64,000 nt of DNA from NCBI RefSeq assembly GCF_029278605.1, contig NZ_CP119572.1, positions 496,001 through 560,000 of the forward strand. The letters run 5' to 3'. The notes below the pieces were generated by a model that worked only from the letters and a program-made list of their open reading frames with translations, did no database searches and was not told the origin of the DNA. Below are positions 1 through 64,000 of the stretch, one piece after another. The stretch comes from Cupriavidus sp. WKF15. Lineage in GTDB: Bacteria; Pseudomonadota; Gammaproteobacteria; Burkholderiales; Burkholderiaceae. The position numbers were made by a program, and so were the translations under genes. The first letter of the stretch is position 1. Every line of letters starts with the position of its first letter.

Positions 1-452
1 GCCTGCGCGACGCGGCGCACATGTACCTGGTGCCCGACGAACTGCTCTACATGTACACGCGCGCCAGGCTCAAGGGCGAGGACAGCATCACCTGGGGCCG
101 CTACATGATGGGCAGCGCATTCAATATCCGGCCGGTCATCCACATGCACCGCGGGCGTACCGAGGCGGTGGCCAGGGTGCGCGGCTCGGACGAAGGTCGC
201 CGCCGCGTGCTGGCCCATGCCGAGCAGTGCGTGCGCAACGGCAGCCTGCTGACGCCCGCGATTTCGGCGTGCTTCGCCGGACCGCTGGACATCGTGCGCG
301 CCATGCCGGCCTTCCAGTCACTGGAACGAGCGGCGCGCACGCGCGGCATCGAGCTGATGCTCGCGCCGATGAGCCTGACTGTCGCGCTCAACGTCGGCGC
401 ACGCGCATTCGGCCTGAGCTATCTTTCCGAGCAAACGCTGCCGCTCGCCTAG
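1..452 (+). CDS. DegV family protein, C-terminal part
   Basis: The gene is cut by the left edge; reading is open from base 3 to the TAG at 450-452, giving about the last 149 residues. DegV proteins are two-domain EDD-fold proteins that bind a single fatty acid; in Firmicutes they feed exogenous fatty acids to a kinase, while in proteobacteria their role is poorly known. The visible part has the family's typical stretch IRPVIHMHRGRTEAVARVRG, a helical region, and a C-terminal part ending NVGARAFGLSYL, as in the EDD domain. The call rests on these remembered patterns, and the N-terminal domain cannot be checked. No membrane segment is seen. It is followed after 48 bases by an enoyl-CoA hydratase gene on the same strand, which would fit a lipid-related context. 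Confidence 0.7.
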   Translation, partial: LRDAAHMYLVPDELLYMYTRARLKGEDSITWGRYMMGSAFNIRPVIHMHRGRTEAVARVRGSDEGRRRVLAHAEQCVRNGSLLTPAISACFAGPLDIVRAMPAFQSLERAARTRGIELMLAPMSLTVALNVGARAFGLSYLSEQTLPLA

Positions 453-500
453 CGAGGGCGGCGTAGTCATTGCAGCAACGCATCACCACGAGAGGCATCC

Positions 501-1277
501 ATGAGCATCAGCACCAGCATCGACCACGGCATCCTGACGATCGAATTCGACCGTGCCGAAAAGAAGAACGCCATCACGGCGGCGATGTACCAGGCCATGG
601 CCGACGCGCTGCGCACGGCCGAGGCCGACCCCGCGGTCCGCGTCATCCTGATCCGCGGCAAGGACGAGATCTTCACCGCCGGCAACGACCTGGAAGATTT
701 CATGCAGCGCCCGCCCACCGGCGGCGACGGCGTGGAGCAGGCCCCGGTGTTCCAGTTCCTGGACCAGATCAGCCACGCGAGCAAGCCGGTTGTCGCGGCG
801 GTTAGCGGCGCGGCCGTAGGGGTGGGCACCACGCTGCTGCTGCACTGCGACTTCGTCTATGCATCGGAGACGGCGAAGCTGTCGCTGCCGTTCGCGCAGC
901 TCGGCCTTTGCCCGGAGGCGGCATCGAGCCTGTTGCTGCCGCGCCTGGTCGGCTACCAGCGCGCTGCCGAGAAGCTGATGCTGGGCGAGCCCTTTGGCGC
1001 ACAGGAAGCACACCAGCTCGGCCTGGTCACGCGCGTGCTGCCGGTGGCGGAGCTGCATGCCTTTGCGCTGCAGCAGGCGCGCAAGCTGGCCGCGCTACCG
1101 GCCTCGTCGCTGCGCGAGACCAAGCGGCTGATGAAGGGCAATGACGTGGCGGCCGTGGAAAGAAAGATGGCCGAGGAAGGCGAGGTATTCCGGCGCATGC
1201 TGGTGGCGCCGGAGGCGAAGGAGGCGTTCACGGCTTTCTTCGAGAAGCGCAAGCCGGATTTTACGAAGTTCAGCTGA
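501..1277 (+). CDS. Enoyl-CoA hydratase/isomerase family protein
   Basis: A 258-residue single-domain crotonase-fold protein of normal family length. The ATG is preceded by GAGAGG. The oxyanion-hole segments are recognisable: TAGNDLEDF near residues 59-67 and SGAAVGVGTTLLLHCDF near 103-119. In the active-site loop LPFAQLGLCPEAAS the second acidic residue of true hydratases is kept (the Glu after Pro), but the position that normally carries the first catalytic Glu reads Gln/Leu. By family knowledge, one-Glu members are often 3,2-enoyl-CoA isomerases or PaaG-like enzymes, so I do not assign hydratase activity firmly. It is probably a cytoplasmic enzyme of fatty acid or aromatic acid breakdown. 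It lies alone between the DegV-like gene and a convergent thioesterase gene. Confidence 0.85.
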   Translation: MSISTSIDHGILTIEFDRAEKKNAITAAMYQAMADALRTAEADPAVRVILIRGKDEIFTAGNDLEDFMQRPPTGGDGVEQAPVFQFLDQISHASKPVVAAVSGAAVGVGTTLLLHCDFVYASETAKLSLPFAQLGLCPEAASSLLLPRLVGYQRAAEKLMLGEPFGAQEAHQLGLVTRVLPVAELHAFALQQARKLAALPASSLRETKRLMKGNDVAAVERKMAEEGEVFRRMLVAPEAKEAFTAFFEKRKPDFTKFS

Positions 1278-1328
1278 CTCGGCGAAGCGGCGAGCCATCC
1301 CGATAAGGCTTCTCTACCGGAGGCGTGG

Positions 1329-1358
1329 CTCCCCTCTCCCGCGAGCGGGAGAGGGGAG
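1329..1358. repeat. Palindromic CTCCCCTCTCCCGC element, copy 1
   Basis: Two perfect 14-base arms, CTCCCCTCTCCCGC and its complement, separated by two bases, lie between the convergent enoyl-CoA hydratase and thioesterase genes. A diverged copy lies at 6040-6080. There is no strong T-run, so it is not a textbook terminator, but its position between convergent genes would allow it to act as one. Elements with this core recur between genes in this bacterial group as far as I recall. Confidence 0.7.
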
Positions 1359-1364
1359 AAACCA

Positions 1365-1766
1365 TCAAGTCGGCAATACCCTCGGCTGCCGGCTTTCATC
1401 CGTCGCCACATACGTCAGCGTGGCTTCCGTCACCTTGACGATCTCATTGCTGTGCCGCATGCGCTGCGCGTAGACCTCGACCGACACCGTGATCGAGGTG
1501 CGGCCGGTTTTCTCGATCTCGGCATAGAAGCTCACCAGGTCGCCGACGAATACCGGGTGCTTGAACAGGAAGGAATTGACCGCAACCGTGGCCACGCGGC
1601 CCTGGGCGCGTTCCACCGCGGGGATGGACCCGGCGATATCCACCTGCGCCATGATCCAGCCGCCGAACACGTCGCCATGCACATTGGCGTCGGCGGGCAT
1701 CGGGACAACGCGAAGGGCGGGACTCTTGCCGGCTGGCAGGGCGGGAACGGTATGGGGCGAATTCAT
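1365..1766 (-). CDS. Acyl-CoA thioesterase (YciA-like hot-dog fold)
   Basis: A 133-residue protein, the size of a single hot-dog domain. It hydrolyses acyl-CoA thioesters in the cytoplasm. I chose the ATG at 1766 (MNSPHTVPALPAG); the open frame runs further upstream, but only as an antisense extension into the exporter gene. The signature NVHGDVFGGWIMAQVDIAG near residues 28-46 carries the Asp and Gly-Gly typical of YciA/BFIT thioesterases. This is followed by the hot-dog helix and strands such as FLFKHPVFVGDLVSFYAE and the C-terminal EATLTYVATDES. It is divergent from the AtmA-like exporter with 120 bases between the starts, and convergent with the enoyl-CoA hydratase. Substrate chain length cannot be read from the sequence. 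Confidence 0.9.
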   Translation of the reverse strand: MNSPHTVPALPAGKSPALRVVPMPADANVHGDVFGGWIMAQVDIAGSIPAVERAQGRVATVAVNSFLFKHPVFVGDLVSFYAEIEKTGRTSITVSVEVYAQRMRHSNEIVKVTEATLTYVATDESRQPRVLPT

Positions 1767-1886
1767 TGCGGGAGACCGGAAAGGGAGGGGAGGAGGGCGG
1801 TGCTGCCCCGGCGGCCGCAGCCGGGAGGCGTCCTGCCGGCCGGCGCGATCTCTGCGACAATCGGCCATTGGCCAGAATTCTAACGT

Positions 1887-3776
1887 ATGCGCCGCTATTC
1901 CACGACCGCGGAACCGTCCCCCGCACGGCCCGCCACCCTGTTTCCCGGCCAGCGCCCGCCCCGCAGCGACTGGCAGACCGTACGCAACCTGCTGCCCTAT
2001 GTCTGGCACTACAAGTGGCGCGTGATGCTTGCGCTGGTCTGCCTGGTGGCGGCCAAGGTCGCCAACCTGGGCGTGCCGGTGCTGATGAAGCGGCTGATCG
2101 ACAGCATGAACATCAGCGCGGGCGACCCGCGCGCGCTGCTGGTGGTGCCGGTCGGGCTGATCGTGGCCTATGGCGTGCTGCGGTTGTCGTCCACGCTGTT
2201 CACGGAGTTGCGTGAAATCCTCTTTTCCAAGGTGACGCAAAGCGCGGTACGGGAAATCGCGCTGCAGGTGTTCCGGCATCTGCATGCGCTGTCGCTGCGC
2301 TTCCACCTTGACCGGCAGACCGGCGGCATGAGCCGCGATATCGAGCGCGGCACGCGCGGCATCCAGTCACTGATCTCGTACTCCTTGTACAGCATCCTGC
2401 CGACGCTGGTGGAAATGGGGCTGGTGCTGGGCTTCTTCGTGCTGCACTACGACATCTGGTTTGCCGCCATCACCGGCTGTGCGCTGGTGAGCTATATCGT
2501 CTTCACCATCGTCGTGACCGAGTGGCGCACGCATTTCCGCCGCAAGATGAACGAGCTGGATTCTCGCGCGAACCAGAAAGCCATCGATTCGCTGCTGAAC
2601 TTCGAGACGGTCAAGTATTTCGGCAATGAGGAGTACGAGGCGCAGCGCTACGACGAGAACCTGCGCAAGTACCGCACCGCGGCGATCCGTTCGCAGAACT
2701 CGCTCTCGTTCCTGAACTTCGGGCAGCAGACCATCATCGCGGCAGGGCTGATCCTGATCCTGTGGCGCGCCACAGTGGGCGTGGTGGCGGGCAAGCTGAC
2801 GCTGGGCGACCTGGTGCTGGTCAACACGCTGATGATCCAGCTATACATCCCGCTGAACTTCCTTGGCGTGATCTACCGCGAGATCAAGCAGGCCACCACC
2901 GACATGGACCGCATGTTCGTGCTGCTGGGCACGCACCAGGAGGTGGCCGATACCGCGGGCGCGCAGCCGCTCAAGGTGCAGGGCGCGGAAGTGCGCTTCC
3001 GCCACGTGCGTTTTGGCTATGAGTCGAATCGCGTGATCCTGGACGATGTCGATTTCACGATCGCGGCGGGCACGACCACGGCGGTGGTGGGACATAGCGG
3101 CTCGGGCAAGTCGACGCTCGCGCGCCTGCTGTTCCGTTTCTATGACGTCAGCGACGGCGCCATCCTGATCGACGGGCAGGACATGCGGCAGGTCACGCAG
3201 GACAGCCTGCGCCGCTCGATCGGCATCGTGCCGCAGGACACGGTGCTGTTCAACGACAGCATCTTCTACAACATCGCCTATGGCCGGCCCGATGCCACGC
3301 ATGACGAAGTCATCGCGGCCGCGCGTGCGGCGCAGATCGACCAGTTCATCCGCGAGCTGCCGCAAGGCTACGACACGCCCGTCGGCGAACGCGGCCTCAA
3401 GCTTTCGGGCGGGGAAAAGCAGCGCGTGGCCATTGCCCGCACCTTGCTGAAGAACCCGCCGATCCTGGTCTTCGACGAAGCGACCTCCGCGCTGGACTCG
3501 CGCACCGAGCAGGCCATCCAGGCCGAGCTGATGCGGCTCGCGCAGAACCGCACCACGCTGCTGATCGCGCACCGGCTGTCCACCGTGGTCCATGCCGACC
3601 AGATCCTGGTGATGGACCGCGGGCGCATCGTCGAACGCGGCACCCATGCCGAGCTGATGCGCGCCGGCGGCCGCTACGCGGAGATGTGGGAGATCCAGGC
3701 GCGCAGCGCGGCGCAAGGCGAGACGGTGGCGGACGAACTGGCGATCGATGTCGGCGACGCCACGCAGGATGCCTGA
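1887..3776 (+). CDS. atmA: Atm1/HMT1-type ABC exporter (AtmA)
   Basis: A 629-residue fused half-transporter: an N-terminal membrane domain (roughly residues 45-330, six predicted helices) and a C-terminal ATPase. Walker A GHSGSGKST lies at residues 402-410, the signature LSGGEKQ at about 506, and Walker B ILVFDEATSALD near 526. The membrane domain contains AIDSLLNFETVKYFGNEEYE, typical of the mitochondrial Atm1/bacterial Atm1 branch that exports glutathione-linked species. A Cupriavidus homologue, AtmA, is known to help in nickel and cobalt tolerance; transfer of that role here is inference. It should act as a homodimer in the inner membrane. It is divergent from the thioesterase gene and convergent with the Lrp-type regulator 18 bases downstream. 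Confidence 0.92.
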   Translation: MRRYSTTAEPSPARPATLFPGQRPPRSDWQTVRNLLPYVWHYKWRVMLALVCLVAAKVANLGVPVLMKRLIDSMNISAGDPRALLVVPVGLIVAYGVLRLSSTLFTELREILFSKVTQSAVREIALQVFRHLHALSLRFHLDRQTGGMSRDIERGTRGIQSLISYSLYSILPTLVEMGLVLGFFVLHYDIWFAAITGCALVSYIVFTIVVTEWRTHFRRKMNELDSRANQKAIDSLLNFETVKYFGNEEYEAQRYDENLRKYRTAAIRSQNSLSFLNFGQQTIIAAGLILILWRATVGVVAGKLTLGDLVLVNTLMIQLYIPLNFLGVIYREIKQATTDMDRMFVLLGTHQEVADTAGAQPLKVQGAEVRFRHVRFGYESNRVILDDVDFTIAAGTTTAVVGHSGSGKSTLARLLFRFYDVSDGAILIDGQDMRQVTQDSLRRSIGIVPQDTVLFNDSIFYNIAYGRPDATHDEVIAAARAAQIDQFIRELPQGYDTPVGERGLKLSGGEKQRVAIARTLLKNPPILVFDEATSALDSRTEQAIQAELMRLAQNRTTLLIAHRLSTVVHADQILVMDRGRIVERGTHAELMRAGGRYAEMWEIQARSAAQGETVADELAIDVGDATQDA

Positions 3777-3794
3777 GCGCGATGCATCGGGCCG

Positions 3795-4265
3795 CTACGC
3801 GTAATCGAGCGGCAGCGCGGTGGTGTACTTGATCTGCTCCATCGCAAAGCTGGAACTCACGTCAGCGAGTTCTGCGCCCTGGATCAGTTTCTTGTACACG
3901 CGGTCGTAGGCGGCGATATCGGGCACGACCACGCGCAGCAGGTAGTCGGTATCGCCGGCCATGCGATAGAACTCGGTCACTTCGGGAATCGAGGCGACCA
4001 GCGCATGGAACTGCTTGAGCCATTTGACGTTGTGCTGGGCGGTTCGGACCGACACGAACACCGTCACGCCCACGTTCAGCTTGCCGGCATCGAGCAGCGC
4101 CACGCGCTTGCGGATCAGCCCGGCTTCCTCGAGCTTCTGGATGCGGCGCCAGCACGGTGTGGAGGTCAGGCCGACGCGTTCGCCGATCTCGGCCACTGGC
4201 ACCGTGGCGTCTTCCTGCAGGATGGCAAGGATCTGTTTGTCGTAGCGGTCCATCGATGTCTGCAT
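3795..4265 (-). CDS. Lrp/AsnC family transcriptional regulator
   Basis: A 156-residue DNA-binding regulator. An N-terminal winged helix-turn-helix (about residues 5-60) includes VAEIGERVGLTSTPCWRRIQ and KLEEAGLIRKRVALL. A C-terminal RAM/ACT-like ligand domain follows, with FYRMAGDTDYLLRVVVPD. Length and domain order match local Lrp-type regulators, which form octamers and respond to amino acids. A second in-frame ATG lies four codons in, so the start may be 4253. The gene ends close to the convergent exporter gene and lies 47 bases downstream of the cysteine dioxygenase-like gene on the same strand. They may therefore share a transcript, and the regulator could respond to cysteine or a related amino acid; this is inference only. 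Confidence 0.92.
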   Translation of the reverse strand: MQTSMDRYDKQILAILQEDATVPVAEIGERVGLTSTPCWRRIQKLEEAGLIRKRVALLDAGKLNVGVTVFVSVRTAQHNVKWLKQFHALVASIPEVTEFYRMAGDTDYLLRVVVPDIAAYDRVYKKLIQGAELADVSSSFAMEQIKYTTALPLDYA

Positions 4266-4312
4266 GCTTGCGGGAATGGTGGCGGCCCCTCGCGCCGTCC
4301 CGGGGCGGCGCG

Positions 4313-4870
4313 TCAGGCGTCGATGGTGTCAACCAGCAGGTTGACGCCGGTGGCAATGTGGTCCTGGTCGACGCCGTACAAGTGCAGCGACACGGCAACG
4401 GTGTCGCTGGCATTGCCCAGCGCATGAATGTGTTGCAGGCCGGCAGGCACGCTGAAGGTGGCGCCGGCCCGGCGTTCGACGCTGCCGGTCTGGGTGGCAC
4501 TCCGGGTGGAAGGATCCCATTGGTAATGGCGCTCGCTCAGCGTGCCATGCAGCACGCGGTAGGCGCACCAGGTGCGATGCCCGTGCACCGGACTGGACTG
4601 CCTGGGACGCCAGACCAGCAGCATGGCCGAGAAGCGTGCGAGCGGATCGGCATAGACCAGGTGGCGCGCATAGGTGTCCGGGCTGCCCAGCAGCGCGCCG
4701 GGCGGCAGGCAGGCCAGCAGGGTGTCGGCGTCGGGCAGCCAGGCGTCGATATTGCCGGCCACCATGCGCGCACTGTGCGCGAAGGTTGCCTCCATGCTGT
4801 GTGCAAACTGGTCCAGGGGGGCGGCGTGGACGGCGGGCGTGCGGCCGGCGGCGGCTGGACAAGTTGGCAT
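4313..4870 (-). CDS. Cysteine dioxygenase-like thiol dioxygenase
   Basis: A 185-residue cupin of the cysteine dioxygenase family, which uses mononuclear iron to oxidise a thiol to a sulfinate. The iron ligands are visible as the H-x-H in SSPVHGHRTWCAY and a third His in LQHIHALGN. The Cys of RTWCAY sits where mammalian enzymes have the Cys that crosslinks to Tyr. In TYARHLVY the residue matching the carboxylate-binding Arg of mammalian enzymes is Arg; 3-mercaptopropionate dioxygenases have Gln there. I therefore favour cysteine as substrate, by eye only. It is divergent from a LysR-type gene across a 210-base region with repeated motifs, and the Lrp-type gene follows it. Confidence 0.85.
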   Translation of the reverse strand: MPTCPAAAGRTPAVHAAPLDQFAHSMEATFAHSARMVAGNIDAWLPDADTLLACLPPGALLGSPDTYARHLVYADPLARFSAMLLVWRPRQSSPVHGHRTWCAYRVLHGTLSERHYQWDPSTRSATQTGSVERRAGATFSVPAGLQHIHALGNASDTVAVSLHLYGVDQDHIATGVNLLVDTIDA

Positions 4871-4932
4871 GGCGGGCTCCGTGACGTTCTTGGTATAGGG
4901 GAATCATAAAAGCGGTTCCGGAGCAAAGGCAT

Positions 4933-5008
4933 GCATTCTGTCGCTGGATGTGGCAACTTCGTGCAGAGTCATTCCAATAATACATCGATTCGTAGAATGC
5001 TATTCCAA
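4933..5008. promoter_or_regulatory. Possible operator between the dioxygenase and LysR genes
   Basis: The 210-base divergent region holds an inverted pair, GCATTCT at 4933-4939 and AGAATGC at 4994-5000. It also holds a direct repeat of ATTCCAA at 4971-4977 and 5002-5008. LysR-type proteins usually bind inverted and repeated sites in the region shared with their divergent target, so this is a plausible binding region. The exact site is not established. Confidence 0.35.
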
Positions 5009-5080
5009 CCTCATTAAACTTCCAGGAACATCTTCCGCACCCGGTGCCACGGGCGCCCGAGCGGGTGGATAATCCGCGTC

Positions 5081-6028
5081 ATGGAAATCAAATGGCTTGA
5101 AGACTTCGTCAGCCTGGCCGAGACCCACAGCTTCTCGCGCTCGGCCGAACTGCGGCATGTCACGCAGCCGGCGTTCTCGCGCCGGATCCAGTCGCTCGAG
5201 GCGTGGGTCGGCACGGAGCTGATCGACCGCTCCAGCTACCCGACCAGCCTGACCGCCGCCGGCAAGGTGTTCTACGAGCAGGCACTGGCGATGCTGGCGC
5301 AGGTCAGCGAGACGCGCGCGCTGATGCGCGGCCAGCGCTCGTCGAACGCGCAGGTGCTGGAGTTTGCCGTGCCGCACACGCTGTCACTGACCTTCTTCCC
5401 CGAATGGCTCAAGGCGCTGGAGCGCAAGATCGGCACGCTGCCGTGCCGGCTGCGCGCGCTCAACGTGCATGACGCGGTGCTGATGCTGGTCGAAGGCGGC
5501 TGCGACCTGGTCATGGTCTACCACCATGCGCGCCAGGCGATCCAGCTCGATCCGGCGCGCTACGACATGCTGGTGCTCGGCACCGAGCGGCTATCGCCCT
5601 ACAGCGTGCCCGATGGCACCGGCAAGCCGCTGTACCGGCTGCCCGGCACGGACAAGAAGCCGGTGCCGTTCCTGAGCTACACGCCCAATGCCTTTCTCGG
5701 CCGCATGGTGGACATGCTGCTGGCCGATACCTCGGAAGACCTCAAGCTCGACAAATGCTACGAGACGGACATGGCCGAGGCGCTCAAGGTGATGGCGCTG
5801 TCCGGGCACGGCATGGCGTTCCTGCCCGAGAGCGCGGTGCGCGACGACGTGCTCCAGGGCCGGCTGGTGCGAGCGGAGTCGGCGCGCGGCCTGCCGCTGT
5901 CCATCGACATGGAAATCCGCCTCTACCGCGAACGGCCAGGCGAAAACGGGAACGACCGGCGCGCCACGGCGGCACGCCGAAAACGGCAACTGGTGGATCA
6001 GGTCTGGTCGACGTTGACGGCCGGCTAG
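5081..6028 (+). CDS. LysR family regulator, HypT-like
   Basis: A 315-residue LysR-type regulator. The N-terminal winged helix (residues 1-62) reads EIKWLEDFVSLAETHSFSRS followed by VTQPAFSRRIQSLE; the effector-binding domain is at about 90-300. The sequence TELIDRSSYPTSLTAAGKVF after the helix-turn-helix, and the overall pattern, resemble E. coli HypT (YjiE), the hypochlorite-responsive regulator of methionine and cysteine genes. This subfamily call is by memory and only moderately sure. Its divergent neighbour is a thiol dioxygenase, which fits a role in sulfur amino acid balance. A palindromic element follows the stop codon. Confidence 0.85.
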   Translation: MEIKWLEDFVSLAETHSFSRSAELRHVTQPAFSRRIQSLEAWVGTELIDRSSYPTSLTAAGKVFYEQALAMLAQVSETRALMRGQRSSNAQVLEFAVPHTLSLTFFPEWLKALERKIGTLPCRLRALNVHDAVLMLVEGGCDLVMVYHHARQAIQLDPARYDMLVLGTERLSPYSVPDGTGKPLYRLPGTDKKPVPFLSYTPNAFLGRMVDMLLADTSEDLKLDKCYETDMAEALKVMALSGHGMAFLPESAVRDDVLQGRLVRAESARGLPLSIDMEIRLYRERPGENGNDRRATAARRKRQLVDQVWSTLTAG

Positions 6029-6039
6029 GGCAGCCCTCT

Positions 6040-6080
6040 GGTTTGCACCCCTCTCCCGCACGCGGAAGAGGGAGCAAACC
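6040..6080. repeat. Palindromic CTCTCCCGC element, copy 2
   Basis: An imperfect hairpin with outer arms GGTTTGC/GCAAACC and inner arms CCCTCTCCCGC/GCGGAAGAGGG, four-base loop. It shares its CCCCTCTCCCGC core with the element at 1329-1358. It lies just after the LysR gene stop and upstream of gdhA, so it may end the LysR transcript. Confidence 0.6.
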
Positions 6081-6105
6081 GCCCATATACACGGGTCTTG
6101 CGGTG

Positions 6106-6142
6106 TTGACCGTTCACCATCAACGTTATGCACGTTTTGCAT
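6106..6142 (+). promoter_or_regulatory. Weak gdhA promoter candidate with palindrome
   Basis: TTGACC at 6106-6111 is followed after 15 bases by TATGCA, which is short of ideal spacing. The putative -10 overlaps a palindrome, ATGCA-N5-TGCAT, at 6128-6142. Either a regulator site or chance; gdhA starts at 6224. Confidence 0.3.
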
Positions 6143-6223
6143 GACCGGATGAGCAAACGGCATTGGATTCCGGTCCCGCGCCACGCCTAAGCTTGCGGGC
6201 ATTCTCCACCCCGGAACCAACCG

Positions 6224-7531
6224 ATGTCTTCCGTAGCGCAGATCAAAACTGCTGGCCAAAAGCACGCACTTCCGTCTTACCTCAACGCCGACAATCTCGG
6301 CCCCTGGGGCATCTACCTGCAACAAGTGGACCGTGTCACGCCCTACCTGGGTTCGCTGGCACGCTGGGTTGAAACGCTGAAGCGCCCCAAGCGCGCGCTG
6401 ATCGTCGACGTGCCCATCGAGCTGGATAACGGCACCATCGCCCACTACGAGGGCTACCGCGTGCAGCACAACCTGTCGCGCGGCCCGGGCAAGGGCGGCG
6501 TGCGCTTCCACCAGGACGTGACGCTGTCGGAAGTCATGGCGCTGTCGGCGTGGATGTCGGTGAAGAACGCCGCGGTGAACGTGCCCTACGGCGGTGCCAA
6601 GGGCGGTATCCGCGTGGACCCGCGCACGCTGTCGCACGCCGAGCTGGAGCGCCTGACGCGCCGTTACACCAGTGAAATCAACATCATCATCGGGCCGAGC
6701 AAGGACATCCCGGCGCCGGACGTCAACACCAATGCCCAGGTGATGGCGTGGATGATGGACACCTATTCGATGAACTCGGGCAGCACGGCCACCGGCGTCG
6801 TGACCGGCAAGCCGATCTCGCTGGGCGGTTCGCTGGGCCGCCACGAGGCAACCGGCCGCGGCGTGTTCGTGGTCGGCTCCGAGGCCGCGCGCAATATCGG
6901 CCTGGAGGTCAAGGGCGCGCGCGTGGCGGTGCAGGGCTTCGGCAATGTGGGTGCCGTGGCCGCCAAGCTGTTCCAGGAGGCCGGCGCCAAGGTGGTGGCC
7001 GTGCAGGATCACCGCACCACGCTGTACAACCCGGCCGGCCTGGACGTGCCGGCGATGATGGAATATGCCTCGCACAGCGGCACCATCGACGGCTTCCAGG
7101 CGGAGGTCATCTCGTCGGAACAATTCTGGCAAGTGGACTGCGACATCCTGATCCCGGCGGCGCTGGAAGGACAGATCACGGCGAAGAACGCGCCCCAGAT
7201 TCAGGCAAAGCTGATCATCGAAGGTGCAAACGGCCCGACGACGCCCGAAGCGGATGACATCTTGCGCGAGCGCAATATCCTGGTCGCCCCCGACGTGATC
7301 GCCAACGCTGGCGGCGTGACCGTGTCGTATTTCGAGTGGGTGCAGGACTTTTCCAGCTTCTTCTGGACGGAAGAGGAGATCAACCAGCGCCTGGTACGGA
7401 TCATGCAAGAGGCATTCCGCGCGATCTGGCAAGTGGCGCAGGACAACAAGGTGACGCTGCGCACGGCCGCGTTCATCGTGGCCTGTACCCGGATCCTGCA
7501 GGCGCGCGAGATGCGCGGCCTGTACCCCTGA
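6224..7531 (+). CDS. gdhA: Glutamate dehydrogenase
   Basis: A 435-residue enzyme of the short hexameric Glu/Leu/Phe/Val dehydrogenase family. It interconverts glutamate with 2-oxoglutarate and ammonia. The substrate motif [14 protein letters not shown] places a key Lys at residue 126. A second segment, [14 protein letters not shown], is the family's catalytic Asp region, and [13 protein letters not shown] is the Rossmann nucleotide-binding loop. An acidic residue after the second strand would favour NAD, but I cannot decide cofactor use from sequence alone. The start follows CACCCCGGAACC, a weak ribosome site. The glutamate/aspartate transporter genes follow on the same strand after 254 bases, so uptake and catabolism of glutamate are grouped. 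Confidence 0.95.
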
Positions 7532-7693
7532 TCTGACGCGAACGACGTTGCGCCGCGAGCTAGCCTGTTGCGGCGCAGCAACTTCGAAATGATCGTCCGA
7601 CGCGGCCCGAGGAATTGTCCCCGGGCCGCGTTGTCACATCCGCCGCCAGTGCGCACCTATGCCTTGAATTCGACTTCTAGGAGTAAAACCCAG
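7532..7693 (+). other. gdhA-gltI spacer with two GC-rich hairpins
   Basis: Part of the 254-base gap between gdhA and gltI. It contains two inverted repeats: TTGCGCCGC with GCGGCGCAGCAA (about 7549-7581), and ACGCGGCCCG with CGGGCCGCGT (about 7598-7633). Neither has a T-run, so they may stabilise the gdhA transcript end or terminate weakly. No coding potential is seen. Confidence 0.4.
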
Positions 7694-7722
7694 TTGTCTT
7701 GAGTCGGATGCTGCGCAATACT
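7694..7722 (+). promoter_or_regulatory. Candidate gltI promoter
   Basis: TTGTCT at 7694-7699 and AATACT at 7717-7722 are spaced by 17 bases, a fair sigma-70 match. Transcription would begin near 7729 and give a leader of about 57 bases before the gltI start at 7786. Confidence 0.45.
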
Positions 7723-7785
7723 GTTTCATCTGTGGGACATTCGTCATTAGAATCCCGCCTTTCTCTTCCTGGTCAAGGAGATGTT

Positions 7786-8685
7786 ATGAAATTTGCCAAG
7801 TTGGCTTCCCTGATGATGGCTGCTGGCCTGGTGTGCGGTTCCGCGCAGGCAGCCGAGCCACTGACGGGCACGCTGAAGAAGATCAAAGACACCGGTGTGA
7901 TTACGCTTGGCGTGCGCGATTCCTCGATCCCGTTCAACTACAACCTGGGCGGTGTGCGTCAGGTCGGTTATTCCTACGACATCAACATGAAGATCGTGGA
8001 AGCCGTCAAGGACCAGCTCAAGATGCCCAACCTGCAGGTGAAGGAAATCCCGATCACTTCGCAGAACCGCATCACGCTGCTGCAGAACGGTACGATCGAC
8101 ATCGAATGCGGCTCGACCACGAACAACCTGGAGCGCCAGAAGCAGGCTTCGTTCACCACCAGCATCTTCATCATCGGCACGCGCATCATGGTGAAGAAGG
8201 ATGGCGGCATCAAGGACTGGGCTGACCTGAAGGGCAAGAACGTCGTGACCACCGCCGGCACCACGTCCGAGCGCCTGCTGCGCAAGATGAACGATGACCA
8301 GAAGCTGGGCATGAACATCATCAGCACCAAGGACCACGGCCAGTCGTTCCTGACGCTGGAATCCGGCCGGGCCGTGGCGTTCATGATGGACGACGCGCTG
8401 CTCTACGGCGAGCGCGCCAAGGCCAAGAATCCCGCGGACTGGATCGTGGTCGGCAAGCCGCAATCGCGTGAGTCGTACGGCTGCATGATCCGCAAGGACG
8501 ATGCGCCGTTCAAGAAGCTGTCCGACACGGTCATCACCGGCCTGATGAAGGACGGCACGATCAACACGATGTATACCAAGTGGTTCATGCAGCCGGTTCC
8601 CCCGAAGGGCCTGAACCTGGACTTCCCGCTGTCGGACGACATGAAGGCGCTGTTCAAGAACCCGAACGACAAGGCGCTCGACTGA
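7786..8685 (+). CDS. gltI: Glutamate/aspartate ABC transporter substrate-binding protein
   Basis: A 299-residue periplasmic binding protein. I start it at the ATG at 7786 because AAGGAG lies 5 bases upstream and the protein then begins with a clear signal peptide (MKFAKLASLMMAAGLVCGSA, cleaved after AQA). The open frame extends 29 codons further up without a signal. The mature part has family-3 solute-binding features: GVITLGVRDSSIPFNYN, QVGYSYDINMKIVEAV and IECGSTTNNLERQK. It delivers glutamate and aspartate to GltJKL in the inner membrane. It is first in the operon, and a hairpin after it may raise its level over the membrane components. Confidence 0.95.
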   Translation: MKFAKLASLMMAAGLVCGSAQAAEPLTGTLKKIKDTGVITLGVRDSSIPFNYNLGGVRQVGYSYDINMKIVEAVKDQLKMPNLQVKEIPITSQNRITLLQNGTIDIECGSTTNNLERQKQASFTTSIFIIGTRIMVKKDGGIKDWADLKGKNVVTTAGTTSERLLRKMNDDQKLGMNIISTKDHGQSFLTLESGRAVAFMMDDALLYGERAKAKNPADWIVVGKPQSRESYGCMIRKDDAPFKKLSDTVITGLMKDGTINTMYTKWFMQPVPPKGLNLDFPLSDDMKALFKNPNDKALD

Positions 8686-8705
8686 CCTGACAAATACAGG
8701 CGTGC

Positions 8706-8737
8706 GAAACGGAAGGCATGTCCTTCCGTTTCTTTTT
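8706..8737 (+). terminator. Attenuating hairpin between gltI and gltJ
   Basis: Perfect 11-base arms GAAACGGAAGG and CCTTCCGTTTC with a 5-base loop, followed by TTTTT. It lies inside the operon, 21 bases after the gltI stop and just before gltJ. It is expected to stop part of the transcripts or protect the gltI message, giving excess binding protein. Confidence 0.75.
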
Positions 8738-8748
8738 GAGGACGCATC

Positions 8749-9477
8749 ATGAACTACAGCTGGCACTGGGGAGTTTTCCTCGAACAGGCCGCCCAGAACG
8801 AGACCTACCTGGACTGGATGATTTCCGGCCTGAAGGTAACGGTCGCGCTCGGGCTCTCGTCCTGGGTCATTGCCCTGATCATCGGCTCCGTGCTCGGCGT
8901 GCTGCGCACCGTGCCAAACAAATGGCTGTCGGGCTTTGCCGCGGCCTATGTCGAGATCTTCCGCAACATTCCGCTGCTGGTGCAGCTGTTCATCTGGTAT
9001 TTCGTCGGTCCCGAGCTGCTGCCCGGCGGCGACGCGATCAAGCAGATGAACCCGTTCACCCAGCAGTTCCTGGCAGCCATGCTCTGCCTGGGCACCTTCA
9101 CCGCGGCCCGGGTCTGCGAGCAGGTGCGTTCGGGCATCAATTCGCTGCCGCGCGGCCAGAAGAACGCCGGCCTGGCGATGGGTTTCACGCTGCCGCAGAC
9201 CTATCGCTTCGTGCTGCTGCCGATGGCGTTCCGCGTCATCGTGCCGCCGCTGACTTCCGAATTCCTGAACATCTTCAAGAACTCGGCGGTGGCGTCGACG
9301 ATCGGCCTGCTCGAGCTGGCGGCGCAGGGCCGGCAACTGGTGGACTACACCGCGCGCCCGTATGAGTCGTTCATCGCGGTGACCGTGATGTACGCGCTCA
9401 TCAATATCGTCGTCATGCTGGTCATGCGCTGGGTCGAGGGCCGCACCCGCGTGCCCGGTTTCATCGGCAGCAAGTAA
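8749..9477 (+). CDS. gltJ: Glutamate/aspartate ABC transporter permease
   Basis: A 242-residue inner-membrane permease of the His/Glu/Gln type with about five membrane helices. The start follows TGAGGACGCATC. It opens with MNYSWHWGVFLEQAA, the usual start of GltJ. The EAA-type loop contacting the ATPase is visible in AGLAMGFTLPQTYRFVLLPM (residues about 143-162). It pairs with GltK as the second permease subunit. The gltK start is 9 bases after its stop, so translation is probably linked. Confidence 0.94.
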   Translation: MNYSWHWGVFLEQAAQNETYLDWMISGLKVTVALGLSSWVIALIIGSVLGVLRTVPNKWLSGFAAAYVEIFRNIPLLVQLFIWYFVGPELLPGGDAIKQMNPFTQQFLAAMLCLGTFTAARVCEQVRSGINSLPRGQKNAGLAMGFTLPQTYRFVLLPMAFRVIVPPLTSEFLNIFKNSAVASTIGLLELAAQGRQLVDYTARPYESFIAVTVMYALINIVVMLVMRWVEGRTRVPGFIGSK

Positions 9478-9486
9478 GGGGGCGCC

Positions 9487-10166
9487 ATGGCATACGAATT
9501 CGATTTCAGCTCCATCACCCCCGCCACGCTCGATGTGCTGGGCGAGGGCATGCTGGTCTCGCTCAAGATCACCGTTACGGCCATTGTGGTGGGCATCGTC
9601 TGGGGCACCATCCTGGCGATGATGCGCCTGTCGTCCGTCAAGCCGCTCAACTGGTTCGCGCAGGGGTACGTGACCATCTTCCGCTCCATCCCGCTGGTGA
9701 TGGTGCTGCTGTGGTTCTTCCTGATCATCCCGCAGGTGCTGCAGAACATCTTCAACCTGTCGCCTGCATCGGACCTGCGCATGACCTCGGCGCTGGTGGC
9801 GTTCTCGCTGTTCGAGGCGGCCTACTATTCCGAGATCATCCGGGCGGGGATCCAGAGCGTGTCGCGCGGGCAGATGTTCGCCGCGCAGGCGCTGGGCATG
9901 ACCTACGGGCAGACCATGAAGCTGGTGATCCTGCCGCAGGCGTTCCGCAACATGGTGCCGCTGCTGCTGACGCAGGGCATCATCCTGTTCCAGGATACGT
10001 CGCTGGTCTATGTGAGCGCGCTGGCCGACTTCTTTGGCCAGGCCTACGGCGTGGGCGAACGTGATGGCCGCATCGTGGAAATGCTGCTGTTCGCCGGCTT
10101 CGTGTATTTTGTTATCTGCTACTCCGTTTCGCTGATGGTCAAGCGTTACCAGAAAAAGGTGGCCCT

Positions 10167-10170
<4 letters not shown>
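9487..10170 (+). CDS. gltK: Glutamate/aspartate ABC transporter permease
   Basis: A 227-residue permease with five predicted helices and the EAA loop [20 protein letters not shown] (residues about 137-156). It forms the membrane channel together with GltJ. AAGGGGGCGCC just before the ATG provides the ribosome site. Its TGA overlaps the gltL ATG (ATGA at 10167-10170), showing translational coupling with the ATPase. Confidence 0.94.
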
Positions 10171-10901
<731 letters not shown>

Positions 10902-10925
10902 AGCGCGCAGCGCGCCGCTACATGG

Positions 10926-10958
10926 AAAAAAGGGACGCCACGGCGTCCCTTTTTTTTC
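10926..10958. terminator. Bidirectional terminator after gltL
   Basis: AAAAAAGGGACGCC pairs perfectly with GGCGTCCCTTTTTT with a 2-base centre. The T-run on the plus strand serves gltL, and the A-run makes a T-run on the minus strand for the convergent amidotransferase gene. Confidence 0.9.
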
Positions 10959-10975
10959 GGCTGACGCGTCCGGGG

Positions 10976-11806
10976 TCAGGTGCAGGCCGTATTGGCCGCG
11001 TTCTTGGCCTGTACTTCCGGCGGGATCGGCACCGACAGCGTCATCTCCGGGCGTCCGTCGATGAACATGATCAGCTCGCCCGGTTCAAAGGGTGTCCAGG
11101 TCTCGTTGTCGGTCAGGGGCTGGGTGGCGATCACCGCGACCCGGTCGTCCGGCGTGGTGACCTGGGCAAAGTCGATCGACAGGTCGGCGTCGATCAGGTG
11201 CGCGGTCGAGAACGGCCACTGCCGCACGATGTAGTACAGCCGCGTCGAGCAGTGCGCGAACAGCGCCTGTCCGTTGCACAGCAGGTAATTGAATACGCCG
11301 TGCGTGGTGATGTCGCGCGTGATGTCCGCCAGCGCATGGCACAGCTCGTTCAGCGGCGGCTGCGAGCCCGGGAAGCGCTTGCGCAGCCCCTGCATCAGCG
11401 TGCAGAAGGCGAGTTCGCTGTCGGTGTCGCCCACGGGCTGGTAGACGCCGGACAGGAACGGCGCGAAGTCCAGCAGGTCGCCGTTGTGCGCGAAGATCCA
11501 GTGCCGCCCCCACAGCTCGCGCATGAACGGGTGGCAGTTCTCCAGCAGCACCGTTCCCTGCGTGGCCTTGCGGATGTGCGAAATGACGTTCTTGGACTTG
11601 ATCGGGTAGCGCTTGATCAGGTCCGCGACGGGCGATGTGCCGGCCGACTGGTTATCGATGAAGAGCCGGCAGGCCTTGTCTTCGAAGAAGGCCACGCCGA
11701 AGCCGTCAGCGTGGTGGTCGGTCAGGCCGCCGCGGGCGGCGAAACCGGTGAAGGAGAACGTCACGTCGGTCGGCGTGGCGCAGTTCATGCCTAGCAGCTG
11801 GCACAT
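10976..11806 (-). CDS. Class II glutamine amidotransferase (YafJ-like)
   Basis: A 276-residue stand-alone Ntn-type glutaminase domain. The start is set at the ATG of MCQLLGMNC because the mature catalytic nucleophile is Cys2, as in this family; the longer upstream frame has no support. Further motifs are GGLTDHHADGFGVAFFEDKA, ISHIRKATQGTVLLENCHPF and WIFAHNGDLLDF, which form the glutamine-binding site. No synthetase or isomerase domain is attached, so the ammonia acceptor is unknown. YafJ-type proteins have no firmly known role. The gene is divergent from the tartrate dehydrogenase gene across 132 bases. Confidence 0.9.
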   Translation of the reverse strand: MCQLLGMNCATPTDVTFSFTGFAARGGLTDHHADGFGVAFFEDKACRLFIDNQSAGTSPVADLIKRYPIKSKNVISHIRKATQGTVLLENCHPFMRELWGRHWIFAHNGDLLDFAPFLSGVYQPVGDTDSELAFCTLMQGLRKRFPGSQPPLNELCHALADITRDITTHGVFNYLLCNGQALFAHCSTRLYYIVRQWPFSTAHLIDADLSIDFAQVTTPDDRVAVIATQPLTDNETWTPFEPGELIMFIDGRPEMTLSVPIPPEVQAKNAANTACT

Positions 11807-11938
11807 GGCGGGGCACCGGGTCGGCAGGGGGCTGCCGCTTTGCAATAGAATGCATACATTATCACGCGCGCCCGGGCCGCTGCCAAGCGCATGCGCCGTG
11901 GCGCCTCCGGCCATCCCGCATCACCGTTCCCGACTGCT

Positions 11939-13012
11939 ATGAGCCAATACAAGATTGCCGTGATTCCTGGAGACGGAATCGGCACGGAAGTCATGCCTGA
12001 AGGCATCCGCGTCATGGACGCCGCCGCGCGCAAGTTCGGCATCGATTTCCAGTGGGACCACTTCGATTTTTCCAGCTGCGACTACTACGCCCGCCACGGC
12101 AAGATGCTGCCGGACGACTGGTTCGACACGCTGGTGAAGTACGACGCTATCTACTTTGGTGCGGTGGGATGGCCCGATGCCGTGCCCGACCACGTGTCGC
12201 TGTGGGGGTCGCTGCTGCAGTTCCGCCGTTCCTTTGACCAGTATGTGAACCTGCGGCCGGTACGGTTGATGCCCGGCATCAAGAGCCCGCTGGCCGACCG
12301 CAAGCCCGGCGATATCGATTTCTACGTCGTGCGCGAGAACACCGAGGGCGAGTACTCGAGCATCGGCGGCCGCATGTTCCCGAATACCGAGCGCGAGATC
12401 GTGATGCAGGAAACGGTGATGAGCCGGGTCGGAGTCGACCGCATCCTGAAGTTCGCATTCGAGCTGGCGAAGAAGCGCCCGAAACAGCACCTGACCTCGG
12501 CCACGAAGTCCAATGGCATCTCGATCACGATGCCTTACTGGGACGAGCGCGTGGAGGCGATGGCGGCGAACTACCCCGGCCTGAAGGTCGACAAGTACCA
12601 CATCGACATCCTGACCGCGCATTTCGTCCAGCATCCCGACTGGTTCGACGTGGTGGTGGCGAGCAACCTGTTCGGCGACATCCTGTCCGACCTCGGCCCG
12701 GCGTGTACCGGCACCATCGGCATCGCGCCGTCCGGCAATATCAATCCGGACCGCACGTATCCGAGCCTGTTCGAGCCGGTGCATGGTTCCGCGCCGGACA
12801 TTGCCGGACGCGGCGTGGCCAACCCGATCGGCCAGATCTGGTGTGGCGCCATGATGCTGGAGCACCTCGGCCACGACGAGGCCGGCGCGGCGGTGCTGGG
12901 TGCGATCGAGAAGGTGCTGTCCGCAGGCCCCGAGCACGCGCCGCTGACGCGCGACATCGGCGGCAAGGCGGGTACCGGGGACCTGGGCCGCGCGATCGCG
13001 GAGGCACTGTGA
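11939..13012 (+). CDS. ttuC: Tartrate/D-malate dehydrogenase
   Basis: A 357-residue enzyme of the isocitrate/isopropylmalate dehydrogenase family, tartrate dehydrogenase/decarboxylase branch. It is NAD-dependent and cytoplasmic, and needs a divalent metal. I start at MSQYKIAVIPGDGIGTEV (ATG 11939) because this is the family's N-terminus. Visible motifs are YFGAVGWPD, LRPVRLMPGIKSPL (Arg for substrate), VVRENTEGEYSSIGG, the metal-binding Asp region NLFGDILSDLG, and LFEPVHGSAPDIAG at the cofactor site. D-malate is also a common substrate. The stop overlaps the GTG start of the glycerate kinase gene, so the two form an operon that fits tartrate use. Confidence 0.92.
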   Translation: MSQYKIAVIPGDGIGTEVMPEGIRVMDAAARKFGIDFQWDHFDFSSCDYYARHGKMLPDDWFDTLVKYDAIYFGAVGWPDAVPDHVSLWGSLLQFRRSFDQYVNLRPVRLMPGIKSPLADRKPGDIDFYVVRENTEGEYSSIGGRMFPNTEREIVMQETVMSRVGVDRILKFAFELAKKRPKQHLTSATKSNGISITMPYWDERVEAMAANYPGLKVDKYHIDILTAHFVQHPDWFDVVVASNLFGDILSDLGPACTGTIGIAPSGNINPDRTYPSLFEPVHGSAPDIAGRGVANPIGQIWCGAMMLEHLGHDEAGAAVLGAIEKVLSAGPEHAPLTRDIGGKAGTGDLGRAIAEAL

Positions 13013-14322
13013 GCGCGGCGGGCGGTTTCGCGGGCGATCCGCGCGCGCTGCTGCTGGAGACCTTCCAGGCTGCAGTGGCGGCGGCGGATCCGCTGAAGAT
13101 CGTCGCGGGGCACTTGCCGCCGCCGCAGACGGGCGGGCGCACGCTGGTCGTGGGCGCGGGCAAGGCGGCGGCATCGATGGCGCTGGCGGTAGAGCAGGCC
13201 TACGCCGGCAAGGCACGGATCGAAGGACTGGTGGTCACTCGCTATGCGCATGGCCTGCCGACCGGGCACGTGCGCGTGATCGAGGCCGGGCATCCGGTGC
13301 CGGACGAAGCCGGCGAGCAGGCCGCGGCCGAGATCCTGGCCCGCGTGTCCGCGCTGACACCGCAGGACCGCCTGCTGGTGCTGGTGTCCGGCGGGGGCTC
13401 CAGCCTGCTGTCGTTGCCGGCCGAAGGCATCCCGATGGCCGACCTCAAGGCCACGACGAAGGAACTGCTGCGCTGTGGTGCGCCGATCACCGAGATGAAT
13501 ATCGTGCGCAAGCACATCTCGCGCATCCAGGGCGGGCGGCTCGCGCAGGCCAGCCAGGCGCCGGTAACGACGCTGATCGTATCCGACGTGGCTGGCGATG
13601 ATCCCAGCGCGATTGCGTCAGGACCGACCGTGGCGGACCCGAGCACGTTTGCCGATGCGCTCGATATCCTGCGGCGCTATGGCGCCACCGTCCCGGCAAG
13701 CGTGCAGTCGCGCCTGGAACGCGGCGCTCGCGGCGAGGTGCCGGAAACGCCCAAGCCCGGCGATCCGCTGTTCGCGCGCGTCGACAACTTTATGATTGCA
13801 ACCGCACACGGCAGCCTGCTGGCCGCCGCGGCGCTGTTCCGCGAGCGCGGCATCACCCCGGTGATCCTCGGCGACACGGTGACGGGCGAGGCCCAGGAGG
13901 CCGCGCGCGTCTATGCCGCGCTGGTGCGCGAGATTCGCGCGTACAATGCGCCGTTCGCCGCGCCGGTGGCGCTGGTCTCGGGCGGTGAATGCACCGTCAC
14001 ATTGCCGGCCGGCGGCGGCAGCGGCAAGGCGAGGGGCGGGCGTTGTTCGGAATTCCTGCTGTCGCTGGCCATCGAACTGGCAGGCATGGAGGGCGTGCAT
14101 GCCATCGCGGCCGATACCGACGGCATCGACGGTTCGGAGGACAATGCGGGTGCGCTCGCGGACCCGACCACGCTGGCGCGTGCCGAGGCGGCCGGCGTGC
14201 CGGCGCGGCGCCAGCTCGACAAGCATGACGCCTGGGGCCTGTTCGATGCCATCGGCGACCTGGTCGTGACCGGCCCGACGCGCACCAATGTGAACGATTA
14301 CCGCGCCATCCTGATTCTCTAA
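13009..14322 (+). CDS. ttuD: Glycerate 2-kinase / hydroxypyruvate reductase (MOFRL family)
   Basis: A 437-residue DUF4147-MOFRL protein. The start is the GTG at 13009, overlapping the ttuC stop by 4 bases; the frame runs upstream only as antisense-like extension. Motifs include LVVGAGKAAASMALAVEQ, LVLVSGGGSSLLSLPAEG and, in the C-terminal MOFRL domain, GKARGGRCSEFLLSLA and ADTDGIDGSEDNAGA. Members were named TtuD (hydroxypyruvate reductase) in tartrate clusters, but those tested biochemically often phosphorylate glycerate at position 2 (GckA). With ttuC just upstream, tartrate to glycerate to 2-phosphoglycerate is the likely path. The product is cytoplasmic. Confidence 0.9.
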   Translation: MSAAGGFAGDPRALLLETFQAAVAAADPLKIVAGHLPPPQTGGRTLVVGAGKAAASMALAVEQAYAGKARIEGLVVTRYAHGLPTGHVRVIEAGHPVPDEAGEQAAAEILARVSALTPQDRLLVLVSGGGSSLLSLPAEGIPMADLKATTKELLRCGAPITEMNIVRKHISRIQGGRLAQASQAPVTTLIVSDVAGDDPSAIASGPTVADPSTFADALDILRRYGATVPASVQSRLERGARGEVPETPKPGDPLFARVDNFMIATAHGSLLAAAALFRERGITPVILGDTVTGEAQEAARVYAALVREIRAYNAPFAAPVALVSGGECTVTLPAGGGSGKARGGRCSEFLLSLAIELAGMEGVHAIAADTDGIDGSEDNAGALADPTTLARAEAAGVPARRQLDKHDAWGLFDAIGDLVVTGPTRTNVNDYRAILIL

Positions 14323-14367
14323 CTTCCAGACCGCCTGCCGCGCTTGCGGCGGCAGGCCCAGCAAGCC

Positions 14368-15402
14368 ATGACCCAGAAGCTCACCATTACCCGCCCGGAC
14401 GACTGGCACCTGCACCTGCGCGACGGCGCGGCGCTGGCAGCCGTGCTGCCCGACACGGCGCGCCAGTTCGGCCGCGCCATCATCATGCCGAATCTGAAGC
14501 CGCCCGTGACCACGGTGGAACAGGCACAGGCCTACCGCGCCCGCATCCTGGCCGCGCTGCCGGCCGGCATGAGCTTCGAGCCGCTGATGACGCTGTACCT
14601 GACCGACAACACCGCTGCCGAGGAAATCGTCGCGGCCAAGGCGAGCGGCTTCGTGCATGGCGTCAAGCTGTATCCGGCCGGCGCCACCACCAACAGCGAT
14701 GCCGGCGTGACCGACATCCGCCGCTGCTCGGCCGCGCTCGAGGCGATGCAGCGCGTGGGCCTGCCGCTGCAGGTGCACGGCGAAGTGACCGATGGCGACA
14801 TCGACATCTTCGACCGCGAAGCCGTCTTCATCGACCGCGTCATGACGCCGCTGCGCCGCGACTTCCCGGAACTGAAGGTGGTGTTCGAGCACATCACGAC
14901 CAAGGATGCGGCCCAGTACGTGCGCGATGCCAGCGGCCCGGTGGGCGCCACCATCACGGCGCACCACCTGCTGTACAACCGCAACGCGATCTTCACCGGC
15001 GGCATCCGCCCGCACTACTATTGCCTGCCGGTGCTCAAGCGCGAGATCCACCGCGAGGCGCTGGTCGCCGCGGCAACGTCCGGCAGCGACCGCTTCTTCC
15101 TGGGCACCGACAGCGCCCCGCACGCACGCGGCCTGAAGGAACATGCCTGCGGCTGCGCCGGCTGCTACACCGCGCTGCACGCGATGGAACTCTATGCCGA
15201 GGCATTCGACGCCGCCGGCGCGCTCGACAAGCTCGAGGCGTTCGCAAGTTTCAACGGTCCCGCGTTCTACGGCCTGCCGCGCAATGCCGGCACCCTGACG
15301 CTGGAGCGCGAAGACTGGCAATTGCCGGCCGAGCTGCCCTACGGCGATGCCACGCTGGTGCCGCTGCGCGCCGGTGAAACGCTGCGCTGGAAGGCGCGCT
15401 GA
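14368..15402 (+). CDS. pyrC: Dihydroorotase
   Basis: A 344-residue class II dihydroorotase, making dihydroorotate in pyrimidine synthesis. The ATG at 14368 is chosen because the protein then begins [19 protein letters not shown], as in other members. Zinc ligands are visible: H-x-H in WHLHLRD, the carboxylated Lys in GVKLYPAG, His in VFEHITT and in [12 protein letters not shown], and Asp in [11 protein letters not shown] hairpin of complementary 8-base arms (ACCGCCTGCCGCGCTTGCGGCGGCAGG, short segments only) precedes the start and may affect translation. A DUF3025 gene follows after 11 bases. Confidence 0.95.
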
Positions 15403-15413
15403 AGCGCAGGGCA

Positions 15414-16256
15414 TTGACGGCAGTCCCATCGGCGGCGAACCAGGCGTTCGCCGCTTCTCTTTCGGCGATCGACTGGACACGCCCGTGGTTCCGGCCCTTT
15501 GCAGCCGTCGGCGCGGGCCTTGTCACGGCGGTGGCGGATGGCACCGCCTTGCACGCGTGCCTGAACGCGCAGGCTGCCCGGGCAGGGTTGTGTAATATCC
15601 GGGGCCTGCCGCTGAATTTCGTCACGCAAGCGGAGTTGCCCGCCGGTGTCGCCTACGAGGCCCATATCCACGCCACCGGTGCGGTGCCGACCCGCGACAA
15701 TCTCCACGATTTCTTCAATGCGCTGATCTGGCTGCATTTCCCGCGGGTCAAGGCCCGGCTTAACGCGATCCAGGCCGAGGTGATCGGGCGCACAGGCGTT
15801 CAGGCTGGCCGAGGCGGCGTGCGTGATGCCGCAACGCTGTTCGACGAGAACGCCGTGCTGTTCCTGAGCGCCGACGCCAGCCTGGAGGCAGTGCTGCGCG
15901 GGTTTGGATGGCAGGAGCTGTTTATCCGGCGTCGCCAGGACTGGGACAGCCTGTGCCTGGTGGTGCCATTCGGCCACGCGCTGCTGGAAAAGCTGGTGAA
16001 TCCATACAAGTCCCTCACGGCCCATGCGTGGCCGCTGGCGCTGCCGCCCTTGTCAGCCGGATTGCCGATGCTCGACGTGGCAGCGACCGCCTCATTGCGG
16101 GCTGCCGCCGATGCCGGCACGCTGCGCGGCGGGCGCAGCTTCGCGCCGTTGCCCGTCATGGGCATTCCCGGCTGGTGCGAGGCCAATGCCGATGCAGCGT
16201 ACTACGCGGACGCGACGGTTTTCCGGCCCGGCCGGCGCCAGCAGCCCGAAGCCTGA
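15414..16256 (+). CDS. DUF3025 domain protein
   Basis: A protein of about 280 residues recognised as DUF3025 from conserved pieces such as AHIHATGAVPTRDNLHDFFNALIW (in two parts), FPRVKARLNAIQ, RDAATLFDENAVLFL and LVVPFGHALLEKLVNPYKSLTAHAW. The family has no known function. The best start is TTG at 15414, 11 bases after pyrC; no ATG lies near, and the first conserved block begins about 60 residues in, so a later start is possible. There is no signal peptide or membrane helix. It probably shares the pyrC transcript. The rnpB gene begins 35 bases after its stop. Confidence 0.8.
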   Translation: MTAVPSAANQAFAASLSAIDWTRPWFRPFAAVGAGLVTAVADGTALHACLNAQAARAGLCNIRGLPLNFVTQAELPAGVAYEAHIHATGAVPTRDNLHDFFNALIWLHFPRVKARLNAIQAEVIGRTGVQAGRGGVRDAATLFDENAVLFLSADASLEAVLRGFGWQELFIRRRQDWDSLCLVVPFGHALLEKLVNPYKSLTAHAWPLALPPLSAGLPMLDVAATASLRAAADAGTLRGGRSFAPLPVMGIPGWCEANADAAYYADATVFRPGRRQQPEA

Positions 16257-16290
16257 CCGACGGCCAGCAATGATGTTAGACTTCGGGCCG

Positions 16291-16630
16291 CAAAGCAGGC
16301 CAGACAATCGCTGCTTGCATCGCAAGGTGCAAGGGGAGGAAAGTCCGGACTCCACAGGGCAGGGTGTTGGCTAACAGCCATCCACGGTGACGTGCGGAAT
16401 AGGGCCACAGAGACGAGTCTTGCCGCCGGGTTCTCCCGGCGGGAAGGGTGAAACGCGGTAACCTCCACCTGGAGCAATCCCAAATAGGCAGGCATCGAGG
16501 CGGCCCGCTGAGCCTGCGGGTAGGGAGCTGGAGCCGGCTGGCAACAGACGGCCTAGAGGAATGGTTGTCACATGCCACGCGCCGCAAGGTGCGGTGGCGT
16601 GCACAGAATCCGGCTTATCGGCCTGCTTTG
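16291..16630 (+). ncRNA. rnpB: RNase P RNA
   Basis: The catalytic RNA that matures tRNA 5' ends. The start shows AAGCAGGCCAGACAATCGCT and the end CGGCTTATCGGCCTGCTTT, whose complementary parts form helix P1. The hallmark GAGGAAAGTCCGGACTCCAC lies near 16336-16355, ACAGAGACGAG near 16407-16417, and GGGTGAAACGCGGTAACCTC near 16446-16465. The later block with GAATGGTTGTCAC and ACAGAATCCGGCTTAT completes the conserved core. Layout is type A, about 340 bases. End positions are estimated from pairing of the ends and may be off by several bases. Confidence 0.95.
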
Positions 16631-16685
16631 CGCTTGTCTTCCTTGTTACCCGGCCAGCATCCGGCTGCCCGGGCATTTGCGCCCG

Positions 16686-17108
16686 TCAGCCTTCGACGAT
16701 CTCCATCGTGTGCGTGATCTCCGCGGTCTTGGCGATCATGATCGATGCCGAGCAGTATTTCTCATGCGACAGCTTGATTGCACGCTCGACCGAGGCCGGG
16801 TTGAGGTTCTTGCCGGTCACCACGAAGTGGAAATTGATGCGGGTGAAGACTTTGGGATCTTCGCTGGCACGTTCGGCTTCGAGCTTCACGCTGCACCCGC
16901 TCACTTCCTGGCGGCCGCGCTTTAGGATCAGGACCACGTCATAGGCGGTGCAGCCGCCGGTACCGAGCAACACCATTTCCATCGGGCGCGGCGCCAGGTT
17001 GTGGCCGCCGCCTTCCGGTGCACCATCCATGGCGACAATGTGCCCGCTGCCCGTCTGGGCGACGAAGCTCATGCCCTCGGCGCCCATCCATGTCACTTTG
17101 CATTCCAT
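16686..17108 (-). CDS. OsmC family protein
   Basis: A 140-residue OsmC-fold protein. The family includes thiol peroxidases (OsmC, Ohr) and YhfA-like proteins of unknown function. It has one Cys in the loop LLGTGGCTAYDVVLILKRGR and a second in QEVSGCSVKLEAERA, the spacing expected for the peroxidatic and resolving pair. It begins MECKVTWMGAEGMSFVAQ, closest in my memory to the YhfA branch, so organic hydroperoxide reductase activity is not certain. GGAACGA precedes the ATG. It is convergent with rnpB and divergent from the small RNA unit and rplM. Confidence 0.88.
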   Translation of the reverse strand: MECKVTWMGAEGMSFVAQTGSGHIVAMDGAPEGGGHNLAPRPMEMVLLGTGGCTAYDVVLILKRGRQEVSGCSVKLEAERASEDPKVFTRINFHFVVTGKNLNPASVERAIKLSHEKYCSASIMIAKTAEITHTMEIVEG

Positions 17109-17373
17109 TTTGTTCGTTCCTGTCGTCTGAGTTGTCTGTTTCCGGTCACAACCGCGTGATCTCGAATCTTGCTTTTTCCAGCATACGACATCGTAAAGTC
17201 TGTTGGTCGGATGCCGATAACCCTCAAAGAACCGAGGGTTTCTTCTAATATGTCAGTTCAATGACAGTCGCATTAGTGTATCAACTGACTGATTTTAAAG
17301 AGGAAAGACAATCTTGCCCTAGGATGCATTGCATCCCGCAATGTGAAATTGCGTTTCGCAGTGCAAATTTCGC
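17109..17373 (+). other. Non-coding spacer with palindromes upstream of the sRNA unit
   Basis: Part of a 739-base gap between the OsmC and rplM starts. No convincing gene is seen. A hairpin AACCCTC/GAGGGTT at about 17219-17240 is followed by T-rich sequence, with no obvious upstream plus-strand gene. From 17322 to 17378 there is a dense set of palindromes: GGATGCA-T-TGCATCC (17322-17336), CGCAAT-N5-ATTGCG (17337-17353), GCG-TTT-CGC (17351-17359) and TGCAA-N7-TTGCA (17362-17378). The last overlaps the -35 box of the promoter at 17374-17401. They look like regulator binding sites for that promoter. Confidence 0.5.
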
Positions 17374-17401
17374 TTGCATCAGGGATTACCCCATGTATAA
17401 T
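17374..17401 (+). promoter_or_regulatory. Strong sigma-70 promoter of the candidate sRNA
   Basis: TTGCAT at 17374-17379 and a perfect TATAAT at 17396-17401 are separated by 16 bases. Start of transcription is expected near 17408. The nearest downstream gene, rplM, has its own promoter, and a terminator lies between, so this promoter appears to serve only the short unit. Confidence 0.7.
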
Positions 17402-17407
17402 TCCAAT

Positions 17408-17568
17408 CATTGAACGACGGCGCAGACAGCGCGCCAGAGTGCGAAAGCGAAGCTACCGGCCAAGCCCTCCGCACCGCCCGCATGAAACACCGTCGATCTC
17501 CAAGTGTCTCCTCCACCCTCCTCCTTTGGTGGATTCAAACCCAAGCCCAACCGGCTTGGGTTTTTTTT
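17408..17568 (+). ncRNA. Candidate small regulatory RNA with anti-Shine-Dalgarno loop
   Basis: A free-standing unit of about 160 nt runs from a strong promoter to a perfect intrinsic terminator. Near the 3' end, CCACC (17513-17517) can pair with GGTGG (17528-17532), leaving a 10-base loop CTCCTCCTTT that is complementary to ribosome binding sites. A second CTCCTCC lies just before it. An upstream stem GGCGC/GCGCC is possible at about 17419-17435. The terminator stem follows after 4 bases. This resembles CU-rich-loop riboregulators of other proteobacteria that pair with ribosome binding sites, but I do not recognise a named family. An ATG at 17482 opens a frame that runs through the terminator without a stop, so a leader peptide is unlikely. 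The 5' end is estimated from the promoter. Confidence 0.55.
17537..17568 (+). terminator. Intrinsic terminator of the candidate sRNA
   Basis: Perfect 11-base arms AAACCCAAGCC and GGCTTGGGTTT with loop CAACC, followed by an uninterrupted run of eight T. It lies 280 bases upstream of rplM with no coding gene before it on this strand. Confidence 0.88.
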
Positions 17569-17657
17569 CGTCCGAACACGGCAAGTGCGTCAAGGGCCTC
17601 AGTCAGGCTCGCTGCCGGCAGCGTAGTGGTGATCTTGACGAAATCCCTTGACTTTGC

Positions 17658-17687
17658 TTGTGTCCAGCTCGCGTCCGACAGTATAAT
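17658..17687 (+). promoter_or_regulatory. Promoter of rplM-rpsI
   Basis: TTGTGT at 17658-17663 and TATAAT at 17682-17687 with 18-base spacing. Start near 17694 would give a leader of about 150 bases before the rplM ATG, long enough for autoregulation, though I recognise no known ribosomal leader motif in it. Confidence 0.5.
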
Positions 17688-17847
17688 CTACGGCTTTTCC
17701 GCCATGCCCGCGGGAAGAGAAGTAGGGAGAGCCTGCGAAGACAAGCAGGAAGGCCAGGTCCACAGGGCCGGCCGACGAGACTTGCAGGGGCGAGTACAAG
17801 CCTTCGCGAGTCAGTATCGGGCAGTTCTCTAATAGTCAGGAAAAATC

Positions 17848-18276
17848 ATGAAGACCTTTTCCGCCAAGCCTCATGAGGTAAAGCGCGACTGGTACGTGAT
17901 TGACGCGACGGACAAAGTCCTCGGCCGTGTCGCCAGCGAAGTGGCACGCCGTCTGCGCGGCAAGCACAAGCCGGAATTCACTCCGCACGTCGACACCGGT
18001 GATTACATCATCATCGTCAACGCAGCCAAGCTGCGTGTCACGGGTACCAAGGAAACGGACAAGAAGTACTATCGCCATTCGGGTTACCCGGGCGGTATCT
18101 ACGAAACGACGTTTGGCAAGATGCAGCAGCGCTTCCCGGGCCGTGCCCTGGAGAAGGCTGTCAAGGGCATGCTGCCGAAGGGTCCGCTGGGCTACGCGAT
18201 GATCAAGAAGCTGAAGGTTTACGCCGAAGCAGAGCATCCGCACGAAGCGCAGCAGCCCAAGGCGCTGGAAATCTAA
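17848..18276 (+). CDS. rplM: 50S ribosomal protein L13
   Basis: 142 residues, the normal length. It starts [20 protein letters not shown] and has [20 protein letters not shown] and [19 protein letters not shown], diagnostic for L13. It binds 23S rRNA early in 50S assembly. It forms the usual operon with rpsI, whose start is 12 bases after its stop. A good AGGAAAAATC site precedes the ATG. Confidence 0.98.
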
Positions 18277-18288
18277 GGAGGCCAATCC

Positions 18289-18681
18289 ATGATCGGTAAT
18301 TGGAATTACGGTACTGGCCGCCGCAAGAGCGCCGTGGCACGTGTCTTCATCAAGTCGGGCAAGGGCGACATCGTCGTCAACGGCAAGCCCATCAAGGAAT
18401 ACTTCGCTCGCGAAACTTCCCTGATGATCGTGCGCCAGCCGCTGGAACTGACCGAGCACGCCGAAACGTTCGACATCAAGGTCAACGTTACCGGCGGCGG
18501 TGAAACCGGCCAGGCCGGTGCCGTCCGTCACGGCATCACCCGCGCCCTGATCGACTACGATGCAACGCTGAAGTCGGCCCTGTCGAAGGCTGGCTACGTC
18601 ACGCGTGATGCACGTGAAGTCGAGCGTAAGAAGGTCGGTCTGCACAAGGCACGTCGCCGCAAGCAGTTCTCGAAGCGCTGA
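18289..18681 (+). CDS. rpsI: 30S ribosomal protein S9
   Basis: 130 residues. It begins [20 protein letters not shown] and ends in the conserved basic tail [15 protein letters not shown], which reaches the P-site tRNA in the 30S subunit. TAAGGAGGCCAATCC gives a near-perfect ribosome site between rplM and rpsI. A strong terminator follows. Confidence 0.98.
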
Positions 18682-18724
18682 TGTGCATTCGCCGGTCCGG
18701 CCTTGCCGGATCGCGCGGAGCAAG

Positions 18725-18757
18725 AAAAAACCGCACGCTGGTCGTGCGGTTTTTTTC
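18725..18757 (+). terminator. Terminator of rplM-rpsI
   Basis: AAAAAACCGCACG pairs with CGTGCGGTTTTTT around a 5-base loop, followed by T residues; it lies 43 bases after the rpsI stop. Confidence 0.9.
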
Positions 18758-18942
18758 GTCTGCTTCCCGTCCATAGGCGGAGGCGCGGCCTTTACAGCCG
18801 AGGCATCTCCTGTATGCGAAAAAGTCACAATTTCATCTCCCTACCTTGGTGGGGTAATGGCTCGCCGCGGATACAATCTCGCCCGTATTGCGGAGCAACG
18901 CTTCGGCATGCTGGCCGGCTGAATCCAATCAAGGAGTGAGGG

Positions 18943-19404
18943 ATGTTGTTTTCCAGGAAGAAGGGACTCTCGATCGATACGCTGATCAGTGAAGGCACAG
19001 CCATCGATGGCGATCTGGTGTTCTCGGGCGGCTTGCGCCTCGATGGCCGGGTGCGCGGCAATATCCGCGCCGCGGCGGATCTGCCAAGCATGCTGGTGAT
19101 CAGCGAAAAAGGCGCGGTGGAAGGCGAGATCACTGTCGGGCATCTGGTCCTTAACGGCACAGTAAAGGGTCCCGTCCACGCAAGCGAACTGCTCGAGCTC
19201 CAGCCGCACGCCCGCGTGCTCGGTGAGGTGCGCTACGCGGCGCTCGAGATGCACCAGGGCGCTCTGGTGGAAGGGCGTCTCGTACCGCTCGGCCAGGAAG
19301 AGGTCAAGGCGCTTCCCAATCTGGTGGCCTCTGAACAGGCGGACGGCGACGCTGAAGACGCGGATACCGCGGTCGAACTGGCTGAGGTCGGTAAAGTGGC
19401 TTGA
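18943..19404 (+). CDS. Bactofilin (polymer-forming cytoskeletal protein)
   Basis: A 153-residue protein with the bactofilin core (about residues 8-125). This is a right-handed beta-helix with repeats such as IDGDLVFSGGLRLDGRVRGN, GAVEGEITVGHLVLNGTVKG and HARVLGEVRYAALEMHQGA. The C-terminal tail (about 125-153) is acidic and probably unstructured. Bactofilins self-assemble into filaments without nucleotides and scaffold wall or polar proteins at the inner membrane. There is no signal peptide. AAGGAGTGAGGG precedes the ATG. In relatives erpA is the next gene; here the two are split by the group II intron. Confidence 0.9.
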   Translation: MLFSRKKGLSIDTLISEGTAIDGDLVFSGGLRLDGRVRGNIRAAADLPSMLVISEKGAVEGEITVGHLVLNGTVKGPVHASELLELQPHARVLGEVRYAALEMHQGALVEGRLVPLGQEEVKALPNLVASEQADGDAEDADTAVELAEVGKVA

Positions 19405-19491
19405 ATGCCACGTGCAATTCCCTGCCAGAAGCCCTTGAAAACCAAGGGTTTCGGCACGATTTCCCAGTAGCGCTTAGAATACAGGCGTATC
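19405..19491 (+). promoter_or_regulatory. erpA promoter region (5' exon side of the intron)
   Basis: The 87 bases between the bactofilin stop and the intron contain a small hairpin, CCCTTG/CAAGGG at about 19430-19448, and a -10-like TAGAAT at 19475-19480. No good -35 is present 16-18 bases upstream. Transcription would start near 19487, only a few bases before the intron boundary at 19492, so the intron would make up almost the whole erpA leader. Confidence 0.4.
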
Positions 19492-22436
19492 GTGCGACAC
19501 GCACTATCGTGTCCGGGCAGCTCCAACGTAAGGAGCATTGACCTTGTTGGGACACGGAAAGGCTTCGGCCAGACCGTCCAATCCCAACCAATTTCTTGCT
19601 TAGACGAACCCAGCCGAACAGCCAGGGGGAGTCCGATGTGCTGTGGGAGCCGGAATATCGGCTACCTGCGGCTTGCTTTCTGCTGGATGAATTTCCAGCC
19701 ATTGCCCAAGGGCGGGGACGCTCGCCTTTGGGCGAGTTTCTTTGTAAACGCACCCTCTACGGAGGGTGCGGGCGGTTGCGCAACGTCAGTTTGGTTGCGA
19801 ACCCGCTACACGGCATTTAAACCGACCCCCAGTTGGGTCGGCGCTGTACGCCTTGGGACGGAGGTCTGCGCTCGAAAGAGCCCACCCACCGTCAAGCGCT
19901 CGCCAATATGGGAGCACATAAAGTAGGAAGTGAGGTCCCGGAGCGGAAGCTCTGCGCGTTATGGTTCAGTCGAACGCGCCCGCAAGGGTGTTTCGATCGA
20001 GAACCTGCTATGCGACTAGCAGTAGCCTAGGGGGACATGCGTCACTGGTTAACGGTGAGGTGTGAAGCTCCCCTGACAATGTTTCCCCCGCAAGGGTGTC
20101 GTCTGGTTGTGAGACTGGACGGCAGAGACTCCGAGCAGCAATTGGGGTTGAGGAGCTAGGCTGGCTGGTATGGGCAACATATGTGAACTGCTGGTAAACG
20201 TCGTCAGTATTGAGATGCCAAAGCTGCTGATAGGCATCAACCAAAAGGTGTGCGGTTGGTTGTTCCGCTGGTACGCCGGAACACGTCGCCATACAACCGC
20301 CGGCGGAAAGGCAGGCCCTAACCCAGTCGTGTAATGCGTAGGGAACGTGGTAAGCCCGTATGGCTGCCGGAGCGCAGTTTGGCTCAGGCAGGCGAACCGC
20401 AAGGAACGCTGTTGGCTGTGCGGGTATGGGAGGTTGGAGAAAGCGAATGCCGGGCTGTAATGGCTCGGATAGGGATTGAAACATCATCCCACGCGAAAGC
20501 GGGCAGACTTCCAACTGGTCAATCGTCGCAGGACGGCTGACTAATCTCGCTTGTTTAAATTTTCTTCCCTTGAGGGGCAACACGTCCCTCAAGGGGCGTG
20601 CTGTCTCTTGATGTTGGGGAAGATCCTCAAGATAGGAGAGCAGCATGGAAGCATTGATCCGCAAGGATGAATCTGCGCTCTCCGGCGTGCCGCAAACCTG
20701 GGGTGCCATTGATTGGCGCCGCGTGGAGCGTAACGTCCGAGAGATGCAGATTCGAATTGCGAAGGCAACACAGGAAGGGGACTGGCGTAGGGTGAAAGCC
20801 TTGCAACGGTCTCTGACCCGCTCGTTTTCTGCCAAAGCATCGGCAGTCAAGCGAGTGACGGAGAACCAAGGTAAGCGAACGGCAGGCGTCGATCGCGTAC
20901 TGTGGGACTCGCCTGAAGCCCGGTGGGAAGCCATCGGGCGGTTGAAGCGCCGGGGATATACGCCTTTGCCATTACGGAGGGTTTTCATCCCCAAGGCCAA
21001 CGGGAAGGAGCGCCCTCTGGGCATTCCGACCATGTTGGACCGAGCCATGCAAGCGCTGTATCTGCTGGCGCTGGAGCCGGTGTCCGAAGGGACGAGCGAT
21101 CCGAATTCGTATGGGTTCCGGATCAATCGATCTACAGCGGATGCCATGTCCCAGCTATTCCTCAACCTGTCCAGAAAGGCCTCGGCCCAATGGATCTTGG
21201 AAGCGGATATCAAAGGCTGCTTTGACCATATCAGCCACGACTGGCTGGAGCGCAATGTCCCAATGGACAAAGCAATCCTTCGGAAGTGGCTGAAGGCTGG
21301 CGTGGTATTTCAGGGCCAGCTTCAGGCGACCGTAGCCGGAACACCGCAGGGGGGCATCATTTCCCCCACTCTGGCAAACGTTGCGCTGAACGGGTTGGAA
21401 CGGCAGTTGGTTAAGTCTCTCGAGACTAAGCTGGGTGTCGTCAACACGAAGAAGCTGAAAGTGAATGTAGTGCGCTACGCGGACGACTTCGTGATCACTG
21501 GCAGTACGCCGGAGATACTAGAAAGCGAAGTGAAGCCGTGGGTAGAGCAGTTCCTGGCAGTACGGGGACTGACGCTATCGACGGAGAAAACGCGGATCGT
21601 CAATATCGCTGACGGCTTTGACTTCCTTGGGTGGAATTTCCGGAAATATTCGGGAACGCTGCTCATCAAGCCGAGCAAGAAGAACGTGCAAACGTTCTAT
21701 AGCAAGGTGAAAGGGGTCATCAGTGCCAACAAGACGGCGAAGCAGGTGAGCATCATCAACTTGCTGAACCCGATGCTGAGAGGCTGGGCGCAGTATCACA
21801 GCCCGGTGGTTGCGAAGGCCACGTTCAACCGCTTGGAGTACGCAGTATCCAAGGCTCTATGGCGGTGGGCGAAACGGCGACATCCACAGAAGGCCACCGA
21901 TTGGGTGCGGAAGAAGTACTACGCACCAGTCGGGGATCGGAGTTGGGTGTTTGGGACCACGATCGTGGATGACGACGGCAATGGCCGATGGGTGGGGCTT
22001 TATTCCCTTGCGGGTACGCCTATCCAAAGGCACAAGAAGGTTCGAGGGGACTATCACCCCTTCGATCCAGCGCAGGAAAGATACGGCGAAATGCTGCGTC
22101 AGGAGCGCATGTTAAACAACATGTCGCACCGGAAGCAGTGGATTAAGCTCTACATTTCCCAGCGGGGCTTGTGTGCGGTGTGTGAGTGCAGGATCACCAA
22201 AGAGACAGGATGGGAGGACCATCACATCGAGTACCGTACACACGGAGGCTCGGACGCTCTAGGGAATCGTGTGTTGCTACACCCTGATTGCCACAAGCAA
22301 GTTCACCACCACGGCAGACCCGTAGTGAAACCGGTACAATAAACAGTACTTTGAAAGGCTTGAGCCGTATGCGGGAAAACTCGCACGTACGGTTCTTAGG
22401 GGGGGATGGGTCAGCAATGACCTGTCCCTACCCAAC
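19492..22436 (+). mobile_element. Group II intron inserted in the erpA leader
   Basis: A self-splicing retroelement of about 2,945 bases. The 5' end GTGCGACAC fits the GUGYG consensus. Domain V is a clear 34-base hairpin (22362-22395) starting GAGCCGTATGC and ending GTACGGTTC. Domain VI follows, with a bulged A in CCTACCC and the end AAC at 22436, placing the branch A seven bases from the 3' end. The maturase gene lies in domain IV (20645-22342). The part before the ORF is 1,153 bases, longer than the usual 550-700. The insertion is in sense with erpA, four bases upstream of its CAGGAG ribosome site. Flanking exons join as GGCGTATC and TAATCAGGAG. Boundaries are inferred from consensus and could shift by a base or two. 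Confidence 0.85.
20645..22342 (+). CDS. ltrA: Group II intron reverse transcriptase/maturase with HNH domain
   Basis: A 565-residue intron-encoded protein, full length and apparently intact. The N-terminal RT0 region is followed by reverse transcriptase motifs: [19 protein letters not shown] (about residues 112-130), [23 protein letters not shown] (232-241) and the catalytic YADD (278-281). The maturase X domain (about 370-440) includes [13 protein letters not shown]-terminal HNH endonuclease starts with CAVC at 510 and continues [17 protein letters not shown] and KQVHHHG, so second-strand cleavage for retrohoming should be possible. AAGATAGGAGAGCAGC precedes the ATG. The protein binds the intron RNA to aid splicing and copies it into DNA. 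Its base composition is lower in GC than the neighbours, consistent with transfer. Confidence 0.95.
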
Positions 22437-22452
22437 TAATCAGGAGAACCCC

Positions 22453-22821
22453 ATGAACGCAGTCGCAGAGGCACCCGCAACCGAGGACGTGCCGGCACCG
22501 TTCGTCTTTACCGACAGCGCCGCCGACAAGGTCAAGCAGTTGATCGAGGAAGAGGGCAATGCCGAGCTGAAGCTGCGCGTGTTCGTGCAGGGCGGCGGCT
22601 GCTCAGGCTTCCAGTATGGCTTCACGTTCGACGAGGAAGTCAACGAAGACGACACCACCATGGTCAAGAACGGCGTCACCCTGTTGATCGACTCGATGAG
22701 CTACCAGTATCTGGTCGGCGCCGAGATCGACTACAAGGAAGACATCAATGGCGCGCAGTTCGTGATCAAGAACCCGAACGCCACGACCACCTGCGGTTGC
22801 GGCTCGTCGTTCTCGGTCTGA
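22453..22821 (+). CDS. erpA: Iron-sulfur cluster insertion protein ErpA
   Basis: A 122-residue A-type carrier that hands [4Fe-4S]/[2Fe-2S] clusters to apoproteins. The three cluster Cys are visible: one in [11 protein letters not shown] and two in the C-terminal [10 protein letters not shown]. The start is the ATG at 22453 with CAGGAG seven bases upstream; an open frame continues upstream into the intron but is not native. In many bacteria erpA is essential. Here its leader holds the 2.9 kb group II intron, so its mRNA must be made by reading through and splicing the intron, or from a promoter inside it. A terminator follows. Confidence 0.96.
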
Positions 22822-22844
22822 GGTAAGAGGCTTCGGCAGAAAGG

Positions 22845-22868
22845 CGCACCTTCGGGTGCGTTTTTTTT
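22845..22868 (+). terminator. erpA terminator
   Basis: CGCACC pairs with GGTGCG around a stable TTCG tetraloop, followed by eight T residues, 24 bases after the erpA stop. Confidence 0.88.
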
Positions 22869-22912
22869 GGGGTTCTTCGGCGGAATGCGGGGAATGGGGG
22901 GATGGGTTGTCG

Positions 22913-22974
22913 TGCTTGGCATGCGCCGCTGTTTCGCCGGCAACGCCGGCGAAACAGCGGCGTCTGCCACGCAC
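22913..22974. repeat. Long palindromic repeat, copy 1
   Basis: Two perfect 18-base arms, CGCCGCTGTTTCGCCGGC (22924-22941) and its complement (22945-22962), flank a 3-base loop AAC. The pairing continues imperfectly outward through TTGGCA/TGCCA. A second copy with the same core and the same outer TTGGCA lies at 34919-34971. G-rich sequence lies to the left and C-rich to the right in both. It sits between the convergent erpA and anmK genes, after the erpA terminator. This looks like a dispersed REP-type element. Confidence 0.8.
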
Positions 22975-23023
22975 AAAAACCCCCAACCCTTCCAGCGCCT
23001 GATCCCGTCCATCACACGGTCGA

Positions 23024-24151
23024 TCAGCGCGGATAGAACGCGCCGAGCACGCGCGGACCAGAAGCGCCGGTGACCGTGGCGACATTGCCCGGCAGGCGCA
23101 GCAGGCACTGGCGCGCCAGCCAGGCGAAGGCGATGGCTTCCACCTGGGACACCGGCACCCCGAAGTCTTCAGTCGTCTGCACGGCCAGGCCGGGCAGGGC
23201 CTGCGCCAGACGCCGCATGATGTAGCCGTTGCGCGCACCACCACCGCAAACGATCAGCCGTCGCGCCTGCGGCGAGTGGGCACGGACATCGCGCGCAATC
23301 GCTTCGGCGGTCAGCGCGGCGAGTGTCGCTTGTACGTCCGCTGGCGTTGGCGCGGGTGCCCCCCGCGACGCCAGGCGCGCTTCCAGCCAGGCGGGATGGA
23401 ACAGGTCGCGTCCCGTGCTCTTGGGCGGTGCGGCACTGAAGTATGGATCGGCCAGGCATTCGGCCAGCAGCGCATCGTCGACGCGTCCGCTCGCGGCCCA
23501 GGCGCCGTCGTCGTCGAACGGCATGCCGAGTTGTTCGCCGATCCAGTAGTCGAGCAGCGCATTGCCCGGCCCGCAGTCGAAGCCGATCACGGCGCCGCCG
23601 TTGCCGGGCAGCACGCTGATGTTGGAGATGCCGCCGATATTGCAGATCACGCGGGCTTCGGCCCCGTCGCCGAACAGCGCCTGGTGCAGTGCCGGCACCA
23701 GCGGCGCGCCCTGGCCGCCCGCCGCGACATCGCGGCTGCGGAAATCCGCCACCACGTCGATGCCCGCCAGCTCGGCCAGCAGCGCGGGATGCTGGCTCTG
23801 CCGCGTGTAGCCGATCTGGTCGTAAAGGCCCGGGCGATGGCGGATGGTCTGCCCATGCGCGCCGATCGCAGCGATATCGTCCGGCCGCAGCCCCGCCTGT
23901 CCGAGCAGCGCGGCCACGCAGCCGGCATAGACGCGTGCGAGCGCGTTGGCGGCCAGCGCCTCGCGGTGGATCTCGTTGTCGCCGGGCTGCTGCAACTGCC
24001 CGAAGTCCGTGCGCAGCGCGTCGGGGAAGGGCTCGTGCGCGGCGGCCAGCACGGCCGGGCGCTCGCCGCTGAAGTCCACCAGCACGGCGTCCGCGCCGTC
24101 CATGCTGGTGCCAGACATGATGCCGATATAGCGATCGCCGTGCGCGCGCAT
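23024..24151 (-). CDS. anmK: Anhydro-N-acetylmuramic acid kinase
   Basis: A 375-residue kinase of the ASKHA fold. It opens the anhydro ring of anhMurNAc and phosphorylates it to MurNAc-6-phosphate in cell-wall recycling. Motifs are the phosphate loop [20 protein letters not shown] (residues 8-27), [42 protein letters not shown] (catalytic Asp) and [19 protein letters not shown]. Length is normal. The M23 peptidase gene lies 23 bases upstream on the same strand and probably shares its transcript. amgK and murU, later steps of the same recycling route, lie about 18-20 kb away in this window. Confidence 0.95.
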
Positions 24152-24174
24152 GGAGTCTCCGGGCGGAGCGGCTG

Positions 24175-25572
24175 TCAGTTGGCCGCGGTAAGGACGTTAT
24201 AGGTGCGCAGCGCGTTGATGCGGCTGAGCATCGTGCTGGTATAGCCGAGGAATTCCTGGCGCGCCTTGCCCGTCAGCACCGGGGCTTCCATCAGCGCAAT
24301 GCTCAGCGGGTTCTGCGGCACGTCGTTGAAGCGGAACTCGTAGTGCAGGTGCGGCCCGGTGGCCCAGCCGGTCTGGCCGACATAGCCGATGACCTGGCCT
24401 TGCGATACCCGCTGGCCCTGCTGCACGCCGGCAAAGCCGGACAGGTGGGCATAGTAGGTCGAATAGCCGTTCGCGTGCTTCAGGATGATGATGTTGCCGT
24501 AGCCATTCTGGCGGCCGACAAAGTCGATCACGCCTTCGCCGGTCGCCATCACCTTGGTGCCCGTGGGCGCGGCGAAGTCCACGCCCTTGTGCTGGGCCCA
24601 TTCATGGTGCAGCGGATGCTCGCGGCCGCCGAAGCCCGACGATACGCGCGAAAACTCCACCGGCGAACGCAGGAACGGACGCTTCATGCTGCGGCCATCG
24701 AAGGTGTAGTAGGCGCCGTTGCTCTCGCCTTGGGGCGCAAACCACAGGGCCTGGTGGAGCTGGTTCCGGTTGATCAGTTCGATCGCCACCACGCGGCCGT
24801 TGCGGATGAACGCACCGTCCTGGAAGCCGGCTTCGTAGATGATGCGGAAGCGGTCGCCGCTGGCAATGTCATGCTGGAAGTCGATCACGCCGGAGAAGAT
24901 CGACAGCATCTGCTGCACGATTTCATCGGGCACGTTGGCCGCGTCCATGGCCTTGAAGAAGCCGCCCGCGGCGATCGAGCCGGACGCCATCTCATAGCGC
25001 AGGTCGTTGTCGACGTTCTGCACACGCGCCTTGTAGCTGGTCGTGCCGCCGGCCTTGGCCGGCTCGACACGCTCGATCATGAGTTCGCGCGAGTGCGCGG
25101 CATCGCCGCCGAGATTGGCCTGCAGCGACACGAGCATATTGCTGTCGTCGATCTGTGCCTGCACGGTCTGGCCCGGATTGAGGTTGAACAGGCTGCGCGC
25201 GGTCGGGTTCTTGAGGATGAAGGCCTGCGCGTCGGGATCGTCCACGCCGAGGCGGCGCAGCAGCGAGGCAATGGTGTCGCCGCGCTGCATGCGTTCCTGG
25301 CGCACGTAGACGGCCTCGGAATCGATATCGGTAAGCTGTGCGAGCTGTTCGCGCACATCGGGCATGCGCAGCGGCTCGTTCACGCGCGGCGCGAGCGGAT
25401 CATTGAAGGCGCTGCGCGGTGCGACACCCATGGCGGCAGCCATGCCGAGCGTGAATATCGCGCCCACGGAAGCCGTGAGTTGCTTGCGCCTTCGCGCGTG
25501 CTGGGGGTTGGTCGGGTCGACGAGAACCACCAGCTCGCGCGCGAAAACTTCGCGGAGTCTGGACCACATCAC
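24175..25572 (-). CDS. M23 family peptidoglycan endopeptidase
   Basis: A 465-residue exported metallopeptidase like E. coli MepM. After a basic N-terminus there is one membrane anchor or signal (about residues 33-51), then an OapA/LysM-like region (about 75-150) with [14 protein letters not shown]. The C-terminal lysostaphin-type domain carries H328-x3-D332 in HKGVDF and H408-L-H410 in GPHLHYEF, the zinc ligands and catalytic His. It should cleave stem-peptide crosslinks in the periplasm so that new wall can be inserted. It is divergent from tyrS, with 227 bases between starts, and lies upstream of anmK, an arrangement common in this group. Confidence 0.92.
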
Positions 25573-25799
25573 GTAAAATTCAACCTTGGTCTGGGCACCG
25601 CTGCCGCAACGATGTGTGTCGTCTGCCTTCCTCCCCCGAGGTACGGCGCGGGCTGTTCATCTTTATTTGCCGCCTAGAATGGCGGGTGGCGCACGGGCTC
25701 GGTGCCGCGTGTCGCCGGAAAGCGCGGATTATACCAAGAATCGGCTCGGGGCCGAGTGGCGAATCCGGCAAATTTTCATGTATTTCAAAGACTTACGTC

Positions 25800-27041
25800 A
25801 TGACTGAAGCATCCTCCGGCCCCGCGGCCAAATATCCCCTCACGCCGTCGGTGATGCACGCGCTGGAGGTGTCCAAGCGCGGCTGCGACGAACTGCTGAT
25901 CGAAGCCGAATGGGCACAGAAGCTCGCTCGCAGCGAAGCGACCGGTGTTCCCCTGCGCATCAAGCTCGGCCTCGACCCCACTGCGCCCGACATCCACATC
26001 GGGCATACGGTGGTACTGAACAAGCTGCGTCAGCTGCAAGACCTGGGCCACCAGGTGATCTTCCTGATCGGCGACTTCACCTCGACCATCGGCGACCCTT
26101 CCGGGCGCAACAGCACCCGGCCGCCGCTGACGCGCGAGCAGATCGAGGCCAATGCCCAGACTTACTACCGTCAGGCCAGCCTGGTGCTCGATCCGGCGCG
26201 CACCGAAATCCGCTACAACAGCGAGTGGTGTGATCCGCTCGGCGCACGCGGCATGATCCAGCTCGCCGCCAAATACACCGTGGCCCGGATGATGGAGCGT
26301 GACGACTTCACCAAACGGTTCCGGTCTGGGATTCCCATTTCGGTGCATGAGTTCCTTTATCCGCTCATGCAGGGCTACGATTCGGTCGCGCTGAAGTCCG
26401 ATCTGGAGCTCGGCGGCACCGACCAGAAGTTCAACCTGCTGGTCGGGCGCGAGCTGCAGAAGGAATACGGCCAGGAGCCGCAGTGCATCCTGACCATGCC
26501 GCTGCTGGTGGGCCTGGACGGTGTCGAGAAGATGTCCAAGTCCAAGGGCAACTACGTCGGCGTGACCGAGGCGCCCAACGAGATGTTCGGCAAGCTGATG
26601 AGCATCTCGGACGACCTGATGTGGCAGTACTACACGCTGCTGTCGTTCCGCCCGCTCAACGAGATCGACCTGATGAAGCAGGAAATCGCGCTGGGCCGCA
26701 ACCCGCGCGACTGCAAGGTCATGCTGGCGCAGGAGATCGTGGCGCGCTTCCACAGCCAGGCCGATGCCGAGAAGGCGCTCGAGGACTTCAACCACCGCGC
26801 GCGCGGCGGCGTGCCGGACGATATCCCGGCGGTCAGCCTGTCGGGCGCGCCGCTGGGCATCGCGCAGTTGCTCAAGCAGGCCAACCTGGTGCCATCCACG
26901 TCCGAGGCCAACCGCAACATCGAGCAGGGCGGCGTGAAGATCGACGGCTCCACCGTGAGCGACAAGGCCACCAAGGTGGCTGCCGGCACCTACGTGGTCC
27001 AGGTGGGCAAGCGCCGCTTTGCCCGCGTGACGCTGGCCTGA
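25800..27041 (+). CDS. tyrS: Tyrosyl-tRNA synthetase
   Basis: A 413-residue class I synthetase of the shorter-loop bacterial type (TyrRZ-like). The HIGH motif is at 66-69 ([11 protein letters not shown]) and KMSKS at 244-248. A C-terminal S4 RNA-binding domain (about 345-413) includes [17 protein letters not shown]. The start is taken as the ATG at 25800 ([16 protein letters not shown]), since the longer frame upstream overlaps the divergent peptidase promoter region and is not conserved in style. It charges tRNA-Tyr. dtd follows after 9 bases, a functional pairing because Dtd removes D-Tyr from tRNA. Confidence 0.96.
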
Positions 27042-27050
27042 GGACCGGCG

Positions 27051-27521
27051 ATGATCGCACTGATCCAGCGGGTAGCGCAGGCGCGCGTGACCGTCGGCGG
27101 CCGTACCACTGGCGAGATCGGCGCTGGCCTGCTGGCGCTGGTCTGTGCCGAGCGCGGCGATACCGAGGCGCAGGCCGACCGGCTGCTCGCCAAGATGTTG
27201 TCCTACCGCGTGTTTTCCGACGCGGACGGCAAGATGAACCTGCCGGTCCAGAACATGGATGGCAACGGCGGCGCGGGTGGCCTGCTGGTGGTGTCGCAGT
27301 TCACGCTGGCCGCCGATACCAATAGCGGAACCCGGCCCAGCTTCACGCCGGCGGCCTCGCCCGAGGACGGGCGGCGCCTTTATGAGTATTTCGTCGAGCG
27401 GGCGCGCGCGTCGCACCCTGAGGTGCAGACCGGCGAGTTCGGGGCGATGATGCAGGTGAGCCTGACCAACGACGGACCGGTGACGTTCTGGCTGCGCGTG
27501 CCTCCGCCCGGCAACGCCTGA
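27051..27521 (+). CDS. dtd: D-aminoacyl-tRNA deacylase
   Basis: A 156-residue DTD enzyme that hydrolyses D-amino acids from tRNA. The active-site motif [10 protein letters not shown] (S-Q-x-T, near residues 83-92) and the second motif ending in [10 protein letters not shown] (N-x-G-P-V/T) are both present; they hold the Gly-cisPro proofreading element. The ATG follows GAGGACCGGCG. It is probably co-transcribed with tyrS. Confidence 0.95.
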
Positions 27522-27598
27522 GGCCGCTCAAGGCCGCACAGGCAGCAGGAAACCACGATGGCGCGCCCGCGCGGCCATCCACAAGACAGGAGCGACAA

Positions 27599-28246
27599 AT
27601 GAAACTCTGGAGCAAGTCCTTCGCCGACAACACGCCGATTCCTGGCGAGTTCGCCTTCTGCGTGCCCGATGCCGCCGCCCACGTGGCGCTGTCGAGCAAC
27701 CGCAACCCCGATTTGCACTGGGAAGACGCGCCGGTCCAGACGCGCTCCTTTGTCCTGATCTGCCATGACCGCGATGTCCCGAGCCAGGGTGACGACGTCA
27801 ACCAGGAAGGCCGTGAAGTGCCGGCATCGCTGCCGCGCGTGGACTTTTACCACTGGGTGCTGGTCGACATCCCGCCCGGCCTGACCACGATCGCCGCGGG
27901 CTCGCACAGCGACGGCGTGATCGCGCGCGGCAAGCCCGGCCCCCAAGCGGCCGGCGGCACGGCCACCGCGGGTGGCCTGCGCCACGGCATCAACGACTAC
28001 ACGGGCTGGTTTGCCAATGACGCCGACATGAAGGGCGACTACTACGGCTACGACGGCCCGTGCCCGCCGTGGAACGACACCCTGCTGCACCACTACGTAT
28101 TCACGGTCTACGCGCTGGACATCGACCGGGTGCCGCTCGACGGCAAGTTCACGGGGGCGCAGGTGCTGGAAGCCATCCGCGGCCATGTGTTGGCGCAGGC
28201 CAGCCTGACCGGCACCTACACGCTCAATCCCAAGGTAGCCGGCTAA
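27599..28246 (+). CDS. YbhB/YbcL family PEBP-like protein
   Basis: A 215-residue protein of the phosphatidylethanolamine-binding (Raf kinase inhibitor-like) family. Conserved parts are the ligand pocket LICHDRDVP, DFYHWVLVDIPPG, a Gly/Asn-rich loop DYTGWFANDADMKGDYYGYDGPCPPWND and HHYVFTVYALD. Compared with E. coli YbhB it is longer by an insertion of about 30 residues around RGKPGPQAAGGTATAGG. There is no signal peptide, so it is cytoplasmic. AGACAGGAGCGACAA gives a good ribosome site. The biological role of bacterial members is unclear. It lies between dtd and a phosphatase gene on the same strand. Confidence 0.9.
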   Translation: MKLWSKSFADNTPIPGEFAFCVPDAAAHVALSSNRNPDLHWEDAPVQTRSFVLICHDRDVPSQGDDVNQEGREVPASLPRVDFYHWVLVDIPPGLTTIAAGSHSDGVIARGKPGPQAAGGTATAGGLRHGINDYTGWFANDADMKGDYYGYDGPCPPWNDTLLHHYVFTVYALDIDRVPLDGKFTGAQVLEAIRGHVLAQASLTGTYTLNPKVAG

Positions 28247-28302
28247 GGCCGCGTGCCCGGCTCCTGCGCCGGGCAAGGGCATGGAAATAGCAAGGAAAGG
28301 GC

Positions 28303-28977
28303 ATGTTGCAAAGCTCCGGGCCGCATTCGCTGGCCTACACGCACCTGATTGTGATCCGTCATGGCGAGACGGCCTGGAACCGCGAGCGTCGGCTCCAGGG
28401 CCAGCTCGACATCCCGCTCAACGAGACCGGCCAGGCCCAGGCCCGCGCGCTGGCTGCGGCGCTGGCCGGCGAGCCGATCGACGCGGTCTATTCCAGCGAC
28501 CTGGGCCGCGCCATGCAGACCGCGGCGCCTCTGGCCGAGGCGCTCGGACTGAAGGTCCGGTCCGAACCGCGCTTGCGCGAGCGCAGCTACGGCAACTTGC
28601 AGGGCATGACCTATGCCGAAGTCGCCGAGCAGTTGCCGGAGCACTTTGCCCGCTGGCAGGCGCGCGTGCCCGACTATGCGCCGCCGCAGGGCGAGTCGCT
28701 CGCACAGTTCCATGATCGCGCGGTCGAGATCGCGCTGTCGCTATCGCGCCGGCATCCGGGCGAGCGCATCGCGCTGGTGGCCCACGGCGGCGTGCTCGAC
28801 TGCCTCTACCGCGAGGCCACCGGCATGACGCTCGAGGCGCCGCGCCAGCACGAGTTGCTCAACGCCAGCATAAACCGGCTGCGCAGCGACAGCCATCACC
28901 TGACGCTGGCGCAGTGGGGCGACGTGACCCACCTTGAAACGCTGGCACTGGACGAAGTGGATCGGCGCGTTCCCTGA
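28303..28977 (+). CDS. Histidine phosphatase family protein (phosphoglycerate mutase-like)
   Basis: A 224-residue cytoplasmic protein of the histidine phosphatase superfamily. The catalytic RHG motif is VIRHGETAWNRERRLQGQLD (residues about 14-33). SSDLGRAMQTA and ERSYGNLQGMTYAEV follow, and the second catalytic His is in ALVAHGGVLDCLYREATG. This GpmB/CobC-like branch usually acts as a phosphatase, not a mutase; the substrate cannot be told. AAGGAAAGGGC precedes the ATG. It is convergent with the queuosine-precursor transporter gene, with only 19 bases between stops and no terminator visible there. Confidence 0.9.
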   Translation: MLQSSGPHSLAYTHLIVIRHGETAWNRERRLQGQLDIPLNETGQAQARALAAALAGEPIDAVYSSDLGRAMQTAAPLAEALGLKVRSEPRLRERSYGNLQGMTYAEVAEQLPEHFARWQARVPDYAPPQGESLAQFHDRAVEIALSLSRRHPGERIALVAHGGVLDCLYREATGMTLEAPRQHELLNASINRLRSDSHHLTLAQWGDVTHLETLALDEVDRRVP

Positions 28978-28996
28978 GGGCGCGCGGGCCTCGGCT

Positions 28997-29722
28997 CTAG
29001 ACGCGCAGGCGGAACGGCGTGAAGTTTGTGTTACGGTCGTACCAGTCCTCGTTCTCGGCGCGCTTGAGAAAGTGCACGACCTTATAGGTGACCGGCGTCA
29101 TCACGACTTCCCAGCCGGTCTTCAACACGTACTGCGCCACCGCGACCTGGAGCACTTTCTCCAGCGGCCAGATTCCGTAGAACGCAATCACGTAGAACGG
29201 CGACGAATCCACCAGCTCGCCGGCCAGGGTCGAACCGATGGTGCGGGTCCACAGCCAGCGCCCGCCCGTCCACAGCTTCATCCTGGCCAGCACGTAGCTG
29301 TTGGCGAAACTGCCGCAGCAGAAGGCAATCAGCGACCCGAGCGCGATGCGCCAGGTATTGCCGAATACGTCTTCCAGGCTTTTCTGGTAATCGGCCATGA
29401 ACGGCGCTACCGGCATGTTCAGTACCACCAGGCTCATGAACGTGGCGAACGCCAGTGCCGCGAAGCCCGCCCACACCACGCGGCGGTCGCGGCCATAACC
29501 GTAGACTTCGGTCAGCACGTCGCCAAAGAGGTACGAGATCGGGAAGAACAGCACGCCAGCGCCGAAGGTTACCGGCCCCAGCAGCGGCAGCGTCACCTGC
29601 GCGGCCTTGGCGGCGCCGACCAGGTTGGAACACAGCAGCACGCTGACAAACGCCACCATGACGAGATCGTAGTAGCGGTAGACGCGCCCGGTATGGGCGG
29701 GGGCGGCGGGCAGGGCGGACAT
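28997..29722 (-). CDS. yhhQ: Queuosine precursor transporter (YhhQ/VUT family)
   Basis: A 241-residue inner-membrane protein with about six helices. It belongs to the vitamin-uptake-like family that imports preQ0/preQ1. Typical segments are MVAFVSVLLCSNLVGAAKA, GAGVLFFPISYLFGDVLTEV, YGYGRDRRVVWAGF and GSTLAGELVDSSPFYVIAF. The ATG is preceded by GGGAACCTCC. I see no preQ1 riboswitch in the short upstream region; a terminator for the upstream gene occupies it. Confidence 0.9.
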   Translation of the reverse strand: MSALPAAPAHTGRVYRYYDLVMVAFVSVLLCSNLVGAAKAAQVTLPLLGPVTFGAGVLFFPISYLFGDVLTEVYGYGRDRRVVWAGFAALAFATFMSLVVLNMPVAPFMADYQKSLEDVFGNTWRIALGSLIAFCCGSFANSYVLARMKLWTGGRWLWTRTIGSTLAGELVDSSPFYVIAFYGIWPLEKVLQVAVAQYVLKTGWEVVMTPVTYKVVHFLKRAENEDWYDRNTNFTPFRLRV

Positions 29723-29807
29723 GGAGGTTCCCGGTGTGGCGGTGCGTTGCCGCGCCCGCTGTTTTTTGCGCGATTATGCCAGCCGGGGGGCTGCCTTGCC
29801 GTGCCGC

Positions 29808-29839
29808 AAAAAAGAATCCCGGCCGGGGCCGGGATCTTT
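29808..29839 (-). terminator. Terminator of the YSC84 lipoprotein gene
   Basis: On the minus strand AAAGATCCCGGCC pairs with GGCCGGGATTCTTT (one bulge), followed by a short T-run. It separates the lipoprotein gene from yhhQ. Confidence 0.8.
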
Positions 29840-29879
29840 GGGGCAAGACGGGCGGTACCGCCCGCCTTTTCCTACGGAT

Positions 29880-30464
29880 TCAGATGTCGAGCTTCGAAAT
29901 CTTGGCACCGTTGATCGATACGTCGAACATCAGGCCAGCGTTGGTCTGAACGAAGCCAATCACCGGTTGCTGGCTGGTCAGGGTGTCAAGCCGTCCGTCG
30001 GCGCCAATCTTTGCCAGTGCCACGTTTGCATCGGCGCCGGCCGTCCAGCCCTTGCTCGACACGAACTTGTTGTAGGCCTCGGGCGTCATGAACATAATGA
30101 TAATGGCCTTGGACTGCCCGCCGGCGGTAAGGCCGACCGAGGCCTGCGTCGTGCTGTAGTAGCCGACGTTCGAGCCGTGGGCGCGCAGCGCTCCCTCGCC
30201 ATACTCGCCGCCAACAATGAAGCCGGCCGCGATCACCTTGGGGAATACCAGGACGCCTTGCGCGCGCTGTGCCAGCTCACGCGAACCGTTGGTCGACGAA
30301 TACAAACGGTTCAGCGCACCGTCGACGCCCGCGTCGATTTCCTGTCTCTTTGCTGTCTTATCCGTCGTGCTGCCGGTGCCCGTTGTCGTGCAGCCGGCGG
30401 CGAACGCGGTGGCGACAAGCAGTCCAGATCCGGTAACCCGGGTAACAAAATCGCGTCGATTCAT
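29880..30464 (-). CDS. YSC84/SYLF domain lipoprotein
   Basis: A 194-residue protein with a Tat-like RR start (MNRRDFVTRVTGSG) and a lipobox AFAAGC, giving a mature lipoprotein with Cys25 at the N-terminus. The rest is a SYLF (YSC84) lipid-binding domain: AQGVLVFPKVIAAGFIVGGE, GYYSTTQASVGLTAGGQSKA and GLMFDVSINGAKIS. Proteobacterial members such as BPSL1445 are abundant envelope proteins of unknown role. CAGGAGGTCACCT precedes the ATG. It lies 42 bases downstream of another exported protein gene on the same strand, probably co-transcribed, and has its own terminator. Confidence 0.88.
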   Translation of the reverse strand: MNRRDFVTRVTGSGLLVATAFAAGCTTTGTGSTTDKTAKRQEIDAGVDGALNRLYSSTNGSRELAQRAQGVLVFPKVIAAGFIVGGEYGEGALRAHGSNVGYYSTTQASVGLTAGGQSKAIIIMFMTPEAYNKFVSSKGWTAGADANVALAKIGADGRLDTLTSQQPVIGFVQTNAGLMFDVSINGAKISKLDI

Positions 30465-30506
30465 AGGTGACCTCCTGGTCGGAAAAGTACCGCGTCCGGA
30501 ATAGGG

Positions 30507-31106
30507 TCAGTTGGCTGCGGATGCAGCCGGGGCCCTGACCGTGATGGCTACGACTTCACGATAGACGATCTTTGCCATCTGACCACGCTGGATCTTGCTG
30601 AGATCGATGGCAGGATCTTCCACCTTGACCGTGCGCAACGTTTCGCGCGGGCCCCGGAACGTGACCAGGTGCTTGGCCGGGTCAACCTTCGTGATCTCCG
30701 CCGTCACCGTCGTGGTGATCTCGCGCATGATGCCGGGCTTGCTGCCTTCGGCCGCGCGCGAGGTCCGGTCCACCGTTTCCGCCAGCGCGGTCGCCTTGCT
30801 GTCCATCGGTTCCAGCGATGCGACGATCGCCGCGCCGCGCGCAATGGTAAGGATGTCCCCCTTGCGGATCTGGCCGAAGTTCTTCACTTCGTCGCCGCCC
30901 ACCAGCTCGACGACATTGCCGCGGGGGCCCTGTACCAGCACGGCCTTGGTGTTCGGGTCGATATCGATGATCTTGCCGCTGACCACGGCCTCCTCGGCAA
31001 CGCCGACCGGGGCCTGCGGACGCTGTGCGTGGGCGCCGGCGCTGGTGGCGAGGAGCATCGCCGCAGCGAACATCGCGGCAGGCAGGGAGGACGGACGACG
31101 GGTCAT
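30507..31106 (-). CDS. Exported protein of unknown function
   Basis: 199 residues. A clean signal peptide (AAMFAAAMLLATSAGAHAQ) is followed by a beta-rich mature part. That part contains repeated OB-like stretches: VSGKIIDIDPNTKAVLVQGP near residues 43-62 and TAEITKVDPAKHLVTFRGPR near 137-156. The two stretches share the pattern x-x-I-x-x-(I/V)-D-P-x-x-K-x-(V/L)-(L/V)-x-x-G-P-R, so the protein seems to contain an internal duplication. The start at 31106 has AAGGAAAGCC just upstream; a longer frame exists but lacks a signal. I do not recognise the family by name. It lies directly upstream of the YSC84 lipoprotein gene, so both may act in the envelope. Confidence 0.75.
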   Translation of the reverse strand: MTRRPSSLPAAMFAAAMLLATSAGAHAQRPQAPVGVAEEAVVSGKIIDIDPNTKAVLVQGPRGNVVELVGGDEVKNFGQIRKGDILTIARGAAIVASLEPMDSKATALAETVDRTSRAAEGSKPGIMREITTTVTAEITKVDPAKHLVTFRGPRETLRTVKVEDPAIDLSKIQRGQMAKIVYREVVAITVRAPAASAAN

Positions 31107-31324
31107 GGCTTTCCTTGGCGATAGTGAGGGCCATGCCATCGGCACGGCTGCCGGGGCGCCCTTGCTAGGGTACCGTTGAAGCCATTGTGGACAATAGGGC
31201 AGGGGCCAGCAATCCACTTCGAAAAAATTTGGGATGCGGGACAAAAACGTTTAATTGACGTCCCCGACGCGCGCCGGCCGGGGTTTGCGGCAACGCAGCA
31301 ACCACCGCCGGGCGCCGCTTATCC
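31107..31324 (-). other. Spacer between ruvB and the exported-protein gene
   Basis: A 218-base gap holding the promoter region of the exported-protein gene and the end of the ruv group. No gene, strong hairpin or repeat is seen in it. Confidence 0.4.
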
Positions 31325-32377
31325 TCAGACTGGCAGCTCGCCGGTGCCGCCGCTCTCGGGCGTTGCCAGGCCGAAGTGGCGGTAGGCTGCCGCGGTGGCA
31401 ACCCGGCCGCGCGGCGTGCGTTGCAGGTAGCCCTGCTGGATCAGGTACGGCTCCAGGACATCCTCGATGGTGTCGCGCTCCTCGCCGATTGCCGCGGCCA
31501 GGTTGTCGACGCCGACCGGTCCGCCGCCGAACTTGTGCAGCACGGCCTCGAGCAGCTTGCGGTCCATCAGGTCGAAGCCGACGCGGTCCACATCCAGCAT
31601 GGCCAGGGCGGCATCGGCGATCTCGCGGGTGATGGTGCCGTCGCCCTTGACTTCGGCATAGTCGCGCACGCGACGCAGCAGCCGGTTGGCGATACGGGGC
31701 GTGCCGCGCGCGCGGCGGGCGATTTCCAGCGCGCCCTTCGGGTCGATCCGGGCGCCCAGCAGCTGGGCGGAGCGCGTGACGATGCGCGCGAGCTCGTCGG
31801 CCGTATAGAACTCCAGCCGCGCCACGATGCCGAAGCGGTCGCGCAGCGGGTTGGTCAGCATGCCGGCGCGCGTGGTGGCCCCGACCAGCGTGAATGGCTG
31901 CAGGTCCAGCTTGACCGAGCGCGCTGCCGGGCCCTCGCCGATCATGATGTCGATCTGGTAGTCCTCGAGCGCCGGATACAGGATTTCCTCGACCACCGGC
32001 GAGAGCCGGTGGATTTCGTCGATGAACAGCACATCGTTGGTTTCGAGGTTGGTCAGCAGCGCGGCCAGGTCGCCCGGGCGCTCGAGCACCGGCCCCGAGG
32101 TCTGGCGCAGGTTCACGCCCATTTCGCGCGCGATGATATGCGCGAGCGTGGTCTTGCCCAGGCCCGGCGGGCCGAACAGCAGCACGTGGTCCAGCGCCTC
32201 GCGGCGGTTGCGCGCCGCGTGCATGAAGATATCGAGCTGCCCGCGCACCTTCTCCTGGCCCACATACTCGTCGAGCAGCTTGGGCCGCAGCGCGCGCTCG
32301 AACGCCTCTTCGTGCGAGGAAGCGGGCGTGGCGGCGATCACGCGGTCGGGGGCGGAGAACTTGTCGGTTTCAATCAT
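31325..32377 (-). CDS. ruvB: Holliday junction helicase RuvB
   Basis: 350 residues, an AAA+ motor that drives branch migration with RuvA. Walker [14 protein letters not shown], Walker [17 protein letters not shown], sensor 1 [12 protein letters not shown], and the C-terminal winged helix with DALYQ-equivalent [17 protein letters not shown] are all present. It lies 34 bases downstream of ruvA. Confidence 0.98.
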
Positions 32378-32411
32378 GGCGGCGGCGTCAGGTGTCGCGC
32401 TATTTTACGCC

Positions 32412-32993
32412 TCAGGCCTTGGACAAGGCCTTCAGCGCCAGCTTGATGCCATCCGACACGCCCGTGCCGGCCGGCACCTGCTTGATGGCCGCGGCGGCTT
32501 CCTTTTCCGAGTAGCCGAGCGCCAGCAGCGCATTGAGGATGTCGACCGCGCTGTCATGCACGGCGGTCGCGCCAGGCGCATGGCCCAGCTCCGCGCCCAG
32601 CTTGCCCTTGAGTTCCAGCAGCAGGCGCTCGGCCGTCTTCTTGCCGATGCCCGGCACGCGCGTCAGGCGCCCGGCTTCCTGCAGCGTGATGGCCTGGGCC
32701 AGCTCCGGCACGGACATGCCCGAGAGCACCGCCAGCGCCATGCGCGCGCCGATGCCGGTGATCTTGATCAGCTCGCGGAAGGTGTTGCGCTCGGCAGGCG
32801 TGCCGAAGCCGTAGAGCAGGTGCGCGTCCTCGCGCACGATCAGCTGCGTCAGCAGCGTCACCGGCTGGCCGGTCGCGGGCAGGTTGTAGAACGTGCTCAT
32901 CGGCACATCGATTTCGTAGCCGACGCCGTGGCAGTCCACCAGCAGGTGCGGGGGGTTCTTTTCGATTAGGGTGCCGGCGATGCGTCCGATCAT
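32412..32993 (-). CDS. ruvA: Holliday junction DNA-binding protein RuvA
   Basis: 193 residues. I start at [20 protein letters not shown] (ATG 32993), the invariant RuvA N-terminus; the upstream frame is spurious. Domain I is an OB fold, domain II has helix-hairpin-helix motifs ([34 protein letters not shown]), and domain III (about 145-193) binds RuvB. It forms a tetramer on the junction. Confidence 0.98.
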
Positions 32994-33069
32994 GTTGTTT
33001 GCGTTTGCGGTAAAGGTCGGTTCAGCGGTTTGCGGAAGGCCGCAAGTGTAGCCCAGCGGCGGTCCTGCT

Positions 33070-34233
33070 TCACGGGGGGCTGGCGTCGATGGCGCGCCTG
33101 CCGAGTGCCGGGTCGTCGGTAAAGATACCGTCCACGCCCGCGGCGACAAAGGCCTCCACCTCGCGCACCATGCCTGCGGGGCTGCGCGTGGCGCCATCTC
33201 CGCCGGTCTGGAGCGCCTTGGGCAGGAAGGCATTCTCGGGCCGGAACGTATAGGGATGCACCAGCAGGCCGGCCGCATGCGCGTTGCGCACGACGGCGGA
33301 AGGCGCGCCGAGTCCGCCTTGCGCGTCGCGTGGCACCACGCTGTTCTTCTCGGGCCCGATACCATTGGCGTAGGACGCGACCTCGCGCAGGCCTGCCGGG
33401 CTCAGCATGTCGCCATAGGTGCGCGTCTCGCCGGCCAGTCGCCAATCGGCGGGGATCTGCCTGGGATTCCCGATCAGTTGCATCAGTCTGACATTGGGCA
33501 TGCCATGTCCCAGTGAGCGGCGCACCTGCCGCAGGCTGCCGGGCTCGAAGGACTGGACGAATACCGGCGCCTCGCGCAGGTATGGCTGTTGGTGCAGCGC
33601 GGCGACCAGCTTGTCCTCGAGCGGCAGGCCGATACCTCGGAAGTAGCTCGGGTGCTTCAGTTCGGGATACAGGCCGATCTCCCGGCCGGTACGCAGCGAC
33701 GCCTGTTGGGTGAGCCGCACGATCTCGTCGAAGGTCGGGATCTCGAACTGGTCGTTGAGGCGCGCATTGGCCGGGCGCAGCTTCGGGATGCGTTCGCGGG
33801 CCCGCAGTGTCTTGAGTTCGGCCAGCGTGAAGTCCTCGGTGAACCAGCCGGTCAGGCGCTCGCCGTCGATCACCTTGGTGCGTTTCCGGTCGGCGAACTG
33901 CGGCATCTCGGCGACGTTGGACGTGCCGCCAATCTCGTTTTCATGGCGCGCCACGAGCACGCCGTCGCGCGTGATGACCAGGTCCGGCTCGATGACATCC
34001 GCGCCGTCCTCGATGGCCTTGGCGTACGCGGCCAGGGTATGTTCGGGGCGCAGCGCGCTGGCGCCGCGGTGGGCGATGACCAGTGGCTTCGTGGCTGCTG
34101 CCGGTGCAGGCGCTTCCGTAGCTGCGGCTGCGGCCACCGTCCTGGGTGCGGAAGGCGCGGGCAGCTTCGTGGCGCAGCCCGCCAGCAGGACTGTGGCCAG
34201 GGAGACGTGAAGACTGGATCGGAGGCGGAGCAT
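33070..34233 (-). CDS. Glycerophosphodiester phosphodiesterase, lipoprotein (GlpQ-like)
   Basis: A 387-residue GDPD-family TIM-barrel enzyme that splits glycerophosphodiesters to glycerol-3-phosphate and an alcohol. The N-terminus has a lipobox (TVLLAGC), predicting an envelope lipoprotein. An Ala/Pro-rich linker (about residues 22-47) follows. Catalytic motifs are [18 protein letters not shown] (HR and E) and [22 protein letters not shown] (E-x-D and H), with [10 protein letters not shown] and the C-terminal [10 protein letters not shown]. It resembles periplasmic GlpQ. It stands between ruvC and ruvA on the same strand, with gaps of 81 and 76 bases, so it probably shares their transcript although it has no known link with recombination. 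Confidence 0.92.
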
Positions 34234-34314
34234 GGCAAAGGGTCCGTGGCCGCCGGGCGCGGCAAATGCCCCTGATTGTAAGAGACCCGCGTGCGCCGCC
34301 TGTCGAAGCCCTTG

Positions 34315-34860
34315 TCAGCCGATCAGGCGTCCGCGCCGCACGCGCATACCCTTGCGGACCAGCTCGGGTGCCAGCCCGGACAGCGTGCCGAGCGTGTCGC
34401 CGCCATTGGCGTGGCAGATGGCGATGCCCAATGCATCGGCAGCATCGGTGCTCGGCCGTCCCGGCAGGTTCAGCAGCCGCATGACCATCTCCTGCACCTG
34501 CTCCTTGTTAGCACGGCCGTAGCCGACCACGGCCACCTTCAGCTGCAGGGCGGTGTACTCGAACACCGGCAGGCCCTGTCCCACCAGTCCGCAGATCGCC
34601 GCGCCGCGTGCCTGGCCCAGCAGCAGGGTGGATTGCGGGTTGACGTTGACGAACACCTTCTCGATGGCCGCGCAGTCCGGGGCATAGGTGCGGGCTACCT
34701 CGCTGATGCCGTCGAACAGCGTCTTCAGGCGCGCGGGCAGGTCGGTATCGCCATTGCTCTTGATGGTGCCCGAGGCGATGTAGGAAAGCTTGTTGCCATG
34801 CTTTTCCAGCACGCCGAAGCCGGTGGTGCGGAGGCCGGGGTCGATGCCTAGGATGCGCAT
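34315..34860 (-). CDS. ruvC: Holliday junction resolvase RuvC
   Basis: 181 residues. The four catalytic acids are visible: Asp7 in [16 protein letters not shown], Glu in AAIEKVFVN, and two Asp in [17 protein letters not shown]. It is a homodimer that cuts four-way junctions. The ATG follows CCCCTTAGCCCCAA with weak ribosome-site character. Confidence 0.97.
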
Positions 34861-34918
34861 TTGGGGCTAAGGGGGGATTGGGGGATAGTTTAGGGGCTCT
34901 TGTGGGGGAGGCGTTTCT

Positions 34919-34971
34919 TGGCAGGCGCCGCTGTTTCGCCGGCGTAGCCGGCGAAACAGCGGCGGCCTGCC
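34919..34971. repeat. Long palindromic repeat, copy 2
   Basis: CTTGGCAGG-CGCCGCTGTTTCGCCGGC and its complement, with a one-base offset, flank a 3-base loop GTA. The arms are about 27 bases. The 18-base core is identical to copy 1 at 22924-22962. It sits in the 161-base gap between purH and ruvC, again with G-rich sequence on the left and C-rich on the right. No T-run follows, but the hairpin is strong enough to block or end transcription between the two genes. Confidence 0.8.
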
Positions 34972-35021
34972 AAGGACGATGAGCCAGTCCCAAAGTCCCC
35001 CCCCGCCGGACTCAATACCAA

Positions 35022-36593
35022 TCAGTGCCGGAAATGCCGAGTCCCAGTCAACACCATGGCAATCCCCCTCTCATCCGCGGCAGCAATCACCTCATCATCC
35101 CGCATCGACCCACCCGGCTGAATCACGCAGGTCGCGCCAGCGTCCACCACCACATCCAGCCCGTCACGGAACGGGAAGAACGCATCCGACGCCACCGCCG
35201 AACCGGCCAGCGTCAAACCGGCATTCTGCGCCTTGATGCTGGCGATGCGTGCCGAATCCACGCGGCTCATCTGCCCCGCGCCGACCCCGAGCGTCATGCC
35301 GCCGCCGCAGAACACGATCGCGTTGGACTTGACGTACTTGGCCACGCGCCAGGCAAACATCAGGTCGTCCATTTCCTTGGGCGTCGGGTGGCGGCGCGTG
35401 ACCACGCGCAGTTCCGACGGCTTCACGTTCTTGGCATCCGGGCTCTGCACCAGCAGGCCACCGCCCACGCGCTTGAGGTCATACTGGTTGACACCCTTGC
35501 CCAGCGGGATCTCGAGCAGGCGCACGTTCTGCTTGGACGCGAACACGGCACGCGCGGCGGCGCTGAACGACGGGGCGATCAGCACTTCGACGAACTGCTT
35601 CGCCACGGCCTGCGCAGCGGCCTCATCGAGTTCCACGTTGAAGGCGATGATGCCGCCGAAGGCCGAGGTCGAGTCGGTCTTGAAGGCCTTGTCATAGGCT
35701 TCGAGCGCGCTGGCGCCGACGGCCACGCCGCACGGGTTCGCGTGCTTGATGATCACGCAGGCCGGCGTGGAGACGTCGAAGGACTTCACGCATTCCCACG
35801 CCGCATCGGCATCGGCGATGTTGTTGTACGACAGTTCCTTGCCCTGCAGCTGCACGTAGTTGGCCAGCGCGCCGTCCACTGCCTTCAGGTCGCGGTAGAA
35901 CGCGGCCGACTGGTGCGGGTTCTCGCCGTAGCGCATTTCCTGCACCTTGTCGAAGGCCAGGTTCAGCGTCTGCGGGTAGGCGCTGCGGCCCTGGTGCGAC
36001 TTGTCGGCACCGAGGCTGGTCAGGTAGTTGGTGATCGCACCATCGTACTGCGCGGTGTGCGCGAACACCTTGGTGGCCAGGCGGAAGTTGGTGTCGTAGC
36101 CGACCTTGTTGCCGTTGCCGCGCATTTCGTCGAGCACCACGGCGTAGTCGGCCGGATCGACGATCACGGTCACGTCGCGGTGGTTCTTGGCCGCCGAGCG
36201 CAGCATGGTCGGGCCGCCGATGTCGATGTTCTCGATCGCGTCCGGCAGCGTGCAGTCATCCTTGGCCACGGTCTGCTGGAACGGGTACAGGTTCACCACC
36301 AGCAGGTCGATCGTCGGGATGTTGTGCTCGGCCAGCGCGGCCATGTGCTCGGGCAGGTCGCGGCGCGCCAGGATGCCGCCGTGGACCTTCGGGTGCAGCG
36401 TCTTCACGCGGCCGTCGAGCATTTCGGGGAAGCCGGTGTAGTCGGCCACTTCCGTGACGGGCAGGCCGCTGTCGGCCAGCAGCTTGGCGGTACCGCCAGT
36501 GGAAAGCAGCGTGACGCCGAGCGCGTTCAGTTCGCGCGCGAATTCGACGATGCCGGTCTTGTCGGAGACGGAAAGGAGAGCTTGCTTGATCAT
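35022..36593 (-). CDS. purH: Bifunctional AICAR transformylase/IMP cyclohydrolase
   Basis: 523 residues, catalysing the last two steps of IMP synthesis. The N-terminal IMP cyclohydrolase domain (about 1-195) begins [20 protein letters not shown] and includes [16 protein letters not shown] and [20 protein letters not shown]. The C-terminal transformylase domain has the catalytic Lys-His in [15 protein letters not shown] and ends [14 protein letters not shown] [18 protein letters not shown]. It lies 22 bases downstream of fis in the dusB-fis-purH operon. Confidence 0.97.
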
Positions 36594-36615
36594 GGCTGTG
36601 CGAAACGCTTCAATT

Positions 36616-36849
36616 TCAAATTAAACCGTGCAGCTGCAGCTTCTTGCGCAGCGTATTGCGATTGATGCCCAGGTAGGCGGCGGCCAGCGACTGGTTGCGC
36701 TCGGCGCGCACCATCACGGCTTCGAGCAGCGGGCGCTCGACGGCCTCCAGCACCATGTTGTACATATTGGACGGCTCTTCGCCGTCCAGATCCCGAAAGT
36801 AGCTGTCCAGGCTGTCCCGGATGCATTGGTCGATAGCATTGCGGCTCAT
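36616..36849 (-). CDS. fis: Fis family DNA-binding protein
   Basis: A 77-residue nucleoid/regulatory protein, shorter than E. coli Fis (98) because the N-terminal beta-hairpin arm is mostly absent. The C-terminal helix-turn-helix is clear: [20 protein letters not shown] followed by [17 protein letters not shown]. Its ATG overlaps the dusB stop by 4 bases, the classic dusB-fis arrangement, so its level is set through dusB translation. It bends DNA and affects rRNA and other promoters in relatives. Confidence 0.94.
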
Positions 36850-37916
36850 GCGGCAAGCAACTCCCCTTTTTTGTTGTTGTTGTCCGTTTCATCTTCCCCC
36901 TCGCCCGCGCCGGCTTCATCGACATAGACCAGCCGGTCGGACCACTGCGCCTGCTCGTCGAAGAAGGCGTTGACCGCGGCGAGCTGTTCGCCGGTGGTCT
37001 CCAGCGTGTTCATGCGGTGCCGGAACAGGTTCGCGCCGCGCAGCCCGCGCGTGTACCACGCAATATGCTTGCGCGCGGTGCGCACGCCGGTGAACTCGCC
37101 GTAGAACGCATAGTGGTCTTCCAGGTGCGCGTTCATGATGGCGCGGATCTCGGCCACTTCCGGCGGCGGCAGCAATTCGCCGGTGGCCAGGAAGTGTTCG
37201 ATCTCGCGGAACAGCCACGGCCGGCCCTGCGCCGCGCGGCCGATCATGATGGCGTCGGCGCCCGTCAGCGCCAGTACCTGCTTTGCCTTCTGCGGTGTCG
37301 TGATGTCGCCATTGGCCACCACCGGAATGCGAATGGCGGCCTTGACCGCGGCGATGGTCTCGTACTCGGCATCGCCGTGGTACAGGTCGGCGCGCGTGCG
37401 GCCGTGGATGGTCAGCATGCTGATGCCCGCGTCTTCCACCATGCGCGCGATGCGCAAGGCATTGCGGTTCTCGCGGTTCCAGCCGGTGCGAATCTTGAGC
37501 GTGACCGGGACGCGGTCGCCCACGGCACCCACCACGGCTTCGACAATGCGGACCACCAGCGGCTCGTTCTGCAGCAGCGCGGAGCCCGCCGCCACGTTGC
37601 AGACCTTCTTGGCCGGGCAGCCCATGTTGATATCGATGATCTGCGCGCCGCGGTCCACGTTATGGCGGGCGGCCTCGGCCATCATGCCCGGCTCGGCGCC
37701 GGCGATCTGTACCGAGATGGGTTCGACCTCGCCGGCGTGGTTGGCGCGGCGCATGGTCTTTTCGCTTTTCCACAGCTGCGCATTCGACGCCACCATTTCC
37801 GACACCGCATAGCCCGCGCCCAGCTGCTTGCACAACTGGCGGAAAGGGCGGTCCGTCACGCCCGCCATGGGAGCGACGAACAGATTGTTGCGAAGTTGGT
37901 GTGGTCCGATCTGCAC
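36846..37916 (-). CDS. dusB: tRNA-dihydrouridine synthase B
   Basis: A flavin enzyme reducing uridine to dihydrouridine in tRNA. The conserved start of the fold, QIGPHQLRNNLFVAPMAGVT, lies at the beginning, the catalytic Cys is in INMGCPAKKVC, and IHGRTRADLYHG, VVANGDITTP and IMIGRAAQGRPW follow. No ATG precedes this block nearby. I propose the GTG at 37916, giving 356 residues; the open frame continues to a TTG at 38048 without conserved sequence. A C-terminal tail (about 325-356) is acidic and rich in Glu, Asp and Asn, unlike E. coli DusB. It leads the dusB-fis-purH operon. A TAGAAT box at 38075-38080 (minus strand) may be its promoter. Confidence 0.88.
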   Translation of the reverse strand: MQIGPHQLRNNLFVAPMAGVTDRPFRQLCKQLGAGYAVSEMVASNAQLWKSEKTMRRANHAGEVEPISVQIAGAEPGMMAEAARHNVDRGAQIIDINMGCPAKKVCNVAAGSALLQNEPLVVRIVEAVVGAVGDRVPVTLKIRTGWNRENRNALRIARMVEDAGISMLTIHGRTRADLYHGDAEYETIAAVKAAIRIPVVANGDITTPQKAKQVLALTGADAIMIGRAAQGRPWLFREIEHFLATGELLPPPEVAEIRAIMNAHLEDHYAFYGEFTGVRTARKHIAWYTRGLRGANLFRHRMNTLETTGEQLAAVNAFFDEQAQWSDRLVYVDEAGAGEGEDETDNNNKKGELLAA

Positions 37917-38202
37917 GTTGGGGTGGCGATTCCGGTGGCCATGGCTTCCGGCAGCACGCGCGTTGCGCAATGCGAAACAGGACGGCCCGGCTGCGTGGTT
38001 CTGGAGTGAAACGGAAAAACACGCCCGTGCCGAAACGGCTGTCGGCAATATTCACGGGCATGAGCGAGGGCTGGATTCTACCGCCAAACGACTGCTGCTG
38101 CCCAAGAATTGAGCATCAAGACAATAGGCGGAGTCTGAAAATACCTCGAACTGCTTAGCCGGAAAGTGGCGAAAGCCGCATGCGCGGCCTCGCAAGGGCA
38201 TC

Positions 38203-39441
38203 TCAGCGGCGCATGCCGAACATCATGTGCCGTGCCAGCGCGTGCTTGAGCGGCGCCAGGCAGGCCAGCGCCGCCAGCGATGCCCCGCGCGCATGCGCGG
38301 CCAGCGGGTAGTTGACGCCGAACGCACGCGGCAACAGGTCCGTCACGCCGATGGTCACAGCCCGGTCCACGCGGTGCCGTGACGCAAACGCCTGCAGCGC
38401 GCGCGGCGTGCAGCCGGTGCGCAGCGAGTCCGCGAGCGCGAAGGCATCGCGCAGTCCCAGGTTGAGACCCTGGCCCGCCACAGGATGCAGGGTCTGGGCG
38501 GCATTGCCCACGGCCGCGATGCGGCCATCGACCGTCACCGGCGCCGCGTTGAGCCCGAGCGGGAATGCGTGGCGTTTGCCGGCAAGCATGAAGCGGCCCA
38601 GCCGGTCGCCGAACGCCTCGCCAAGCTCGGCCGCGAAGTCGGCGTCGGACAGCGCCAGCCGCCGCGCGGCCTGTTCGGGCGGGCAGCACCAGACCAGCGC
38701 GTAGCCGTCGACGCCATGCTCGTCGTAGGGCAGCAGCGCCAGCGGCCCCTCGGCCGTGAACCGCTCCCAGGCCCAGCCCGGACGCGGCCGCGAGCAGGCC
38801 ACGTGACCGATCACCGCAGTCTGGCCGTAGTCGCGGTGCCGCGCGCCGTGCCCCGCATGCGCGGCCTGCTGGTGGAACAGGCCGCCTTCGGCCTGCACGG
38901 CGATGCGCGCGGCAAAGCGCGCCGGCCGCCCATCGGCCGTCGTGCCGGCAAGGTGCACCGCGCCGGCCATGGCGTCCAGGCCGTCGAAGTCCCCGCCGAT
39001 CAGCGGATCCTGCCGCAATTCGTCGATGCGCGTCTCGAATACGCGCAGCAGGCGCGATGCGCCGGCCTGCTGGACTGCACGGCCCAGTGCGCGCTCCAGC
39101 ACATTGCACAGCTCGCCATAGCGCACCACATAGCCGAGCGCGGGCACGCCGTAGTCGTCATGGTGGAGCTTCACATGGCCGAGATGGCCGCGCTGCGAGA
39201 CATGGATATGCTCGATCGCCGTGCCGGCAACCGGCCAGGCACCGATCTGCTCCAGCAGCTGCCGGCTGCCATGGGATAGCGCGATGGCGCGCGGGTCGCG
39301 CGCGGCCCGCGCCGGCGTGGCGGCATCGATGAGCGAAATGCGCCAGTCGGTCGCCAGCAGCAGCTGGCAGGCCAGCGCCAGGCCCACCGGCCCGCCGCCG
39401 ACGATGGCGATGTCCCGGACTTCAGGCTCGGCCTGCGTCAT
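38203..39441 (-). CDS. ubiH: Ubiquinone biosynthesis hydroxylase UbiH
   Basis: A 412-residue FAD monooxygenase, probably 2-octaprenyl-6-methoxyphenol hydroxylase. The N-terminal dinucleotide fold is IAIVGGGPVGLALACQLLL. The second FAD motif is VGNAAQTLHPVAGQGLNLGLRDA, where the NAAQTLHP form is characteristic of UbiH. I start at MTQAEPEVRD (ATG 39441), which overlaps the stop of the upstream gene by 20 bases. It works on ubiquinone precursors at the inner membrane. UbiF and Coq7-type alternatives are less likely given the motif. Confidence 0.88.
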   Translation of the reverse strand: MTQAEPEVRDIAIVGGGPVGLALACQLLLATDWRISLIDAATPARAARDPRAIALSHGSRQLLEQIGAWPVAGTAIEHIHVSQRGHLGHVKLHHDDYGVPALGYVVRYGELCNVLERALGRAVQQAGASRLLRVFETRIDELRQDPLIGGDFDGLDAMAGAVHLAGTTADGRPARFAARIAVQAEGGLFHQQAAHAGHGARHRDYGQTAVIGHVACSRPRPGWAWERFTAEGPLALLPYDEHGVDGYALVWCCPPEQAARRLALSDADFAAELGEAFGDRLGRFMLAGKRHAFPLGLNAAPVTVDGRIAAVGNAAQTLHPVAGQGLNLGLRDAFALADSLRTGCTPRALQAFASRHRVDRAVTIGVTDLLPRAFGVNYPLAAHARGASLAALACLAPLKHALARHMMFGMRR

Positions 39442-39898
39442 TGCCGGCGCTCCCGTCCGTATCAAGATCCGGCGCCTGCTCAGCCGCGCCGCGCTTCCAG
39501 CAGATTGCATCGGAGCGCGACTTGCCGGCTTCGGCATCGCGCAGCGCGTTGTCGAGCTTCTGCTGGTTGAAGCCGGGCAGGGCCTGCAGGCGCTCCAGCA
39601 GTGCGCTGGCGTTGGCCGCGTCCATCGGCGCGACGCAGCCCTGGCCGCTGTCGGGGGCGCCCACCATGATCAGCCAGGCTTTGCCGGCCCAGGGTGCAAC
39701 CTTGGAAACACGCACCACCACGCGTTCGAGCGAATCCCACATGACCTCCTCGCGCTGGCCGTCGGGGCGGTGCACCACCACGCGGTCGTCATAGAGGTTG
39801 AGCACGAACGGTTCGTTCGGATCGACGTGGCGTCTCGTGGGCGCATTGTGCGGCGTTCCGGCGCTGCCGGGGAACAGTCGTCGCAACCAGCCGATCAT
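39422..39898 (-). CDS. Conserved protein of unknown function between pepP and ubiH
   Basis: A 158-residue cytoplasmic protein without signal peptide or membrane helix. The start ATG at 39898 overlaps the pepP stop by 4 bases (ATGA), and its end overlaps the ubiH start by 20 bases, so translation of all three seems coupled. The central part, PFVLNLYDDRVVVHRPDGQ followed by EEVMWDSLERVVVRVSK and KAWLIMVGAP, looks like a small beta-barrel (PH-like) fold. Then comes a helix LLERLQALPGFNQQKLDNAL and a low-complexity tail. I do not recognise a characterised relative. Confidence 0.8.
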   Translation of the reverse strand: MIGWLRRLFPGSAGTPHNAPTRRHVDPNEPFVLNLYDDRVVVHRPDGQREEVMWDSLERVVVRVSKVAPWAGKAWLIMVGAPDSGQGCVAPMDAANASALLERLQALPGFNQQKLDNALRDAEAGKSRSDAICWKRGAAEQAPDLDTDGSAGNDAGRA

Positions 39899-41289
39899 GC
39901 CTTGCCTCCGCCTGTGCTGTTGCGGTCCCGCATCAGGGCTTCGATCTCGTCGGCCTTGACCGGCACGCCGCGCGTGATGATCTCGCAGTCGCCGCTGGTG
40001 ACCACGGCATCGTCCTCGATGCGGATGCCGATATGCCAGTAGCGCTCGGGCACGTCCTCGGCCGGACGCACGTAGATGCCCGGTTCCACGGTCACGACCA
40101 TGCCCGGTTCCAGCGGCCGCCACGGACGTTCGCCATTCCCGTCGGCCGCGGCGGCCCGGTATTCGCCCACGTCATGCACGTCCATGCCGAGCCAGTGGCC
40201 GGTGCGGTGCATATAGAAACGCCGGTAGCTGCCGCTCGCCAGCACGTCGTCGAGCGTCCCTTCCTTGTTGCGGTCTAGCAGGCCGGTGTCGAGCATGCCC
40301 TGCGCGAGCACGCGCACCGCGGCATCGTGCGGCACGTTGTAGGGCACGCCGGCGCGCGTCTCGGCAATGGCGGCATCCTGCGCGGCCAGCACGAGGTCAT
40401 ACAGCTCGCGCTGGGCCGGCGAAAAGCGACCGGACACCGGGAAGGTGCGGGTGATGTCGGAAGCATAGCCGTCCAGCTCGCAGCCGGCATCGATCAGGCA
40501 CAGGTCGCCGTCGCGCAGTTCGGCGGGACCCGCGCGGTAGTGCAGCACACAGGCATTGGGGCCGGCCGCGACGATCGAGTTGTAGGCCACGCTCTGCGCG
40601 CCGTGGCGGCGGAATTCGTACAGCAGCTCGGCTTCGAGATGGAACTCGCGCAGGCCATGACGGCTTGCCTGCATGGCCCTTACATGGGCGCCCGCGGAGA
40701 TTTCCCCGGCGCGGCGCATGGTGGCCAGTTCGCCCGCATCCTTGATCAGGCGCATCTCGTCGAGCAGCGTGCGGATATCGACCGCGACCGCGGGCGCCGC
40801 TACGCCGGCGCGGCCCTGCATGCGCACCGCATCCAGCCAGCGGCGCATCTGCATGTCCGTGCGCGTCGAAGCGGCCAGCGGATAGGCGAGCTGCGCACGG
40901 TTGGCAAGCAGGCCCGGCAGGATGGCGTCGATCTCTTCGACCGAATGGGCTTCATCGAAGCCGAAGGCCGCGCGTGCACCGTCGGGGCCGTAGCGGAAGC
41001 CGTCCCAGATCTCGCGCTCTTCATGCTTCGGGCGGCAGAACAGGATGCTGCGGTCGGCTTCAGTGCCCTGGCCGGCGACCAGCACCAGCACGGATTCGGG
41101 CTCGGTGAAGCCGGTCAGGTAATAGAAATAGCTGTCGTGCCGGTACGGATAGTCGCTGTCGCGGTTGCGCATGGCTTCCGGCGCCGTGGGCAGGATGGCC
41201 ACGCCACCGCCGGCGGCGCGCAGGTGCTGCAGCACGCGGGCGCGGCGGTCGCGGCAAGACGCCAGGAGGGCGGTATCGGGAGAGGACAT
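39895..41289 (-). CDS. pepP: Xaa-Pro aminopeptidase (aminopeptidase P)
   Basis: A 464-residue pita-bread metalloenzyme releasing N-terminal residues before proline. The N-terminal domain (about 1-175) has the YPYRHDSYFYYLTGFTEPES pattern. The catalytic domain shows the dimanganese ligands in LIDAGCELDGYASDITRTFP (two Asp), HRTGHWLGMDVHDVGEY (His), VTVEPGIYVRP and IRIEDDAVVT (two Glu). It is cytoplasmic. In many proteobacteria pepP lies directly before ubiH, as here with one small gene between. Confidence 0.95.
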   Translation of the reverse strand: MSSPDTALLASCRDRRARVLQHLRAAGGGVAILPTAPEAMRNRDSDYPYRHDSYFYYLTGFTEPESVLVLVAGQGTEADRSILFCRPKHEEREIWDGFRYGPDGARAAFGFDEAHSVEEIDAILPGLLANRAQLAYPLAASTRTDMQMRRWLDAVRMQGRAGVAAPAVAVDIRTLLDEMRLIKDAGELATMRRAGEISAGAHVRAMQASRHGLREFHLEAELLYEFRRHGAQSVAYNSIVAAGPNACVLHYRAGPAELRDGDLCLIDAGCELDGYASDITRTFPVSGRFSPAQRELYDLVLAAQDAAIAETRAGVPYNVPHDAAVRVLAQGMLDTGLLDRNKEGTLDDVLASGSYRRFYMHRTGHWLGMDVHDVGEYRAAAADGNGERPWRPLEPGMVVTVEPGIYVRPAEDVPERYWHIGIRIEDDAVVTSGDCEIITRGVPVKADEIEALMRDRNSTGGGKA

Positions 41290-41368
41290 AGGATTGCCAA
41301 CTGGATGGGGGAATGCATCAGATTCTAACGCCGCCGGGGCACCAGGCCCGGCAGCGCCGGCAGGCGAC

Positions 41369-42106
41369 TCAGGCGCCGCCTGCGGTGGCGGTGCCGCGCG
41401 CGGCGACGGCGTCGTTCAGCGCGGCCAGCTGGGCCGGCGTGCCGACGTTTTCCCAGCAGCCCTCGAAGCGCTCGCCGCTGGCGGTGCCCGCCGCGATGGC
41501 GGCGCGGTAACAAGGCGTCATGGCCACCTTGGTGCCGGGGACGATATCGCTGAACAGGCGCGTGTCATACAGGCCGATATTGCCGAAGGTCAGGCGCTCG
41601 GCGCCCGGCGCCGGGTCGAGCGCCAGCCGGCCATCGGGCCGCAGGGCGAAGTCGCCGGCCGGGTGGAAGGGCGGGTTGGGCACCATCACCAGGTGCATGC
41701 GCGGGGCTGGCGCGCCGGCCATCTCGCGGGCACGCGGCAGCAGTGTGCGGAAATCGTACTCGCAGAAGATATCGCCGGAAACGGCCAGGAAAATCTCGCC
41801 GCGTTCAGGAGCCTGTGACAGCAGAGGCAGCGCCTTGGCGATGCCGCCGGCCGTCTCCAGCGCGCTGCCCTCGGCGGAGTAGGCGATGCGCACGCCAAAG
41901 CGGCTGCCATCGCCAAGCGCGGCCTCGATCTGCTCGCCGAGCCAGGCATGGTTGATGACGATGTCGCGCAGCCCGGCACGCACGAGTGCCTCGATCTTCC
42001 AGACGATCAGCGGCTTGCCGCCTACGGACAGAAGCGGCTTGGGGCAGGTATCGGTCAGCGGACGCATGCGGTCGCCGCGGCCGGCGGCGAAGATCATGGC
42101 TTTCAA
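41369..42106 (-). CDS. murU: N-acetylmuramate alpha-1-phosphate uridylyltransferase (MurU)
   Basis: A 245-residue nucleotidyltransferase that makes UDP-MurNAc from MurNAc-1-phosphate, bypassing de novo MurA/MurB. The Rossmann start KAMIFAAGRGDRMRPLTD has the G-x-G-x-R signature. PKPLLSVGGKPLIVWKIEAL, the metal-binding SGDIFCEYDF and GNIGLYDTRLF follow. I choose the TTG at 42106, which overlaps the azlD stop and has GGAG eight bases upstream; ATG at 42097 is the alternative. Its usual partner amgK lies upstream on the same strand but is separated from it by azlC and azlD. Mannose-1-phosphate guanylyltransferase would be a common misannotation. Confidence 0.88.
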   Translation of the reverse strand: MKAMIFAAGRGDRMRPLTDTCPKPLLSVGGKPLIVWKIEALVRAGLRDIVINHAWLGEQIEAALGDGSRFGVRIAYSAEGSALETAGGIAKALPLLSQAPERGEIFLAVSGDIFCEYDFRTLLPRAREMAGAPAPRMHLVMVPNPPFHPAGDFALRPDGRLALDPAPGAERLTFGNIGLYDTRLFSDIVPGTKVAMTPCYRAAIAAGTASGERFEGCWENVGTPAQLAALNDAVAARGTATAGGA

Positions 42107-42426
42107 ATCAGGGTCTCCATGGCGAGCAGGGCGGCCATGCCGCCGACGATGGTCCAGCCGATGCTGCGCGTGCGCGCAGCGATCACGATAGCAACCAGGC
42201 CGGCAACCAGCCTTGCGTTGAGCGGGCTTACGTAAAGTTCGCCGCCGCGCATCAGCAGGTCGGGGGCGATCAGCGCGGACAACATGGCGGCCGGCACGAA
42301 CTGCAGCGCGGTGCGGAACCACGCCGGCAGCCGCACGCGGCCTTCGACCGCGATGAACGACAGGCGGATCAGGAAGGTGGCGAGCCCGGCGCCAATGAAA
42401 ACCCACAGCAAGGTCAGCGAGTTCAT
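42103..42426 (-). CDS. azlD: AzlD family branched-chain amino acid exporter subunit
   Basis: A 107-residue hydrophobic protein with about four helices: LTLLWVFIGAGLATFLIRLS, FVPAAMLSALIAPDLLM, NARLVAGLVAIVIAAR and SIGWTIVGGMAALLAME. It is the small partner of AzlC (compare YgaH with YgaZ in E. coli, a valine exporter). Its ATG overlaps the azlC stop by 4 bases, and its stop overlaps the murU TTG start. Confidence 0.92.
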   Translation of the reverse strand: MNSLTLLWVFIGAGLATFLIRLSFIAVEGRVRLPAWFRTALQFVPAAMLSALIAPDLLMRGGELYVSPLNARLVAGLVAIVIAARTRSIGWTIVGGMAALLAMETLI

Positions 42427-43199
42427 GCGGGCTCCTTGCCGACGGTGGCGTTCTTGCTGGCCGGACGCTTGCTGGACAGGTTGCCGCGGCCGAGCAGCAG
42501 CATGCCGGCGGCAATGCCGCCGAGTGCGGCGACCATCAGCCCGAGCTTGTGCGGCATGCCGAAGCAGGCCACCGCAAGGGCTGACGCCACCAGTGCCGCG
42601 GCGACCTGCGCGCGGTGCCTGAGCCCCGGCACGATGATGCCGATGAAGGTCAGCGGCAGGAAAAAGTCCAGCGGCCAGTCGCGCGGCACCTGGGCGCCGA
42701 CCAGCACGCCGGCCAGCGTCGACAGCTGCCAGCTGGCCCACAGCGCGAAACCGCCGCCGAAGTAGAACCAGTGGCGGTAGCGCTGGCGCGGTCCGGTGTC
42801 GGCCAGCCGGTGCGTCATGGCGGCAAAGGCCTCGTCGGTCAGTAGGTAGGCGACCAGTGCCTTCCAGCGGCGCGGCAGGTGTGCCAGCGTAGGGGCGATG
42901 GTGGCGGAGTAGAGCGCATGGCGCAGGTTCACCATGGCCACCGTGACGGCGATGACCAGGGCCGGTGTGCCGGCCGACCAAAGTTGCGTCAGGATCATCT
43001 GCGATGCGCCGCCGAAGACGATGGCGCTCATCGCGCAGGCCAGCCAGGCGGGCATGCCGGCGCCGACCGCCAGCACGCCATAGATCAGGCCGAACGGCAC
43101 CACGCCCAGCAGCATCGGGGCGAGCGCGCGCACGCCGGCCCACCATTCGCCCGAGCGTGTGATGGCGGGCAGGTTGTCGGGAGGCTCCGGTGGGGGCAC
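42423..43199 (-). CDS. azlC: AzlC family branched-chain amino acid exporter subunit
   Basis: About 258 residues with seven or eight helices. It carries the family stretch LLGVVPFGLIYGVLAVGAGM and SAIVFGGASQMILTQLWSAG, then LRHALYSATIAP and LTDEAFAAMT. The start is uncertain: GTG at 43199 is the first candidate after the amgK stop (14 bases), and no ATG lies before the first helix. With AzlD it should export valine or similar amino acids. It is embedded between amgK and murU. Confidence 0.9.
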   Translation of the reverse strand: MPPPEPPDNLPAITRSGEWWAGVRALAPMLLGVVPFGLIYGVLAVGAGMPAWLACAMSAIVFGGASQMILTQLWSAGTPALVIAVTVAMVNLRHALYSATIAPTLAHLPRRWKALVAYLLTDEAFAAMTHRLADTGPRQRYRHWFYFGGGFALWASWQLSTLAGVLVGAQVPRDWPLDFFLPLTFIGIIVPGLRHRAQVAAALVASALAVACFGMPHKLGLMVAALGGIAAGMLLLGRGNLSSKRPASKNATVGKEPA

Positions 43200-43213
43200 T
43201 GCGCGGGCCCCGC

Positions 43214-44248
43214 TCAGAACGTATAGCCGGCCGGGCTGGCGACGCCCTCGAGCGCGTCGAGCAGGCGGATCAGCTTGCGCAGCTCGGTGTAGCGGCCCGC
43301 GACCTGGCGCGTGTACTTGAGCACAAGAGGCAGGTTGGCGAGGTAGCCGTCCTTGCCGTCGCGGTGGTACAGGCGCGCGAAGATGCCAAGCACCTTCAGG
43401 TGGCGCTGCAGGCCCATCCACTCGAAATCGCGGTAGAACTCGCCGAAATCGGCATTCACCGGCAGGCCGGCCTTGCGCGCACGCTCCCAGTAGCGGATCA
43501 GCCAGTCGAGCTGCTGCTCCTCGTCCCACTCGATATAGGCGTCGCGCCACAGCGAGACCGCGTCGTAGGTGATCGGGCCGATCACGGCGTCCTGGAAATC
43601 GAGCACGCCGGGGTTGGCGCTGCCGGGCATCACCATCAGGTTGCGCGAGTGATAGTCGCGGTGCACGTATACCTGCGGCTGCGCCAGGATGTTGGCAAGC
43701 AGCACATCCATCACTTCGCGTAGATCGGCCTGCTGGGCTTCGGTGAGCGTGGCGCCCAGGTGCTTCGCGATGTACCACTGCGGGAACAGGTCCAGCTCGC
43801 GCTGCAGCAGGGCACGGTCGTAGGCCGGCAGTTCGCCGGCCCGAGTGGCGGCCTGGATGCGTACCAGCGCGGCGGCCGCGTCGGCATACATGCCGCTTGC
43901 GGAGGAGTCGTCGAGCCGGGACAGGTAGGTCTGGCTGCCGAGATCGGCCAGCAGCAGGAAGCCCTGCCCCAGATCCTGTGCCAGGACCGTGGGCACCGTG
44001 ACGCCGGCGTCGCCGAAGAGTGCCGCGACATGGATGAACGGCCGGCAGTCCTCATGCGTGGGCGGCGCATCCATCACGATAGCCGTCGGGTGCGCGGCGT
44101 TGGCCGTGCTGACGCGGAAGTAGCGCCGGAAACTGGCGTCGGACGAAGCGGGAGTGCAGGAATCGGGGTCGACGGACCAGTCCGGACCGAGTCCGGACAC
44201 CCAGGATTTGAGCTGGTCCAGGCGTGGGTCGTGGGGAAGTGCTGCCAT
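43214..44248 (-). CDS. amgK: N-acetylmuramate/N-acetylglucosamine kinase AmgK
   Basis: A 344-residue aminoglycoside-phosphotransferase-fold kinase that makes MurNAc alpha-1-phosphate in cell-wall recycling. The start ATG at 44248 follows CTTTCCGGC. Catalytic motifs are VYVHRDYHSRNLMVMPG (Brenner motif, H-x-D-x4-N) and GVLDFQDAVIGPITYDAVSL (DF-x-D). The N-terminal SSDASFRRYFRVS is the nucleotide loop. It is divergent from lptD, as in Pseudomonas where amgK-murU lie beside lptD-surA. Together with murU and anmK it makes a nearly complete recycling route in this window. Confidence 0.92.
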   Translation of the reverse strand: MAALPHDPRLDQLKSWVSGLGPDWSVDPDSCTPASSDASFRRYFRVSTANAAHPTAIVMDAPPTHEDCRPFIHVAALFGDAGVTVPTVLAQDLGQGFLLLADLGSQTYLSRLDDSSASGMYADAAAALVRIQAATRAGELPAYDRALLQRELDLFPQWYIAKHLGATLTEAQQADLREVMDVLLANILAQPQVYVHRDYHSRNLMVMPGSANPGVLDFQDAVIGPITYDAVSLWRDAYIEWDEEQQLDWLIRYWERARKAGLPVNADFGEFYRDFEWMGLQRHLKVLGIFARLYHRDGKDGYLANLPLVLKYTRQVAGRYTELRKLIRLLDALEGVASPAGYTF

Positions 44249-44407
44249 GCCGGAAAGGGAGTATTGGTTGCCCCGTATAATACCCGACCAGACCCGGGTG
44301 CCGGGCGGCCCCCGGGAGGGGCCCCGGTTGCCCCGCAGCCTGTTCCGACGGGGGCTGGCGGCTAGCAGGCAAGCCGCCACCGACGACGTGACTGAAAACC
44401 CGCTCGC
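44249..44407. promoter_or_regulatory. Divergent amgK-lptD promoter region
   Basis: The 159-base gap contains GTATAATAC at 44275-44283, a self-complementary -10 box usable on both strands. No convincing -35 box is present for either direction. The lptD leader of about 120 bases is very GC-rich with complementary GGGGCC blocks. There is no further gene. Confidence 0.35.
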
Positions 44408-46840
44408 ATGACCGAACAACGACGATCACCGAACCAACGAGCCCACAAGCCGCCTGCGCTTCCCGGCCTTTCCCGCCGCACCGGCCGGCTGCCTGCCAGC
44501 GCCCTGCGGCCACTGGTGCTGGCCATGGCCGGCCTGTCGGTGGGTGCGCATGCGCAGATGTCCGGTTCGGCCGTGCCCGACATCGAACAGACCGAGTCTG
44601 TCGTCGAGGCCGCCCCTGAGGCGCCGCTGGCGCCCCCTGTGTCCGGCGAGCTCGTGCCGCGCCTGGCGGAGCCGGCCAAGTCCGGCGAACCCGGCGAGAA
44701 CCCGCCGGCGTTCGTGTCCGGTGACCGGCTGACCGGCTACAACGAGCGTGGCGTGGCGATCGAAGGCAACGCCGAGCTGCGCCGCGGCGGCGCCGTGGTC
44801 AAGGGCGACAAGCTGACCTACGACCAGGATACCGACGAGGCCTTCGCCCACGGCAACGCCCGCGTGTCGCGCGGCGGCGCGCTGGCAGTGGGCCCCGAGG
44901 CGCGCATGAAGGTCGAGGCGAACGAGGGCTACATGCTCTCGCCCGACTACTATTTCCAGCAGACCGGCGGCACGGGCAAGGCCGAACGCATCGATTTCGT
45001 GGACAAGGACCGCAGCGTGATCAAGCGGGCCACCTACACGACCTGTTCGCCGGACAATGCCGACTGGTACTTCAGTGCGCGCCAGCTCGACCTGGACAGC
45101 GACCGCCAGGTCGGCGTGGCCTACGGCGGCGTGCTGCATTTCTTCGACGTGCCGATCGCGGCCGCGCCGGTGTTCAGTTTCCCGCTCACCGACGAGCGCC
45201 GCAGCGGCTTCCTGTCGCCCCTGTTCGGCTACGGCTCGAAATCGGGCCTCGACGTCACGCTGCCGTACTATTTCAACATCGCGCCGAACCGCGACCTGAC
45301 GCTCTATCCGCGCATCATGACGTCGCGCGGCTTTATGCTGGGTGGCGACTACCGGTACCTGGGAGACGGCTATGCAGGCCGGCTGCGCGCGGAGATCCTG
45401 CCGGACGACCGGCAGACCGGGACCAACCGCTGGTCCTATTCGTTCCAGCATAACCAGCGCCTCGCGCAGGGGCTGAACGCCTACCTGAACCTGAACCGCG
45501 TATCGGACGACAAGTATCCGGACGACCTGACGCGCACCGTGGCGCAATCGACCCAGCGGCAATACGTCCAGGAAGGCGGCGTCACATACAACTGGCAGGA
45601 CTTCACGGTACTGGCGCGCGTGCAGAAGTTCCAGACGCTGCTGCCGAGCGGGCCGTCGTACGAGCGCGAGCCACAGCTCAATGGCAAGTACCTTCGGTAC
45701 GACCTTGGCGGCTTCGATGTGCAGGTGGAGGCCGATTACACGCGCTTTCGCATTCCGCTGACGTCGACCGGCTTCCAGCAGCCGCAGGGCGAGCGCATGT
45801 TCGTGCAGCCGACGATCAGCTATCCGATCGTGCGCCCGGGCTGGTATGTGACGCCGAAGGTCATCTTCAACGCGACGCAGTACCAGATGGAGGCGCAAAG
45901 CAACACCCCGACGGCGCAGAACAATCTGTCGCGTACGGTACCGACCTTCAGCTTTGACTCGGGCATGACCTTTGAGCGCAGCGCGCCGGGCATGAGCCGG
46001 CTGTTTGGCGTCAACTACTTGCAGACTCTGGAACCGCGGCTGTTCTACGTCTACACGCCGTTCCGCGACCAGAGCCAGTTCCCGCTCTTCGATACCGTGC
46101 AGTCGGACTTCGGCTATGGCCAGATCTTCTCCGAGAACCCGTTTACCGGCTACGACCGGGTTGCCGACAACAACAAGCTGACCGCGGGCCTGACCACGCG
46201 CCTGATCGAAGCCGATTCCGGCATCGAGCGTTTCCGCGGCACGATCGCACAGCGCTATGACTTCAGCGGGCAGCGCGTGCAGATCAATGGCACGCTGCAG
46301 GATCCGAAGGCCGGCAGCTCGGACCTGCTGGCGGCCACCACCATCCAGCTGTTCCGCGGCTACTACCTCGACGCGGGGATCCAATACAATCCGGATTCGG
46401 AGCACGTCAATTACTCGAACCTGGCCTTCGCCTGGCGTCCCGAGCCGCGCAAGCTGCTCAACATGGGCTACCGCTACCGGCGCGCCACGTCGGTGACGGA
46501 CAATACCGCGATCGACCAGTTCGAGATTTCCGGTCAGTGGCCGATTACCCAGCGCGCGTATGGCATTGGGCGCTTCGCTTTCGACCGGAACGCCAACCAG
46601 ATGGTCGATGCGCTGGCCGGCGTGGAATACGCTGCGGACTGCTGGGTCGGCCGCGTGGTCTACCAGCGCTTCCGCAACACCTCGCAGGGCTATACCGGCC
46701 GCATCTTCCTGCAGGTGGAGTTCCGCGGGCTGTCTAAGATTGGCTCGAATCCGCTGGATATCCTGCGCCTGAATGTTCCTGGGTACGAACCCGTCACCGC
46801 CAAGCCGGTGCCGACGACCCAGTTTGATCACTATGAATGA
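44408..46840 (+). CDS. lptD: LPS-assembly outer membrane protein LptD
   Basis: An 810-residue outer-membrane protein that inserts lipopolysaccharide into the outer leaflet with LptE. A long N-region (about 1-53) with a signal (LVLAMAGLSVGAHA) comes first. The periplasmic LptA-like beta-jellyroll (about 95-230) includes VSGDRLTGYNERGVAIEGNA. The C-terminal 26-strand barrel (about 240-810) contains many aromatic strands. Disulfide Cys are few: one in TYTTCSPDNADWY and one in EYAADCWVGRVVYQRF, the conserved barrel position. surA, its chaperone, follows after 9 bases. Length is normal for the group. Confidence 0.96.
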   Translation: MTEQRRSPNQRAHKPPALPGLSRRTGRLPASALRPLVLAMAGLSVGAHAQMSGSAVPDIEQTESVVEAAPEAPLAPPVSGELVPRLAEPAKSGEPGENPPAFVSGDRLTGYNERGVAIEGNAELRRGGAVVKGDKLTYDQDTDEAFAHGNARVSRGGALAVGPEARMKVEANEGYMLSPDYYFQQTGGTGKAERIDFVDKDRSVIKRATYTTCSPDNADWYFSARQLDLDSDRQVGVAYGGVLHFFDVPIAAAPVFSFPLTDERRSGFLSPLFGYGSKSGLDVTLPYYFNIAPNRDLTLYPRIMTSRGFMLGGDYRYLGDGYAGRLRAEILPDDRQTGTNRWSYSFQHNQRLAQGLNAYLNLNRVSDDKYPDDLTRTVAQSTQRQYVQEGGVTYNWQDFTVLARVQKFQTLLPSGPSYEREPQLNGKYLRYDLGGFDVQVEADYTRFRIPLTSTGFQQPQGERMFVQPTISYPIVRPGWYVTPKVIFNATQYQMEAQSNTPTAQNNLSRTVPTFSFDSGMTFERSAPGMSRLFGVNYLQTLEPRLFYVYTPFRDQSQFPLFDTVQSDFGYGQIFSENPFTGYDRVADNNKLTAGLTTRLIEADSGIERFRGTIAQRYDFSGQRVQINGTLQDPKAGSSDLLAATTIQLFRGYYLDAGIQYNPDSEHVNYSNLAFAWRPEPRKLLNMGYRYRRATSVTDNTAIDQFEISGQWPITQRAYGIGRFAFDRNANQMVDALAGVEYAADCWVGRVVYQRFRNTSQGYTGRIFLQVEFRGLSKIGSNPLDILRLNVPGYEPVTAKPVPTTQFDHYE

Positions 46841-46849
46841 CGGATTACG

Positions 46850-48334
46850 ATGAAACGTCAAGAATTTGCCGTGTTTTCCCTGGTGTTGTCGCCGTGGCGC
46901 CGCGTGCTGCTGTCGGCCGTGCTGGCTGCCGTGGCAGGACCTGCCCTGGCGCAGCTCAAGGCGCCTTCGCAAGCGCCGCGCACCACTGGCATCTTCGTGC
47001 CGCAGGCCTCGGACGTGGCCGTCCCGTCCAGCCAGCCGCAGCTTGGCGTGCCGCAACCGAGCAGCGGCAAGCGTTCACAGCTCGTCGATGAAGTCGTCGC
47101 GGTGGTCAACAACAGCGTGATCACGCGCCGCGAACTGCTCGACCGCGCCGACGAGATCGAGAGCCAGCTTCGTGCCGCCAACCGCCCGGCGCCGCCGCGC
47201 GCGGACCTGCTCGGCGAGGTGCTCGAGCGCCTGGTGATGGAGCGCGTGCAGACCCAGGCCGCGCAGGACGCCGGCATCAAGGTGACCGACCAGGAACTGG
47301 ACCGCGCGATCGAATCGGTCGCGCAGCAGAACCGCCTGAGCGCCACCGAGCTGCGCCGCCGCGTCGAATCCAGCGGCATGACCTGGACCAAGTATCGGGA
47401 CGAGCTGCGCAAGCAGGTGCAGGTGATCCGCCTGCGCGAGCGTGAAGTGGACTCGAAGGTACAGGTGTATGACGGCGAGATCGACAACTACCTTGCGGCG
47501 CGCGGCGGCCAGGGCGCAGCGACCGGGCCGACCGAGTTCAACGTCGCGCAGATCCTCGTGCGCGTGCCGGAAGATGCCTCCGACGCGCAGAAGCAGGCGC
47601 TGAAGACCAAGGCAGAAGGACTGCTCAAGCAGGCGCAGGGCGGTGCCGATTTCGCCCAGCTGGCGCAGTCGAATTCGGAGGGGCCTGAGGCGGCCCAGGG
47701 TGGCGCCATGGGCTTTCGCGAGATCGGCCGTCTGCCCGCCGTCTTCGCCAATGCCGTGGTCGATCTGCAGCCAGGCGCCGTGGCGCCGGAAGTGGTGGAA
47801 AGCGCCAACGGCTTCCACATCCTGAAGCTGGCCGCCAAGCGTGTGGCGCCTGCGGCCGCAACCCCCAACCCGGCCGCGGCCTCGCGCATTACGCAGACCC
47901 AGGTCCGCCACATCCTGATCCGCACCGGCCCGAACATGCCGGAAGCCGAGGCCCGCCGCCAGCTCGGCACGCTGCGCGACCGCATTACGCACGGCGGTGA
48001 CTTTGCCGACGCCGCCAAGCGCTTCTCTCAGGACGGCTCGGCCCAGGCCGGCGGCGACCTTGGCTGGGTATCGCCGGGCGAACTGGTGCCGGAATTCGAG
48101 CAGGCCATGAACCGGCTGCGCCCCGGCGAAATTTCGGAGCCGGTGGTGACGCAGTTCGGCGTGCACCTGATCCAGGTGCAGAACCGCCGCGAAACCGAGA
48201 TGGCGCCCGAGAAGCAGCGCGACTTCGCGCGTGCCGAAATCCGCGAACAGAAGCTGCGCGCGGCCTATGATGACTGGGTGCGCCAGTTGCGTTCGCAGGC
48301 GTACGTCGAATACCGCGTCAACCGACAGCGCTGA
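46850..48334 (+). CDS. surA: Periplasmic chaperone/peptidyl-prolyl isomerase SurA
   Basis: 494 residues. A signal sequence (about 1-35, ending PALAQ) and a low-complexity segment come first. The chaperone N-domain (about 75-200) with [20 protein letters not shown] follows. Two parvulin domains come next: the first begins [17 protein letters not shown] and has [19 protein letters not shown], and the second begins [18 protein letters not shown] and has [20 protein letters not shown]. The second is usually the active one. It escorts LptD and porins across the periplasm. Confidence 0.96.
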
Positions 48335-48356
48335 GGCCCCGCCGCACGATCCCGAC

Positions 48357-49400
48357 ATGCCCGACCCGCTTGCGCTAGCCATCTCGACCGGCGAACCCGC
48401 CGGTATCGGCCCCGACATCACCATCGGGGCGCTGTTGCAGCTCGCGGGCGAGAATGGGCACTGCCGCTACCATGTGCTCGGCGATGCGCACCTGCTGGCA
48501 TCGCGCGCCGCCGCACTTGGCGTGGCGCATGCCTGGGAGCGCCGCGTTGCCGAGGGCGATGTCGTCATTCACCACGTACCGCTGGCGGTTGCGTGCGAGC
48601 CGGGCCGGCTGGATGCGCGCAACGGCCCCTATGTGCTGTCGATGCTCGATGCCGCGATTGCCGGCTGCCGGTCCCATCCTGGAACGCCCGCGCGTTTCGC
48701 GGCCATGGTCACGGCTCCTGTGCAGAAGAGCACGATCAACGATGCCGGCGTGCCGTTCACCGGCCATACCGAATACCTTGCCGAGGCGGCCGGCGTGCCG
48801 CGCGTGGTGATGATGCTGGCCGGCCCCCAGCCGGCGCATGCCAACGCCATGCTGCGCGTGGCGCTGGCCACGACGCACCTGCCGCTGCGTGCGGTGCCCG
48901 ATGCCCTGACAGTGCCGCTGCTGCTGCAGACGCTGTCGATCATCGACGCTGACCTGCGCCGCTGGTTCGGCATTGCGCGGCCGCGTATCCTGGTGACCGG
49001 CCTCAATCCTCATGCCGGGGAGAGCGGCCACATGGGCCGCGAGGAAATCGACATCATCGAACCCGCGCTGGCGCTGGCGCAAGATGCCGGCATCGACGCG
49101 CGCGGCCCATACCCTGCCGACACGCTGTTCCAGCCGCGCCACCTGCGCGACGCCGACTGCGTACTGGCGATGTACCATGACCAGGGACTGGCGCCCCTGA
49201 AGTACGGCACGTTCGGGCACGGCGTGAACATCACGCTGGGCCTGCCCTTTATCCGCACCTCGGTCGACCACGGCACCGCGCTCGACCTGGCCGCCAGCGG
49301 CCAGGCCGAACACGGCAGCATGATCGAGGCCATCCGCAGTGCGGTCACCATGGCCGGGCATGCCAACGGCGTGCATGCAACGGCCAGGCCGACGCACTAG
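48357..49400 (+). CDS. pdxA: 4-hydroxythreonine-4-phosphate dehydrogenase
   Basis: A 347-residue dehydrogenase of vitamin B6 synthesis. The start ATG at 48357 begins [20 protein letters not shown], as the family requires; the upstream frame overlaps surA. Metal His are in [31 protein letters not shown] and [12 protein letters not shown]. The C-terminal [20 protein letters not shown] is also typical. It sits in the usual surA-pdxA-rsmA order. Confidence 0.96.
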
Positions 49401-49414
49401 TGGTGTATTCCTCC

Positions 49415-50251
49415 ATGCGTTCAAACATGCACCAGGGCCACGTGGCCCGCAAGCGATTCGGCCAGAACTTCCTGGTCGACGAATCCGTCATCCACGGCAT
49501 CGTCAATGCCATCAATCCGCTGCCTGACGATGTGCTCGTGGAGATCGGCCCCGGCCTGGGCGCGCTGACCGATCCGCTGCTCGAGCGCCTGCCGCAGATG
49601 CAGGTGGTCGAACTGGACCGCGACCTGGTCGAGCGGCTGCGGCGCCGCTACGGCGACCGTCTGGAGATCCATGCCGGCGACGCGCTGGCCTTCGATTTTG
49701 GCCGGTTGCAGGTGCCAGGGCGCCCGCTGCGCATCGTCGGCAACCTGCCGTACAACATTTCGAGCCCGCTGCTGTTCCACCTGATGGAGTATGCCGACCA
49801 CGTGCGCGACCAGCATTTCATGCTGCAGAAGGAAGTGGTCGACCGCATGGTGGCCGAACCCGGCAGCAAGGCCTTCGGACGCCTGTCGATCATGCTCCAG
49901 GTGCGCTACCACATGGAGCACGTGCTCGACGTGCCGCCGGGCTCTTTCAATCCGCCGCCCAAGGTCGATTCCGCCGTGGTTCGCATGATCCCGTGGCCGC
50001 GCTCGCAAGACGGCCGGCTGCGCTCGCCGCATGCCGATTGCGACATCACCGTGCTCGGCGACCTGGTCACCGCCGCGTTCTCGCAGCGGCGCAAGGTGCT
50101 GCGCAATACGCTATCGTTCCTGCGCGACCAGGTCGACTTCGAGGCGATCGGCTTTGACCTGGGCCGCCGCGCCGAAGAGGTGCCCGTCGGCGAATACGTC
50201 GAACTGGCGCGCCGCCTTGGCGGTGCCGCCTCCGACAGGCCGGCCGCCTGA
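49415..50251 (+). CDS. rsmA: 16S rRNA dimethyladenosine methyltransferase
   Basis: About 278 residues (KsgA). It dimethylates two adjacent adenines near the 3' end of 16S rRNA. It has [20 protein letters not shown], motif [18 protein letters not shown] and motif [18 protein letters not shown] favour the ATG at 49415 ([16 protein letters not shown]). A GTG at 49400 overlapping the pdxA stop and an ATG at 49427 are alternatives; no clear ribosome site separates them, suggesting coupling to pdxA. Confidence 0.94.
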
Positions 50252-50295
50252 AGGCACAGACCGCTTACATCCCGAAATTTCCGCGAATTTCCGCA

Positions 50296-51327
50296 ATGAC
50301 AGCCAACACGCAAACCAACAAGCGACCGGTCATCCTGACCGGCGATCGTCCCACCGGCCCGCTGCACCTCGGCCACTACGTTGGCTCGCTCAAGACGCGC
50401 GTGCAGTTGCAGGACACGCATGAGCAGTACCTGCTGCTGGCCGACACGCAGGCCATGACCGACAACGCGCACGATCCCGACAAGGTGCGCCGCAACGTGC
50501 TCGAGGTCGCGCTGGACTACCTGGCCGTCGGCATCGACCCGACCAAGACGACCATCACCGTGCAGTCGTACCTGCCGGCGCTGGCCGAGCTGACGCTGAT
50601 GTACCTGAACTTCGTCACGGTATCGCGCCTGGAGCGCAACCCGACCATCAAGGAAGAGATCCAGGCGCGCGGCTTCGGCCGCGACATCCCGGCCGGCTTC
50701 ATGTGCTATCCGGCGGCCCAGGCGGCGGATATCACCGCCTTCAAGGCCGACATCGTGCCGGTTGGTGAAGACCAGGCCCCGCTGATCGAGCAGACCAACG
50801 AGATCGTGCGCCGCATCAACCACCAGGTTGGACGCGACGTGCTGAAGGAATGCCAGGCGCTGATCCCGAAGTTCGGACGCCTGCCCGGTGTCGACGGCAA
50901 GGCCAAGATGAGCAAGTCGCAGGGCAATGCCATCGCGCTGGGCGCCAGCCCCGAGCAGGTCAAGGCGGCCGTGCACAGCATGTACACCGACCCGAACCAC
51001 CTGAAGGTTTCCGATCCGGGCCAGGTCGAGGGCAATATGGTGTTCACCTACCTCGATGCCTTCGACCCGAATGTGGTGGAAGTCGAAGAGCTCAAGGCGC
51101 ACTACCGCCGTGGCGGGCTGGGCGACATGGTGCTCAAGCGCCGCGTCGAAAGCGTGCTGAACGACCTGCTGGGCCCGATCCGTGAGCGCCGCGAGCAGCT
51201 CGCCAAGGACCCGGACTATGTGTTTGATCTGCTGCGTGAGGGCACCAATCGGGCCAAGGCCATCACCCAGCAGACGCTGGAGGAAGTGCGCGAGGCGCTG
51301 GGCATGTTCTCGTTCGGCAGCCGTTGA
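50296..51327 (+). CDS. trpS: Tryptophanyl-tRNA synthetase
   Basis: A 343-residue class I synthetase. The HIGH-type motif is HLGH at residues 24-27 (RPTGPLHLGHYVGS) and KMSKS at 205-208 region (AKMSKSQGN). A central EEIQARGFGRDIPAGFMCYP segment marks the sub-branch common in this family. It charges tRNA-Trp. It follows rsmA by 44 bases on the same strand and is closed by a strong terminator. Confidence 0.95.
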   Translation: MTANTQTNKRPVILTGDRPTGPLHLGHYVGSLKTRVQLQDTHEQYLLLADTQAMTDNAHDPDKVRRNVLEVALDYLAVGIDPTKTTITVQSYLPALAELTLMYLNFVTVSRLERNPTIKEEIQARGFGRDIPAGFMCYPAAQAADITAFKADIVPVGEDQAPLIEQTNEIVRRINHQVGRDVLKECQALIPKFGRLPGVDGKAKMSKSQGNAIALGASPEQVKAAVHSMYTDPNHLKVSDPGQVEGNMVFTYLDAFDPNVVEVEELKAHYRRGGLGDMVLKRRVESVLNDLLGPIRERREQLAKDPDYVFDLLREGTNRAKAITQQTLEEVREALGMFSFGSR

Positions 51328-51354
51328 AGATTGCCGGGGCCGGCAGCGGCTCGA

Positions 51355-51388
51355 CAAAAAAACGCGCGGATTCACCGCGCGTTTTTTT
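51355..51388. terminator. Bidirectional terminator after trpS
   Basis: AAAAAAACGCGCGG pairs perfectly with CCGCGCGTTTTTTT around a 5-base loop. It serves trpS and the convergent transporter gene. Confidence 0.92.
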
Positions 51389-51410
51389 ATGGTTCGGCGG
51401 ATTGCGACCG

Positions 51411-52316
51411 TCAGCCCCGCCGATTAACCAGCACGATGCCAACCAGCACCAGCAGCGCGGCCACGGCAAAGCGCGGCCCCACCGCATCCTGCATCAGCAC
51501 CACGCCGAAGGCGACGCCGAACAGCGGCGTCAGGAACGAAAATACGGAAAGCCGGGAGGCAAGATACCGGCGCAGCAGCCAGAACCACGCCAGGTAGCTG
51601 GCAAACGCGATCAGCACCGACTGGTAGAACAGGCTGGCCAGCACCGCGCCGTTGAGCTGCACACCGTCCGCCTGGCCGCCCATCAGCGCCATGGCCAGCA
51701 GCAGCACGCCGGACACCGCGAGCTGGTAGAGCAGGGTCTTGCTGGCCGGGGCGCTGGCCAGCGGCGTCGCACGCACGACCACGGTGGTCGCGGCCCACAG
51801 CAGGCCGGCCACCACGCCCAGCGCGTCGCCGGCCAGCGTGCTGCCATGCGCGGACGTTGCCGTCATGCCGTCCGCAAAGGCCAGCACCATGCCGCAGAAG
51901 GCCAGCACGACGCCCAACCATTGGGCCCGCTGCAGTCGCTCGCCGGCAACGGCAAAATGCAGGCCGATCGCCGTGAAGATCGGCGCGGTGTACAGGAACA
52001 CCGCCATGCGCGATGCCGTGGTGTGGCCGAGCCCGACGAAGATGCAGAAAAATTCGGCGCCGAACAGCAGCCCCGCCAGCAGGCCCGCGCCAAGCGTGCC
52101 GTCGCGCTGCCAGATCGGCGTGCCGCGCCAGGCGGCAAAGCCGAACACCAGCAGCGCCGCAATGGCCGAGCGCACGCCCGCCTGCAGCACCGCGCCCATC
52201 AGCGGCGCGGTCAGCTTGATCACGACCTGCTGCAGCCCCCAGGCAGCGCACAGCACCACCATCAGGCCGACGGCGGCGCCATCGAGCGGGCGCCGGCTCA
52301 GGGTTTGCGCGTCCAT
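51411..52316 (-). CDS. EamA/DMT family transporter
   Basis: A 301-residue inner-membrane protein with ten predicted helices arranged as two EamA repeats. The first repeat opens GAAVGLMVVLCAAWGLQQVV and the second GDALGVVAGLLWAATTVVVR; the conserved late segment reads FSFLTPLFGVAFGVVLMQDA. Such proteins export metabolites or amino acids; the substrate cannot be told. The gene is followed by the trpS-side bidirectional terminator and preceded, 11 bases upstream, by gloA on the same strand. Confidence 0.92.
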   Translation of the reverse strand: MDAQTLSRRPLDGAAVGLMVVLCAAWGLQQVVIKLTAPLMGAVLQAGVRSAIAALLVFGFAAWRGTPIWQRDGTLGAGLLAGLLFGAEFFCIFVGLGHTTASRMAVFLYTAPIFTAIGLHFAVAGERLQRAQWLGVVLAFCGMVLAFADGMTATSAHGSTLAGDALGVVAGLLWAATTVVVRATPLASAPASKTLLYQLAVSGVLLLAMALMGGQADGVQLNGAVLASLFYQSVLIAFASYLAWFWLLRRYLASRLSVFSFLTPLFGVAFGVVLMQDAVGPRFAVAALLVLVGIVLVNRRG

Positions 52317-52327
52317 GCCGGGCGCGC

Positions 52328-52735
52328 TCAGGGACGGCCGGCGTCGCGCGTGGAATGGCGCTCGATCAGTTCGATCTTGTAGCCGTCCGGGTCCTCGACA
52401 AATGCAATCACGGTAGTGCCGCCCTTGACCGGGCCGGCTTCGCGGGTGACCTTGCCACCTGCCTCGCGGATGCGGTCGCAGGCCGCGGCGGCGTTGTCGG
52501 TCTCCAGCGCGATATGGCCGTAGGCGCTGCCCAGGTCGTACTTGTCGACGCCGTAGTTGTAGGTCAGTTCCAGCACCGCGGTCTCGCTCTCCGGGCCATA
52601 GCCGACGAAGGCCAGGCGGTACTTGTACTCCGGGTTGTCGCTTTCGCGCAGCAGCTGCATGCCGAGCACGCGGGTGTAGAAATCAATCGAGCGCTGCAGG
52701 TCGCCGACGCGCAGCATGGTATGGAGGAGTCGCAT
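52328..52735 (-). CDS. gloA: Lactoylglutathione lyase (glyoxalase I)
   Basis: A 135-residue vicinal-oxygen-chelate enzyme that converts the methylglyoxal-glutathione adduct to lactoylglutathione. Metal ligands are visible: His5 ([10 protein letters not shown]), Glu in [10 protein letters not shown], His in [10 protein letters not shown] and Glu in [10 protein letters not shown]. It is the nickel-type short form. The context with the DMT transporter has no obvious meaning. Confidence 0.95.
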
Positions 52736-52840
52736 TTGAGATGCCCTGTGGGTCGTTCTTGGAGGGAATGCGACATTTTAGTGCGTTTGCGTGAAACGCA
52801 CCGGCGAGGCGGGCGGTGCCATCCGCCTCGGGGCAACGGC

Positions 52841-53710
52841 TCAGAACGTCGGCAGCAACTCGGGCGGATGCGCGCGCAACTGCGCGCGTGCGTCGCGGAA
52901 CTCCGGGAAGATCGATTCCACGGTTTCCCAGAAGCGCGGACCGTGGTTCATCTCCTTCAGATGCGCCAGTTCATGCGCCGCGACATAGTCGATCATCGAC
53001 ATCGGGAAGTGCATCAGTCGCCAGTTCAGGCGGATCTTGCCGTCCGCGGTGCAGCTACCCCAGCGCGTGGCGGCCGAGGTCAGCGCAAATCCGGAATGGC
53101 GCACGCCGAGGCGCTCGGCGTAGTGGTCGAGCCGTTGCGGCAGCAGGCGGCGCGCTTGCTGCTGCAGCCAGCCCTGCACGCGGTCCTTGATCTGCTGCTC
53201 GTCGGCATGTGCGGGCATGGCCAGGTGGAGCACCCGTGTCTCGCCATTGAACAGCACCGCGCCGATGGGGGACTCCAGGACGAGCGTGATGGTCTGCCCG
53301 AGGAAGGGCAGGGTGGCGCCATCGCGCCACTGCACGGTCGGCAGTACGCGCCGCGTTTCACGCTGGCGCCATTCGCCGAGCTTGCTCAGGATCCAGCGCT
53401 GCTTTTCGACGATGGCGCTCTCGACATCGGCCAGCGTGACCCAGCGCGGCGCGGTGATCGACAGGCCGCGGTCGTCGACCGTGAAGCCGATGGTCCGGCG
53501 CGACGAACGCTTGAGCGTGTAGTGCAGCGTGTGCTCGCCAATCTGGAGCCTGCGGGCGTCCGGTTGCGGCGCGGGCCACCCGCCCGCGGGCGGCTGCGAC
53601 GGTTGTCCCTGCGGCGTCGCGAGCCCCGCTACGATGCCCTCCCCGCTGTCGGCCAGCGGCAGCTCCAGCTGGGCGCCGGGGGCGTCGGGTGCGGGACGCA
53701 GCAAGCTCAT
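52841..53710 (-). CDS. YgjP-like zinc metallopeptidase (DUF45, M48)
   Basis: A 289-residue cytoplasmic protein. The first 60 residues are Pro/Ala-rich. The DUF45 domain follows, with YTLKRSSRRTIGFTVDDRGL, ITAPRWVTLADVESAI and the zinc motif AAHELAHLKEMNHGPRFWET (HE-x-x-H plus a downstream His). SAATRWGSCTADGKIRLNWR is also a family hallmark. Substrates are unknown. Its ATG overlaps the plsC stop by 4 bases, so both genes are coupled. Confidence 0.92.
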   Translation of the reverse strand: MSLLRPAPDAPGAQLELPLADSGEGIVAGLATPQGQPSQPPAGGWPAPQPDARRLQIGEHTLHYTLKRSSRRTIGFTVDDRGLSITAPRWVTLADVESAIVEKQRWILSKLGEWRQRETRRVLPTVQWRDGATLPFLGQTITLVLESPIGAVLFNGETRVLHLAMPAHADEQQIKDRVQGWLQQQARRLLPQRLDHYAERLGVRHSGFALTSAATRWGSCTADGKIRLNWRLMHFPMSMIDYVAAHELAHLKEMNHGPRFWETVESIFPEFRDARAQLRAHPPELLPTF

Positions 53711-54459
53711 GCGGCCTGTCCGTTGGCGTAGCTCTGCGCGTCGATGCGGCGCATGTCGCGCTCGATCCAGTCGCGCACTTCCTGGTTAAGCTGGTCGGCC
53801 GTCTTGTTGGCCGAAGGAATCGACGGCCCGATCGAGATCGTGATCGTGCCTGGGTACTTGAGGAAGGAATTGCGCGGCCACACGCGGCCCGAATTGACGG
53901 CCATGGGAATCACCCACGCCCCGGTTTCCACGGCGAGCCGGGCGCCCCCGCTCTTGTAGCGCGGGTTTGCCAGTCCCGACGGCGTGCGCGTGCCCTCGGG
54001 GAACATGATGATCCACGCGCCCTCGGCCAGGCGTTCGCGGCCCTGGCGCGCGGCGGAGGAGAATGCCTTGGTGCCTTCCTTGCGGTTGATATGCACCATC
54101 TTCAGCATGCCCAGCGCCCAGCCGAAGAACGGCACCAGCAGCAGCTCGCGCTTGAAGACATAGCACAGCGGCTTGGGCATCAGCGCCACATAGGCGATGG
54201 TCTCCCACGCAGACTGGTGCTTGGAGAGCAGCACCACGGGCTTGTCCAGCATGTTGTCCATGTGCTCCCGGCCTTCGATCCGGTAACGGATGCCGCAGAG
54301 CAGGCGTGCCGCGCCAATCGCCAGGCGGGTCCACCCGCGCACGAAATCGAAGCGCCGCGCGGCATTCATGAACGGGAACACGATAAAGCAGGCGCATGCG
54401 TAGGGCGGCGTCAGCACCAGCAGGTACAGCGCAAACAGAAAGGAACGCAAAAAGGTCAT
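53707..54459 (-). CDS. plsC: 1-acyl-glycerol-3-phosphate acyltransferase
   Basis: A 250-residue membrane-bound acyltransferase making phosphatidic acid. One N-terminal membrane helix (about 1-25) precedes motif I LSKHQSAWETI. That motif is the H-x4-E variant of the usual H-x4-D, seen in relatives. Motif III IMFPEGTRTPSG and the Val/Pro motif TGAWVIPMAVNSG follow. It is linked by a 4-base overlap to the metallopeptidase gene downstream and preceded by gmhB. Confidence 0.93.
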   Translation of the reverse strand: MTFLRSFLFALYLLVLTPPYACACFIVFPFMNAARRFDFVRGWTRLAIGAARLLCGIRYRIEGREHMDNMLDKPVVLLSKHQSAWETIAYVALMPKPLCYVFKRELLLVPFFGWALGMLKMVHINRKEGTKAFSSAARQGRERLAEGAWIIMFPEGTRTPSGLANPRYKSGGARLAVETGAWVIPMAVNSGRVWPRNSFLKYPGTITISIGPSIPSANKTADQLNQEVRDWIERDMRRIDAQSYANGQAA

Positions 54460-54500
54460 CGAGGGGCGCTTGATGGGGTCGGCAGTGGGTCAGCTGAGGG

Positions 54501-55079
54501 TCAGGAAGCAGTCGTGCGCGGCGCGCCGTCGCCGTCGGCCAGCCAGCGCGCGAATGCGCGCAGGTCGTCGTGAACGCGTGTGCCCGGAGGCAGGCCGCCC
54601 TTGTCCAGGGTCTTCCGGCCCTTTCCGGTCAGGACCAGGTGCGGCGTGCAGCCGACTGCCACGCCGGCCTCGAGGTCGCGCAGCGAGTCGCCGACAATGG
54701 GCACGCCCTTGAGTTCGATACCGAAGCGTTCGCCGATCTGGTCGAGCAGTCCGGGCTTGGGTTTGCGGCAGTCGCAGGCGTCGGCCGCGGTATGCGGGCA
54801 AAAGAACACGGCGTCGACGCGCCCGCCGAGATTGGCCAGTGCCTTGTACATCTTCTCGTGCATGGCATTGAGCGCGCTCATCTCGAACAGGCCGCGGCCG
54901 ATGCCGGACTGGTTGCTGGCGACCACCACGCGGTAGCCCGCCTGGTTCATCGCGGCGATGGCTTCGAGGCTGCCCTCGATCGGCACCCATTCGTCGGCCG
55001 ATTTCACGAACTGGTCGCTGTCGAGGTTGATCACCCCGTCACGATCGAGGATGACGAACTTGGGCGGCATCTGCGGCAT
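54501..55079 (-). CDS. gmhB: D-glycero-beta-D-manno-heptose 1,7-bisphosphate 7-phosphatase
   Basis: A 192-residue HAD phosphatase of ADP-heptose synthesis for LPS core. The start MPQMPPKFVILDRDGVINLD (ATG 55079) carries the catalytic D-x-D, followed by VVASNQSGIGRG, the zinc loop FFCPHTAADACDCRKPKPG and IVGDSLRDLEAGVAVG. The open frame extends upstream into glyS only in shadow. It lies between glyS and plsC. Confidence 0.94.
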   Translation of the reverse strand: MPQMPPKFVILDRDGVINLDSDQFVKSADEWVPIEGSLEAIAAMNQAGYRVVVASNQSGIGRGLFEMSALNAMHEKMYKALANLGGRVDAVFFCPHTAADACDCRKPKPGLLDQIGERFGIELKGVPIVGDSLRDLEAGVAVGCTPHLVLTGKGRKTLDKGGLPPGTRVHDDLRAFARWLADGDGAPRTTAS

Positions 55080-55104
55080 ATCTGGTTCCCGGTGTGGCTG
55101 TCGG

Positions 55105-57237
55105 TCACGCCGCCAGCTTGGAGATATCGGCCACGCGGTTGGCCAGCGCGTGCAGCGAGGCCAGCAGCGCCAGGCGATTGGCGCGCAGCTGTGCATCCTC
55201 GGCCATCACCATCACGCTGTCGAAGAAGCCGTCCACGGCCTCGCGCAGCTGGGCCAGGTCGCGCAGCGCGCTGGTGAAGTCGCCGCGCGCGAAGGCGGCT
55301 TCCACGACCGGGCGCACGCGCTCGATGGCGCCATGCAGCGCGCGTTCGGCATCTTCCTGGAACAGGGCCGGGTTGACCGCGGCAATGTCCTGGGCGGCTT
55401 CGGCGTTCTTCTTCAGGATGTTGGTGATGCGCTTGTTGGCGGCGGCCAGTGCCTCGGCCTCGGGCAGCGCGGCGAAGGTGCGCACGGCTTCCATGCGGCC
55501 GATCACGTCGTGCAGCTGCTGCGGACGCAGGCTGACCACGGCTTCGACTTCGTTCGTGGTGTAGCCCTTGTCCTTCAGGTAGCCGCGCACACGGTCATAG
55601 AGGAAGTCGGCGATGGCCTCGGGGGCCGGCTTGACGGCGGGTACGCCGGCAAAGGCCTGCAGGGTCAGCGCGAGCAGCGCGTCGACCGACAGGGCCAGCG
55701 GCTTCTCGATCAGCATGCGCAGGATGCCCAGCGCGTGGCGGCGCAGTGCGAACGGGTCCTTCTCGCCGGTCGGCTGCAGGCCGATGCCCCAGATGCCGAC
55801 CAGCGTTTCCAGCTTGTCGGCCAGCGCCACGGCGGTGCTGACGGCGCCTTCGGGCAGCGCATCGCCGGCAAAGCGCGGACGGTAGTGTTCGGAGCAGGCC
55901 AGCGCGACGTCCTCAGCCTCGTCGTCGTGGCGGGCGTAGTACGTGCCCATGGTGCCCTGCAGCTCGGGGAACTCGCCGACCATGTCGGTCAGCAGGTCGG
56001 CCTTGGCCAGTTCGGCGCCGCGCATGGCGGCGGCCTTGTCGACCGCGACGCCGGCGGCATTCAGCGCGTCGGCGATATGCCCGGCGATCTGCTGCAGGCG
56101 CTGCACGCGGTCAAGCTGGGTGCCGATCTTGTTGTGGTAGACCACGCTCGCGAGCTGCGGCACGCGCGAGGCCAGTGTCTTCTTGCGGTCCTGGTCGAAG
56201 AAGAACTTGGCGTCGGCCAGGCGCGGGCGCACGACGCGCTCGTTGCCCGTGATGATCGACTGCGGCGTGTCGGTGGCGAGGTTGGAAACGATCAGGAAGC
56301 GGTTGCGCAGGTGGCCTTCGGCGTCGGTCAGCGCGAAGTACTTCTGGTTGGTCTGCATCGTCAGGATCAGGCATTCCTGCGGCACGGCCAGGAAGGCTTC
56401 CTCGAAATGGCAGGCGTAGACCACCGGCCATTCCACCAGCGAAGTCACTTCGTCCAGCAGCGCGTCCGGCATCACGACCTGGTCGGCGCCGGCGGCCTTG
56501 AGCAACTGCTCGCGGATCGACTCGCGGCGCTGCGCATAGTTGGCGATCACCTTGCCCTGCTGCAGGAGCGCGTCCGCATACTGCGTCGCGTGCGGGACCT
56601 CGATCACGCCCTGAGACAGGAAGCGATGGCCTTGCGTCAGGTTGCCGGCCTGCAGGCCCAGCAAGGAGACCGGCACGATTTCGCTGCCGAACAGCGCCAC
56701 CAGGCGGTGCGCGGGGCGCACGAAATGCACCGTGTTGCCGTCCGGGCGCTGATAGCTCATCACCTTCGGGATCGGCAGCTTGCCGATGGTGTCGTCCAGC
56801 GCGGCCTGCAGGCCGCCGGCCAGCTCCGCGCCCTTGGCGGTGTAGCGATAGAAGAAGGCCTCGGCCTTGCCGTCGGAGGCGCGCTCCAGCGTCTGCCAGT
56901 CGATCTCGGGCACGCCGACGGACTTGGCCAGCGCGGCGAGCTTCTTGGCCAGCGGCGCGGTGGGTTCGCCGTTGGCGCCCAGCGCCACGGACAGCGGCAG
57001 GACCTTCTCGCGCTGCTCGCGGTCCGGTGCGCTGCGGCGCACGCCGGAAACCAGCGCGGCCAGGCGGCGCGGCGAAGCGTAGGGCGTGACGACGGCATCG
57101 GCTTCAAGCAGATCGCGCTCGCGCAGGCCGGCGAACAGGCCCTGCGCGAAGGCGTCGCCCAGGCGCGACAAGGCCTTGGGTGGCAGCTCTTCGGTGAACA
57201 GTTCGATCAGCAGCGAGTCGGTCATGGGTTGCGACAT
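55105..57237 (-). CDS. glyS: Glycyl-tRNA synthetase beta subunit
   Basis: A 710-residue subunit of the alpha2beta2 bacterial enzyme. It starts [20 protein letters not shown] and has [15 protein letters not shown] [20 protein letters not shown] and the HD-domain region [20 protein letters not shown]. The C-terminal anticodon-binding part ends ADISKLAA. It binds tRNA-Gly, while GlyQ carries the catalytic site. It is separated from glyQ by a small gene of unknown function. The second Met (57225) is an alternative start. Confidence 0.96.
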
Positions 57238-57272
57238 GAATCGTTTCCAACAGGTTGTGGCACGCCCTGCAA

Positions 57273-57905
57273 TCAGCAGCGCGGCGCAAGATTAGGTTCT
57301 ACACCGGAGAGCAGCCAGAGGCCGTTCTGTTGCCGGAATTGCAGCGTGGTGGACGCGCATTGCGCCACGGCGACGGCACTCGCCGCACCGTTGCCGGCAG
57401 GGCGGCTGCCCGCGGCCGGAAAGCGTGCTTCGATACGGCGCAGGCGCTTGTCGTAGCGGATCTCGTCGATGTTCCCGCCCACCCAGAAATCGATCTTCGA
57501 CGGCAACTGTGCGGCCGAATAGTAGGTACGCACGACGCGGCGCGCCTTGCCGTTGCGGGTTTCCGTCTCGACCCAGGTCAGCGGGTAGCGGATCGCGCTT
57601 TCGTAGGCCCGCAGCGGCACGCGGTGCCAGCCGAGATCGCGCGAGCCGGACAGGTCGCACGCAAACGACCGCACCAGCTGCGTCCACTGGTCGAGCGCAT
57701 TCAGCGACGGGCGCCAGTGACGCGCCATGGCCAGCTGCAGCCCCTGCGGATCGCCTTCGCACACATTGGACAGCTCGGCAGGCAGCAGCAGCGCCTGCGG
57801 GCCCGGCGCAGGCTGGGCCGTGGCGCGCGCGGCGGCGGCGCCCGTCGCTGCCAGCACGGCCATTGCCAGGGCGCAGCACAGCGCGCTGCGCGCGAGCATC
57901 GTCAT
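57273..57905 (-). CDS. Secreted protein of unknown function between glyQ and glyS
   Basis: A 210-residue protein with a signal peptide ([22 protein letters not shown], in parts; cleavage near residue 27). The mature part has three Cys besides the C-terminal one, [28 protein letters not shown] helices, and a beta-rich part with [20 protein letters not shown]. The start is the ATG at 57905, overlapping the glyQ stop by 4 bases (ATGA), so it is translated from the glyQ message. I do not recognise a characterised family. Export to the periplasm, from within a tRNA synthetase operon, is unexpected. Confidence 0.8.
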
Positions 57906-58858
57906 GCCTTGGCCCCGCCGCACATCGGGAAGCCCAGTGCTTCGCGCGAATCGTAGTAGGCCTGTGCCACCTGGCGCGAGAGGTTGCGGATGCGGCCGAT
58001 ATACGCGGCACGCTCGGTCACGGAAATCGCGCCGCGTGCGTCCAGCAGGTTGAACGTGTGGGCGGCCTTGAGCACCTGTTCATAGGCGGGCAGGGCCAGG
58101 CGCGGGCCGGTTCCGGCTTGCGCTGCGGCGCCGCTGTCGTCCGGCTTGCCCGTATCGCCCATCAGGCGCTTCGCTTCGCCTTCATGCTCGGCGAAATGGC
58201 GGAACAGGATTTCGGTGTTGCTGTGCTCAAAGTTGTACGTGGACTGCTCGACCTCGTTCTGGTGGTAGACATCGCCATAGGTCAGGCGGCGCATTTCGCC
58301 GTTCTCTTCCCACTCGGTCCACACCAGGTCGTAGACGTTCTCGACCTTCTGCAGGTACATGGCCAGGCGTTCGATGCCATAGGTGATTTCGCCCGTGATG
58401 GGCTTGCAGTCGATGCCGCCGACTTGCTGGAAGTAGGTGAACTGCGTCACCTCCATGCCGTTGAGCCAGACTTCCCAGCCCAGGCCCCATGCGCCCAGGG
58501 TGGGGTTCTCCCAGTCGTCTTCGACGAAGCGGATGTCGTTCTGCTTCAGGTCCAGGCCCAGCGCTTCGAGCGAGCCGAGGTACAGCTCGAGGATGTTTTC
58601 CGGCGCGGGCTTGAGCACCACCTGGTACTGGTAGTAGTGCTGCAGGCGGTTCGGGTTCTCGCCGTAGCGGCCGTCCTTGGGCCGGCGCGACGGCTGTACG
58701 TAGGCCGCGCGCCAGGGCTCCGGTCCGATCGCGCGCAGGAAGGTGTGCACGTGCGAAGTCCCCGCGCCGACCTCCAGATCGATGGGTTGCAGGAGTGCGC
58801 AGCCCTGCCGGTCCCAGTAGGCCTGCAGGGTCAGAATCATTTGTTGGAAGGTCAGCAT
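57902..58858 (-). CDS. glyQ: Glycyl-tRNA synthetase alpha subunit
   Basis: A 318-residue class II catalytic subunit. The ATG at 58858 gives [20 protein letters not shown], the invariant start. Motifs include [40 protein letters not shown] and [20 protein letters not shown]. The upstream in-frame extension to 59140 has no family similarity. It charges tRNA-Gly together with GlyS. Confidence 0.97.
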
Positions 58859-59219
58859 AGGGAGACTAGATCGGGAGTCCCGCCGCGATGCCGCGCCATC
58901 TCTGGCGCGGGCTGCAGGCAAAGTGCAGCGGGCGACGCATACGGTTGGTGCCAAACCCTGAATTCTATCGGTTTTTTGAACCCCGGCCTGCGTTTGCGGG
59001 CTGCGGCGGCATGTCGGTCTTTCGCAACGCATGGGGAAAACACCGACGGGGGTTTCAGGCAGCCTTGCCCTTGCCGATAACGTTTTTGTATACAGTATGA
59101 GTAAGCAACCGGCAGTCAGAGTCAGAGTTGCGAAGGACACCGGACACCGACGCCGCGCCAGCGCGCGTGATGTGCCGGATGGGAGTTCCGCTTCCTGCTA
59201 CCAAATGGGGACATGGGTC
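58859..59219. other. Spacer upstream of glyQ
   Basis: Within the 585-base glyQ-lnt gap. On the minus strand a TAGAAT box at 58962-58967 may be the glyQ -10, without a clear -35. On the plus strand TTGCCC (59065-59070) and TATACA (59089-59094) with 18-base spacing form a fair promoter pointing at the small ORF at 59220. No other gene is seen. Confidence 0.4.
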
Positions 59220-59312
59220 ATGACACTACTTTCTCGCAAACCTTATCTGCTCGCCATCGCGGTCATGATCGCCGCGGCAGCCCTTTCGGCTGTGACGAGC
59301 CTGCTCGGCTGA
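59220..59312 (+). CDS. Possible 30-residue single-helix membrane protein
   Basis: A short frame encoding 30 residues: a basic start MTLLSRKPY followed by a hydrophobic helix LLAIAVMIAAAALSAVTSLL. GGGG lies about 8 bases before the ATG, and a promoter candidate is found at 59065-59094. It lies alone on the plus strand between glyQ (divergent) and lnt (convergent). Small one-helix proteins of this kind often tune membrane complexes, but no family is recognised, and chance cannot be excluded. An in-frame ATG at 59205 would add five residues. Confidence 0.35.
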   Translation: MTLLSRKPYLLAIAVMIAAAALSAVTSLLG

Positions 59313-59443
59313 TTCACCAGGCAGCGGCAAGACGAAACGGCATTGCCAGGCAACACCGCGACAATGCCGGGGCCCGACGCGCACCGCACTACCCGTGACG
59401 GACGCGCCGCGGCAGACCTGCAGCCTGTGATCTGACTGGCGCT

Positions 59444-61018
59444 TCAGCGTGCGCGCCGCGCGCGCCAGGCAGCCACCGCCAACACGGCTGCAATCCACGC
59501 CAGCACCGGCACATTTCCCCAGCGAATATAGGGCGTCAGGCCCTCCATGCCTTGCACCGAGGCCGTCAGTGCATCGACGGTGAAGGTCGGCAAGCGCGCC
59601 TGCACCTTGCCGTCCGGCGTCACCACGGCCGTCATGCCGGTATTGGTCGCGCGCAGCATCGGGCGGCGCATTTCCAGCGCGCGCATGCGTGAGATCTGCA
59701 GATGCTGGTCCAGCGCGATCGTGTCGCCGAACCAGGCCAGGTTGGTCAGGTTCACCATCATGTTCGCGGGCGCGGACTGGTGTCGCAGCGACTGGGCGAT
59801 TTCCTCGCCGAACAGATCCTCGTAGCAGATATTGGGCGCCACGTGCACGCCGCGCACGGGCATCGGCGGCTGGTCCAGCCCGCCGCGGCGGAAGTCGCCG
59901 AGCGGCATCTTCATCATGTCGACGAACCAGTGGAATCCAAGCGGAATGAATTCGCCGAACGGCACCAGATGGTGCTTGTTGTAGCGGTAGAGCCCGCGTG
60001 ACTGCGGGCCAATGCCGAACACGCTGTTGGTGAAGTCGACCGGCGAATCGGCGCCGGCGGCGCCGAACAGCACGGTGGTGCCGGACTTCTCCATGAAGTC
60101 GCGCATGGCCATGGCGACCTCGACCGGCAAGTCCTGCAGGATGACCGGAAACGCGGTTTCCGGCGTCACGATCAGGTCGGCTGGCGTGGCTGTGATCATG
60201 TCCCGATAGAGTTCGATCGAGCGCTGCACGCCGGCCTGCTCGAACTTGATGTCCTGCGGCACGTTGCCTTGCAGCAGCCTGACCGTGATCGGGCTGCCTG
60301 CCGGCGTGGTCCATGCCAGCGGCGCCAGGGCCGCGCCCGAGACCGGCAGGGCCGCGCCGAGCACGGCGGCAGCCAGTCCGCGGCTGGCGGCGCGCCGCGC
60401 GGATGCGCGCACGGCCAGCACCAGCAGTGCGGCCACGGTGGCCGCCAGCGCGCCAATGCCGTACACGCCGAGCAACGGCGCAAAGCCGGCCAGCGGGCCA
60501 TCGGTATGCGCATAGCCGCCCGACAGCCAAGGGAATCCGGTAAAGACCACGCCGCGCAGCCACTCCGACAGTCCCCACGCCGCGCCGAAGGCCAGCGGAC
60601 TCCAGATCGACAGCCGCGGCAGGCGCGTGGCCAGGCGGTGCCATGCCGCGGCGGCCAGCGCCGGATAGAGCGACAGGAAGGCGCTGAACAGCACCACGGC
60701 CAGCGCGGCCATCCAGGCCGGCATCTCGCCGTAGACATGCATGCTGATGTAGAGCCACCAGATGCCGGACAGGAACCAGCCCAGGCCGAAGGCATAGCCG
60801 GTAGCGGCTGCCACGCGAGCGCGCGGCGCATCGGCGATCATCGCGGCCAGGCCGGCCAGCGACAGGATCTGCAGCCACCACCAGTCATGCGGGGCGAAGG
60901 CCTGGGTGTGGGCGATGCCGAGCATGCCCGCCAATAGCAGGCGCGCAAGGATTGCCGTGGAGACGCGCTCGCGCGCCGTGCCGGGCGTGCCGGCCAGCAC
61001 AGGGGCCTGGCGCTTCAT
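59444..61018 (-). CDS. lnt: Apolipoprotein N-acyltransferase
   Basis: A 524-residue inner-membrane enzyme adding the third acyl chain to lipoproteins. It has an N-terminal set of about six helices and a final one near 500. The periplasmic nitrilase domain (about 230-480) holds the triad: Glu in LIVTPETAFPVI, Lys in the region before HHLVPFGEFIPLG, and Cys in VAPNICYEDLFGEEI. Its ATG overlaps the corC stop by 4 bases. It should act on the several lipoproteins found in this window. Confidence 0.95.
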   Translation of the reverse strand: MKRQAPVLAGTPGTARERVSTAILARLLLAGMLGIAHTQAFAPHDWWWLQILSLAGLAAMIADAPRARVAAATGYAFGLGWFLSGIWWLYISMHVYGEMPAWMAALAVVLFSAFLSLYPALAAAAWHRLATRLPRLSIWSPLAFGAAWGLSEWLRGVVFTGFPWLSGGYAHTDGPLAGFAPLLGVYGIGALAATVAALLVLAVRASARRAASRGLAAAVLGAALPVSGAALAPLAWTTPAGSPITVRLLQGNVPQDIKFEQAGVQRSIELYRDMITATPADLIVTPETAFPVILQDLPVEVAMAMRDFMEKSGTTVLFGAAGADSPVDFTNSVFGIGPQSRGLYRYNKHHLVPFGEFIPLGFHWFVDMMKMPLGDFRRGGLDQPPMPVRGVHVAPNICYEDLFGEEIAQSLRHQSAPANMMVNLTNLAWFGDTIALDQHLQISRMRALEMRRPMLRATNTGMTAVVTPDGKVQARLPTFTVDALTASVQGMEGLTPYIRWGNVPVLAWIAAVLAVAAWRARRAR

Positions 61019-61896
61019 GCGTCGGCCAGGTGGTTCGCGGGCGACTCGCGGTGCACGAGCAGCAGGTGGACCTGGCGCGCGTCGGCGCGCAGCACTTCGA
61101 AGCGGACCGGCGGCAGGGTGATGATCTCGCCGCGGTGCGGCACATGGCCGAGATGGTTCGACAGCAGCCCGCCCACGGTATCGACGTCATGGTCGGAGAA
61201 TGCCGTGCCGAATACCTCGTTGAACTGCGAGATCTCGGTCAGGCCATGCACGCGCCAGCCACCGTCGGGCAGCGGCAGGATGTTGTCCTGGTCTTCGTCG
61301 AGATCGAACTCGTCCTCGATGTCGCCGACGATCTGTTCCAGCACGTCCTCGATCGTGACCAGGCCCGCCACGCCGCCGTATTCATCGACGACGATGGCAA
61401 TGTGGTTGCGGTTGTTGCGGAACTCGCGCAGCAGGATGTTCAGGCGCTTGGATTCCGGAATGAACACCGCCGGGCGCAGCGTTTCGCGCAGGTCGAACTG
61501 CTCGTCGGTGTAGTAGCGCAGCAGGTCCTTGGCCAGCAGGATGCCGATGATGTTGTCGCGGCTGCCTTCGTACACCGGAAAGCGCGAGTGCGCCGTATGC
61601 TGCATGAAGGGGATGAAGGTCTGCGGCACGTCCGCGATATTGACCATATCCATCTGCGAACGCTGCACCATGATGTCGCGCGCGGTCAGCTCGGAGACCT
61701 GGAACACGCCCTCGATCATGGAGAGCGAATCGGCGTCGATCAGGTTGCGCTCGTGCGCATCCTGGAGCACGGCAAGCAACTCCGCGCGGGATTCGGGCTC
61801 AGGGGAAATCAGGTCTGTCAGGCGTTCGAGAAGCGATCGGGGACGATCGGACTGCTTGAATTGGGCAGGCTTCGAACTGGGATAGGGGTCGTTCAT
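61015..61896 (-). CDS. corC: CorC/HlyC family CBS-domain protein
   Basis: A 293-residue cytoplasmic protein (YbeX). After an N-terminal region with SLLERLTDLISPEPESRAEL come two CBS domains (about 70-190) including ARDIMVQRSQMDMVNI and EYGGVAGLVTIEDVLEQIVG. A C-terminal CorC/HlyC domain (about 205-290) includes WRVHGLTEISQFNEVFGT. It is linked with magnesium/cobalt efflux and, in E. coli, with ribosome metabolism alongside YbeY. It forms the phoH-ybeY-corC-lnt group. Confidence 0.95.
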   Translation of the reverse strand: MNDPYPSSKPAQFKQSDRPRSLLERLTDLISPEPESRAELLAVLQDAHERNLIDADSLSMIEGVFQVSELTARDIMVQRSQMDMVNIADVPQTFIPFMQHTAHSRFPVYEGSRDNIIGILLAKDLLRYYTDEQFDLRETLRPAVFIPESKRLNILLREFRNNRNHIAIVVDEYGGVAGLVTIEDVLEQIVGDIEDEFDLDEDQDNILPLPDGGWRVHGLTEISQFNEVFGTAFSDHDVDTVGGLLSNHLGHVPHRGEIITLPPVRFEVLRADARQVHLLLVHRESPANHLADA

Positions 61897-61959
61897 TTCG
61901 CGGCAAGCGCGTGGTGGAGATCGTCTGAAGGATACACTAAAAGCCCGGCAACTCTCGTG

Positions 61960-61988
61960 ACACAGCCAGCCAATGCGGCTGGCTGTGT
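61960..61988. other. Strong hairpin between ybeY and corC
   Basis: Perfect 12-base arms ACACAGCCAGCC and GGCTGGCTGTGT with a 5-base loop AATGC lie in the 129-base gap. There is no T-run on either strand, so it is more likely an mRNA processing or stability element than a terminator. Confidence 0.6.
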
Positions 61989-62025
61989 GCGGGTAGGCTC
62001 ACTTCAGGGGCGAAGCGGCCGGCTT

Positions 62026-62787
62026 TCAGTGCGCGACCGGCTTGCGGTCGTTGCGGTAAGGATCGTCATAGCCCAGGGCCTGGAGCGTTTCGGTCTCGAT
62101 CGCTTCCATTTCCTCGGCTTCGGCATCGTCATCGTGCTCGTAGCCTTGCGCGTGCAGTACGCCATGCACGATCAGGTGCGCGTAGTGCGCTTCGAGCGGC
62201 TTGCGCTGCTCGCGCGCTTCGGCTTCCACCACGGGGCAGCACAGCACGATGTCGCCGGTCACCGGGTCGTCCTCATTCTCGGCGTACGCAAAGGTCAGCA
62301 CATTGGTGGCGTAGTCCTTGCCGCGGTAGGTGCGGTTGAGCGTGCGGCCCTCGTCTTCGCCGACGAAGCGAACGGTGAGCGCGGCGTCGGCGTACAGCGC
62401 CGATGTCACCCAGGTCTCGATCTGCCTGCGTGCAGGCAGGCCGGCGCGCTTGCCGACGCCGTCGCCTTGCTGCACCTCCAGGTCCAGCGCGGGCGGCGTG
62501 GCGGGGGTGCCCGTCGTGGTGACGACCGGCGTGGCGGTCACGGCGACCGACAGCGCATCGCTATTGTCCGGGCGTACCAGCAGGCCGGCCTGCTGGCGGG
62601 TGTCGGTATGCTCGGCCAGCAGGGCCACCACGCCGTCGGCGGCCTGCGACAGGTCGAGGGTCAGGCTGCGGCCGTCGGGCAGTTGCACGCGCACGGCATG
62701 GGCTGCGCTCTTGCGCGCACGGCCCTCGTCATCGAACAGGGTCAGGCTGACGCCGGAAGAATTGGCATTGGCTTTCTTGGATTTCAC
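62026..62787 (-). CDS. ybeY: Endoribonuclease YbeY with N-terminal extension
   Basis: A 253-residue protein; YbeY is usually about 150-180. The canonical domain (about residues 99-245) has [51 protein letters not shown] and the zinc motif H208-x3-H212-x5-H218 ([11 protein letters not shown]). About 95 extra N-terminal residues include a beta-rich part ([20 protein letters not shown]) and a Thr/Pro-rich linker ([12 protein letters not shown]). The start is GTG at 62787, directly abutting the phoH stop. It acts in 16S rRNA 3'-end maturation and ribosome quality control. Confidence 0.92.
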
Positions 62788-63813
62788 TTACGCGTCCTTG
62801 TGCTGGGCGTGATATTCGTCATAGGCGTCGACGATGCGGGCCACCAGCGGGTGGCGCACGACGTCGATGCTGGAAAAGCGCGTGAACGCAACGCCGCGCA
62901 CCTCGCGCAGCACGTGCTGGGCCTCGACCAGGCCGCTCTTCTGCCCGCGCGGCAGGTCGATCTGCGTGGTGTCGCCGGTGATCACCGCCTTGGAACCGAA
63001 GCCGATGCGCGTGAGGAACATCTTCATCTGCTCGGGCGTGGTGTTCTGCGCCTCGTCCAGGATGATGAAGGCATGGTTGAGCGTGCGTCCGCGCATGTAA
63101 GCGAGCGGCGCGATCTCGATCATCTGGCGCTCGAACATCTTCTGCGTGCGGTCGAAGCCGAGCAGGTCGTACAGCGCGTCATACAGCGGACGCAGGTACG
63201 GGTCGACCTTCTGCGCGAGGTCGCCGGGCAGGAAGCCCAGGCGCTCGCCCGCTTCCACGGCCGGACGCGTCAGCACGATGCGCTTGACCGTGTCGCGCTC
63301 GAGCGCATCGACCGCGCACGCCACCGCGAGATAGGTCTTGCCCGTGCCCGCCGGGCCCACGCCCAGGGTCAGGTCGTGCGACAGGATGTGGCGCAGGTAC
63401 TCGCGCTGCGTGACGGTACGGCCCTGCAGGCCCGGGCGCCGCGTGTGCAGCACCGGGGAATCGTCCTCGAACCCGGGGGGAGCATTCTCGTCGTCGGCTT
63501 GCGGCAGGTAGCCGCCGTGCGCGGAGATCTGGCGCGTTTCCACCAGGCCGAGCTGCACGTCGTCGATCGACAGCGCGGTGCGCGCCTCGTTGTAGAAGCG
63601 CTCCAGCGCGGCTGCGGCATCCTGCGCGTTGGTCCCGCGCACCGTCATGCGGTGGCCGCGGCGCTGGATGTTCACATCGAGTGCCTGTTCGATCTGGCGC
63701 AGGTTCTCGTCGAGCGGGCCGCACAGGTTCTGCAGCCGGGTGTTGTCGTCGCGCGGGGCGACGAATTCTGCGGTAGGAATCTTCATTCTGGCGCGAGAGG
63801 TGCCTTCGCTCAT
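62788..63813 (-). CDS. phoH: PhoH-like ATPase (YbeZ)
   Basis: A 341-residue P-loop ATPase, partner of YbeY. An N-terminal KH-like region (about 25-75) precedes Walker A GPAGTGKT at residues 153-160. [20 protein letters not shown] (Walker B) and [16 protein letters not shown] (sensor) follow. It is thought to act as an RNA helicase-like factor in rRNA processing. Its ATG overlaps the miaB stop by 4 bases. Confidence 0.95.
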
Positions 63814-64000
63814 TGCCGCACCACGATCTCACCGCGCAGCGAGTGCGGGAACGCCTGCGTGATCGACACCTCGACCATCTGGCCGATCATGCGGTCGCGC
63901 TGCGCCTGGGGCACGCCCGGCAGCGCGAAGTTGACCACGCGGTTGTTCTCGGTGCGGCCGTGCAGTTCGGTCGGGTCCTTGCGTGCCGGGCCTTCGACCA
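63810..64000 (-). CDS. miaB: MiaB tRNA methylthiotransferase, C-terminal end
   Basis: The gene is cut by the right edge; only about the last 62 residues are present. They read [20 protein letters not shown] and [20 protein letters not shown], followed by [19 protein letters not shown]. This is the C-terminal TRAM domain typical of MiaB, which adds the methylthio group to i6A37 in tRNA. The order miaB-phoH-ybeY-corC-lnt is the normal proteobacterial one. Confidence 0.9.

Follow-up and report, generated by a model that had tools for sequence, protein, structure and literature searches.

What does the gap between an osmC-like gene and rplM encode in Cupriavidus sp. WKF15, and what governs its expression? 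Read from the sequence of the window, i.e., the whole 64,000-nucleotide stretch of DNA that was analyzed, this gap holds a promoter, a non-coding unit of about 161 nt, a hairpin with a CU-rich loop, and a strong terminator. In the reading that we favor, with a probability of about 0.82, the unit is the Cupriavidus orthologue of the Burkholderia cenocepacia small RNA NcS27, i.e., a double-hairpin sRNA of the Rfam family RF02278 that acts on ribosome-binding sites (RBSs) and is transcribed under the control of a tandem palindrome. The RNA itself is a further copy of a described family, and what is new are the clues to its wiring and to a removable leader.

Layout and family of the unit

The features discussed in this report are the following, with the basis of each assignment in brackets.

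16686-17108, minus strand: osmC-like gene, neighbor outside the unit (Pfam PF02566, 1.9e-17)
17334-17348, plus strand: palindromic box A, TCCCGCAATGTGAAA, centered at about -68 from the expected start (tandem-box score)
17354-17368, plus strand: palindromic box B, TTTCGCAGTGCAAAT, centered at about -48, 20 bp from box A (tandem-box score)
17374-17379, plus strand: -35 hexamer TTGCAT (sequence; a promoter fits at the corresponding position in 107 of 108 loci, all but L034, where the finder failed)
17396-17401, plus strand: -10 hexamer TATAAT, with a 16-nt spacer from the -35 hexamer (sequence)
17408-17504, plus strand: 5' leader of about 97 nt, Cupriavidus type, with islands CATTGAACGACGG, GAGTGCGAAAGCGAA, CCGCACCG, and CCGTCGATC (column identity)
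17412-17498, plus strand: predicted closing helix of the leader, 17412-17413 with 17497-17498 and 17415-17420 with 17490-17495 (99% of cells paired)
17504-17506, plus strand: expected RNase E processing point, before GUCUCC (analogy with S17, PMC11722255; equal to the expected start of eight leaderless loci)
17505-17568, plus strand: RF02278 core, the expected short functional form, 64 nt (cmscan, 68.2 bits)
17505-17516, plus strand: Site 1, with UGUCUCC single-stranded and UCCAC entering the stem, complementary to AGGAGAC-type RBSs (7-mer enrichment)
17512-17533, plus strand: hairpin 1, 6 bp (17512-17517 with 17528-17533), with loop CUCCUCCUUU at 17518-17527 (folding, covariation)
17537-17568, plus strand: intrinsic terminator, 11 bp, loop of 5 and U tail, with the stem-loop at 17537-17563 (folding)
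17658-17687, plus strand: promoter-like site of rplM, TTGTGT-N18-TATAAT (sequence)
17848-18276, plus strand: rplM, ribosomal protein L13, neighbor outside the unit (Pfam PF00572, 2e-46)

The promoter reported by the initial annotation, TTGCAT-N16-TATAAT, is present at 17374-17401 and is of the sigma70 type, with a predicted transcription start at about 17408-17409. A promoter scan of the window did not list it because TTGCAT matches three of the six positions of TTGACA and the scan requires at least four matches per hexamer. The same annotation described about 160 nt of non-coding sequence, which agrees with a unit of about 161 nt that is probably not coding: the plus-strand frames of 30 aa or more that reach into the core continue beyond the terminator, and the leaders, 65-119 nt long, vary by amounts not divisible by three, so that a small peptide was judged unlikely. 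The hairpin stands with its 10-nt loop, but its stem has 6 bp (UCCACC/GGUGGA) and not the five of CCACC/GGTGG; the second CTCCTCC lies at 17508-17514, with its last bases inside the stem; and the terminator does have 11 pairs, but only five of its eight T follow the stem, the other three being part of it. Elsewhere in the window, RNase P RNA (RF00010, 250.6 bits, 16292-16633) adjoins the osmC-like gene, and pieces of group II introns are found at 20004-20155 (RF02012) and 22360-22436 (RF00029).

The family, which the initial annotation did not recognize, is known: an Rfam check places the RNA in RF02278, the "toxic" or double-hairpin sRNAs, with a cmscan match at 17505-17569 that covers the full model (1-64) and scores 68.2 bits against a gathering score of 50. 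The structural hallmarks are all there, namely two hairpins, the 5' stretch UGUCUCCUCC, the CU-rich loop, and the terminator. Three related models stay below their cut-offs on the window: NmsR (RF02877) with 28.5 bits against 52, anti-hemB (RF02837) with 27.2 against 49.5, and ncS16 (RF02866) with 23.7 against 48. The genome of the window has five RF02278-like places, two of them above the cut-off, and an order-wide survey, whose filters drop some weak matches, found the family in 188 of 300 genomes, above the cut-off in 114. A distant-mode search of a plasmid collection gave no match. Among the other copies of this genome, L002 (G000:C1:3472996-3473056) is leaderless, lies about 4.1 kb from a match to the 16S rRNA tail, and has similar copies in other Cupriavidus (L167-L169); L005 (G000:C1:2021865-2021937), a weak RF02278-like place of 31.6 bits, below the cut-off, is about 400 bp downstream of the best phasin match and is possibly a 3'UTR-derived double-hairpin RNA.

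Within the family, place, length, and leader identify the RNA as the putative orthologue of NcS27. The initial annotation looked to relatives for conservation of the CUCC loop and terminator, and both are kept: among 80 GTDB loci anchored on OsmC (the best 80 of more), 78 have the CUCC core followed by the terminator in the gap upstream of osmC, at the same chromosomal place. As for the two misses, the core in the osmC-rplM gap of Candidatus Protistobacter heckmanni (L085) is interrupted after CTCCT, with a DDE transposase frame (Pfam PF13358) about 140 bp beyond the break, and the osmC-rplM gap of a Rugamonas (L115), read by eye, lacks the element. In a wider set of 20 loci, the L13 signature is found within the 0.9 kb fetched in 16. 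Two loci of genus g15 beside osmC (L238 and L240) have a longer hairpin 1 loop and have lost the second CU stretch, with the tandem box and Site 1 retained. As to length, the accessible text of PMC5688073 gives 92 nt for ncS27 of B. cenocepacia, 67 for ncS05, 59 for ncS03, and 57 for ncS62. In another Burkholderiaceae genome (G011), the copy that carries the leader, the tandem box, and an adjacent OsmC signature (L158) makes a unit of 92 nt, and two further RF02278 copies measure 67 and 60 nt. Since the first of these has the length of ncS27, we infer that ncS27 is this locus; the equation with the J2315 gene draws on length, leader, and strand order.

The likeness to NcS27 extends to an own promoter, a removable leader, and CU-rich stretches facing RBSs, and the main difference is the leader, about 30 nt in NcS27 versus about 97 nt in Cupriavidus. 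The Cuckoo (alpha-r) anti-Shine-Dalgarno RNAs of the alphaproteobacterial Rhizobiales have loops of the CCUCCUCCC type, and anti-hemB and ncS16 of Burkholderia also have a CU-rich stretch before the terminator. The sibling sRNAs of Neisseria, NmsR or NgncR_162-163 (RF02877), are described as having two CU-rich stretches facing RBSs and targets in central metabolism, like those proposed here, but they are arranged as a tandem pair. In Bordetella pertussis, the long form of S17 shares the -35 hexamer TTGCAT and a start at A, RNase E makes the short form, and the RNA is bound by Hfq and has Sites 1 and 2, according to the accessible text of PMC11722255; unlike the RNA of the window, S17 is described as lying between a glycosyltransferase gene and coq7, with a long form of 190 nt and a Bvg-dependent level.

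Predicted pairing with ribosome-binding sites

The initial annotation proposed folding the unit and searching its relatives for covariation, and both analyses favor a structured RNA. Folded as a whole, the unit has z = -3.29, with one of 200 shuffles equally stable. The 3' 64 nt folded alone reach z = -5.42 (0 of 200 shuffles as stable), and the 5' leader alone z = -1.69 (10 of 200). Among 25 copies chosen for diversity, 99.3% of the cells of hairpin 1 are paired, and the hairpin covaries, with 19 double-changed cells versus 4.3 in shuffles and at most two in slid versions. In 39 distinct Cupriavidus sequences, the terminator shows one compensatory C-G/U-A pair (10 of the 39), the stretch 17505-17535 has a column identity of 99.9%, and the four leader islands average 97, 93, 96, and 90% in the order given above. 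The closing helix of the leader is a prediction, with 99% of its cells paired and no compensatory change.

What the CU-rich stretches face was assessed on 1.264 Mb of this genome, with 965 ORFs and 3206 candidate ATGs, by comparing positions -17 to -3 with shifted windows. Complements of Site 1 7-mers occur 41 times versus 9.0 in the control windows, and those of the stem and loop 27 times versus 7.2, so that, before start codons, sequence complementary to the CU-rich stretches is 3.7-4.6 times as frequent as in the controls. In the same 1.264 Mb, leader 7-mers (358 versus 357.2) and those of the 3' arm and terminator (48 versus 60.8) are not enriched. The strongest 6-mers, GTCTCC and TCTCCT, are enriched 5.2 and 6.3 times and correspond to AGGAGAC sites. 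Two earlier versions of the test were weak: in the first, with poorly placed start codons, six of 223 core 9-mers lay in RBS windows (2.7%, background 6.4%), and the second gave 8 versus 3.0 for Site 1 and 9 versus 4.0 for the loop; the final version used a longer stretch of sequence together with matched controls.

At least 8 nt of complementarity is found before 23 candidate ATGs, and the targets named here come from the matches listed, 20 of the 23. The longest complement, 11 nt, precedes a gene for a solute-binding protein, and one of 10 nt precedes a TctC receptor gene; the other 10-nt place (L308) is 22 nt upstream and looks intragenic. Complements of 9 nt occur at five places, i.e., before two MFS transporters, a propionate-CoA ligase, a GGDEF/EAL protein, and on the plus strand of L280, and one of 8 nt belongs to a second TctC receptor. 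The loop matches nine of the ten bases of the 16S rRNA tail CACCUCCUUU, and the 16S-tail pattern is present at six places of the genome.

Covariation and RBS complementarity together argue that the functional part is the 3' 64 nt. The claim of the initial annotation that the unit is an anti-Shine-Dalgarno sRNA thus draws support from comparative evidence and from the enrichment of its CU stretches, at the level of sequence. RBS pairing has been tested in a relative from the same family: the accessible text of PMC11722255 reports that pairing of S17 Site 1 was proved by compensatory mutations and that repression of BP2158 requires matched bases there, and the enrichment at AGGAGAC-type RBSs fits this behavior of Site 1.

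An RNA whose loop copies the 16S tail might instead inhibit growth as a toxin would, its main role being a global titration of Shine-Dalgarno sequences. The family owes its name to toxicity, or growth inhibition, reported in E. coli on overexpression, and overexpression of NcS27 is described as slowing growth, among other substrates on phenylalanine, tyrosine, glycerol, and galactose (review PMC10987360, accessible text), and its silencing as raising the growth rate. Against this, S17 overexpression is reported to leave the exponential growth of E. coli unimpaired and to affect growth modestly and late, so that "toxic" is not a constant family trait, and the need for matched bases at Site 1 speaks for specific pairing. 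We consider a toxin-like role improbable.

Expression and the 5' leader

A locus that is silent, or nearly so, in Cupriavidus is less probable still. A transcriptome study of C. metallidurans CH34 states, in the accessible text of PMC7563307, that the sRNAs of B. cenocepacia and B. pertussis were not detected, but the cells were grown in mineral medium with and without copper only, and the 42 main-set loci from Cupriavidus retain promoter, tandem box, core, and terminator. The same study kept apart those orphan starts that were followed by a frame of at least 150 nt (PMC7563307, accessible text). Such a frame starts at 17410 in the window and so, to judge from the window, a genuine start might have been classed as that of a putative frame.

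The distance from the -10 hexamer to CTCC falls into classes among the 108 main-set loci, with 9 nt in eight, 37-50 nt in 58, and 91-128 nt in 41; L034, where the finder picked a wrong promoter, was assigned to the long class by its sequence. All 42 long-leader loci, L034 included, belong to the genus of the window, one of them being named Ralstonia sp., and the 9-nt, leaderless class consists of seven Caballeronia and one Paraburkholderia. The predicted start of the leaderless loci coincides with the position where Bordetella S17 is cut by RNase E, and thus the mature 5' end would arise by cleavage in some lineages and by direct initiation in others. The initial annotation missed that the 5' 97 nt or so of the unit are probably a removable leader, whose dispensability is hinted at by the natural leaderless alleles.

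Could the conserved Cupriavidus leader rather be the active part, or a second RNA, with the core serving mainly as a stable 3' end? Its four islands are well conserved, at 90-97% identity, but the core is more so, the leader 7-mers are not enriched at RBSs, leaderless alleles exist in nature, and the long form of S17 has about half the repressing effect of the short one (PMC11722255, accessible text); we regard such a role for the leader as very improbable. The least probable reading makes the RNA only a leader or attenuator of rplM, with read-through from 17408 and a terminator that regulates ribosomal protein synthesis, as the initial annotation had considered: the strand is that of rplM and the L13 signature is near in the 16 wider loci, but the strong terminator lies in between, as does a promoter-like site that rplM has for itself (scoring at least 8 of 12 in 87 of 109 loci), the loop and terminator are kept in relatives, the Rugamonas gap lacks the element, and the family has further copies at other sites of these genomes.

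A shared tandem operator and its candidate regulator

The initial annotation missed an operator upstream of the promoter that is common to the sRNA, aceE, and isocitrate lyase. It consists of two 15-bp palindromes with the consensus TTTCRYANTRYRAAA, 20 bp apart; boxes A and B of the window match it with three mismatches (C1:513334-513368). The best tandem score is 28-34 of 35 upstream of all 108 main-set loci, which are not independent because the species are related, as compared with 22-27 for a reversed control. The score is 29-34 in 16 of 20 further loci, and the box is absent (24-25) in the other four (L147-L150), despite the L13 signature beside the sRNA. These four belong to genera g21, g22, g2, and g12, where the wiring was lost or never gained, and some g21 and g12 genomes carry the box at aceE or isocitrate lyase. 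Upstream of other RF02278 copies, 17 of 18 score 22-26 and one (L170) 28, and those of this genome (L002-L004) score 22-24.

Of 80 Burkholderiaceae genomes, a tandem match is present in 37 and the reversed pattern in none. Ignoring strand, the matches amount to 48 places: 24 at the sRNA (21 by classification and three by coordinates), 12 at aceE, 10 at isocitrate lyase (two of which share one promoter), and two elsewhere. For aceE and isocitrate lyase, examples were confirmed by HMM, and the other assignments are by signature. In the genome of the window, the aceE and malic enzyme (maeB) promoters each score 31 of 35, no other place reaches 30 in the 1.2 Mb scanned, and sucA has a single box (maeB and sucA being named by eye from their N-termini). 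Order-wide, a tandem match occurs in 28 of 250 genomes, the control in none. The 24 loci newly fetched from these include none with a clear RF02278 RNA at the box (a loose pattern flagged L333), and by eye they comprise seven AceE-like genes, one isocitrate-lyase-like, two malate-synthase-like (one confirmed), five acyl-CoA dehydrogenase-like (one confirmed), six phosphoketolase-like (two with Pfam XFP_N and one tested without a match), one citrate-type transporter, and two unassigned.

In the NcS27-type reading, transcription from the sigma70-type promoter would yield a primary transcript of about 161 nt, which RNase E would cut near 17505 to leave a stable 64-nt form with two hairpins. Site 1 (UGUCUCCUCC) and the loop would cover AGGAGAC-type RBSs, probably with Hfq, and, by analogy with NcS27 and S17, lower the translation of transport and carbon-catabolism genes. 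A regulator on the tandem palindromes, also acting at aceE and isocitrate lyase, would probably set transcription and tie the sRNA to the state of the pyruvate/acetyl-CoA node; the sites are shared by these promoters, and from them we infer the regulator, its sign, and its signal.

A broader proposal, which we put forward tentatively and at somewhat less than even odds, is that a regulon for pyruvate, acetyl-CoA, and glyoxylate, conserved in Burkholderiaceae, has the sRNA as its post-transcriptional arm. A single regulator of the IclR type, sitting as a tetramer on the pair of palindromes with their 20-bp spacing, would govern aceE (pyruvate dehydrogenase), isocitrate lyase, in this genome malic enzyme, and the sRNA, which would shut down the uptake and catabolism of competing carbon sources at RBSs. 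If this is true, the rplM copy alone among the RF02278 copies examined would be connected to this signal, and that would account for the retention of several copies. In open-licence literature, we found no title or abstract describing a regulon of this kind. The accessible text of PMC5688073 calls the regulation of these sRNAs unknown and reports a "common upstream motif" (Fig. S3), which may be the tandem box, and for S17 the authors of the Bordetella study propose a repressor that is yet to be identified (PMC11722255, accessible text).

An operator present at all 108 loci, and otherwise almost only at aceE and isocitrate lyase in the 80 genomes, makes the hunt for its regulator concrete. An IclR-type protein is the best candidate, judged from gene neighborhoods and homology. 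IclR proteins bind as tetramers. Three of the six phosphoketolase-like loci (L339-L341) also have an IclR-family gene (Pfam), and the box is situated between the two genes. The IclR-family protein of L339 is nearest to BhcR, followed by the PcaR/PobR, KdgR, and IclR models, all below equivalog cut-offs. One genome that has the box (G018) encodes a homologue with 45-46% identity (L353:13962-14702), the sole match at E <= 1e-3 in the 800 kb searched of its 1.88 Mb. Its relatives among the matches listed (120 of 8000) are 72-96% identical and, where named, include Mycoavidus, Pandoraea, Paraburkholderia, Ralstonia, and Robbsia. A search of 17% of the genome of the window gave no close homologue, the best match reaching 27%.

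Two other candidates were set aside. A FixJ-type response regulator divergent from aceE has a match at E <= 1e-30 in 65 of the 80 genomes, but was rejected as the binding protein because G018, G039, and G054 have the box and no such match; Neisseria GdhR was rejected as a transcriptional regulator of such sRNAs. In L250 and L278, the tandem box lies in the gap that aceE shares with divergent genes for a PAS histidine kinase and a FixJ-type response regulator. Several of the box-less RF02278 copies (L156-L164 and L167-L169), read by eye, have a TTGC-N3-GCA-like stretch overlapping the -35 hexamer, which is also seen in some rplM copies and possibly marks a second regulator.
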